A stretch of DNA of 39,550 bases from an uncultured Dehalococcoidia bacterium (GTDB lineage: Bacteria > Chloroflexota > Dehalococcoidia > Lucifugimonadales > Lucifugimonadaceae), in NCBI GenBank assembly GCA_913052475.1, contig CAJXEJ010000020.1:1-39550 (forward strand), read 5' to 3'. Of this stretch, positions 1-39,550 are shown in pieces. Under the pieces are notes generated by a model that worked only from the letters and a program-made list of their open reading frames with translations, searched no databases and was not told where the DNA came from. The first letter of the stretch is position 1; each line of letters starts with the position of its first letter. Position numbers and translations under genes: made by a program.

Positions 1-1
1 G

Positions 2-1066
2 ATCAATGCAGGCGGTACCCACACCACTCATGGCGGATCGAAGATGCGCCCCGAAGTTCGAGAGGCAATGAGCCTCGCAGCCGAATCGTTTATCGATCTC
101 GTTGAACTAAAACGTGCGACAGGCAAATTTGTCGCAGAAATTACCGGAGCGGAAGCCGGATTAATTTGTTCCGGTGCAGCCGGTGGGCTTGTTCTCGCTA
201 CCGCGGCGGTGATGACCGGTACCGATGAGGGGAAGATTGCGCAGCTTCCTGACACCACGGGACTGAAAAACGAAATTCTCACACAAGGATCGAATCCGTC
301 TGGCTACATGAAAGTGCATGAATACGCCGGTGCTCGAGTCGTTCTCGCTGGCAATACCGACGGTGCAAATGAAACAGAAATGTCGGCGGCTATTACCGAC
401 AAAACTGCTGCTATTTTGTTCACATTCGCCTACGGCGATCCTCCTGGAGGACTCACCCTTCCAGAAGTAGTAAAAATCGCCAGAGCAGGGGGCATTCCTG
501 TGATCGTAGACGGAGCGGCGATGCTACCTCCAAAAACTAACCTCACTAAGTACATTGATGAAGGTGCAGATCTCGTCACCTATTCGGGAGGTAAGTACAT
601 CGGTGGTCCCCAATCGACTGGATTACTCGCAGGCCGAGCTGATCTGATCGAGGCAGCGTTGATGAACAGTGGTCCACACATGGCGGTAGGCAGGCCCCAA
701 AAGGTCGGTCGTGAAGACATGATCGGCATGGCAACAGCGTTACAACTGTTCGTCGAATCTGACGATGAGAGCCGCCAGGTTTCTATGAGAAAGAAAGCCG
801 AGTACATCAACGAACGTCTTCAGGGAATCGACGGAATAAGCTCAAGCATCGAGCAAGATTTCATGAAATTCCACGTTCCAAACTGTGTGATTAAATTTGA
901 GCAAAATCAGGATCGGATTGACGAAGCTTGGCAAGCTTTACACGACGGTACCCCGAGAATTTACATCGCCCGAAACCGCGATGGATTGGCGGCAAACATG
1001 GCCAATTTGCAAGACGGGGAAGAGAAATTAGTTACTCAGCGTTTAATTGAGGTTTTGAGCAAATGA
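2..1066 (+). CDS. SelA-like PLP-dependent lyase/transferase, 5' end outside window
   Basis: The reading frame is open from base 2, so the gene begins before the window; the ATG at 44 is internal. The first residues (INAGGTHTTHGGSKMRPEV) match the N-terminal INASGT-type segment of the SelA-like branch of fold-type I PLP enzymes, which includes D-glucosaminate-6-phosphate ammonia-lyase and L-seryl-tRNA(Sec) selenium transferase-like proteins. Counting from the ATG at 44, D156 in VIVDGAAM should bind the pyridine nitrogen and K184 in YSGGKYIGGPQ should form the Schiff base. The glycine-rich SGAAGG loop at 43-48 should hold the phosphate. The length and GGPQ-type motif fit the metabolic SelA-like family better than true SelA, which is longer. 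The substrate is unknown; a sugar- or amino-acid-derived amine is likely. Confident of family, not of reaction. Confidence 0.85.
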   Translation: MNAGGTHTTHGGSKMRPEVREAMSLAAESFIDLVELKRATGKFVAEITGAEAGLICSGAAGGLVLATAAVMTGTDEGKIAQLPDTTGLKNEILTQGSNPSGYMKVHEYAGARVVLAGNTDGANETEMSAAITDKTAAILFTFAYGDPPGGLTLPEVVKIARAGGIPVIVDGAAMLPPKTNLTKYIDEGADLVTYSGGKYIGGPQSTGLLAGRADLIEAALMNSGPHMAVGRPQKVGREDMIGMATALQLFVESDDESRQVSMRKKAEYINERLQGIDGISSSIEQDFMKFHVPNCVIKFEQNQDRIDEAWQALHDGTPRIYIARNRDGLAANMANLQDGEEKLVTQRLIEVLSK

Positions 1067-1590
1067 TTCGCTTTCAGTTGTAACTATTCAGTTCTATAAC
1101 CGCTATATGGAGAAATTATAAAAAGGTAATAAATCATCACTAGCTAAAAGGTGACACAACGAGCATGACCAATCCGAAACACAAGCCTTGCGATCACCCA
1201 ACCGTATGCTAGGCCAATCGATTCAGCAGGATTAGCTTTCCATTGATCATCACTTCTAAAATTGTCAAAATCGACCTGCATTGCGTTTCCACTCTTAATC
1301 GTCTTCACAACAGCCTGAGGTTCGAAAAAACTATCCGACCAATACGATATCTAAGAAGTCGATATCCGAAGCGATACTCCGTACGCTGAGCAAAGCTTAC
1401 GGTTCTTTCAGAATCACTGCAATTGGCCAGGGCTAACAATCGACTATCAGGCGACTATTTGATCGGCGAATCCCAGTTGAGATTTGTTCTTTTCGGATGA
1501 CCCATCTCCTAAAACAATCATTTCATGCGCTGATGCAACCACATAAAATGACCCAATCTGATACTGCTAAAGCATTCATGCATTAGAGTT
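1067..1590. other. Gene-free stretch
   Basis: I see no convincing gene here. The reverse strand is open for about 68 codons between 1350 and 1144 and ends in a TAG, but the translation matches no family I recognise, there is no clear start with a ribosome binding site, and an open run of this length can occur by chance. The stretch is richer in A and T than its neighbours and may hold decayed sequence. Confidence 0.4.
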
Positions 1591-1635
1591 TTGGATCAAT
1601 CTGCCGATTTCAAACTTGCGGAATGTAGTCTCAGT

Positions 1636-2523
1636 ATGAACATCACCCCCAAGCTTGTTAAGAGCTTGATCGCTCAACAGTTCCCTTGCTGGGTGGATCT
1701 GGCTGTCACAGAAGTTCTACCCAACGGATGGGACAATAGAACGTTCCGGCTCGGTGATGAAATGTCAGTGCGACTCCCGAGTGCTGCGCGATATATTCAT
1801 CAGATTCAGAAAGAACACGATTGGCTACCGAAATTAGCGCCATTTCTTCCATTGCCTATACCTACTCCAATTGCAATCGGTGAACCGGCCTTAGGCTTCC
1901 CATGGCAGTGGTCAGTAAACGGCTGGATTGAGGGAGAAACTGCCGCAGCTGGACACATCGCTCATCTTCCAGAATTTGCGCGATCACTTGCCAAATTCCT
2001 AATGGCACTACAGCAAATCGACTCGACTCATGCCCCTGTCCCCGGTCCAGGTAAACGAGGTGGCGAGCTTGCATTCTACGATGATGAAACCCGTCAGGCG
2101 ATTGAACTCCTTAAACGAGGAAGGCGGGGGGATAATCTTGATACCGAAGCAATCACGAATGTCTGGAATACCGCCCTCGAATCAAAATGGACTAAATTTC
2201 CGATTTGGATCCACGGCGATATCGCCCTTGGAAATTTGCTTGTAAAAAATGGTGAATTATCTGCGGTAATCGACTTTGGCGGAATCTCTGTCGGTGATCC
2301 TGCGTGCGACCTCGCAATCGCATGGACAGCCTTTAGCGGCGAAAGTAGAAAAGCGTTTCGCAGTGCCCTTAACCTTGACGAGGCAACATGGGCACGGGCT
2401 CGCGGCTGGACCTTATGGAAGGCCCTAATAACCCACACCGGATTATCTGAAACCAACACGATCGAATCGCAAACATCCTACCGAACAATTACACGGATCC
2501 TGACAGAGCATAGTCAGATTTAG
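1636..2523 (+). CDS. Aminoglycoside phosphotransferase (APH) family kinase
   Basis: A small-molecule kinase of the APH/choline-kinase fold. Numbering from the upstream TTG at 1591, the Brenner-type catalytic motif IHGDIALGNLLV is at 207-218 (D210 catalytic, N215 metal ligand) and the DFG-like VIDFGGISVGDPACDLA at 226-242 (D228). The N-lobe shows FRLGDEMSVRLP, typical of this family in which V-R-L-P replaces the usual lysine strand. About 295-310 residues is normal. I chose the ATG at 1636 (295 residues) because the TTG at 1591 has no visible ribosome binding site; the TTG remains possible. Members phosphorylate aminoglycosides or, more often in environmental bacteria, unknown sugars or alcohols, so resistance should not be assumed. 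It stands alone between two gene-poor stretches. Confidence 0.85.
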   Translation: MNITPKLVKSLIAQQFPCWVDLAVTEVLPNGWDNRTFRLGDEMSVRLPSAARYIHQIQKEHDWLPKLAPFLPLPIPTPIAIGEPALGFPWQWSVNGWIEGETAAAGHIAHLPEFARSLAKFLMALQQIDSTHAPVPGPGKRGGELAFYDDETRQAIELLKRGRRGDNLDTEAITNVWNTALESKWTKFPIWIHGDIALGNLLVKNGELSAVIDFGGISVGDPACDLAIAWTAFSGESRKAFRSALNLDEATWARARGWTLWKALITHTGLSETNTIESQTSYRTITRILTEHSQI

Positions 2524-2677
2524 TACATGTGCGAAGCCTTGCGGCAGTGGAATGACATGCCGAGAAGCTTCTATATTTGCAGTCTAAGGCGCGGTGGAAC
2601 ATAGATCGGGACAACGGTTTACCTGTTCTTATCACCCAAGAATCAGAGAGCAACCGCAGCATAGATCTGTCCCATAA

Positions 2678-2785
2678 ACCTGTACCCTCGCTATGTTAGT
2701 CCGACCCCATAGCTCACTTGGGTATCGTCCGCCAGCGTCCGAGGCATTCATGCCAAGGCTTCAGATAGTCGCAAATCGGAGATAA
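2678..2785 (+). pseudogene. C-terminal remnant of an rve-type (IS3/IS481-like) transposase
   Basis: Reading from 2678 gives a 35-codon frame ending in TAA, containing VRPHSSLGYRPPASEA. This is the hallmark C-terminal end of integrase-core (DDE, rve) transposases of the IS3/IS481 type (normally N-x-x-RPHSSLGYRPPAPEA). An in-frame TAA at 2675 and no recognisable catalytic core upstream show that only the tail survives. No terminal repeats were found. It marks this region as a former insertion hot spot, next to two decayed GIY-YIG genes. Confidence 0.7.
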
Positions 2786-2854
2786 TGAATGGTAACGCTA
2801 TCGGGTGCAGGTCATGGGCAGCATCGCATATGCCCCTATAGTGAAGTCAGAATT

Positions 2855-3091
2855 TCACCGGTCTCCCCACCAATTCTTGATTTGCTTCTTCTTTATCAAA
2901 GCCGATTCAACATCGCTCGGCTCGTCGAACCAAACTAGGTCGACAATTCCATGTTTCGAGGTGTACTCCAAGCCAAACTCAGTTCTGTCTTGTCATATTC
3001 GTTGGCGCAATTCGCCCGTTACACCTGTGTCGAGCATCTTGGTTCGGTTCGCGAACATGTATACGAAGTAACGATTTGAGCTTTGCCTCAC
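2855..3091 (-). pseudogene. Decayed GIY-YIG nuclease gene (copy 1)
   Basis: The reverse strand from a possible GTG at 3091 reads NRYFVYMFANRTKM, then GVTGELRQRI, a TGA, then QDRTEFGLEYTSKH, DLVWFDEPSDVESAL and KKKQIKNWWGDR before a stop. The order and motifs are those of the small single-domain GIY-YIG proteins (canonical YYVYIL, TGVTxDLERR, HKxxxxxGFTSKY, LVWFE, AIxREKQIKxW). The only internal interruption is the TGA, at a place where the family usually has Trp, so TGG to TGA is the simplest mutation. The protein also ends early, without the usual WKxxLIxxxNPxWxDL tail. About 30 bases upstream lies a degenerate half of the repeat that flanks copy 2. It is probably not functional. Confidence 0.75.
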
Positions 3092-3118
3092 GGTAGATTC
3101 CGCCGGAAGTTTGACCTC

Positions 3119-3137
3119 GATCTTCATCAGGGTGACA
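3119..3137 (-). repeat. Degenerate half-copy of the palindromic repeat that flanks GIY-YIG copy 2
   Basis: On the reverse strand this reads TGTCACCCTGATGAAGATC. Its first eleven bases match the outer half of the repeat at 4869-4894 (TGTCATCCTGA) with one change. It lies upstream of GIY-YIG copy 1 at nearly the same distance as the intact repeat lies upstream of copy 2. That matching position is the main reason to believe it, since the sequence match alone is short. Confidence 0.4.
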
Positions 3138-3224
3138 AATAATCAATTTCAGAGCGCCCTAACCCAGCCGATATTCACCTCGAACTATCGAAGTCGCTCG
3201 CTCGCCACTACAATCCACCGCACC

Positions 3225-4262
3225 ATGACAACAACAAAGATCCTCACGCCCAACGAACTTCAAGCTCACATCGACAGGCTCCCTCGGATGGAGATCGCAC
3301 ATCTGCCGACTCCGCTCGAAGAGATGCCGCGACTCACCGAACGGCTGGGTGGCCCTAAGATATGGATCAAGCGTGAAGACATGACGGGTCTGGCGTACGG
3401 CGGAAACAAGGCGCGCCACTACGAGTTCGAGATGCCGCATGTTGCCGATGAAGGCTACGACGTGATGATCAACATCATGGACTACCACTCGAACAACGCC
3501 AGAATGACCGCTGCAGCTGCCAACAAGATCGGCATGCGCTACATCCTCGTTCTCAGGAACGCGGCGAACCGGAACGTTCAAGGCAACTTGTTGATTGACA
3601 AGATTCTTGGCGCAGAACTCCACCTACTCGACGAATACCAGTCGGGCGATGCCGAGGGTTACGCAACCAAACTCAAAGAAGAACTCGAAGCCGAAGGGCA
3701 CAAGCCTTATCTCATTCAGAACTATCTGTTTCCTCGCATCGTTGGAATGGTCGGGTTCGTTCAGGCCGGCATCGAAATACTCGAGCAAATCGAGGAAAAC
3801 AGTCTCAAAAACGTCCATATCATCGGAGTAGCAGGTCGTTCGCTCTGCGGTCTGATTATTGCTGCGAAGGCGATGGGACTCGATTGGAAATTCACGGGCG
3901 TTACGGTCAACTACGACGTGCCGCTCAAAGGCTACATCTTCGAACACAACAAGGACATCCAGGAGCTTCTCGATCTGCCCGTTACGTTTGAGCAGAGCGA
4001 CATGCGGGTATTCGACCAGTACGTCGGCGAAGGCTATGGCGTGATGACTGCGCAAGTTGCCGAGGCGATTCACATTGCGGCGCAGACCGATGCGATCATC
4101 TGCGATCCGAACTACACGGGCACTGCAATGGCGGCTTTGATTGATCAGGTCGAAGAAGGCGGGTTCGGCAAAGACGAAACGGTCATCTTCCTGCACACTG
4201 GCGGACTTCCTGCCGTTTTCACATTCGCCGAGCAGCTGGCTGCTTTCAAAGGTGAAGTTTAG
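3225..4262 (+). CDS. D-cysteine desulfhydrase / ACC deaminase family PLP enzyme
   Basis: A fold-type II PLP enzyme of the 1-aminocyclopropane-1-carboxylate deaminase / D-cysteine desulfhydrase group, about 345 residues. The N-terminus shows the family's substrate-side signature AHLPTPLEEMPRLTERLG, then WIKREDMTGLAYGGNKARH, in which K62 (counted from the ATG at 3225) is the Schiff-base lysine. A DYHSNNARMTAAAANKIG segment provides the asparagine/serine loop, and the late FLHTGGLPAVF is the usual C-terminal glycine loop. Members release pyruvate or an oxo-acid, ammonia and, from D-cysteine, sulfide. The frame is open 38 codons further upstream, but homology starts at MTTTKILTPNEL, so the ATG at 3225 is preferred. 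A small membrane protein follows after 27 bases and is probably co-transcribed. The exact substrate is not determined. Confidence 0.88.
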   Translation: MTTTKILTPNELQAHIDRLPRMEIAHLPTPLEEMPRLTERLGGPKIWIKREDMTGLAYGGNKARHYEFEMPHVADEGYDVMINIMDYHSNNARMTAAAANKIGMRYILVLRNAANRNVQGNLLIDKILGAELHLLDEYQSGDAEGYATKLKEELEAEGHKPYLIQNYLFPRIVGMVGFVQAGIEILEQIEENSLKNVHIIGVAGRSLCGLIIAAKAMGLDWKFTGVTVNYDVPLKGYIFEHNKDIQELLDLPVTFEQSDMRVFDQYVGEGYGVMTAQVAEAIHIAAQTDAIICDPNYTGTAMAALIDQVEEGGFGKDETVIFLHTGGLPAVFTFAEQLAAFKGEV

Positions 4263-4289
4263 AAACTTCTACCCGCAGGAGGTGTTCAC

Positions 4290-4424
4290 GTGAATATGTG
4301 GAACAGAGGTGGCGGAGATCGCGATCCCGATGGTCGCCGTAGTGTTACCGTTCGCCAACTGATAATACGAGCGGTTTTCTACGTCGCAATTTTCGCCGCG
4401 ATCATCTGGTGGGCGAATAGCTGA
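4290..4424 (+). CDS. 44-residue single-span membrane protein
   Basis: A very short gene with an excellent ribosome binding site: AGGAGG at 4277-4282, seven bases before a GTG start. The product begins MNMWNRGGGDRDPDGRRSV, a hydrophilic, basic N-terminus. It is followed by QLIIRAVFYVAIFAAIIWW, long enough to cross the membrane once, and ends in ANS. Positive charge before the helix predicts an inside N-terminus. It starts 27 bases after the D-cysteine desulfhydrase-like gene and probably shares its transcript. I recognise no family and propose no function. An alternative start at the ATG two codons on is too far from the Shine-Dalgarno sequence. Confidence 0.65.
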   Translation: MNMWNRGGGDRDPDGRRSVTVRQLIIRAVFYVAIFAAIIWWANS

Positions 4425-4512
4425 TTCACTGATCGCACTTGCGATCTTACTGCCAACCCTCGACGCCGTAGATCTTTGTCTGTGGTTGAGCAACTAGAAA
4501 ACTCAGTGCTAT

Positions 4513-4538
4513 TGTCACCCTAAATTCATTTTCAGGAT
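4513..4538 (+). repeat. Left terminal inverted palindromic repeat of the GIY-YIG cassette
   Basis: Begins TGTCACCCTAAATTC and ends ATTTTCAGGAT. It differs from the inverted right copy only at positions 6 and 10 of 26. The internal hairpin is partly spoiled by the CCTAAA change. Confidence 0.75.
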
Positions 4539-4545
4539 ATAACGT

Positions 4546-4844
4546 TCACCCGTACCAGCCACTCGACAAATCCACCCACTCTGGATTTTCAAACTCAATC
4601 AGATTCATTTTCCACCGCCGGCGCCACGTCTCGATCTGCTGCTCTCTGGTTATCGCGGCAGATACGCCGGCTGTTTCCTCGAATCAAACTAGATCACTAA
4701 TTCAATACTTCGATTTATGAATCGAACCAGCCTGATTCTTGTGTTGCCAAATGCGCCTCTCCAGATCGCGGGTAACGCGGTTGTGCAGCATTTTCCATCT
4801 GTTGCGAGGATATAAACGAAGTAGCGGTTTGGCGCTTTGGGCAT
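4546..4844 (-). pseudogene. Decayed GIY-YIG nuclease gene (copy 2)
   Basis: From an ATG at 4844 the reverse strand reads MPKAPNRYFVYILATDGK, the N-terminal Y-V-Y-I-L strand of small GIY-YIG proteins. After a frameshift it reads VTRDLERRIWQHKNQAG and HKSKY. After a second frameshift it reads ISDLV, TGA, FEETAGVSAA, REQQIETW and the family's typical C-terminus NLIEFENPEWVDLSSGW. All parts are present and in order, with two frameshifts and one stop, the stop replacing the Trp of LVWFE. Members are about 90-100 residues and are proposed DNA endonucleases. The gene fills its flanking repeats almost exactly. It is similar to, but clearly diverged from, copy 1 at 2855-3091, so they are separate insertions or an old duplication. 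Confidence 0.8.
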
Positions 4845-4868
4845 GATTGTAGAGTATCGTGGACTGAG

Positions 4869-4894
4869 ATCCTGAAAATGAATTCAGGATGACA
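4869..4894 (-). repeat. Right terminal inverted palindromic repeat of the GIY-YIG cassette
   Basis: On the + strand it starts ATCCTGAAAATGAATTC and ends AGGATGACA. CCTGAA and TTCAGG can pair as a hairpin with a short loop. A third, more diverged copy lies at 17102-17127. Confidence 0.75.
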
Positions 4895-4959
4895 TAGCCT
4901 CGGGAAATTCGAATCAATCCGTCTCTGCCGTACTTCCCAATATCACATCCCACAATACA

Positions 4960-4994
4960 AAAAGACCGGCTCCAAATGAATGGACCGGTCTTTT
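4960..4994 (-). terminator. Intrinsic terminator after the membrane protein gene
   Basis: AAAAGACCGG at 4960-4969 pairs perfectly with CCGGTCTTTT at 4985-4994 around a 15-base loop. Read on the reverse strand, the stem is followed by a T-rich run, 20 bases after the stop of the gene at 5014-5787. The symmetric A/T flanks mean it could also stop traffic from the left. Confidence 0.85.
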
Positions 4995-5013
4995 CATTTT
5001 CGTACTTGAAGTG

Positions 5014-5787
5014 CTACGAAGTTACAGAGCTAATTCTGTCGGCAACTCGTGCAACGCTTCGTGAGAAACGAGGTGTGAGGTAACCCTCGAGGATTCCGGC
5101 GCCAAATGCAAAAGCGAACAGCGCTAGCTGGCCCGCCATAATTCCGGATCCGCCCTGACCTGCCAGAAATGCCACTCGCGTGGTTGATTCCTGATCAGAA
5201 ACCAGCGGTAGTGAGATGATTCCAGCACCGAACAGTGCGAACACTGCCAGAGCCAGCACACCACCAACAAGCGGTCGTGCCAATCCAACCATAAACAGCG
5301 CCACTTTTTCGGTGTACTCAAGCTGCATCGTGACCGTTCGCAGAAGAACTGCAAACGCACTACCAGCAATACCGAAAATCACTGCCGCAAATACGATCTC
5401 AAGCGGTGTGGAGAGGAACAACGCCTCAACACCCGACACTGTGACCGTCGCCGCTGCAAGTGCTCCAGCAAGTACAGTGAGTCCAACCATCGGTGAGACG
5501 ATTCGCCGAAGCATTGTTCGAGAATGAATCATTTCACCAACGTTGGCACTCAACGTACCCAGGATCTGGTCGCCGTCCCGAAGAACGTCGATGCCGCCTG
5601 CCATTGCGCGGTCAATCCAAGCCTGGAGATTATCGATCATCTGTGTGTGATCATTGAGCTTCGCGCTGCGAACCCTGATCACCAATCGTTCAACTGAAGC
5701 CACGAACGTTGCCGCCTCGGCAACCATTCCGCGTCCGCCCTCTTGCGGACTAACGTCTTCGGCCTCAAATCGTACTGGTTCCGTCAT
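5014..5787 (-). CDS. Predicted membrane protein with four transmembrane helices, family unknown
   Basis: 257 residues. Residues 1-95 are soluble and contain a helical stretch (AEAATFVASVERLVIRVR and following) that could form a coiled coil. Four hydrophobic segments follow at about 98-120, 128-150, 170-193 and 215-235, then a short basic tail containing TPRFSRSVARVADR. I see no catalytic motif and recognise no family. The soluble N-terminal domain followed by a tight four-helix bundle suggests a structural, channel or sensory role, but that is speculation. The gene stands alone, with its own terminator and a 440-bp divergent upstream region. The start ATG is supported by a purine-rich AGGAG site on the reverse strand just upstream. 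Confidence 0.75.
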   Translation of the reverse strand: MTEPVRFEAEDVSPQEGGRGMVAEAATFVASVERLVIRVRSAKLNDHTQMIDNLQAWIDRAMAGGIDVLRDGDQILGTLSANVGEMIHSRTMLRRIVSPMVGLTVLAGALAAATVTVSGVEALFLSTPLEIVFAAVIFGIAGSAFAVLLRTVTMQLEYTEKVALFMVGLARPLVGGVLALAVFALFGAGIISLPLVSDQESTTRVAFLAGQGGSGIMAGQLALFAFAFGAGILEGYLTPRFSRSVARVADRISSVTS

Positions 5788-6227
5788 ATCGTGCTCCTAT
5801 TTAGTAAAACCGAGCCTTGAACTCAATTCCACCTTTTTGGGTGTGCTGATGACGCACCGGGAATGCCGGTTCCTCATTGGTTGACGCGCACCGCGGAAAG
5901 ATGCTGCAAACGTAGCACTGAGAAGGTGAAAAATCAAGAATATTGACTCATTTTGAACTCAAAACCGACCGATTTCGTCGCGAGCGAAAAATACCTGTTT
6001 CCGGCTATTTCTGCTGGTCTCGGCACTTGAGCACCTTCCTCGGTGAAGACCTAGATCGCCAGCTAATTGACCAAATTGAAGTATTCAAATCTGGATCAAC
6101 ACCGCGGGGACTGGTAATTCACGAACACCAGCTTGAAATTAGTGAATAAACTGCACTCAATTCTGCTGCATGAATCTCCATATAGGTTCACAGGGTTCAG
6201 GAAAACTCAAATGACTTGGAGTTTGGT
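5788..6227. other. Divergent intergenic region
   Basis: This separates the membrane protein (leftward) from the amidohydrolase (rightward) and should hold both promoters. A 14-base perfect palindrome, TTTTGAACTCAAAA, at 5951-5964 is a possible operator. A 68-codon frame from a TTG at 5943 has no ribosome binding site and no recognisable family. I see nothing else. Confidence 0.35.
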
Positions 6228-7661
6228 TTGGGTAACTACGATCTCCTAATTCAAAATGGCCGTGTGCTCGACGCTGATACAGATTTCGATCAGATTTCCG
6301 ACTTGGCGATCTCAAACGGCAGGATCGAACGAATCGACCCAGCGATCAATCCCGCCCTGGCCGACGACTTAATCGACGCAACCGGTCAGTGGGTTATTCC
6401 GGGGATGATTGACACCCACGTCCACGTGTCAAATGCTGCCGGCCTTGGTCGAATACGAGGTCTTGGTTTGCAGATGGTCGCAGCATCGGGAGCGACCACT
6501 GTGATCGACCTCGGTGGAAGCATGGATGCCCTGCGGGCTGGCATCGTCGCACGTGGCTCAGGGGTAAACGTGGGCAGTCTCGGTTACCTCAAACCGGGCG
6601 AGACCGTTCCTGAGGGTCGGCTGAGTGCCGATTCAATCCTCGAAATTGTTGGCGAAGCACTTGATGTTGGTTCGCTTGGCATCAAGCTCTGGGGCGGTTA
6701 TTACCCGTTCACCCCGGAAGAAACATCACGATTCATCGCAGCTGCAAATCAACTCGTGGGTTATGTCGCCTACCACGTCGGAACCACAGAAACGGGATCA
6801 CGTCTCGACGGTCTGCGAGAAGTTCCGTCGCTTCTCGGCAGAACTGGCAAAGTGCACCTCGCCCATATCAACGCATACTGCCGTGGCTCGATACTCCCGG
6901 TCGAAGAAGAGATTCTAGAGGCGCTTCAAATCGTTGAATCCCTGCGGCAGCAAGTCGTTTCCGAGGTCCATCTTGCTCGACCCAACTTCACGCTCGGCAA
7001 GTGCGATGAAAACGGCAACGTTCTTGCCGATGTCGTTGGAAACTGTCTGCGCCTGAGGAATTACGATCCAACCGACAACGGTATTCGCGCAGCGTTACGA
7101 GATGGTTATGCATCTACGGTCGAAGAAACTAGCACAGGGCTAGTGCTGGTCTCAGGCGAACGTGGGGTTGAGCTTTTCGACGCTGGCAACACCGATCTGC
7201 CTATGAGTTTTCCGGTAAACAGTGCCGAATCGGCATTCCAACTCACAGCTGCAAAAGACTCCGAGGGTGAATTCATCATCGACGCGGTTGGAAGCGACGC
7301 TGGAGCGCTGCCAAGAAACGTGAACATCGAACAGTCGATGCGACTGGTGATATTCGGTGCGCTAGAACCACTCGAATTGGTGCAGAAACTCAGCCTGAAT
7401 CCGGCAAAAATGATTGGTCTCGAATCGAAGGGTCGACTGACGGAAGGGCTCGACGCCGATATCACCATCATCGATCCCGATCTCGGCAAGGCAAGCTACG
7501 GCTTCGTTGGCGGAGAACTAATCATGATAAGGGGACGAGTCGTTGGCCGAGGCGGAACGATCCTCACCACACCACGTGGCGAACGTGCGATGGAAGCGAC
7601 CGGGCTGCCGTTCGAAACGATCGACATCACAAAGGCAATGATGTACTCAGGACGCGGGTGA
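6228..7661 (+). CDS. Binuclear amidohydrolase, D-aminoacylase/dihydroorotase-like (paralogue 1)
   Basis: An amidohydrolase-superfamily barrel that hydrolyses an amide or cyclic amide, 477 residues. All metal ligands are visible: H64 and H66 in IDTHVH, K153 (to be carboxylated) in GIKLWGGYYPF, H183 in AYHVGT, H213 in LAHINAY and D357 in AVGSDAG. The small beta-sandwich is at both ends (NGRVLDADTDF; GLDADITIIDP...GRVVGRGG). The start is uncertain. A TTG at 6228 has GGAG six bases upstream and aligns with the start of the paralogue at 9356 (both encode MGN); a TTG at 6216 is the alternative. The second amidohydrolase, isomerase and GGT-like gene lie downstream, so a role in breaking down N-acylated, cyclic or gamma-glutamyl compounds is likely. 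The substrate cannot be read from sequence. Confidence 0.85.
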   Translation: MGNYDLLIQNGRVLDADTDFDQISDLAISNGRIERIDPAINPALADDLIDATGQWVIPGMIDTHVHVSNAAGLGRIRGLGLQMVAASGATTVIDLGGSMDALRAGIVARGSGVNVGSLGYLKPGETVPEGRLSADSILEIVGEALDVGSLGIKLWGGYYPFTPEETSRFIAAANQLVGYVAYHVGTTETGSRLDGLREVPSLLGRTGKVHLAHINAYCRGSILPVEEEILEALQIVESLRQQVVSEVHLARPNFTLGKCDENGNVLADVVGNCLRLRNYDPTDNGIRAALRDGYASTVEETSTGLVLVSGERGVELFDAGNTDLPMSFPVNSAESAFQLTAAKDSEGEFIIDAVGSDAGALPRNVNIEQSMRLVIFGALEPLELVQKLSLNPAKMIGLESKGRLTEGLDADITIIDPDLGKASYGFVGGELIMIRGRVVGRGGTILTTPRGERAMEATGLPFETIDITKAMMYSGRG

Positions 7662-7749
7662 TCGATGCACCAAAGAACCCCTCGACTCCGCTCTACTACA
7701 CCCTAGAAATCGATACTTGCTTTCTCGACATCACCATTCCAAAAGAACC

Positions 7750-7775
7750 ACCCGAGTCAATCAACATCCTCGGGT
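7750..7775 (-). terminator. Terminator hairpin overlapping the MFS stop codon
   Basis: ACCCGAG (7750-7756) pairs with CTCGGGT (7769-7775) around 12 bases that include the MFS stop. On the reverse strand the stem is followed by GGTTCTTTT. It lies between convergent genes and may serve both. Confidence 0.6.
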
Positions 7776-9016
7776 ACCTCAACGTTCCTGAACGAGAAGT
7801 AAATGGCGAAGTTGTACGCCAGCTTCAAGCCACCACCAACTAACCAGGGTGCAACCGTGTACGCCCCTGCCCATAGGAATCCGGTAACGGTCGAACTGGG
7901 CATTCGACCCAGTCCTCGACCCAGGTTCGCCGATCCCGCCATGACCGTCCGTTCTTCGGGCGAGACGAGAGCCATCATGTACGACTGCCTTGTCGGGACG
8001 TCCATCTCGTCGAAAATCCCGCGAAGCATCCAGATGCCAGCCGCCAGAGCGGCACTCGGCGCGAGCGCAAACGAAATGAGACATATATTCGAAGCAACCT
8101 GGGTCCAAACGAACGTGTTGAGCAACCCGATTCTTTTAGCGACCGACGGTGCAAGCCAGATCGAGACAAGATTGAGCCCTTGCGTGGCGATCATAATGGC
8201 AGCGATCGTGCCTTCATTCATACCGTATTTATCGACCATCCACAGCGCGAAGAACGCATCGAAAATCATCCCTCCCGAGAACGAATCGACCGCAAACAGG
8301 CTCGATATTTTCAGGATCGGCTTTCGTGACGGTGTTTTGAACGGATTGACGAGTAGCTGACCGACACTTGCTCGTGATTCAATGGCCGCCGATAGCGCTA
8401 GGTAGATAACCGCATTGAGCAGGTTGATACCGAGATAGATCACCAGCAACACCTTGTAGGCGTCGACGATCTCCCAATCTCGAACTCCGATCAAATACGT
8501 GGCAATTCCGACCAGAGCACTGCCGATCGCTCGGCCACCAGCCGAAGAAACAGAAAGATTCGAAAAGGCTCGAGTGCGGGTTTGAGCGTTCGTAATTTCG
8601 GTGAGGGACGCTTGCTCAAGCTGGAGATTCGGTCCCCAGTGCATCCCGCTGCCGGCATACGAACCGAAGAACGAAGCGAGCCCTATCAGCCACACATTTT
8701 CAGTGAAGAACAACATCACGATGGTGAGAGCGGTAATCACGGCGATGATCACGAACCACGCACGGCGTGAGATCGAATTCGCCGTGAACATAACCACCAG
8801 CGAAAACAGGAATCCGCCAACGAGACTGGCGCCCAGCACAAGTCCGATCTGCGGAATGGAAAGACCGATTTCAGCAAGATAGATCGCGAGAATGACCGCG
8901 ATCAACCCGCGCCCCATGTCGCGCAGGCCACGCCCGGCATAGACGATCAGCGCGTCAAACCCCGGTCGACCGACCGAGACATTCGAAACAGGCGCTGCGG
9001 AATCCTGAATATTCAT
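7757..9016 (-). CDS. Major facilitator superfamily transporter
   Basis: About 419 residues with eleven to twelve hydrophobic helices in two halves, the MFS layout. A charged loop with SRRAW between helices 2 and 3 sits where MFS proteins carry motif A (G-x-x-x-D-R-x-G-R-R), though the motif is not conserved. A second basic loop (AKRIGLLN) occupies the equivalent place in the C-terminal half. It is transcribed against its neighbours but sits between two homologous amidohydrolase genes, so it probably imports or exports their substrate or product. ATG at 9016 is preferred; GTG at 9022 is two codons upstream. Its leader contains the long perfect inverted repeat at 9103-9172. Substrate unknown. 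Confidence 0.85.
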   Translation of the reverse strand: MNIQDSAAPVSNVSVGRPGFDALIVYAGRGLRDMGRGLIAVILAIYLAEIGLSIPQIGLVLGASLVGGFLFSLVVMFTANSISRRAWFVIIAVITALTIVMLFFTENVWLIGLASFFGSYAGSGMHWGPNLQLEQASLTEITNAQTRTRAFSNLSVSSAGGRAIGSALVGIATYLIGVRDWEIVDAYKVLLVIYLGINLLNAVIYLALSAAIESRASVGQLLVNPFKTPSRKPILKISSLFAVDSFSGGMIFDAFFALWMVDKYGMNEGTIAAIMIATQGLNLVSIWLAPSVAKRIGLLNTFVWTQVASNICLISFALAPSAALAAGIWMLRGIFDEMDVPTRQSYMMALVSPEERTVMAGSANLGRGLGRMPSSTVTGFLWAGAYTVAPWLVGGGLKLAYNFAIYFSFRNVEVPEDVD

Positions 9017-9102
9017 TGGCACTTACAAGACCCAGAGTGTAGCCATGCCCAGCGTCGGATGTCGGGATTCAAACGCCATATGAAAATACCCAGACGCGAA
9101 AA

Positions 9103-9172
9103 CGTGCCGGGGAGATTCATTCGCAACATGCGGCAGGCAACCATTTAGTTAGTTATGAATCTCCCCGGCACG
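9103..9172 (-). repeat. 18-bp perfect inverted repeat in the leader of the MFS gene
   Basis: CGTGCCGGGGAGATTCAT (9103-9120) is exactly complementary to ATGAATCTCCCCGGCACG (9155-9172), with a 34-base loop. On the reverse strand the right end is followed by TTTT, so in the MFS leader it could act as an attenuator. It lies about 90 bases before the MFS start, just downstream of a possible promoter. A decayed mobile element or protein-binding site is also possible. Confidence 0.7.
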
Positions 9173-9183
9173 CCGTCTATATA

Positions 9184-9213
9184 AATATAATCTGGGCACT
9201 CAAATTGCGTCAG
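9184..9213 (-). promoter_or_regulatory. Possible promoter of the MFS gene
   Basis: On the reverse strand CTGACG (9213-9208), an 18-base spacer and TATATT (9189-9184) resemble -35 and -10 boxes. The predicted transcript would begin just before the 18-bp hairpin. The overlapping AT-rich tract also contains TATAAT on the + strand at 9186-9191, without a matching -35. Confidence 0.35.
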
Positions 9214-9355
9214 GGTTACCTTCAAATTACCGTTTCCATTACGGCGCGATTACCGCACCCACTTTCACGAGAATGGCACTCCAAATGTCCACGCAACTGT
9301 AGAATCGCCGTAAAACCACACTGTGTGCTCGATCCATTTCAGGAAAAATCTCAAA

Positions 9356-10795
9356 TTGGGTAATTCACAGCGATTCGATACCGTGCTGAAAAACGGTCGC
9401 GTGGTCGATCCAACTAACCAAATCGATGGCCAGTTCGATGTCGGGATTCGCCTCGGCAAGATCGCCACTGTAGTCGAGACGATCCCGCCGGAATCAGCCG
9501 ACGATATCATCGATGTTTCCAACCAAATCGTGATGCCGGGACACATCGACACCCACGCCCACCTGTCAAGTCCGTTCCAGGGAAGCGTCGACAGGGCGTT
9601 CGGGCACGCCATGTTGGTCGAATCGGGCACAACGACCGCACTCGACCTCGCTGGCGATCCGACGATGATGTCGGAAGGCATGATAAAGCGGGGTGCCGGT
9701 CTCAACGTCGCTTCACTTATGGGACTCGTCCCTCACCAAACGGTCTCCGAAGACGATCCACGACCTTCGGTTTTACGTGATGCAATATCCGAGGTAAAAA
9801 AGCGTGGCGGTTTCGGCGTAAAGATGCTCGGCGGCTACCACCCGTTCACCCCTGAGGCTTCTGCCGATGTGGTGAAAGAGGCAAACGAGCAGCTCGCATG
9901 GGTTGCTTTCCACGTTGGGACAAAAGACTCCGGTAGCGATATGATCGGTCTACGTGAAGTACCCGAAATTACCGGTAAAGGTCGACTACACGTCGCTCAC
10001 ATTAATTCGTACACGCGGGGCATGATCGACCAACCGCATGAAGAAGTTCAAGAAGCCCTCGGAATGATTGAGCGTATGCGATCACACTGGATCACTGAGG
10101 CGTATCTCGCTCAAATCAACGGCACAAATGGCAAATGCGACGAGAACGGCGATGTCATCTACAACGTGATGCAGAACTGCCTGAAAGCACGCGGATACCC
10201 GACCAACGAAGACGGCGTGCGTGCATCGCTGCGAGACGGATATGGGTCAGCACTGGTTGAGCGTGGCGGTCGGGTCATTCGCGTCACCGGACAGGAAGCG
10301 GTGGATATTTGGGAATCGGTGGCTACCGACGCATCACTCAGCTACCCGGTGAACCCACCAACGAGCGCATTCAGTCTCACTACAGCGAAATACGACGATG
10401 GAACTTTCCGGGTTAACGCTATTTCAACTGATGGCGGCTCGCTGCCTCGCAACGTGGCTATCGAACGAACGATGGCGTTGGTCGCTTTCGGGGCACTCAG
10501 CATGGACGAAGCCGTTACAAAGCTCAGCTACACACCGTCTCGAATGATGGGTTTGCTAAACAAGGGGCACTTCTTCGAGGGTGCCGACGCCGATGTGACG
10601 ATAGTAAATCCTGGAACAGGCAAGGCATCGATGTCACTGGTGGCTGGCGAATTAATCATGCTCAACGGTCGTGCGATCGGCCGAGGCGGTACCTGGTTGG
10701 TACTCGAAGAGGGCAGGCAGGCCGCCGCTGCGATTGGTCTACCGTATGAAGTTATCGATCTCGAAAACAGCCGACTCTACGAAAATTGGAACTAA
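9356..10795 (+). CDS. Binuclear amidohydrolase, D-aminoacylase/dihydroorotase-like (paralogue 2)
   Basis: 479 residues, clearly homologous to the gene at 6228-7661 over its whole length. Metal ligands are all present: HxH in GHIDTHAHLS, the carboxylated Lys in GVKMLGGYHPFTPE, His in AFHVGTK, His in VAHINSYTRG and Asp in AISTDGGSLPRNV. The conserved GKCDENG and PRNV segments are shared only between these two paralogues in this window. The start is taken as TTG at 9356 because AGGA lies eleven bases upstream and the encoded MGN aligns with paralogue 1; GTG at 9323 would add eleven residues with no family counterpart. It is followed after 62 bases by the isomerase-like gene and then the GGT-like gene, a probable operon. 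It probably hydrolyses a related but different cyclic or acylated amide. Confidence 0.85.
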   Translation: MGNSQRFDTVLKNGRVVDPTNQIDGQFDVGIRLGKIATVVETIPPESADDIIDVSNQIVMPGHIDTHAHLSSPFQGSVDRAFGHAMLVESGTTTALDLAGDPTMMSEGMIKRGAGLNVASLMGLVPHQTVSEDDPRPSVLRDAISEVKKRGGFGVKMLGGYHPFTPEASADVVKEANEQLAWVAFHVGTKDSGSDMIGLREVPEITGKGRLHVAHINSYTRGMIDQPHEEVQEALGMIERMRSHWITEAYLAQINGTNGKCDENGDVIYNVMQNCLKARGYPTNEDGVRASLRDGYGSALVERGGRVIRVTGQEAVDIWESVATDASLSYPVNPPTSAFSLTTAKYDDGTFRVNAISTDGGSLPRNVAIERTMALVAFGALSMDEAVTKLSYTPSRMMGLLNKGHFFEGADADVTIVNPGTGKASMSLVAGELIMLNGRAIGRGGTWLVLEEGRQAAAAIGLPYEVIDLENSRLYENWN

Positions 10796-10857
10796 GGCCC
10801 CCAGAGCCGAAAACTACCCAAAGAAAACGTGGCCATACCACATAAAGGATCAACTGA

Positions 10858-11661
10858 ATGTCGCTGAAAGATCGTATTGGTGTCGACGCTGGCAAAACCC
10901 GTTTGGAAGACGCGGTTCAGTGGGCTATCGACAACGAGTTCTACTTCCTAGATTTCAACGCCGACGCAGGATCCAACCACATGGCCACGTGGACACCTGA
11001 TCGAGCGCGTGAAGTTCGGAGCATGTGCGAATCGCACGGAATTTCAATCGGGCTTCACACTCTTTCGGCAGTGAACGTTGCAGAGTTTTCACCCTACGTT
11101 TCACGAGCGGTCGAGGAGTACATGCGTGCGAGCGTCGATCTTGCCAATTCGCTCGATTGCGCATGGACGGTCGTACACGCCGGATTCCACTTCTCGGGCG
11201 ACGTTCCTGAACGTAAGAAATCGTCGATGGATCGACTGAAACGTATCTGCAAGTACGGAGCCGATACCGGTCAGAAAATCCTGCTCGAAAACCTGAACTT
11301 CGAACCCGACAAAGCCGAAGTTCACTATATGGCTCACACAGTCGAAGAAACTCGAGAATATTTTGATGAAATCCCACCAGAGCAGCTAGGGTGGGCGTTC
11401 ACAGCAAACCATTCACATCTCGTGCCCGATGGCGTCGATGGATTCCTCGATGCGTTCGGTATCGACCGAATCGGTGAAGTCAGGCTCGCCGACAACCATG
11501 GCGACTACGAGGTCCACCTCATCCCAGGCGAAGGCAACCTCGACTTCTCCAACCTGTTCACCCGACTCGAAACCACCGGATACAAAGGCCACTACTCGAT
11601 GGCGTACGGTTCGGATGAACAGCGAATCGAATCACGCAACCACCTGGCCACGCTGGCTTAG
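10858..11661 (+). CDS. Sugar phosphate isomerase/epimerase-like TIM barrel protein
   Basis: 267 residues of the xylose-isomerase-like / AP endonuclease 2 superfamily. The barrel strands end in typical ligand positions: DFNADAG, LHTLSAVN, TVVHAGFHFSG, ILLENLNFE (the metal-binding Glu region), WAFTANHSHL, EVRLADNHGDYEVHLIPGEGNLDF and HYSMAYG. The H-x-x-P-G-E-G-x-x-D segment is a hallmark of this group. AAAGGA precedes the ATG by 8 bases. In this cluster an isomerase or epimerase acting on the product of an amidohydrolase, or a hydroxy- or amino-acid racemase, is plausible; family members vary widely in reaction. The gene is 18 bases from the GGT-like gene and surely co-transcribed. Confidence 0.8.
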   Translation: MSLKDRIGVDAGKTRLEDAVQWAIDNEFYFLDFNADAGSNHMATWTPDRAREVRSMCESHGISIGLHTLSAVNVAEFSPYVSRAVEEYMRASVDLANSLDCAWTVVHAGFHFSGDVPERKKSSMDRLKRICKYGADTGQKILLENLNFEPDKAEVHYMAHTVEETREYFDEIPPEQLGWAFTANHSHLVPDGVDGFLDAFGIDRIGEVRLADNHGDYEVHLIPGEGNLDFSNLFTRLETTGYKGHYSMAYGSDEQRIESRNHLATLA

Positions 11662-11679
11662 AACCGAAAGGCGAATCCT

Positions 11680-13365
11680 GTGTACCACGTCGACGATATC
11701 GACCCAGATGCCCTCTTCCCTAAGGGTGCAACCACACACGGTCGTTCGACACGTGCCCCGGCAACCGGAACGAAGGGCATGGTCGCTTCGGCGCACCCGT
11801 ACGCATCCCGGGCGGGTTTCGATGTGTTGCGAGACGGCGGTAACGCAATGGATGCGGCCGTAGCCGTAGCATCCACGCTCAACATCGCCGAGCCTTACAT
11901 GTCGGGTGTCGGTGGCATTGGCATAGCACTGGTCTACATTGCGAAAGAAAATCGCACTCGAGTGCTGAATTTCTCAGGCCACGCTCCAAACGCAGCTCAG
12001 CCCGACATGTACGACCATCTCAACGCGGAGACGGGTCCGATCTCGCCGTTGGTGCCTGGCAATGTCTCAGGTTGGATGACGATGCACGACACATACGGAT
12101 TGCTACCGCTAACGAGAGTGATGCGAGATGCAATTCAATATGCCGACGAGGGTGTCGCTCTCACGCCCTTCAATGCCAGCATGATCGAAGAGAACCTCGT
12201 GCGAATCGATCGGTTCGAATCGTCCCAGAAAGCCGTAGTAGTCGAACGAACCGGCCTAAGCGCAGGTTCCGTTTTCCGCCTACCGCAACTCGCCGAGTCA
12301 CTGACCGCAATCGCCGAAGGTGGACAAAAAGAGTTCTATGAAGGCGCACTTGGCGATCGAATTCAGGCAGGGCTCGAAGCTGCTGGTGGAATCATCAGTC
12401 GAGAAGAGTTGGCGGCCTATCGGGCGTACTGGCAAGAACCGCTGAGCACCGACTACCGAGGATTCGAAGTGCGCGTTGCGCCACCGAATTCGTCGGGATT
12501 CCAGATTCTCGAAACGCTGAATATTTTGAACAATTTCGACGAACTCCCCTATGGATCGAGCGATTCTCTACACAGGCTCGTCGAGGCTGTCTACATCGCT
12601 GCTGACGATCGTGCAAAGTACGCCGGTGATCCTGCACAGGTCGAGATTCCTTTGGATCGGTTGCTCTCCGCCGAATATGCAGCCGATCGCGCCGCTGAAA
12701 TAAGCATGCTCGAAACCTCGGGACCTCCTGCTGAACGCTGGGATCGTTCTCGCGTTGACCACGCTCCCGTGGGCATTAAGCCCGAGTACGCCAGCGGTCT
12801 GACAACTCACTTTGCGACCGCCGATTCCGAAGGCAACGTCGTCACAATCACACAGACCCTTGGTGGAGCGTTTGGTTCAGCAGTTGTCGCAGGAGATACT
12901 GGCATCTTCATGAACAACATGTGCAAGTGGTTCGACATTGATCCCGGTTCCGATAGTCCGAACCTGATAGGACCCGGAAAGCAACAGGACTTCTGCATCG
13001 CTCCGGCACAGATTTTCTATGGAGCGGGCGACAAGAAAATAAAAATGTCGATCTCGACTCCAGGTAGCTGGGGCATCCTTCATACGACTGCCCAGATGAT
13101 GTATGCCCACATCGATGCTGGGATGAACGTTCAAGAGGCTATCGAGGCACCTCGCTTCCGGCACTATGACAGCGGAATGCTGCTTCTTGAAAACCGCTTC
13201 CCTCGCCACATGCGAGAGGACCTCGCACGGCGCGGCCACCGGGTACACGTGGCTCCCGATTGGCACAACGCAGTAGGAGGCGGTCAAGGCATCCAGTTCA
13301 CAGAGCATGGAACCATGCTCGGAGGAGCCGACCCCCGCCGTGATGGCGTAGCAATGGGCTACTAG
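11680..13365 (+). CDS. Gamma-glutamyltransferase-family Ntn-hydrolase
   Basis: 561 residues, normal for the family. These proteins are made as a precursor and cut before a Thr that becomes the N-terminal nucleophile; here it is T375 in SGLTTHFATADSEGN, matching the TTHxSVxD motif. GGNAMDAAVA at 53-62, the MSGVGGIG loop at 74-81 and the C-terminal APRFRHYD/GG-rich segment are also typical. There is no signal peptide, unlike classical periplasmic GGT, so a cytoplasmic enzyme is likely. The family also contains acylases and oxamate amidohydrolase (HpxW of the allantoin pathway). With two dihydroorotase/allantoinase-like amidohydrolases beside it, an amide-cleaving step in a ureide- or pyroglutamate-type pathway is as likely as glutathione use. 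The GTG start follows AAAGGCG. Confidence 0.88.
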   Translation: MYHVDDIDPDALFPKGATTHGRSTRAPATGTKGMVASAHPYASRAGFDVLRDGGNAMDAAVAVASTLNIAEPYMSGVGGIGIALVYIAKENRTRVLNFSGHAPNAAQPDMYDHLNAETGPISPLVPGNVSGWMTMHDTYGLLPLTRVMRDAIQYADEGVALTPFNASMIEENLVRIDRFESSQKAVVVERTGLSAGSVFRLPQLAESLTAIAEGGQKEFYEGALGDRIQAGLEAAGGIISREELAAYRAYWQEPLSTDYRGFEVRVAPPNSSGFQILETLNILNNFDELPYGSSDSLHRLVEAVYIAADDRAKYAGDPAQVEIPLDRLLSAEYAADRAAEISMLETSGPPAERWDRSRVDHAPVGIKPEYASGLTTHFATADSEGNVVTITQTLGGAFGSAVVAGDTGIFMNNMCKWFDIDPGSDSPNLIGPGKQQDFCIAPAQIFYGAGDKKIKMSISTPGSWGILHTTAQMMYAHIDAGMNVQEAIEAPRFRHYDSGMLLLENRFPRHMREDLARRGHRVHVAPDWHNAVGGGQGIQFTEHGTMLGGADPRRDGVAMGY

Positions 13366-13477
13366 GTGGTGCTATTGGCACGTTTTCATGATGGCGAGTG
13401 CATCCCCACAGAAAGTGTCCTCCTGAGGCACTCGAAGGACGACAGGTTGGCATGATGAGTAAAATTCACTCAAATTC

Positions 13478-14120
13478 ATGCCCAACCCAAACAAAATAAC
13501 CGCCAGTTACGATGGCCTCTCCGTATTCCCAAAGATGGTGTGCGAGGTAATGGGCTCCGCCGATGGCGAGGTGCCCAAATCAGCTCGCGAAAAATCTACG
13601 AACTTGGTGCGGAAGTCGGAAAACGCAGCTACACACTCGTTACGGGCATCGCCCTCGGGCTCCCGCACGGCTCGGTGCTCGGAGCAAAATCGTAAGACGG
13701 GCTCGTGCTCGGTATCTCCCGACGTAAAGTTTCACCGAGCACATCGAGCGGTACAACTCACACACTCGAGGCTACGAAATCATCGTCTACACCGGCTGCG
13801 GTCTGAAGGATCGTGAAGTCGATAACATCCAGACCGGCGACGCCACTGTAATAGCTGGAGGCCGTTCTGGCACACTTGGTGAATTTTCGATCGCCTACGA
13901 TCAGGCCAAGATCATCAATGTCCTCGAAGGGACGGGTGGCATAGCCGATCACATCGACGAGTTGGTCGAGGCAATCAACAAAGAAACCGGTGCCAGAGTC
14001 ATCGGCCACTCTGCCCCGATAAAACTCGTCGAACTACTCGAACAGGTGCACATCGATGACGTCTTACCCGGCTACCTCGACCTAGTAGAAAACCACGAAA
14101 CCGACGGCGAACTGGAATGA
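13478..14120 (+). pseudogene. Frameshifted LOG-family (lysine decarboxylase-like) protein gene
   Basis: Reading with shifts near 13590 and 13735 and past a stop at 13693 gives an ordered Rossmann-type protein. It runs FPKMVCEVMGSADGEVP, IYELGAEVGKRSYTLVTG, PHGSVLGAKS, GYEIIVYTGCGLKDREV, then GGRSGTLGEFSIAYDQAK and a C-terminal helix region to ELE. The GGRSGTLGE box is the PGGxGTxxE motif of the LOG / TIGR00725 family (nucleoside 5'-monophosphate phosphoribohydrolase fold), with Gly-Arg-Ser where Gly-x-Gly is usual. The N-terminal half is interrupted three times, so the gene is probably dead, or the assembly has indel errors. It follows the GGT operon on the same strand. Confidence 0.75.
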
Positions 14121-14198
14121 CCGGCGATTCGTAGTTCCACAGCTAACCAAACGCAAGCCATCCTGCAGCTCACCGATCTCGAAGAAAACGTGGCTTTG

Positions 14199-15224
14199 TC
14201 ACCGTTGGACCCGGCCTGAGGTGTCACCGCCGGCTACTGCCATTACCTCTTTCACGCTGACGAGGTTGAAGTCGCCGTGGAAAGTGTGCGACATCGCTGA
14301 CGAGGCGACCGCAAAGTCGAGAACCTTTCGAGAATTCCAACCGCCTTGGTTGAGTCCATAGATCATCGCTGCGCAGAACGAATCGCCACCGCCAACGCGG
14401 TCGACAATTCGAACGGGGTACTTCGCACCAACGAGAATCTCATCGCCATCAAAGTAGATCGCGCTCCAGTCATTGTCATCAGCCGAAATGCTCTCTCGCA
14501 GAGTAATTGCGACCTTCTTGAACCAGAATTTGTCGACAAGCTCCTGAACAACAGGGCGGTAGGCGTTGGGATCGATCTCCCCGGTCGTTACATCTACACC
14601 TTCTGCCGCAACGCCAAGGCACTTTTCCGCGTCCTCTTCGTTTCCGATCGAAACATCAACATGCTTCATCATCGGAATCATCGTCTCCTGCGCCTCTTCA
14701 GCACTCCACAGATTTCCTCGGTAGTTCATATCGGCGCTGACGGTTAAGCCCATCTGCTTGGCTGCTGCTGCCGCCTCGTCGCACGCCGCCGCTGCGGTTT
14801 TTGAGATCGCCGGAGTGATTCCAGTGAAATGGAACCAATCCTTACCCTCAAACACCTGCTCCCAGTCGACATCGCCAGGCTTTATCTCGGCTATTGCTGA
14901 AGCTGCCCGGTCGTAAACAACCTTCGAAGCCCGCATTGCCGCACCGGATTCGAGGTAGTAGGTACCCAGCCGCTTGCCCTGTCGGAGAATTTCAGAGGTG
15001 TCGACTCCGAACTGGCGAATGTAGTTAACACATGCCTGCCCGATGTCGTTATCGGGTATCGCTGTTACGAATGTTGCATCGACACCGAACTGCGCTAGCG
15101 ATACTGCGACGTTGCACTCGCCACCACCGTAGGTGACTTCGAACTCACGAGCCTGGGTAAAACGCTCTCGTCGCATCGTGGCGAGTCGGAGCATCACCTC
15201 TCCAAAAGTAACTACCTTGACCAT
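14199..15224 (-). CDS. kdgK: 2-dehydro-3-deoxygluconate kinase (PfkB family)
   Basis: 341 residues of the PfkB/ribokinase fold. The N-terminus (VVTFGEVMLRLATMRRERF) is the 2-keto-3-deoxygluconate kinase form, with the substrate-contact segment YGGGECNVAVSLAQFG. The catalytic C-terminal motif is RVGGGDSFCAAMIYG, whose Asp is the base. KdgK phosphorylates 2-keto-3-deoxygluconate to KDPG, which the aldolase just upstream in the same orientation cleaves; the two together form the lower part of an Entner-Doudoroff-type sugar-acid route. The gap of 114 bases to eda holds repeated GATCAGT-like words (15288-15308) but no clear terminator, so they may be co-transcribed. The start ATG is preceded by GGATC. 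Confidence 0.88.
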   Translation of the reverse strand: MVKVVTFGEVMLRLATMRRERFTQAREFEVTYGGGECNVAVSLAQFGVDATFVTAIPDNDIGQACVNYIRQFGVDTSEILRQGKRLGTYYLESGAAMRASKVVYDRAASAIAEIKPGDVDWEQVFEGKDWFHFTGITPAISKTAAAACDEAAAAAKQMGLTVSADMNYRGNLWSAEEAQETMIPMMKHVDVSIGNEEDAEKCLGVAAEGVDVTTGEIDPNAYRPVVQELVDKFWFKKVAITLRESISADDNDWSAIYFDGDEILVGAKYPVRIVDRVGGGDSFCAAMIYGLNQGGWNSRKVLDFAVASSAMSHTFHGDFNLVSVKEVMAVAGGDTSGRVQR

Positions 15225-15338
15225 GGGGGTCTTGATCCTTTTTTCTGTGTGAATTGGTTGGTTGATGAATTGATATCGGTCAGTGTGTGATCAGTTGCCG
15301 ATCAGTCGAATCACGCCGAAAAAGAGTGGCAATGCCGC

Positions 15339-16013
15339 CTACAACCCCCGGATGGATTTGATGAGGGTGACCGTGTCCTTGCTGCGCTGTTCGAGTTTGT
15401 CCCACGCCCTGTCCTTGATGATGTCGGCAGACACCAGCTTCGAACCCATACCCACCGCGACAACACCAGCTTCGAACCACGGTCGAAGCGACTCCTCGGT
15501 GATATCAACACCACCGGTCGGCATGATCGACGACCACGGCATCGGTGCGAGAACGTCCTTTACGAATCCGGGTCCTCCAACCGCGCTACCCGGGAAGATT
15601 TTTACGATATCGGCCCCGAGTTCTTCGGCTGCTGAAATTTCAGAAGCGGTTCCGCATCCTGGAACGTAGCCAACTTTTCGCCTATTGCAGACCTTCGCGA
15701 CGTCGGGGTTGGTTACCGGTCCGACAATAAAGCTGGCACCTGCACCAATGTACATTGAAGCGGTTCCCGCATCGAGAACTGAACCAGCACCGAGAATGGC
15801 GTCGGGAAGTTCGGCTGCGCAGAACTTATCGAGTGCCGAGAACACTTCCCAGGCGTGATCGCCACGATTTGTGAACTCAAGAACCTTGATCCCACCGTTT
15901 ACGCAAGCCTTTGCAATATTTTGAGCGATAGCGAGATCTCCGTTGTAAAAGACCGGCACAACACCGATTTCGTTGACTGCGTTTAGTGCCTGTAGCCGTG
16001 AATATCTGGCCAA
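15339..16013 (-). CDS. eda: KDPG/KHG aldolase
   Basis: 224 residues, the usual size for class I 2-keto-3-deoxy-6-phosphogluconate aldolase. E46 in VLEFTNRG and the Schiff-base lysine K138 in DIVKIFPGSAVGGPGF are present. IVGPVTNPDVAKVCN, YVPGCGTASE and PTGGVDITEES are the other family signatures. The enzyme splits KDPG to pyruvate and glyceraldehyde 3-phosphate. It is upstream of kdgK on the same strand and divergent from an HpcH-type aldolase, so the three probably share regulation from the 154-base gap. In many homologues LEFTNR followed by aromatic residues is typical of uronate- or galactonate-type pathways, but substrate choice is not certain. Confidence 0.92.
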   Translation of the reverse strand: MARYSRLQALNAVNEIGVVPVFYNGDLAIAQNIAKACVNGGIKVLEFTNRGDHAWEVFSALDKFCAAELPDAILGAGSVLDAGTASMYIGAGASFIVGPVTNPDVAKVCNRRKVGYVPGCGTASEISAAEELGADIVKIFPGSAVGGPGFVKDVLAPMPWSSIMPTGGVDITEESLRPWFEAGVVAVGMGSKLVSADIIKDRAWDKLEQRSKDTVTLIKSIRGL

Positions 16014-16167
16014 ATCGGGTTCTCCTTAGCGAGATGTTTCAAATTTATCCACAGGCTAGTTTATCGCTCTCGGCGCGAGTAGTAACCTCTCAGTCCACAT
16101 ATGTTGAACAACCCTTATAGGAACTCCACTCGTAGTTGCGTTTTGCCAATAAGAGAAAGACATCCAA
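16014..16167. promoter_or_regulatory. Divergent promoter region of eda-kdgK and the HpcH aldolase
   Basis: The 154-base gap should carry both promoters. A short palindrome TGTTGAACA lies at 16101-16109. I cannot place -35/-10 boxes with confidence, and no regulator gene is beside it. Confidence 0.35.
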
Positions 16168-16983
16168 ATGGACTCGAATCCAATAAAAGACAAGCTAATC
16201 CGGGGCGAAGCGTCAGTCGGCACATGGTCGACTACCGGTGATCCTTCGGTAATCGAAATACTCGCACACATGTCTGACCTCGACTGGATCACGGTCGACT
16301 TCGAGCACAACGCTATCGATGTCTCTACCGCAGTCAACTGCCTGCGAGCGGCTCAAGGAAGCGGCAAGGTGATGTTCGCCCGTGTTCCATACGTCGACAA
16401 AGTTTGGATCAAGCGCATTCTCGATATTGGCTTCATGGGGATCGTGGTCCCCGACGTTAAAAACGCCGAACAAGCGGCCGAGGCGGTAAGGGCAGCCAAG
16501 TACGCCCCCGAAGGACTGCGCGGTATCGGTAGCGCACGCGGGCAGATCGCCTACGGTCCAGACTTTTACCAAAAGGCGAACGACATGACGATGGTCGTGA
16601 TCATGATCGAAGATCCGGTTGCGGTCGATCAAATCAACGAAATCATGGCGGTCGAGGGTGTCGATGTCTGTTTCGTCGGTCCAAACGATCTCGCGCAAAC
16701 CCTCGGGGTCCCGATCGGACTGGATAACAAGCATCCCGATCACATCGCTGCGGTGCAGAAAGTTGTCGATGCGGGTAAACGCAACGGTATCGCAACGGGC
16801 GCTCACACTGCATCCGGTGAGGAAGCGTCACGCCGCATCAAGCAGGGCATGCAGTGGTTTCCGATTAGTTCAGACGCAGGAATGCTCAGATTCGGCGTTG
16901 ATGGACAGCTAGCTGCCATGGAAGAAGGACTTAAAAACGACGCCACCGACGATAACTCCGAGGACGGCGGGACGTTTTACTAA
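16168..16983 (+). CDS. HpcH/HpaI-family class II aldolase
   Basis: 271 residues of the phosphoenolpyruvate/pyruvate-binding barrel family that cleaves 2-keto-3-deoxy or 4-hydroxy-2-oxo acids, with a divalent metal, to pyruvate and an aldehyde. Visible active-site residues: H47 in TVDFEHNAID, R72 in MFARVPY, E148 in VIMIEDP (metal) and D174 in VGPNDLAQTLG (metal). The GIGSARG segment near 120-125 forms the substrate loop. Homologues include 2-keto-3-deoxy-L-rhamnonate and 4-hydroxy-2-oxoheptanedioate aldolases. Next to eda and kdgK it probably handles another sugar acid in the same catabolic programme. The last about 17 residues (acidic, NDATDDNSEDGG) are a disordered tail not usual in the family. 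Confidence 0.87.
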   Translation: MDSNPIKDKLIRGEASVGTWSTTGDPSVIEILAHMSDLDWITVDFEHNAIDVSTAVNCLRAAQGSGKVMFARVPYVDKVWIKRILDIGFMGIVVPDVKNAEQAAEAVRAAKYAPEGLRGIGSARGQIAYGPDFYQKANDMTMVVIMIEDPVAVDQINEIMAVEGVDVCFVGPNDLAQTLGVPIGLDNKHPDHIAAVQKVVDAGKRNGIATGAHTASGEEASRRIKQGMQWFPISSDAGMLRFGVDGQLAAMEEGLKNDATDDNSEDGGTFY

Positions 16984-17101
16984 GACGGGTCGTTGCCAGT
17001 CACGGTTGTTCTGAGCGCTATTTAGAATCACGTCCTATGCGGACCAACTTGAGCGGAAGAGCGCCACTGCCTAAATCGTAAATCGGCTGCAACAAGAAAG
17101 T

Positions 17102-17127
17102 GATACTGAATCAAGTTCAGCATGGCA
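17102..17127 (+). repeat. Isolated third copy of the CCTGAA/TTCAGG palindromic repeat
   Basis: GATACTGAATCAAGTTCAGC continues with ATGGCA. Aligned to the repeat at 4867-4894 it keeps GAT-CTGAA, TTCAG, ATG and CA, with one gap and a different loop. CTGAA and TTCAG can pair. It lies about 50 bases after the 3' end of the peroxiredoxin gene and has no nuclease gene beside it, like a solo repeat. Confidence 0.55.
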
Positions 17128-17178
17128 ATTGGCAGCTAGTAACGACATCAAACATCGGCGCCGAACCACCATCTACAC

Positions 17179-17649
17179 CTACAACCGGTCGATTTCGTGG
17201 AGTAGCTCGATCGCGGCCGGAATCGAATCGGTGTAGACGTTCGACCAGCGGATCATACCCTCGCCATCAACTATGAAAACCGACCGCTTCGAAATTCCGC
17301 GGCTCTCGTTGAACACGTCATACGCTTTCGACACCTCACCATGCGGCCAAAAATCGCTAGCAATCGGAAACGGAACACCGCACTCACCCTTGTATTCACC
17401 CAGACTCTCAGCCCACGCCTTCTGAACAGCTACTTGATCGCAGCTGATCTCGATAACTTCGGTGTTTCGAGTTTGGAATTCATCGTAGTTTGCGCGGAAC
17501 CCGCGCACCTGATTCTGTCAGCCACCGGTGAAGCTTGCAGGATGAAAGGCAATCACGACCTTTTTACCGCGTAGGTCGGAAAGTATTACAGTGCCGGAGT
17601 GTGAACTAAGTGCGAAATCTGGTGCCTGGGCGCCGGTTCTAAGTGCCAT
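17179..17649 (-). CDS. AhpE-like peroxiredoxin with in-frame TGA (predicted selenocysteine U44)
   Basis: Read through one TGA, the reverse strand from the ATG at 17649 encodes 156 residues closely resembling mycobacterial AhpE (153 residues). The N-terminus is GAQAPDFALSSHSG, then VVIAFHPASFTGG-U-QNQVRGF, then PFPIASDFWPHGEVSKAYDV and FNESRGISKRSVFIVDGEG. AhpE has FTGIC at the same place, with C45 the peroxidatic cysteine; here codon 44 (17520-17518) is TGA instead of TGC or TGT. Everything before and after is in one frame with no other defect, and a hairpin that fits a bacterial SECIS element follows directly. The Thr three residues before U44 (T41) and the DFWPHG segment are kept. The most economical reading is a selenocysteine peroxiredoxin reducing peroxides in the cytoplasm. 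An inactivated gene is the alternative. Standard callers will report only 109 residues from 17508. Confidence 0.85.
17491..17507 (-). promoter_or_regulatory. Candidate bacterial SECIS element
   Basis: In the mRNA, ten bases after the UGA, UGCGCGG pairs perfectly with CCGCGCA around a GUU loop. The apical loop lies 17 bases after the UGA and starts with G. This meets the published bSECIS rules (loop 16-37 nt after UGA, loop of 3-14 nt, G among its first two bases). The hairpin lies within the coding region, as bacterial elements do. Confidence 0.75.
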
Positions 17650-17707
17650 GTGAAGTTACTGCTCCATTGAGAAGATCGAATGCCGATTGGGCTTGCAACC
17701 CGCAATA

Positions 17708-18562
17708 CTACAAGCAATCCCAGTTCCAAATACGCATTGCGTTCAGACCAAGGTATTTATCACGCTCATTTGAACTCAGCCAATCGAAGCCTTCTTGGGC
17801 GAGTTTGAGTTCGTTTTTCAGTGAAATCCAGCCGTACTCGATCCTGTGATATCCGGGGTAGCCAGTACCCCACATAACGCGGTCGATCCCAAAAGTATCA
17901 ATCGCCATTTTGATCACATCGTGCATGTCGGCGAAAGGATGCTCGTCGCTCTCTGATCGATTGTGAATATCGGAGATTTTCATGTGAATGTTGTCGTGAT
18001 TCGCGAGCGCGAGTACCGGCTTATATTCATCCCAATCGGGAGCCATATTTGGCTCCGGGTACATCATGTGATCGATCAGCCAAATGATACCCGCGTATTT
18101 TTTAGCAACGTAGTCGAGTTGATGCGCATGCTCAGGTCGGTTGTGGATTTGAACGATACCTGCCCGCTGCTCGATTGCTTTGAACATGGCATCGTTCTCA
18201 GGACGCTTCAAAATATCGACTTCCGAGTAATATTGCGGATGAAAGCGAAATCCCTGCATCTCGCGCTCGTCCATCCAGTAGACAGCTTGCTCAGCGTTTT
18301 GATCGTCCATCGGATCGACCAAGCCCATCGAAACGAATCGATCCGGATACTTGATCGCCGATGCCGCGATGTACTCGTTGTCCCAAGTCGAAAACGATGT
18401 CTGCACAAGAACCGTCTTATCGACGCCATTCGCATCCATATCGGCAAGTTGCAGTTCGGCGTTACCGTGCGCCGTGGGCTTAGAAGTGAAACTGGGCGCA
18501 CTCGGCCCAATGGGCGCGATCGGTGGCATCTCCCATATATGAACGTGGGTATCAACAATCAT
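17708..18562 (-). CDS. Amidohydrolase-2 family (TIM-barrel metal-dependent hydrolase)
   Basis: 284 residues from the ATG at 18562, chosen because family members begin MIVDTHVHIW; the frame is open 11 codons further. The family (ACMSD / 4-oxalomesaconate hydratase / 2-pyrone-4,6-dicarboxylate lactonase relatives) binds one metal through HxH, here H6 and H8. Other motifs are GFRFHPQYY, VQIHNRPEH (a ligand His) and WLIDHMMYPE. The usual Asp of GTDYPG / GSDFPH near the C-terminus is Gly here (WGTGYPGYH), one base away from Asp, which may weaken or abolish hydrolysis. The gene lies 58 bases upstream of the peroxiredoxin on the same strand and may share its transcript. Substrate unknown; lactone hydrolysis or decarboxylation are options. 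Confidence 0.82.
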   Translation of the reverse strand: MIVDTHVHIWEMPPIAPIGPSAPSFTSKPTAHGNAELQLADMDANGVDKTVLVQTSFSTWDNEYIAASAIKYPDRFVSMGLVDPMDDQNAEQAVYWMDEREMQGFRFHPQYYSEVDILKRPENDAMFKAIEQRAGIVQIHNRPEHAHQLDYVAKKYAGIIWLIDHMMYPEPNMAPDWDEYKPVLALANHDNIHMKISDIHNRSESDEHPFADMHDVIKMAIDTFGIDRVMWGTGYPGYHRIEYGWISLKNELKLAQEGFDWLSSNERDKYLGLNAMRIWNWDCL

Positions 18563-18692
18563 TAGGCACGAAAACTCCCGAAAACCAGCGAACAATAAGT
18601 GTTAGGAAATTCGAGCCCGCTTACCCCTCGCCGCGTACTCCGTAGTAGGAATCTCACGCGAAATCGGTTAGAAACGCCGAGTGTTCGATAAG

Positions 18693-18917
18693 TTACTTGC
18701 GAGCCCTGTCGATTAGCGCTCTTGATAGGAACAAAAGCATTGACAGTGAACCGAGTACGAGCAATCCGAAGCCGAACCCGGCTTTCACGCCCGACCCACT
18801 CGTCGTGTAGGCATGAACCGGCTCCTCCGTCGAAGCGTGCACTGTCGCTGACGCTCCAGCGACCGATGCGACGACGATCAAGGCGATAACGATTTGTTTA
18901 TACGTGTATTTAGCCAT
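18693..18917 (-). CDS. Small exported or membrane-anchored protein
   Basis: 74 residues from the ATG at 18917; an ATG five codons upstream is also possible. MAKYTYKQ is followed by the hydrophobic IVIALIVVASVAGASATVHA, a good signal peptide with a likely cleavage after VHA. A short polar segment (STEEPVHAYTTSGSG) follows, then a second hydrophobic helix (FGFGLLVLGSLSMLLFLS) and a basic end ALIDRARK. If the signal peptide is cleaved, the protein would be anchored by its C-terminal helix. I recognise no family. It lies directly against the broken end of gcvPA, where the lost part of the glycine cleavage operon would have been. Confidence 0.6.
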   Translation of the reverse strand: MAKYTYKQIVIALIVVASVAGASATVHASTEEPVHAYTTSGSGVKAGFGFGLLVLGSLSMLLFLSRALIDRARK

Positions 18918-18947
18918 AGCAACATTATGCACGACGCTGTCAAGGTG

Positions 18948-19453
18948 CTATTTCATCGCTATTTGCCCAAGTGTTACGGATTTCCAGGGGCCGGTCGGCC
19001 CGTCGCATATTCCAGCATTCGCAACTTCCATACCGGTCAGTTGCGAACAACCGTCTGGAACTCGAAGCCAACTTGAAGCGTACCCTGCGCAGCTTCGGAC
19101 TGTTATGAGGGGTAGGCAGTAACGAACTCGCCACGCTGAAGCATAGACCGGACCGTCGAGGGGATGTAGTGGTTGTACGCGCCTGCTCTCAACAATGGAA
19201 TAAATCCGCTCGAAGACGACGCGTTTTCAGCAACCATCGATCCGAACTCACCTGCCAGTTCCTGCTCGGAAAGGCCGGTTGTAAGGTTCAGGTGCGGGTA
19301 ACGGTGTTCAGCGAGAATATCGCCGAGAAGGCCATCGAGAGAATCGACACCGGTCACACTGAGCATTTCTTTTCGCTCGGAGTCAGTTGTTGGGATGTAC
19401 GGATGGTTGGCCAGAGTCTTAGGAGTATTTCCGGAGGAAGCTTGTGAAGCCAT
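18948..19453 (-). pseudogene. gcvPA: 5' remnant of glycine dehydrogenase subunit 1
   Basis: Starts at an ATG 12 bases after gcvH. It encodes HPYIPTTDSERKEMLSVTG, GLSEQELAGEF and LLRAGAYNHYIPSTV, all from the N-terminus of glycine decarboxylase P-protein alpha subunit. It then meets a TAA at 19105-19103, where the family has the Tyr of TPYQ. Homology continues past the stop (QSEAAQGTLQVGFEFQTVV) and, after a frameshift, with LTGMEVANAGICDGPTGPW until a TAG at 18950. About 160 of some 450 residues remain and the catalytic PLP region is missing; gcvPB is absent. P-protein cannot be made from this locus. Confidence 0.85.
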
Positions 19454-19465
19454 ATGAAGTGGGCG

Positions 19466-19840
19466 TTACTCCAATGTTGCCTGATAGCTGGCTGCGTCCA
19501 TCAACTCGTCGAGCTGCGCGGTATCCGAGAGTTCGACCTTGATCAGCCAGCCGACACCATAGGGCTCGGCATTGACCGACTCAGGATTGTCGACGGCTTT
19601 GGAATTGACCTCGATGATCTTGCCTCCAACCGGTGAAAACAGATCGCTTACCGCTTTCACCGACTCGATTTCACCGAACTTCGCGTGCTGTATAACGTCG
19701 GTACCAGCTTCCGGAAGATCAACGAACACGACATCACCGAGGGATTCTTGTGCAAACATGGTCACGCCCACTTCAGCGACTTTCCCGTTCATCCGCACCC
19801 ATGTGTGTGTTTTTGAATATTGGAGATCGCCCGGATACAT
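19466..19840 (-). CDS. gcvH: Glycine cleavage system H protein
   Basis: 124 residues, full length and uninterrupted. The lipoyl domain has the attachment lysine K62 in GEIESVKAVSDLFSPV, with the hammerhead features HTWVRMNGKVAEVGVT at the start and PYGVGWLIKVEL near the end. GcvH carries aminomethyl groups on lipoate between P and T proteins. Its partners on both sides, gcvT upstream and gcvPA downstream, are fragments, so either other copies exist in the genome or GcvH is kept for another job such as lipoate transfer to 2-oxoacid dehydrogenases. GGAA lies twelve bases before the ATG. Operon order gcvT-gcvH-gcvPA on the reverse strand is the classic one. Confidence 0.93.
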   Translation of the reverse strand: MYPGDLQYSKTHTWVRMNGKVAEVGVTMFAQESLGDVVFVDLPEAGTDVIQHAKFGEIESVKAVSDLFSPVGGKIIEVNSKAVDNPESVNAEPYGVGWLIKVELSDTAQLDELMDAASYQATLE

Positions 19841-19861
19841 CGGTAGTTCACGTTCCTTCAG

Positions 19862-20044
19862 CTAGACCTGCCTGATGGCTCGCACGGCCGCAACTTCAGC
19901 GATGATTCCGTCGGAGTATTGCACCGGCATGTCCCAACCACCAAACTGCACCAGCTTGGCGATCGAATCGACATGGACGGAGTGGAGTGCTGTTTCCTTG
20001 AGCGCCTGACATTCCGACTGGGTCTGAGATACGTCGCTCAACAT
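19862..20044 (-). pseudogene. gcvT: 5' remnant of glycine cleavage T protein
   Basis: 60 codons. [20 protein letters not shown] then [21 protein letters not shown] is the unmistakable start of aminomethyltransferase (canonical LxxxHxxxGAKMVxFGGWxMPVxYxxxIxEHxAVR). After AVR the sequence changes to AIRQV and a stop, 21 bases before gcvH. More than 300 codons, including the folate-binding domain, have been lost by what looks like a clean deletion. The gene cannot produce T protein. Confidence 0.85.
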
Positions 20045-20291
20045 CTACTCTTGGTAAAACATTCACGCCAAGGTCGAAGCCGCAATTTCTCAGTGCAACT
20101 CGCCTGATGACCGATTCGTCACACTCAATCGTAACCCGAATCAGACCAGATTGCCGAGCAATTCTTCGATGACAGAATCCACCTCGGGCAAACCCTTCTC
20201 GATAGACCATCCTGATCCCTCGCTTCGATGACTTCGTTCGGGAAATCCACTGAGGACTATCGGAAGTGACCACTCCCACTCTTCACACCGC
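20045..20291. other. Gene-free stretch between midA-like gene and gcvT remnant
   Basis: The reverse strand has short open pieces in several frames (for example one containing RVTIECDESVIRRVALRNCG) that look like decayed coding sequence, but I cannot assign a family and no single frame is long. Confidence 0.3.
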
Positions 20292-21584
20292 CTACGGCTT
20301 GTCGCCGAACAACTCGTCCCAGGTCGGCATCGTCCCCGACTGATCCTGCGAGAACGGATTACTCGCTCGAAGCAGCCGCGCATGCTCGACTGAAGCCCCA
20401 TCCAGTGTCGGCGCACTGTGCTCGGCGGTAAGCGGCGACCCGCCAACGATGCCGGTAATCGCCTGCGAACGCCCTCCGTCACTTTCGACCCCTCTCGAAT
20501 GCGCCGCAACCTTGAAGCGACCAAGTCCACCGGGATCGATCAAAGAGCCAATCCCGGCGAGATCCTCCTGCGACTCACTTCTCGAGAGCTGACCGTTCAT
20601 CGTTCGCGCACCGATATCGCTCAGGAAACCGCCGATACCGATGTTCGTCAAGAACTGCCGCTGTGCCACGTATGAACGTTTGCCAATGCGCTCGAATCCG
20701 TTGACCAGCAGCATATGATCGACAGTGGTGAAGTCGACGTGCGCTGTAATGTCCTGTCTGCCGATGCGGGCAAGAGCGTTCTGGCTAAGCGTGTGCTGGT
20801 AGTAGCAACGTAGGGAGCCACCGAGCCGGGCAGGTGTGTAAAGCTCAGGGCGCTCATAGCCGTAATCAATCGTGATCACATATCCACGCTCAAGCGTCGC
20901 CGAAACGGAATCAGCCCAGTTCCTGAGTCTGAGATTCGCCTCACCGCGGTATCCCTCGGGTAGCGATCCGAGAAACGGCTCGACTCGGGCGGAGATTTCC
21001 GGGTCGCTCACATCGTTAATTACTTCGACAAACTTACCGCCCTGATGGTCAACGTAGATTTCTCGGACTTCACCCGCCTGGACGATGAATCGATTCACGG
21101 GCATTGCATCGAGCAGTTCGTTCGAGATCACACAACCCTTAACGCCGAGCGGCAGTAACGAAAGTTGACCGATCACGGTCGATTCGGCAGGCGGAACGAG
21201 GTCGGTCGCGATGTACGAGATAACCTCGCGTATCGCGGGCAACTCTCGCTCGATGTATTCGTAAACATCCGAACCAAGCACACCATCGCCTGCGCCCATT
21301 TCGACAACGGTGAATTCGTCGGGCGATCCCAGGTTCCGCCACATCTCGTCGAGCTGTAGTGCCAGCAAAGCGCCAAAAGCAGGGTGACTTGAAGGACTCG
21401 TGAAATAGTCACCGTCTGTCCCTACAGGAGTTGAGCCAATTTGGCGACGGCGGCTCGGATAGTAGCCGTGCCGATCGTCGTACAACGCGGCGTCCATAAA
21501 CGCCTCGAACGTGATCGGTCCATGCTCATCGATGCGGTCGATCAGCCGTTGTTCAAGATCGCTATGTGACATTGTCTCGGTCAT
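20292..21584 (-). CDS. MidA-family SAM-dependent methyltransferase (NDUFAF7-like)
   Basis: 430 residues. The N-terminus ITFEAFMDAALYDDRHGYY, then GDYFTSPSSHPAFGALLALQ, is the signature of the DUF185 / MidA family. SAM motif I is VVEMGAGDGVLGSDVYEY. CVISNELLDAMPVNRF is the family's motif IV-like segment, and YVITIDYGYERPELY with GSLRCYYQHTLSQNALARIG follow. The eukaryotic member NDUFAF7 dimethylates an arginine of a complex I subunit; bacterial targets are largely unknown. The last about 80 residues (rich in S, G, P, Q) extend beyond the conserved domain and look disordered. The start is the first of two close Met codons. Confidence 0.87.
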   Translation of the reverse strand: MTETMSHSDLEQRLIDRIDEHGPITFEAFMDAALYDDRHGYYPSRRRQIGSTPVGTDGDYFTSPSSHPAFGALLALQLDEMWRNLGSPDEFTVVEMGAGDGVLGSDVYEYIERELPAIREVISYIATDLVPPAESTVIGQLSLLPLGVKGCVISNELLDAMPVNRFIVQAGEVREIYVDHQGGKFVEVINDVSDPEISARVEPFLGSLPEGYRGEANLRLRNWADSVSATLERGYVITIDYGYERPELYTPARLGGSLRCYYQHTLSQNALARIGRQDITAHVDFTTVDHMLLVNGFERIGKRSYVAQRQFLTNIGIGGFLSDIGARTMNGQLSRSESQEDLAGIGSLIDPGGLGRFKVAAHSRGVESDGGRSQAITGIVGGSPLTAEHSAPTLDGASVEHARLLRASNPFSQDQSGTMPTWDELFGDKP

Positions 21585-21708
21585 ACGGGGAACGATACCA
21601 GCGCGCCAGCACTCTGGGAGCCAACCTGTTCTCCAGCGGACCGGGGGAGTTAGAAGGAGAGAATTGCGACGCGGAACCGAGTGATCATGTCACGAGCGCG
21701 ACCAACGC

Positions 21709-22845
21709 CTAGCGATCACCGATCGGGACGTACTCGAGCTCACGACCACCTGTGTACTGCAGAAGCGGTCGGATCAGGATGTTGTGCTTGAACTGCTCGA
21801 CGACCTGAATCGTCCAGCCAGGAATTCGGCCGACCGCGAATATCGGAACAAACAGGTCCTGCGGAACGCCATTCAGGTAGTAGATAACCCCGGCAAAGAA
21901 GTCGACGTTCACGTGGATGCCACGTCGGGCGTACGGCTTCATGGCGTCGACCACAGCTTCGAGGATCTGGTACCACTCGGGCTGGCCCATCTCTTCACTG
22001 AGGTTCTTTACACCTTTACGAAGATGCCCGGCTCGTGGGTCTTCGGCTTTGTAAACCCGGTGACCGAATCCCATGACGCGTTCACGGTTAGAAAGAAGAT
22101 TTTGAACGTAGTTGGCGGCGTTATCGGCTGTGCCGATCTCTTTCGCCATCTGCATCACGTTCTCAGCGGCTCCGCCGTGGGAAGGACCCGATAGCGCTGC
22201 GATTCCGGCGGTAATTGCTCCGTGAATGTCGGCGGCGGTGCCTGCAACGACACGTGCGGTAAATGCTGATGCGTTCGATCCGTGGTCGGCATGGAGGACG
22301 AAATCTTTATCCATCAATCTCATTGCCTCTACACTCGGCTCGTCGCCTTTGAGCATGTAGAGGAAGTTACCGGCGTGGTTGAGCGTCGAGCTCGGTTTGA
22401 TCGGATCTTTGCCCTGACGAATATTGTGGTGCGCCATTACGATCGACGGCACCTGCGACGTCAGTCGGTTGCCCTTGCGGATCGTGGCTTCAGCTGAATT
22501 ATCGTTACGATCTTCATCGAATGATGCGAGTGCTGAAACTGCAGTCCGGAGTGCGTCCATCGGGTGAGAGTCTTTGACGAGCTCAATGACATCGAAGATC
22601 TGCTCGGGAAGCTCACGAGCAGCCTTTAGCTCGGCGTCAAACTCGTCTAGCTCGGCCTGAGTCGGAAGCTTACCTTGAATGAGCAGGTAGCCGGTCTCTT
22701 CGAACGTCGAGTGCTCAGCGAGATCATTGATGTTGTAACCCCTGTATTCGAGGACACCCTCTTTACCGTCGATGAAGGTGGTAGCACTCCGATCGAAATA
22801 AACGCCGGTCAGCCCTCGATGGACTGTGATGTCTTCTGATGTCAT
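21709..22845 (-). CDS. gltA: Citrate synthase
   Basis: 378 residues, the compact citrate synthase / 2-methylcitrate synthase form of Gram-positive type. It condenses acetyl-CoA and oxaloacetate in the TCA cycle. The catalytic triad is complete: H223 in GPSHGGAAE, H262 in MGFGHRVYK and D315 in HVNVDFFAG. The N-terminal EYRGYNINDLAEHSTFEE and the LNHAGNFLYML segment are typical of this form. It lies downstream of thrS on the same strand, separated by 225 bases that include a strong hairpin at 22991-23025, so it probably has its own promoter. Discrimination from methylcitrate synthase is not possible by eye; no prp genes are nearby. Confidence 0.93.
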   Translation of the reverse strand: MTSEDITVHRGLTGVYFDRSATTFIDGKEGVLEYRGYNINDLAEHSTFEETGYLLIQGKLPTQAELDEFDAELKAARELPEQIFDVIELVKDSHPMDALRTAVSALASFDEDRNDNSAEATIRKGNRLTSQVPSIVMAHHNIRQGKDPIKPSSTLNHAGNFLYMLKGDEPSVEAMRLMDKDFVLHADHGSNASAFTARVVAGTAADIHGAITAGIAALSGPSHGGAAENVMQMAKEIGTADNAANYVQNLLSNRERVMGFGHRVYKAEDPRAGHLRKGVKNLSEEMGQPEWYQILEAVVDAMKPYARRGIHVNVDFFAGVIYYLNGVPQDLFVPIFAVGRIPGWTIQVVEQFKHNILIRPLLQYTGGRELEYVPIGDR

Positions 22846-22990
22846 GTGGGGTTACTGATCCATCGCAGCGTCAGCGAAGGCGTCGCGCTCTGCAAAATAA
22901 TGCTCGATAAAAAGTGCGAAGGTACGGTTCCAGCAGCATCATTCCATATGGTGCGCAGGACGCGTAACTAGCGATTCGAGGCTACACCGC

Positions 22991-23025
22991 AAGCAATAGA
23001 CCGTCAAATTGACGTCCTATTGCTT
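22991..23025. terminator. Strong hairpin between thrS and citrate synthase genes
   Basis: AAGCAATAG and CTATTGCTT form the outer stem, CGTCA and TGACG the inner one, with a two-base internal mismatch. The T-run (TTTTTG) is on the + strand, whereas both neighbours are on the reverse strand. As a hairpin it can still stop thrS transcripts that read on, but the U-tract polarity is opposite to expectation. Confidence 0.6.
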
Positions 23026-23070
23026 TTTGTTAGGTTTTTATGAGGTATTTCTTCGCCTCAAATCACCCGA

Positions 23071-24831
23071 TTACGACTTGTCGGCGATCTGTTCCAAGAA
23101 TTTGGCTACGGCTTCGTCGACGGACATCGGATCGAGATTCTCTCCGGTGCGGGTGCGGACTGCCAGTGTTCCGGCTTCGACTTCACGATCGCCAACGACA
23201 AGCATATAAGGAATTTTCTGAAGTTGTGCCTGCCTGATTTTGGCGTTCATCCTGTCGTTCGAGTCATCAACTTTAATCCTGATACCTGCGGCCTTGAATT
23301 TTACACCGACTTCGTGGCAAAAATCGTTGTGACGATCGGCGATCGGAACGACAACAGCCTGAACCGGAGCCAGCCACAGAGGGAATACTCCCGAAAGGTG
23401 TTCGATCAACACACCGAGAAAGCGCTCAAGCGATCCGTACATGGCGCGGTGAACCACAACAGGCCGCTGGCGACTACCGTCCTCGGCTGCATACTCAAGA
23501 TCGAACCGCTCGGGTAACGAAAAGTCGAGTTGAACAGTACCGCACTGCCAGTCGCGTCCGAGCGCGTCCGGAATGAAGACATCAATCTTCGGCCCATAGA
23601 AAGCGCCTTCGCCAGCTTCAGCCGTGTATTCCATGCCCGAACTATCTAGGAGTTCGGTGAGAACGACCTCGGCCTTGTCCCACATCTCGTCCGAGCCAAC
23701 GCGCTTGTCGGGTCGCAACGATAATTCGAATCGATAGTTGTCGAAACCGAATGCGGCGTACGCCTCGTTGAGCATCTTCAAGAACGAACTGATCTCCTGT
23801 CCGATCTGTTCGAAAGTACAGAAAATGTGAGCGTCGTCCTGAACCAGTGAGCGCACTCGCGTTAGGCCTGCGGTCACGCCCGATCGCTCGTTACGGTGCA
23901 GACGCCCAAAATCTGCCCATCGCAATGGGAGCTCGCGATAGCTTCGGGAGTTGGATTGGTACATCATCGCGTGCGCCGGACAGTTCATTGGCTTCACGCC
24001 GAACTGCCGCTCGTCAACATCGATAAAGAACATATTTTCTGAGTATGCCTGCAAGTGACCAGACTTCTCCCACAGATCGGTATTGAAGATCTGGGGAGTC
24101 ATCACTTCGTCGTAGTCGTACTTTTCGTACAGTTCTTTCACGTAAGTGATCAGACTGTTGAGGACCACAGTCCCTTTTGGCATGAAGAACGGGCTCGCAG
24201 GTGCGATCGGATCGAAAAAGAAGAGATCCAGCGCTCGGCCTAGCTTGCGATGGTCGCGCTTCTCTGCTTCCTCGATTTTTTTCAGATACGTCTTCTGCGC
24301 GTCGCGTGATTCCCACGCCGTGCCGTAGATGCGCTGCAGCATGGCGTTCTCCTCATCGCCACGCCAGTAGGCGCCAGCCGCCGAAAGCAGCTTGTACGCC
24401 TTTATGTCGCCAGTTCGTGTCATATGCCCACCACGACAAAGGTCCTCGAACGCTCCTTCGGAATGGCTGCAAAAGGTCACGCGTTCGTCTGCGGGGATTC
24501 CTTCAAGGATTTCGACCTTGTACGGGTTGTCTATAACGATATCGAGAGCTTCGTCCCGTGAAGTTTCACGTTCAACGAACTCGGTGTTTGCCCTGATCGA
24601 ATCTCGCATTTCGAGTTCGATCTTCATCAGGTCGTCGGGCGTAAACGGCTCGGTATTGGCAAAGTCGTAGTAAAAACCGTCCTCGATCGGAGGGCCGATT
24701 GTTAGCTGCGCGTCAGGAAATATCTTGGTAACGGCCTCGGCGAGGACGTGCGCCGCTGAGTGACGCATTCGATCGCGATGATCCTGCTGCTCTTCAGGTG
24801 AAAGGTCTTTGAACTTAACACGGTCTGCCAT
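23071..24831 (-). CDS. thrS: Threonyl-tRNA synthetase lacking the TGS domain
   Basis: About 586 residues from the ATG at 24831 (GGAG nine bases upstream); a TTG at 24846 would add five. Class II synthetase attaching Thr to its tRNA. The protein begins almost directly with the editing domain: MRHSAAHVLAEAVTKIFPDA with its HSAAH motif, and CSHSEGAFEDLCRGGHM. The core has KPMNCPAHAMMY (zinc Cys), ERSGVTAGLTRVRSLVQDDA followed by HIFC (zinc His), and VVHRAMYGSLERFLGVLIEH (zinc His, motif 3). The anticodon domain has PVQAVVVPIADRH. The usual about 60-residue N-terminal TGS domain is absent, so the protein is shorter than the typical 640 residues. Genes without TGS are known in some lineages. Confidence 0.95.
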   Translation of the reverse strand: MADRVKFKDLSPEEQQDHRDRMRHSAAHVLAEAVTKIFPDAQLTIGPPIEDGFYYDFANTEPFTPDDLMKIELEMRDSIRANTEFVERETSRDEALDIVIDNPYKVEILEGIPADERVTFCSHSEGAFEDLCRGGHMTRTGDIKAYKLLSAAGAYWRGDEENAMLQRIYGTAWESRDAQKTYLKKIEEAEKRDHRKLGRALDLFFFDPIAPASPFFMPKGTVVLNSLITYVKELYEKYDYDEVMTPQIFNTDLWEKSGHLQAYSENMFFIDVDERQFGVKPMNCPAHAMMYQSNSRSYRELPLRWADFGRLHRNERSGVTAGLTRVRSLVQDDAHIFCTFEQIGQEISSFLKMLNEAYAAFGFDNYRFELSLRPDKRVGSDEMWDKAEVVLTELLDSSGMEYTAEAGEGAFYGPKIDVFIPDALGRDWQCGTVQLDFSLPERFDLEYAAEDGSRQRPVVVHRAMYGSLERFLGVLIEHLSGVFPLWLAPVQAVVVPIADRHNDFCHEVGVKFKAAGIRIKVDDSNDRMNAKIRQAQLQKIPYMLVVGDREVEAGTLAVRTRTGENLDPMSVDEAVAKFLEQIADKS

Positions 24832-25111
24832 AGCGACTGACTCCAAATTTACGAAACGCTAGAAAAAAGACGCTTCGCTGTGCTCATCATGAAACGCGTA
24901 GACAAACGGGGCTCAGGATGAATTGAATGGTCTACGTGGAGCGGGGCACGTCACCAGAAATTTGGCGGCGTGCCTACGTAGTGGCGGTACTGCGCCCGTA
25001 CAACGGGCTGCACTCCGAGGTGTCGCGAGGAACCAGTATGGTTCGAAACTGTATTTGCGACTTACTGCACATGTTTATCAACTTATTCGCCGCTGTCGGC
25101 AGAATGAATTG
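24832..25111 (-). promoter_or_regulatory. thrS upstream region with possible leader attenuator
   Basis: On the reverse strand a run of six T (24868-24863) sits inside a possible hairpin: CGAAGCG (24877-24871) can pair with CGTTTCG (24858-24852), with one G-U pair. Further up, CGTAGAC and GTCTACG form another stem around a CATCCTGA-containing loop. I could not find a T-box core sequence. The region could be a plain promoter region with repeats. Confidence 0.3.
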
Positions 25112-25188
25112 TGGTGGGCGGTACAGGACTTGAACCTGTGACCTCGTCGATGTCAACGACGCGCTCTAGCCACCTGAGCTAACCGCCC
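25112..25188 (-). tRNA. tRNA-Val (anticodon GAC)
   Basis: On the reverse strand the acceptor GGGCGGT pairs with ACCGCCC, followed by discriminator A and an encoded CCA. The D-arm is GCTC...GAGC, the anticodon arm CGTCG-TTGACAT-CGACG gives GAC, and the T-arm is ACAGG-TTCAAGT-CCTGT. All arms pair fully. It lies upstream of thrS. Confidence 0.97.
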
Positions 25189-25398
25189 CAACGAATTCGG
25201 AACTTTAATTTTATATGAAATCTTTCACTCTGCCGTTATAGCTAGAAACACGCATTTCGAACGAGGCCCAACACCAGTCTCATACACGCGATTTCCGGAT
25301 CGAGGCAACGACGGAACAGAAGGACCTCGACTCCGAGGATCTCGTTCAGGAAATTCACTGTGAGCAGCGTCGCATACCGATAAACAGTTGAATCGCTT

Positions 25399-25440
25399 AA
25401 TCTCGTAGCCCTCGACCACAAGGCCGAGGGCTACGAGATT
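25399..25440 (-). terminator. rpoC terminator hairpin
   Basis: AATCTCGTAGCCCTCG (25399-25414) is exactly complementary to CGAGGGCTACGAGATT (25425-25440), loop of ten. This 16-bp perfect stem lies 25 bases after the rpoC stop. There is only a weak T-run after it on the reverse strand, so Rho or the stem alone may complete termination. Confidence 0.75.
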
Positions 25441-25464
25441 ATCGTTCTAGAACGAAGCTAAGCG

Positions 25465-28400
25465 TTACTCTTTCGACTTTTCGCCTTCGCTATCGTCACC
25501 TTCATCAACGAACTGCGGCGCAGGTTCAACGTTCTCTTCTGAAGTCGATGTCGAAGCACGGAGCGCCTCGGCTGCTCTCGCAGCATCATCGTCACCAGAA
25601 TCAGACGAATCGTCGTCGCCAGTTGTAGCAGCGTCGGTCAGTGCCGTTACTGCTGCAAGCAGGCCACCATCGTCACTTAAAACCTCCGACGACGCAACTG
25701 CAGCTGCGGCGGCCGCGGCTGCATCTCCACCGTCAAGAGCACTTGGCTCGGCACCAACGCCAACCAGATCGCCACCACCGATAACTGCCAGAGCTTCTTC
25801 GAACGTTGCAGGCGCCTTCGTGAAGCCGGTAAGTCGACCTGCTTCTCGCTCGCCCTCTTCGACACCGAGCCGCTTGCGACCTTCTTCGGTTTGATCCAGT
25901 CGAGCTGGAATCAGTCGCCCAATGATCACGTTTTCCTTCAAACCGTTCAGGCGGTCGACAGATCCGTTTACGGCGGCCTCTGTCAGTACCCGGGCGGTTT
26001 CCTGGAACGATGCTGCCGCCAGGAAGCTCGGTGTGTTGAGGGATGCCCTCGTCACACCGAGCAGAACCGGGCTTGCCGTTGCGGGTTCGCCGCCTTTGGC
26101 CAGGATGTTGTTATTCGCGAACTCGTAATCGTGTCGGTCGACCAACTCGCCCGGCAGCAGATCACTATCACCAGGGTTGTCGACTCGAACCTTGCGCATC
26201 ATCTGTCGAACAATCACTTCGATGTGCTTATCATGCAACTGCACACCTTGTGATCGGTAAACAGCCTGAACTTCGTCAACCAGATATCGCTGAACTGCGC
26301 CTTGACCCTCGATTCGCAGGATGTCCTGCGGATTCTTCGGGCCATCTGTCAGTGCCACACCAGGCTCGACCAATTCTCCGTCAGACACCAGAATTTCCGA
26401 TGCTGCCGGAATAACGTATTCCCGCTCGTCAGTTTCCTGCCATGTGATTCGAACAACAGCCTTGGTGACCTGAACCGTACCGGCAACGGGAGCGAAAATC
26501 TCCTCATCCAGCTCTTCAGAGGCTCCAATCTTTTTGGCTGCTGCCATCGCGGTCTTCTTCACAGAAAGAACCGCCTGCCCAGCGTCGACCCAGTCACCCG
26601 TCTTTACGCTCTGACGGTATGCTCCAGGAATGTCCACCTCTTCTGAGAATTCCTCAATCGAGATAACACGAACTACACGACCTTCAGGCAACTGAGCAAG
26701 TTCGATCTTACCGGCGATTTCTGAAAGCACCGACATACCCTTGGGCTGCCGTGCTTCGAACAATTCAACGACACGAGGTAGACCGGAAGTGATGTCCTTT
26801 CCAGCGATACCACCGGTGTGGAACGTTCTCATTGTCAACTGCGTGCCCGGCTCACCAATCGACTGGGCAGCAATAATTCCAACCGCCTCACCCATGAGTG
26901 CTGGTGAACCTGCAGCAAGCGATGCGCCGTAGCATTTCTGTGAAATCCCACGCTGAGTTGTGCTTGAAAGCGGTGAGAATACCCACGCTTCCATCACATT
27001 TGCTTCTGTAATTTTCTCGGCAATAGCCCGAGTTACGAGATCCCCACGGTCGGCGATGATCTCACCTGTCTCAGGGTGAGCAATCGGCTCTGACAGGTAT
27101 CGAGTCACGATTCGTTCGGAAAGCGGAGCCTGCAAACCCGTCGGGTCGTGAGTGATCAGGATTCCCTGCGCGCCAAGGTCATCCTCAGTCGTGATGATCA
27201 CGTCCTGAGCCACGTCAGCAAGTCGCCGAGTCAGGTACCCCGAGTCAGCGGTTCGCAGCGCAGTGTCAGCAAGGCCTTTTCGAGCTCCGTGAGTCGAAAT
27301 GAAATACTCAAGAACCGAAAGACCCTCAGCAAAGCTGGAGCGGATCGGCATCTCGATAATTCTGCCCTTAGGGTCCGACATCAATCCACGCATGCCAGCC
27401 ATCTGCTTGATCTGAGCGATGTTACCTTTCGCTCCCGAGTTGGCCATCATGAAGATGCCGCCGTAGTTCGGCAGAGTGTCTTCAACTGCTTTGGTCATCT
27501 TGTCCGAAACATCGGTCCAGATATCGACAGCAGCCTTATATCGCTCGGGCTCAGTGATCAACCCTTCAAGGTACTGTTCGTCGAGTCGAGAAATCTTTGT
27601 GTCGGCAGCAGAGAGCAGGGACTGCTTCTGCGGTGGAACGACAATGTCCTTCATCGCAATGGTCGTACCGGACTGAGTAGCATACTTGAATCCAAGCGAC
27701 TTCATCTGATCGAGCATCTTCGACGTTTCTTCGTTTCCGTACTCGTTCACCACTTCGCTAACGATTGCTTCGATAGCAGCACGGTCGAACAGGGTATTGC
27801 GGTATTCCATTGCGTCGGGAAGAGCACGGTTGAAGATGATTCGACCAGTGGTCGTCTCGATCCATTCACCCCCGTCGGATCGAACCTTCACAACCTCGCG
27901 GAGCTTGACCCGTTCGATCTCAAACGCCAACCGAGCGTCTTCGAAGTTAGCAAATATTTTGTACTTGGCGTTGCCTTCCTCATCCCGCTCGACTGGTGTA
28001 AGTTTCTCGCCGTCGATACCGGTCAGGTAGTACATACCAAGAACCATGTCCAACGTCGGTGAAACGATCGGGAAGCCTGAACTCGGTGCCAGCATGTTGT
28101 TGGTTGAAAGCATCAACCGCTGCGCTTCGAGAACCGCTTCACGTGAAAGCGGAACGTGCACAGCCATCTGGTCACCATCGAAGTCAGCGTTGAAAGCTGT
28201 GCAAACGAGCGGGTGAATCTGGATTGCAGAACCATCGACAATTACCGGCTGGAACGCCTGAATACCGAGTCGGTGAAGCGTTGGTGCACGGTTGAGCATC
28301 ACCGGGTGGTTCTGGATAACTTCTTCAAGAAGGTCCCAGATCTCAGGACGTGCTCGCTCGGTCATTCGCTTCGCGCTCTTGATGTTGTGGGCATACCCCT

Positions 28401-29910
28401 TCACGACAAGTGCGTTCATTACGAACGGCTTGAACAATTCGAGTGCCATCTTCTTCGGCAGTCCACACTCGTACATCTTGAGCTGAGGACCGGAAATGAT
28501 GACCGAACGTCCGCTGTAGTCCACTCGTTTACCGAGTAAGTTCTGGCGGAATCGACCCTGTTTACCACGTAACAAGTCGGTCAACGACTTGAGCTTGTGG
28601 TTGTGGCTGCCCTGAATGGCGCGGCCACGTCGACCGTTGTCGATTAGTGCATCAACGGCTTCCTGAAGCATCCGCTTTTCGTTACGAATGATGATATCGG
28701 GAGCCTGTAGATCGATGAGGTGCTTCAACCGGTTGTTTCGGTTGATAACCCTTCGGTACAGGTCATTCAGATCGCTGGTAGCGAATCGGCCACCATCGAG
28801 CTGGACCATCGGGTGGAGTTCTGGCGGAAGTATCGGCAGAACCGTAAGAATCATCCATTCCGACTTGTTTCCGCTCTTGCGGAAGGCTTCAACGACACGG
28901 AGTCGCTTGATCGCCTTCTTGCGGCGTTGGCCGGACGTGTTGCGAACCTGATCCTGAAGATCGACTCGAACTGCATCGAGGCTGGTGTTCTGAAGAATTT
29001 CGAGAACCGCCTCGGCGCCCATCGATGCCTTGAAGACCTGGCCAAACTTGTCGCGAAGCTCGCGGAAGCGGGCTTCGGTCAGAAGGTCCATCACTCGAAT
29101 AGCTTCTAGATCGTCGATCTTGTCCTGGACATCAGCCTCGACTGCGGCTTTCTGTTCATCCGTCAACTCGGTGAGCTTTGTCGTGGCTTCTTCGCCTTTG
29201 AAGCTTGCGACTTCGGCTATGTGGGCTTCGACTCGCTCGTTAGCTTTTTTTTCTGCCTTCGCCAGTTGTGCCTTTGTCGGCTTTTTCTTTGGCTTTTCGG
29301 AGGCAGAGAATTCCTCTGCAGTACGCTCGGCTTCAAGCTGGGCGTCGAACAGGCTCTGCATGGTTGTCGCGAGGGTGCCTTCGATGTCGCCGCCGGCAAG
29401 AGACTCGTTCAAGTCTTCGCCAAGACGATTTACTTCAGCGTCACGGTATGCCTCAAGCTGCTCGATGGCGTCCTGACGAGCCATGTTGTCGACCGAAGTG
29501 ACCACGTACTGAGCGAAGTAGAGAACCCGTTCGAGGTTACGAGGCGAAAGGTCGAGTAGTAAACCCAGTCGGGAAGGTGTTCCCTTTGAGAACCAGATGT
29601 GAGCTACGGGTGCCGCTAGCTTGACGTGACCCATTCGTTCACGTCGAACCTTTGAACGCGCAATTTCAACGCCACAACGGTCACAAATAACGCCCTTGTA
29701 GCGGATTTTCTTGTACTTACCACAGTAGCACTCCCAGTCCTTGGTAGGACCGAAGATGCGCTCACAGAACAGGCCGTCTTTTTCCGGCCGCAGTGTGCGG
29801 TAGTTAATCGTCTCCGGTTTGGTCACCTCTCCGTATGACCATGCTCGAATCTGCTCTGGCGATGCCAGCGAGATTCTGATTGCGTTGAAATCGGCGCCCG
29901 ACTGTGTCAT
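25465..29910 (-). CDS. rpoC: DNA-directed RNA polymerase subunit beta'
   Basis: 1481 residues. The N-terminal zinc ribbon is intact (C61, C63, C76, C79 in [20 protein letters not shown]). The catalytic [12 protein letters not shown] is at 574-585 with D576, D578 and D580. The bridge-helix and trigger-loop region ([28 protein letters not shown]) is canonical. Two oddities stand out. First, the second zinc site has lost three of its four cysteines: DDCG is DDLG (L912) and the LTC...GVCxxCYG cluster is LSS...GISQKCYG, leaving only C993. Second, residues about 195-265 are a lysine/alanine/glutamate-rich helical insertion ([19 protein letters not shown]), and the last about 110 residues are a low-complexity Ala/Ser/Asp/Glu-rich tail. 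It is downstream of rpoB by 129 bases and ends at a strong hairpin. Confidence 0.98.
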
Positions 29911-29972
29911 ATGTGGCCGTTTCCTTACTTCCGAGGTGTAACCCTCGTGGGCTGCTAACCCGGGTAGTGAAA

Positions 29973-29989
29973 CTGACTAGCTAAGTCAG
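29973..29989 (-). other. Small hairpin in the rpoB-rpoC spacer
   Basis: CTGACT and AGTCAG pair around AGCTA. Together with the larger stem at 30001-30027 it gives the spacer two hairpins in series, suggestive of RNA processing or fine control between the two subunit genes. Confidence 0.4.
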
Positions 29990-30000
29990 CAAGATTGAAG

Positions 30001-30027
30001 CGCTCCGGCGGATATCCGCCAGGAGCG
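30001..30027 (-). other. GC-rich hairpin in the rpoB-rpoC spacer
   Basis: CGCTCC pairs with GGAGCG and GGCGG with CCGCC around ATAT, with one bulged A at 30021. It lies 12 bases after the rpoB stop with no T-run on the reverse strand, so a processing site or partial attenuator is more likely than a full terminator. Confidence 0.5.
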
Positions 30028-30039
30028 TAATTTATTTAG

Positions 30040-33000
30040 TTAGTTCTCTTCGTCTTCGACGCCAGGAAGCGCATCTGATACTTCTTCCGACTCATCGGAA
30101 GTGAGTTTTTGAAGCGAATCCTCAGTTGGCTCCATGGACTCACCATCAGATGACTCCTCAAAGTCGGCTGTTTCATCGTCAGAGGCTTCTTCCTCGACAG
30201 AATCGACTAATGCGTCATCGCCGCCAGGCAGTTCTTCGATGTCGAGAACGGCAAGCGGCTCATCGCTAAGATCGTTCCAATCCAATGGTGCACCGAGTGT
30301 CGCCGACATTTCTTGAGCCTGAGTCTGAGCCTGAGTAAATCGCTCGATGTCTTCGTTGAGAAGCTCGACCGAAAGTCCAAGACCCTGTAGCTCTTTCATC
30401 AGAACGTGGAAGGATTCAGGGACGCCCGGCTGGATGACCTCTTCGCCCTTCACGATCGCCTCGTAAGTTTTGACACGCCCGATCACGTCGTCTGACTTGA
30501 TCGTCAGCATTTCCTGTAGGGTAAAAGCAGCCGAATATGCCTCAAGCGCCCAAACTTCCATTTCACCAAATCGCTGGCCACCAAACTGAGCTTTACCACC
30601 GAGCGGCTGCTGGGTGATAAGTGAGTAAGGCCCAGTCGAACGAGCGTGAATTTTGTCCTGAACAAGGTGAATGAGTTTCAGCATGTAGACGTTACCGACC
30701 GTAATCGGAGCGTCGTACTGCAAACCCGTTCGCCCATCATGAATCATCTGTTTGCCGAAGATCGGTGCTGAAAGGTTTCGCTCACGCGACACCGTCAACG
30801 ACACCTGCATAAGTTCAGCAGGCTTCAATTCTTCAGCCTCAATACCGGCAGTTTCTTTCAGCCAGATACGGAGGCAGGCTTCTCGAGCAACCCCCCGGTT
30901 TGACTGTGCGTCACTCCAAAGTCGGTCACGGTCGAAACCGCGCTCCTCGAGGTAAGCATGAACCTTCGTCCAGTCGATTTCCTTGGAGTCAAGGTCACGG
31001 TGGTCCTGAGCGTTCGATTCACGAACAAACCATGCCCGCGCCAGATGATCTTCGATAACGCTATCCTGGGCGCCATCGAACACCGGCGATCGAGCGTGGA
31101 ATCCGAGCGTGTTCGCCGCCCAACCCAAGTGGGTTTCGAGCAGCTGTCCGAGGTTCATTCGGGAGGGTACACCGATCGGGTTCAGCAGGATGTCGATCGG
31201 CGTACCGTCCGGTAGGAACGGCATGTCTTCACGAGGAAGAACCTTCGCCACAACACCCTTGTTACCGTGCCGACCAGCCATCTTATCGCCCTGATTGATC
31301 TTCCGTGTGTGGGAAACCCAAACACGAACGGTTTTGGTGACTCCAGGCTGCATGTCATCGCCGTTCTCCTTCGTCAGTATGCGTACGTCGATAACCTTGC
31401 CGTGCTGCCCGTGCGGAACTCGAAGGCTGGTGTCTTTTACGTCACGAGCCTTCTCACCGAAGATGGCTCGCAGGAGCTTTTCTTCAGCGGTCAGTTCAGT
31501 CTCACCCTTGGGTGTGATCTTGCCGACCAAAATGTCGCCCGGTGTTACCCATGCGCCAATTCGAACGATTCCTTCATCGTCGAGGTCTCGCAGGCTCTCT
31601 TCACCAACGTTCGGAATGTCACGAGTAATTTCTTCAGGTCCGAGTTTCGTCTCTCGGGCTTCAACTTCGTGTTTGTCGATGTGTATCGATGTGTAGCGAT
31701 CGTCTTTCACGAGGTCTTCGTTGAGGATGATTGCGTCTTCGTAGTTGAAGCCATCGAAGGTCATGAAACCAACAAGCAGGTTTTGTCCAAGCGCAAGCTC
31801 ACCGTTGTCAGTTGAAGAACTGTCGGCAAGCGGCGAACCCGCAATGACTTTGTCGCCTTTGTGGACGATCGGGTGCTGGTTGATAGATGTTCCCTGGTTG
31901 GATCGAACGAACTTCGTCAGCGGGTACTCGATCTCTTCACCGTCTTCGTTAAGAACCTTGACGCAGTCGCTGGTCGATTCCGAAATTACGCCGTCGACTT
32001 CAGACATCACCACCTGACCTGAGTCGGTAGCAATCCGCCACTCCATACCGGTTCCCACAAGAGGGGCCTGCGGCTGGATAAGCGGAACTGCCTGACGTTG
32101 CATGTTCGAACCCATCAGGGCTCGGTTGGCGTCGTCGTGCTCGAGGAACGGGATGAGTGCCGTCGAGATGCTGACGATCTGCATCGGCGATACATCGAGG
32201 TACTGAACTTCGTCCGGGTGAACGTATGTGTACGCCTCAGAACCACCCTGCCGAACTTCTACAACCTCGGTAGTGATCTGACCCTTGGCGTCCATCGGAG
32301 TTGTTGCCTGACCGATAGTGTTCTGCTCTTCATCGTCAGCCGAAAGGTAGTCACGATCCGCCTCAGCGGTGGTGACATAAGCCTGAACAGCGACGTCACG
32401 AGCAGGTAGAGCGTTAACTACTCCTGCCATCGGAATCGTGATCGGCTTGCCGGCTTCTGCAACAACTGTGCCCTCGTCGTCGGCAATGTCTTCCATCGGG
32501 ATCCGACCATGAATGTCAGGGTTCTTGCTCGACATGGAGCGAAGAATCCTGCGGTACGGCGTCTCGATGAATCCGTAGTCGTTCAATCGGGCATATGTTG
32601 AAAGCGATCCCAAAAGACCAATGTTTGGTCCTTCAGGTGTCTCGATCGGGCAAATGCGGCCGTAGTGAGATGCGTGCACATCACGTACATCAAATCCTGC
32701 TCGTTCTCGCGAAAGTCCACCTGGTCCCAGTGCGGATAGTCGACGCTTGTGCGTCAGCTCAGCAAGAGGGTTAGTCTGGTCCATGAATTGCGAGAGCTGC
32801 GAACCACCAAAGAACTCGCGAACTGCGGCAACTACTGGCCTGATGTTGATCAGTGCAGCAGGAGTCGTTGTGGTCGGGTCCATCTGCGTGGTCATGCGCT
32901 CTTTTACAACGCGTTCCATTCGCAGGAGACCAACACGGAGCTGGTTCTGGATCAATTCACCAACGGCTCGCACTCGGCGGTTACCCAAATGGTCGATATC

Positions 33001-33966
33001 GTCATTGTTCGCTCGACCGTTGTTGATCGTGATCATGCGCCGAATCAACTCGACGATGTCGTTTCTGGTGAGCGTGCGGACCGTTTCCTCAACGCCCAAT
33101 CGGCGGTTCAACTTATATCGACCGACACGACCGAGGTCGTATTTACGGTCGTTGAAAAAGAGGTTCTCGATAAGCTCCCGCGCATTGTCGATACTCGGCG
33201 GCTCGCCAGGTCGTAGTCGTCGGTAGAACTCAAGAAGGGCTTCTTCTTCGGTAGTTGCGGCGGTGTCCTTCGCCAGTGTCGATTCCATGTATCGGTGAAC
33301 CGGGTCGTCATCGACGTCGGAAACAAGACCGAGGATTTCATCGTCGGTCGCCCAGCCGATTGCACGCAACAGCGTGGAAATCGGCGCCTTACGCTTTCGA
33401 TCGACCTTCACTGAAAGAAGGTCTTTGTTGCTGGTTTCAAGCTCAACCCATGCGCCTCTATATGGGATCAGCTTGGCGCTGCAAAGCTGCCGACCCGTTG
33501 CCGGATCGGCCTTGGTCGTAAAGTACGCACCCGGTGATCGGACGAGCTGCGATACAACAACGCGTTCGGCACCGTTGATAACGAAAGTGCCATTAGCGGT
33601 CATCATCGGAACATCGCCGAAGAACAACGTTTGCTCTTTGACTTCACCGGTCTCTTTAATCACAAGCTGAACGGTGATGTACAGTGGAGCGGAGTAAGTA
33701 ATCTCACGCTTTCGGCACTCACGTTCAGTGTGCTTCGGTGTTCGAATCTCGTGGCTGAGAAATCGAAGATCGAATCTTCCACCCGAAAAATCTTCGATGG
33801 GTGAAATTTCTTCGAGAAGATCCTTCAGTCCATCGGTTTTCAGCCATTCGAATGAATTGACCTGAACCTGAACGAGACTTGGAACGTCAACGTTGTTAGC
33901 AATGCTATTGAAGTTCTTGTAATCGGGCTGCTCTGATGGGGTTAGCCGACGATCAGTGATGACCAT
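30040..33966 (-). CDS. rpoB: DNA-directed RNA polymerase subunit beta
   Basis: 1308 residues from the ATG at 33966, which has AGGAG seven bases upstream; the frame is open 31 codons further but that part ([13 protein letters not shown]) is not RpoB-like. The rifampicin-region core reads [20 protein letters not shown] followed by [18 protein letters not shown], with the Asp, His and Ser that are changed in resistant mutants all in their sensitive form. [24 protein letters not shown]-type [12 protein letters not shown] and the C-terminal [18 protein letters not shown]-like [18 protein letters not shown] are canonical. The last about 58 residues are strongly acidic ([20 protein letters not shown] and on), beyond the normal end of RpoB. 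rplJL is not adjacent; the gene has its own promoter. Confidence 0.98.
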
Positions 33967-34142
33967 GCACACACTCCTAGAGTGATTGGGATGGAGCACA
34001 CGCGTGCGAGAGCGGGTCACGCATGCGTCGAAACCGAATAACGCGCGAAACCGCCGCACGTGTTCTCGGTGTTGTTGGGAATTAGAAAAATATGAACTCG
34101 GACGAGCCGCGTAGAGATGGAGATTTCTCTGAACAGCCTCAG

Positions 34143-34172
34143 AGTCTAGCCTTTCCCCTACTAAATTGTCAA
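34143..34172 (-). promoter_or_regulatory. Probable rpoB promoter
   Basis: On the reverse strand TTGACA (34172-34167), an 18-base spacer and TAGACT (34148-34143) form a good sigma-70 type promoter. It gives a leader of roughly 170 bases before the rpoB ATG. The -35 box overlaps the end of a short reverse-strand frame. Confidence 0.6.
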
Positions 34173-34271
34173 CGTAACTTCAGATAAAATCCCCGTCGCC
34201 AGCAACGTAGCAGCAAGCAAAACCCCCAAAAACAGCAAAAACCTACCATCAATCGCCAAACCGGGTCGCAT
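34161..34271 (-). CDS. Possible 36-residue membrane peptide upstream of rpoB
   Basis: The frame [20 protein letters not shown] then [16 protein letters not shown] encodes one plausible transmembrane helix. It could extend upstream. The ribosome binding site is weak and the stop overlaps the -35 box of the rpoB promoter. Upstream small membrane genes of this kind exist, but the evidence here is the hydrophobic composition only. Confidence 0.3.
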
Positions 34272-34374
34272 GTTCTTCGGGACGCTTCCGTAGATAAAGA
34301 TGGATAATTCGTTCTCAGAAACTTGACTAAAACTCGTAAACTGCAAAAATGCGGACTCGCAGCCGTGCATGTGG

Positions 34375-34398
34375 CTCTCTCGGTGAGAGAGATATAAT
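34375..34398 (+). promoter_or_regulatory. Palindrome abutting a TATAAT box before the PAP2 gene
   Basis: CTCTCTC and GAGAGAG (34375-34381 and 34385-34391) form a perfect inverted repeat with a three-base centre. It is followed after one base by a consensus TATAAT at 34393-34398. The GTG start is 18 bases on, so the transcript would be nearly leaderless. There is no good -35 box; the palindrome occupies the spacer, which fits an operator. Confidence 0.45.
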
Positions 34399-34416
34399 CG
34401 GTAACTGGTATCTGCG

Positions 34417-35358
34417 GTGTTCAAAACTATAGCCACAGAAATAGCGCTTGTCGGGGCTTGCTACCTGATGTTTGCGCTTACCAAAAACCTGACCGACCCA
34501 TCCCCCGTTCTACAGGCCGTTACAAACGGTTGGGGCGTAGTAAAACTTGAAGACGCGCTGGCTCTCGACTTCGAAGCGTTTGTTCAGCAAATGGTCGGGC
34601 GTATCTCACTCGGCACGTTGATCGCTCTGACGTACTTCTACGTGGCAGGGATGTGGCTCGGTCTCACGGGCACTGCAGCCATCGTGTTCCTGAAGGATCG
34701 AGCAGCCTACATCGACCTGCGACGCACTTTCGTTCTCACAATGATCTTCGCTGCGTTTGTTTTCACTCTCTATCCACTCGCACCACCGCGGTTCATGCCT
34801 GGACTTGGTATGACCGACACAGTGGCGCTGGTCGGACTCGACCCTGGCCCGCACTCCGATTCTGCAATCAGTTACAACCGATTCGCCGCGATGCCCAGCC
34901 TGCACTTTACATGGGCGCTACTAGTGATGGTAGCTGCGTTCAAGGTTGGTGGCACGTGGGTGAAAGTTGGCGGATTCGTCTATCAGGCACTGATGTTTGT
35001 TGCGATCATCGCAACGGCGAACCACTACGTCCTCGATGCCGTTGCCGGTGCAATCCTGTTGATGGTCGCCCTGTTTGTGAACCGCTTGTGGAACCACTAC
35101 AATCCCAAGACGAGCCAGTGGACGAGTGGACGTCTAGAGACGATGCGAAAATTCAATCATCAGCGGCGAAGGCGCGTCGGAGACATGCATGCCTCCGACC
35201 TTCGAGAGCTGTTCCTATCCGGATTCATCTTGCGAGGCGGGTACGCCAGCCCGCCGAGTCGGTCTCAGATAACGAAGCACCAACCGTTTGCGCCAATGGC
35301 AAACATCCAGCGTTCATTCCGTCCCGAACTCAACAACTTGAGCCTCGCACTGAACTGA
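34417..35358 (+). CDS. PAP2-superfamily integral membrane phosphatase/transferase
   Basis: 313 residues, GTG start. Six hydrophobic helices in the first about 225 residues. The catalytic motifs of the PAP2 / inositolphosphotransferase-like group are present: YPLAPPRFMP, then SYNRFAAMPSLHFTWAL (H163) and ATANHYVLDAVAG (H203 attacking phosphate, D207). This APPRF-plus-MPSLH combination is typical of the PAP2_3 group, which includes inositol phosphorylceramide synthase and actinobacterial phosphatidylinositol-linked transferases. Residues beyond about 230 are basic and polar, contain a hairpin-forming sequence at 35177-35200 and overlap a cytochrome pseudogene on the other strand by 45 bases. 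The C-terminus may therefore be altered by a frameshift. It probably acts on a lipid phosphate in the membrane. Confidence 0.8.
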   Translation: MFKTIATEIALVGACYLMFALTKNLTDPSPVLQAVTNGWGVVKLEDALALDFEAFVQQMVGRISLGTLIALTYFYVAGMWLGLTGTAAIVFLKDRAAYIDLRRTFVLTMIFAAFVFTLYPLAPPRFMPGLGMTDTVALVGLDPGPHSDSAISYNRFAAMPSLHFTWALLVMVAAFKVGGTWVKVGGFVYQALMFVAIIATANHYVLDAVAGAILLMVALFVNRLWNHYNPKTSQWTSGRLETMRKFNHQRRRRVGDMHASDLRELFLSGFILRGGYASPPSRSQITKHQPFAPMANIQRSFRPELNNLSLALN

Positions 35359-35765
35359 TCTTTCGACCTGGTGCTCCAGGATTGCCTGAAGCCAGTGGCT
35401 CTTGATGTACGCCATCACCTGTAGAACTTCCTCGCCAGAAAGCTCGCCTCTGAACGCAAACATCACTGTTGCCAGCGGCAGTCTATCGAGAATCCACTGG
35501 ACAGCAATCGATCGGAGGGATGCCAGGTGTGACCGGTGTCGTCGTGAACTGAAGCCGATTCGATCGCGGCTGATCCATCGATATGACCGTGACACGACGG
35601 CAGTTGGCTGCGCAAACTATTTCGCCAGCTTCGATCTGGCCACCAGTTATGTCGACAGGAGGTTTTCCCAGAGACACCCGGGGATAGATGCTGTTGCCCC
35701 CTCACGCACCAATAACCAGCCGCGAACGGCAGCATAAGAAGTCCGGCCGGAAATTCTCTTCTCAT
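35314..35765 (-). pseudogene. Broken c-type cytochrome gene
   Basis: Pieces of one small exported cytochrome c appear in order over several frames of the reverse strand. They are a hydrophobic start (PAGLLMLPFAAGYW), PPVDITGGQIEAGEIVCAANC, then CHGHIDGSAAIESASVHDDT with GHTWH, and AVQWILDRLPLATVMFAFRG with ELSGEEVLQVMAYIKSHW. The haem site C-x-x-C-H is broken by a one-base deletion between the two Cys codons. The axial Met (VMFAF) and the GHTWH loop are recognisable. At least three frameshifts are needed. Its place directly upstream of the copper operon suggests a former link to copper or respiratory proteins. Confidence 0.75.
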
Positions 35766-35811
35766 ACGTTGTTCAGGCCCTGCGTGTGCGCGGGGTCGTC
35801 TTGTTAACCCG

Positions 35812-35829
35812 ACCCCCTCCGGTAGGGGT
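35812..35829 (+). promoter_or_regulatory. CsoR-like operator
   Basis: ACCCC and GGGGT (35812-35816 and 35825-35829) form a GC-rich inverted repeat, ACCCCCTCCGGTAGGGGT, running into TATATTGTATAC, a likely -10 region, 54 bases before csoR. CsoR family operators have this T-A-C-C-C...G-G-G-T-A form. Autoregulation of the copper operon is expected. Confidence 0.65.
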
Positions 35830-35882
35830 ATATTGTATACGCATCAGGTTCTAAAAACACGACCATTTCGGGTGAGAATGCC

Positions 35883-36194
35883 ATGATTCACGAACACGAG
35901 CACCACAACTACCCACAACATGAAGCGGCAAAGTCGGAAACCAAAGCCGACGCAACCAAACGCCTCAACTACATCGAAGGCCACCTCGCCGGCGTAAAGA
36001 AGATGGTCGCTGAAGATCGCTACTGTGTGGATATCCTGCGCCAGACGTTCGCGGTGAGAAGAGCGCTCCAGAAACTCGAAGCCCAGCTCATCGATGGTCA
36101 CCTGCACACATGTGTTATTGATGGTGTCAAAGAGGGTCGTGAAGAGCAGGTACTGAGCGAACTGGTAGAGCTTTACGAAATTGCAGACCGTTAA
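35883..36194 (+). CDS. csoR: Copper-sensing repressor of the CsoR family
   Basis: 103 residues, all-helical DUF156/CsoR family. The Cu(I) ligand set of CsoR is complete: C48 (RYCVDIL), H73 and C77 (GHLHTCV), as C36-H61-C65 in the mycobacterial protein. This separates it from FrmR- and RcnR-type sensors. RLNYIEGHLAGVKKMVAEDR is the conserved helix 1-2 part. Copper binding should release it from its operator just upstream, switching on the copper genes. An N-terminal His-rich stretch (IHEHEHHNYPQHE) may bind metal too. It overlaps the copA start by 14 bases. Confidence 0.93.
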   Translation: MIHEHEHHNYPQHEAAKSETKADATKRLNYIEGHLAGVKKMVAEDRYCVDILRQTFAVRRALQKLEAQLIDGHLHTCVIDGVKEGREEQVLSELVELYEIADR

Positions 36195-38598
36195 CACTGT
36201 TCCAATTCCTTCCAAAGAGGAAGTCGCCCAAAACCTTTCGAGCCTGACGTTCAGTGTCGGCGGTATGACGTGCGCAGCCTGCGTCCATCACGTTGGCAAC
36301 GCCCTGCGCGATGTTCCCGGCATAGTCGATGCCCAGGTAAGCCTCGGCACCGAAACTGCAACGGTCAAATTCACCCCGAACGCTGTCACCAAGCCCGACC
36401 TTCGAGATGCACTCTCGGGCGCCGGGTATTCGGTTCGAGCGTTCGCCGACGAAGATACTTCCATCTTTGCCGATGGGGATAAAAAAATTCGAGAAACCGA
36501 ACTGAAAAATACACGCAACATGATGATCGTCAGCCTGCTTGTGGCAGCGATCGTAATGTTCGCGATGAACTCCAAGTCGGTCGACTCCCTTTCGAACCTA
36601 TCGCCTACCGCGATCAATATCGTTTTCTTGATTCTCGCGACACCGGTTCAATTCTGGGCGGGCAGTCGGTTCTATCGGTCCGCCTGGTCGTCAGCACGCC
36701 TGCGTACATCGAACATGAACACACTTGTTGCGATTGGAACGTCCACCGCCTACTTCTACAGTGTGGCGGTAACGATATTGCGACCCATGTTTAAAGATTC
36801 ACTCACATTCTCGGGAGCCGACGTTGGCGGTAGCCACTCAACCGGTACTTATTTCGACGTTTCAGCTGCGATCATCGGCCTGATACTTCTGGGCAGGTGG
36901 CTTGAGGCACGCGCTCGCGGGCGCACATCCGATGCAATCAAGAAACTCATGAGACTACAACCATCGACCGCTGTGATTGTCAGAAACGATAAGCCAGTGG
37001 AGATCGAGATCTCAGAAGTACTCGCCGGCGATATGATCGTGTTGCGACCGGGAGAACGTGTACCGGTCGACGGTGAGATCACCGAAGGCACAACAGCTAT
37101 CGACGAATCAATGCTGACCGGCGAGCCAGTTCCCGTTGAAAAACAAAAGGGCGATGACTTGTTCGCCGGAACGGTAAACGGCACGGGTGCAGTGAGATTT
37201 ATTTCATCAGCGGTGGGCCGAGATACTGTACTCGCCGGGATCGTACGTATGGTGCAGCAGGCTCAATCGTCTCGTGCTCCAATCGAACATCTCGTCGACA
37301 AAGTCACCGCCCGATTCGTTCCTGCCGTTCTCATAATCTCGGTTTTCACGTTCGCTGTATGGTCGTTCCTCGCACCCGAACCAGCGATGATCAATGCCCT
37401 GCTGATGACCGTTGCCGTAGCGGTGATTGCCTGCCCGTGTGCGCTCGGACTGGCGACCCCAACCGCCATCATGGTCGGTATGGGCCGTGGTGCTTCAAGT
37501 GGAGCACTAATCCGCAACGCCGATGCACTCGAGCGAGCTCACCGAATCGACACGGTCGTTTTCGATAAAACTGGCACCCTAACAGAAGGAAAACCAGCGA
37601 TCGCTAGCATCGAGGCATACGGCGTGACCAAACGTGAACTGATAACACTTGCAGCGGCTGCCGAGGCCATCTCCGAACACTCTCTCGCCGGTGCCGTGCT
37701 CACCGAAGCAAAAGCCCTCAACATCGATATACCGTTAGCAGCCAACGTTGAAGCCGTTCCCGGGCGGGGCATTTCGGCGTTGGTCGATGGCTCCACCGTC
37801 CATGTCGGTAGCGCAGCTTTCATCTCCGACCAAACCACAGCGACCTACGAATTCACCGAACTGAGTTTCACTATCGCCGAACGAGGTGAAACTGTCCTTG
37901 CTGTCGCTAAGGACGACCAGCCAATCGGATTGATCGGTATCTCCGATCGGGTGAAGCCAGAAGCTGTTCAGGCAGTTCAAGAGCTGACTTCGCGAGGCAT
38001 CCGCACTGCAATGCTCACCGGAGATAATCAACGAACAGCCGAAAAAGTTGCCGAATCGATCGGGATTGAAAGCGTCATCGCCGACGTTCTTCCCGACGGT
38101 AAGACGGCTGCAATCTCGGGGTTGCAGCGGGAAGGTAGGACCATAGCCATGGTGGGCGATGGCATCAACGACGCCCCTGCGCTCGCTACCGCCGATGTGG
38201 GCATCGCCATTGGATCTGGAACCGATATCGCCATCGAGGCGGCAGATGTCACGATTACCTCAGGCGATCCGACGGTCGTTACCGAACTTATCGATCTCAG
38301 TCGCAGTACGATGCGTACTATCAAGCAAAATTTGTTCTGGGCGTTCTTTTACAACGTGCTTCTAATACCGATCGCCGCTGGAGTTTTGTATCCAATATTT
38401 AGCGAAGGGAACGCACCGGGATTCCTTCAACCTCTCATCGGCGAATTTGGCTTCCTGAACCCTATCGTTGCGGCAGGAGCGATGGCGATTAGCTCAGTGA
38501 CAGTTGTCTCCAACTCGCTCCGTCTCGGTCGGGGTGTACGTAATAATCTAAAAGACAATTTGAGCAACATGACCAAGTCAGTAGGAGTACCGAAATGA
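36181..38598 (+). CDS. copA: Copper-exporting P1B-type ATPase
   Basis: 805 residues from a TTG at 36181, overlapping the csoR end. One N-terminal HMA domain with GMTCAAC (C31, C34); transmembrane CPC at 418-420 (VIACPCALGLATP); phosphorylation site DKTGTLTEG with D462; TGEP actuator loop at 313-316; GDGINDAP at 659-666. Late transmembrane residues include NPIVAAGAMAISSVTVVSNS, the Cu(I)-site M-x-x-S-S type. It pumps Cu(I) out of the cytoplasm. Oddity: the nucleotide-binding His-Pro motif (SEHPLA) is SEHSLA here (H500-S501). The functional His is kept, so activity is likely. The gene ends in an ATGA overlap with the YHS gene. Confidence 0.95.
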   Translation: MQTVNTVPIPSKEEVAQNLSSLTFSVGGMTCAACVHHVGNALRDVPGIVDAQVSLGTETATVKFTPNAVTKPDLRDALSGAGYSVRAFADEDTSIFADGDKKIRETELKNTRNMMIVSLLVAAIVMFAMNSKSVDSLSNLSPTAINIVFLILATPVQFWAGSRFYRSAWSSARLRTSNMNTLVAIGTSTAYFYSVAVTILRPMFKDSLTFSGADVGGSHSTGTYFDVSAAIIGLILLGRWLEARARGRTSDAIKKLMRLQPSTAVIVRNDKPVEIEISEVLAGDMIVLRPGERVPVDGEITEGTTAIDESMLTGEPVPVEKQKGDDLFAGTVNGTGAVRFISSAVGRDTVLAGIVRMVQQAQSSRAPIEHLVDKVTARFVPAVLIISVFTFAVWSFLAPEPAMINALLMTVAVAVIACPCALGLATPTAIMVGMGRGASSGALIRNADALERAHRIDTVVFDKTGTLTEGKPAIASIEAYGVTKRELITLAAAAEAISEHSLAGAVLTEAKALNIDIPLAANVEAVPGRGISALVDGSTVHVGSAAFISDQTTATYEFTELSFTIAERGETVLAVAKDDQPIGLIGISDRVKPEAVQAVQELTSRGIRTAMLTGDNQRTAEKVAESIGIESVIADVLPDGKTAAISGLQREGRTIAMVGDGINDAPALATADVGIAIGSGTDIAIEAADVTITSGDPTVVTELIDLSRSTMRTIKQNLFWAFFYNVLLIPIAAGVLYPIFSEGNAPGFLQPLIGEFGFLNPIVAAGAMAISSVTVVSNSLRLGRGVRNNLKDNLSNMTKSVGVPK

Positions 38599-38795
38599 AA
38601 ATTCCATTCATGAGTGGAAAATCCGAAACAGCAATCGATCCTGTTTGCGACATGAGCGTCGATACCGGAAATCCCGGCGGCGGAGCTGCGACGCATGCCG
38701 GCGAGGTCTATTATTTCTGCGGACCTGGCTGCCGAGTAGCATTCGAGAAAGATCCCGAGGATTATCTTTCTGGCGAAAAATCTATCGAGATGTAA
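38595..38795 (+). CDS. YHS-domain metal-binding protein
   Basis: 66 residues, starting in an ATGA overlap with copA. DPVCDMSVDTGN and YYFCGPGCRVAFEKDPEDYL form the YHS/TRASH-like domain, with C19 in PVCDM and the pair of cysteines in FCGPGC as likely metal ligands. Such domains are often fused to the N-terminus of CopA proteins or encoded beside them and are thought to bind copper and hand it over. Here it is a separate small protein in the same operon. Confidence 0.88.
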   Translation: MKIPFMSGKSETAIDPVCDMSVDTGNPGGGAATHAGEVYYFCGPGCRVAFEKDPEDYLSGEKSIEM

Positions 38796-38943
38796 TTTCT
38801 CCGGTACGATTTTTCTCAGTGCTTGCACTGACACAGTATGCCGGTAGCATCACATCGATATCGTCGATGTTTAGCAGTGAATCAGCACGAATGCTTACTG
38901 AAGCTCGAATAAATTCACGAGCAGTAGCAAATCAGGAATAAGG

Positions 38944-39201
38944 ATGCCTAAGACCGAACAGCCACCAGCAGATGGCGTAGCAATTGTTTACACGCACCCG
39001 ACTTGCGGGTATTGCGATCTCCTCGTAGAAGATCTCTCAAAAGACAACATTCCGTACCGGGTGATCGACGTATCCAAAGAGCCCGACAAGTGGGTCGACG
39101 TCGAACGACTCTCTGGCGGCGACAAGATCACCCCGGTGATGGTCACAGCCTCAGGCGAAGTTGAAATCGGCTACAAAGGCATCGGTTGCAACTATGGCTA
39201 G
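38944..39201 (+). CDS. Glutaredoxin-like protein
   Basis: 85 residues of the thioredoxin fold. The redox motif is CGYC in THPTCGYCDLLVEDL, followed by the DVSKEPD segment of strand 2 and the cis-Pro ITPVMV, then GYKGIGC. Glutaredoxins or NrdH-like proteins reduce disulfides; in a copper operon it may protect or repair thiols damaged by Cu(I). AGGAATAAGG precedes the ATG. The 148-base gap from the YHS gene contains a short hairpin (TCAGTG/CACTGA) and no gene, so it may also have its own promoter. A hairpin terminator follows. Confidence 0.85.
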   Translation: MPKTEQPPADGVAIVYTHPTCGYCDLLVEDLSKDNIPYRVIDVSKEPDKWVDVERLSGGDKITPVMVTASGEVEIGYKGIGCNYG

Positions 39202-39220
39202 CAGCCATCTGCTTGCCGGA

Positions 39221-39248
39221 AAATCCTCTCTCCTATGAGAGAGGATTT
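39221..39248 (+). terminator. Terminator hairpin after the copper operon
   Basis: AAATCCTCTCTC pairs perfectly with GAGAGAGGATTT around CTAT, twenty bases after the glutaredoxin stop. Only three T residues follow the stem. Confidence 0.7.
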
Positions 39249-39409
39249 GGGCATGTACTGAACCCGGCGCAGTATGAGGGCGGAATCGTATGCCGGTGCA
39301 TATTTTCAAACATTCGCCCACCTACATCACCCTGACCAACCAACTCCAAACAAACAGGCCAAAACCAAAATTCGACAGTAATTAATCATCAGGTAACACG
39401 AACGAAGTG

Positions 39410-39439
39410 TTGACTGGCATCAGGTACCAGCCGTACTCT
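39410..39439 (+). promoter_or_regulatory. Possible promoter of tRNA-Asp
   Basis: TTGACT (39410-39415), an 18-base spacer and TACTCT (39434-39439) lie 33 bases before the tRNA. The -35 is good and the -10 is weak. Confidence 0.35.
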
Positions 39440-39472
39440 CAATAGAACGGTTCATTCAATGACCGCTGGCGC

Positions 39473-39549
39473 GGTCCCGTGGTGTAGCGGCCTAACACGC
39501 CTCCCTGTCAAGGAGGAGATCGGCAGTTCGAATCTGCTCGGGATCGCCA
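39473..39549 (+). tRNA. tRNA-Asp (anticodon GTC)
   Basis: GGTCCCG pairs with CGGGATC as acceptor with discriminator G and an encoded CCA. The anticodon arm CCTCC-CTGTCAA-GGAGG gives GTC, and the T-arm is GGCAG-TTCGAAT-CTGCT. It ends one base before the window does. Confidence 0.97.
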
Positions 39550-39550
39550 T

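Follow-up and report, generated by a model that had tools for sequence, protein, structure and literature searches.

Peroxiredoxins of the AhpE subfamily are dimers that are reduced by mycothiol/mycoredoxin or by thioredoxin. Peroxiredoxins with selenocysteine (Sec) in a TxxU motif are already established, so the gene described here adds to a known kind. In the portions of the literature available to us, the Sec Prx family is listed with a biochemical reference (Sohling et al. 2001) in a 2026 review (PMC13188914), which calls the PxxxTxxU motif highly conserved, and TxxU "Prx" selenoprotein sequences are reported from the Sargasso metagenome (43 sequences, PMC1088965) and the GOS metagenome (253 sequences, PMC2398784). 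As given in the same portion of the review, a bacterial SECIS element (bSECIS) lies 16-37 nt from the UGA and has a loop of 3-9 nt with a G in the first two loop positions, an upper stem of 4-16 bp, and an MFE of -7.5 or lower. Parts of two further papers report that 3 selenoproteins were counted in Chloroflexi in 2006 (PMC1794560) and that bins of sponge symbionts from various phyla contain SelA and SelB (PMC5649159).

The gene studied here comes from an uncultured Dehalococcoidia bacterium, and by the window we mean the whole stretch of 39,550 nucleotides that was analysed. The bacterium belongs to an order (Lucifugimonadales) that may correspond to SAR202. The original prediction was that an AhpE-like reading frame in the window is open except for a TGA exactly at the peroxidatic cysteine, that a hairpin follows this TGA, and that the gene encodes a selenoprotein. 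The features of the locus are as follows:

17179..17649, minus strand: gene for a predicted Sec-containing AhpE-like peroxiredoxin, 156 codons when UGA is translated as Sec, terminated by TAG
17518..17520, minus strand: codon 44 (UGA), where selenocysteine is predicted, at the peroxidatic site of PxxxTxxC; TGA in 107/118 and TGC/TGT in 11/118 homologues at the same column
17491..17507, minus strand: predicted bSECIS upper stem-loop, UGCGCGG - GUU - CCGCGCA, 17 nt between UGA and loop
17179..17508, minus strand: 109-codon ORF starting with GTG, left if the TGA is a stop

We believe, with a probability of about 0.96, that the product of this gene is an AhpE-type peroxiredoxin with one selenocysteine, which is inserted at codon 44 by means of SelA, SelB, SelD and the stem-loop. 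The observations below concern the sequence, the position of the UGA, conservation, RNA structure statistics, the presence of the machinery, and fold prediction, and they support the selenoprotein interpretation first given to the gene.

With TGA translated as U, the gene yields a protein of 156 residues; its one TGA is codon 44, in the context FHPASFTGG-U-QNQ, where U44 closes the stretch P37-A-S-F-T41-G-G-U44, which has the form P37xxxT41xxU44. The Pfam AhpC-TSA profile (PF00578) matches the protein at 118.5 bits (cut-off 26), and this match, the PxxxTxxC/U site and the catalytic Arg (P37, T41, U44, R122) place it among the peroxiredoxins. The closest solved relatives by sequence are M. tuberculosis AhpE chains (E-values from 1.2e-27 to 1.6e-25), in which FTGIC is aligned with FTGGU. 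An AlphaFold2 model based on an alignment of 39 sequences has a pLDDT of 96.0 and a pTM of 0.91, and the first 11 PDB matches of the predicted structure are all M. tuberculosis AhpE, with TM scores of 0.90-0.91 by query length, so the best PDB matches by sequence and by fold both assign the protein to the AhpE subfamily. The translation, the profile match and the FTGIC/FTGGU alignment confirm that the TGA-interrupted AhpE-like gene is real and that its frame is otherwise open; the 109-codon GTG ORF is what remains when the TGA is taken as a stop.

The hairpin is exactly as first described, beginning ten nt past the UGA with a 7-bp stem (UGCGCGG/CCGCGCA) and a GUU loop. Its energy is -11.1 kcal/mol (centroid -11.9), and with a 3-nt loop, a 7-bp stem and a 17-nt distance it falls within the bSECIS limits on loop length, stem length, position of the G, spacing and energy in the consulted part of PMC13188914. 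Taken alone, the hairpin region is only mildly unusual: compared with dinucleotide shuffles its z-scores at three lengths are -1.20, -0.81 and -1.81, and the hairpin has a rank of 0.03 among synonymous recodings. The argument that a random stop would rarely carry such a hairpin is therefore weak when made from the hairpin by itself, and it is the comparative data that carry the case: given that 107 of 118 homologues have TGA at this column and that folding after the TGA is in excess across the set, the arrangement is more than chance.

A protein match was found in 146 of 147 genomes drawn from the order, and among the matches listed with E-values below 1e-25, each has one TGA except for five from one genus (G023, G057, G073, G085, G098). 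From the order we analysed 30 loci and 80 more picked from the matches listed, roughly the next best by E-value, with lower-scoring matches left out. Of 41 loci from named relatives, 8 are in the 118-locus alignment, 11 more are in the tree or the wider comparison, and 22 were left out; two of the loci, L037 and L076, are one and the same stretch. The named relatives at 66-72% identity are Chloroflexi/Dehalococcoidia MAGs. In the 118 aligned homologues, the catalytic column holds TGA in 107, including 100 genomes of the order (this one among them) and five named contigs, and a Cys codon (TGC or TGT) in 11. The exchange between U and C that would be expected of a selenoprotein family is thus seen, and the in-frame UGA aligns with the Cys of homologues, as in known bacterial selenoproteins. 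Stops and frameshifts scattered through the gene in relatives, which would have pointed to decay, were not seen: there is no in-frame stop elsewhere inside the gene in the 118 homologues, and any other TGA in the aligned loci is at segment positions 0-2 or at 155 and beyond, which are the gene ends.

Sec forms also occur beyond the order, in Planctomycetota, in a deltaproteobacterial MAG and elsewhere in the phylum. Six distant Sec homologues (L042, L043, L044, L045, L046, L068), from Planctomycetota, the deltaproteobacterial MAG and unassigned MAGs, have the site DFTPTU in five cases and DFDPTU in L043. In seven further loci of the phylum (L185-L191), a simple motif located the site in three (L185, L186, L191), with U in each. 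A search of plasmids returned 365 records, all below 60% identity, and these were set aside.

For the folding tests, duplicates, short rows and rows with N were removed, which kept 102 of the 107 Sec rows and all 11 Cys rows. Free energies were ranked against GC-matched synonymous recodings, where a rank of 0.05 or lower is expected for 5.1 of 102 Sec and 0.6 of 11 Cys rows. This rank was reached by 26/102 Sec and 1/11 Cys rows for nt 0-45 after the UGA, by 29/102 and 0/11 for nt 9-42, and by 57/102 and 0/11 for nt 9-48; the counts of sequences are not independent because the homologues are related. We also applied a strict rule, under which a hairpin needs a G at loop position 1 or 2 and a perfect stem of at least 4 bp. 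The strict hairpin was in the best 5% of synonymous recodings in 29/102 Sec and 0/11 Cys rows, was absent from 39/102 Sec and 8/11 Cys rows, and reached -7.5 kcal/mol in only 24/102 Sec and 0/11 Cys rows.

Covariation in the stem, proposed earlier as a check, was found in part. Within the genus of the window the stem is invariant, and L095, from another family, keeps all 7 pairs with 3 of them changed on both sides; these compensatory changes come from a single sequence, which was added to the comparison because its stem looked alike and on which covariation in this group rests. We also studied a group of 48 sequences, selected by a pattern in the peptide out of 95 distinct Sec sequences that do not belong to the window's own group. 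RNAalifold found no consensus structure for this group, and the pairs were counted on a structure derived from how two members (L113 and L099) fold, which biases the count toward the structure tested. With that bias, 72.2% of cells are paired, compared with 36.8-50.2% when the structure is slid. A longer stem, columns 15-21 with 45-51, has 83.9% of cells paired, and the inner stem 55.8%. The covariation score of 0.202 exceeds both that of shuffles (0.130) and that of slid structures (0.157 or less). Two of the five measures were not clearly above shuffles, namely pairs changed on both sides (equalled or exceeded by 361 of 500 shuffles) and further pair types (by 36 of 500), and the 38 cells changed on both sides were not above the 40 obtained with a slide of +3. 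Our reading is that the position and presence of the RNA element are selected and that its exact shape varies by lineage.

The same genome, an assembly of 2.13 Mb in 86 contigs that is 90.6% complete, contains all four components of the Sec system that the original prediction proposed to look for, each over its curated cut-off: selA (504 bits, cut-off 267.9), selB (290.1 bits, cut-off 242.25), selD (365.8 bits, cut-off 125) and tRNA-Sec (RF01852, 67.7 bits, cut-off 47), the last also called by ARAGORN as tRNA-SeC (tca). For SelB, 326 residues are visible before the end of contig C26, so that its RNA-binding C-terminus is out of view. The selD gene carries its own in-frame TGA in the context LATCAGUAGK, presumably the usual Sec site of SelD. 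This gene and two further TGA genes of the thioredoxin-like superfamily in the same genome count in favor of reading the TGA as Sec. Across the order, selA is over the cut-off in 128 of 147 genomes. It is found in 91 of 100 genomes with a Sec locus and in 37 of 47 others, a co-occurrence that is not significant (Fisher p=0.062), with most genomes of the order having selA and with "no Sec locus" meaning none among the extracted loci, which may be wrong for some genomes. The 9 of 100 Sec-locus genomes that have no selA over the cut-off have listed completeness of 70-91%; they include G080, in which a fragment of selA is present.

Several other genes in this genome were noted along the way. A second likely Sec peroxiredoxin (L002 170-657, contig C58) is BCP/PrxQ-like, matches AhpC-TSA, and has its TGA at DFTRGU45. 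A thioredoxin-like gene (L006 1501-2979, contig C83), also with an AhpC-TSA match, has a TGA in WTYCUINC and, past it, a 7-bp perfect hairpin (CUUCCGC-AGUU-GCGGAAG); its protein then has a possible beta-propeller part, with weak matches below cut-off. In the window, an apparent N-terminal piece of the glycine cleavage P-protein (a gcvPA remnant, 19453 to ~19000, minus strand) matches PF02347 positions 3-97 of 429 and ends with TAA. Similar-looking sequence continues past the TAA in other frames, and the remnant adjoins an intact gcvH (19466-19840).

Gene decay does occur in this DNA, given that the gcvPA remnant about 1.5 kb away, with its TAA and apparent frame slips, appears to be a true relic, so a Cys codon could have become a stop in this one genome, either in a pseudogene or through a sequencing or assembly error. 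Against this, the same TGA is in the same column in nearly all of the homologues, across the genomes of the order and the named contigs, there is no stop elsewhere inside the gene, and 12 columns are invariant in 39 homologue sequences, so the protein is under clear constraint. We reject decay or error as extremely improbable, since the conserved TGA refutes it in the main. Reassignment of TGA genome-wide to Trp or another residue would likewise keep the frame open, and we consider it no more credible. TGA is used as a normal stop, the 19 long window ORFs that were taken as genes ending in TGA (5), TAG (8) or TAA (6); the 11 homologues that do not have TGA have Cys at the column, and none has Trp; and the Sec system is present in the genome.

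It is also conceivable that the UGA is a real regulatory stop, with a 43-residue peptide made before it and a C-terminal protein started independently, or with a selenium-dependent switch between truncated and full forms, and the 109-codon ORF does begin with GTG at the fourth codon past the UGA. However, the C-terminal piece would not include P37, T41 or residue 44 and could not work as a peroxiredoxin, and the 11 aligned Cys homologues read through the column uninterrupted. For these reasons we rejected a regulatory stop as well, giving it marginally more weight than the two explanations above but still very little. We therefore retain insertion of Sec at codon 44 as the explanation of the gene.

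Based on established knowledge of selenoproteins and peroxiredoxins, we infer the insertion of Sec, the peroxidase activity, the roles of residues and the kind of reductant. SelD would provide selenophosphate and SelA would convert Ser-tRNA-Sec to Sec-tRNA-Sec, while SelB would bind the stem-loop just 3' of the UGA and deliver Sec at codon 44, so that translation would not terminate there. Once the enzyme has folded, T41 and R122 (with P37) would activate the peroxide, the selenolate of U44 would attack it, as in a 1-Cys-type (here 1-Sec) peroxidase, and the resulting selenenic acid would be reduced by an outside thiol. R122 is found in 112/112 Sec rows and T41 in 111/112. The motif proline P37, which the window gene retains, is found in 39/112 and replaced in 73/112, of which 69 have V or I. 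The sequences share no second conserved Cys, the commonest being C70 in 55/112 Sec rows, which fits the 1-Cys type, and for this reason an external thiol would be needed to close the catalytic cycle. Immediately upstream of tRNA-Sec in the same genome lies a gene for a 109-residue protein with WCGPC; we read this protein as a thioredoxin and possible reductant, which is only suggestive.

In a tree of 128 rows (112 Sec and 16 Cys), 4 changes between U and C are needed, compared with a mean of 15.3 for shuffled labels, and at least three of the four are forced by well-supported branches; the tree was built quickly, is rooted at its midpoint and contains several long branches. One genus (g32, in family f24) has five Cys sequences (L100, L106, L108, L117, L130), which are nested among the 83 Sec rows of an 88-row group with SH-aLRT support of 95. 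They have no strict hairpin after the codon, and selA is over the cut-off in 4 of their 5 genomes. From its sequences, this clade is best read as a reversion from Sec to Cys. In the part of the 2006 survey available to us (PMC1794560), 12 Sec Prx and five Cys-to-Sec events are listed, and no Sec-to-Cys events. We think it reasonably likely that these uncultured Chloroflexota have had the Sec form of AhpE since the origin of their order or for a very long time, that this form tolerates loss of the motif proline, and that one genus reverted to Cys with loss of the SECIS element while mostly keeping selA. The presence of a Sec locus in 100 of 147 genomes, among the loci extracted, and the prevalence of selA noted above support an old Sec form.

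Within one order of uncultured bacteria, the predicted Sec AhpE-like peroxiredoxin is found unusually often. Searching open-licence PMC text, we found nothing on SAR202 selenoproteins or on SAR202 Chloroflexi peroxiredoxins, and no description of the frequency of the gene in this Chloroflexota order, of the reversal from Sec to Cys, or of motif-proline loss on the scale seen here. The terms "Chloroflex" and "AhpC" are absent from the main texts of PMC1088965 and PMC2398784, and "Chloroflex", "AhpE" and "Dehalococcoid" from the main text of PMC13188914. Because such genes can be called as truncated throughout the order, standard annotation may miss both the defence of these bacteria against peroxide and their need for selenium. 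With its dense sampling, the set also amounts to a natural experiment, in which a folding signal accompanies Sec and none is seen after reversion to Cys, and Sec peroxiredoxins that have lost the motif proline bear on the role of that proline.

Compared with described systems, the window gene shares its family and the TxxU motif with the marine metagenomic "Prx" family, which, in the parts of PMC1088965 and PMC2398784 available to us, is not assigned to this lineage; judged by description and not by sequence, the marine set may well include relatives of the window gene. As far as it is described in the partial sources available to us, PrxU of Eubacterium acidaminophilum is alike in being a PF00578 protein with a TxxU motif whose peroxidatic residue is Sec. 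It differs in that the window protein scores 85.6 bits against the NCBIfam model NF040737, which we take to represent the Eubacterium PrxU protein and which has a cut-off of 270, so the window protein falls outside that model. The mycothiol/mycoredoxin partner of AhpE is not expected for the window protein. M. tuberculosis AhpE (PDB 1xxu, 1xvw, 4x0x, 5id2) resembles the window protein in its fold as predicted, in a similar length, in 35-36% identity over the structural alignment, in the FTGxC/U site, in the catalytic Arg, and in having no conserved resolving Cys, and differs from it in that the window gene has a Sec codon where AhpE has its peroxidatic Cys.
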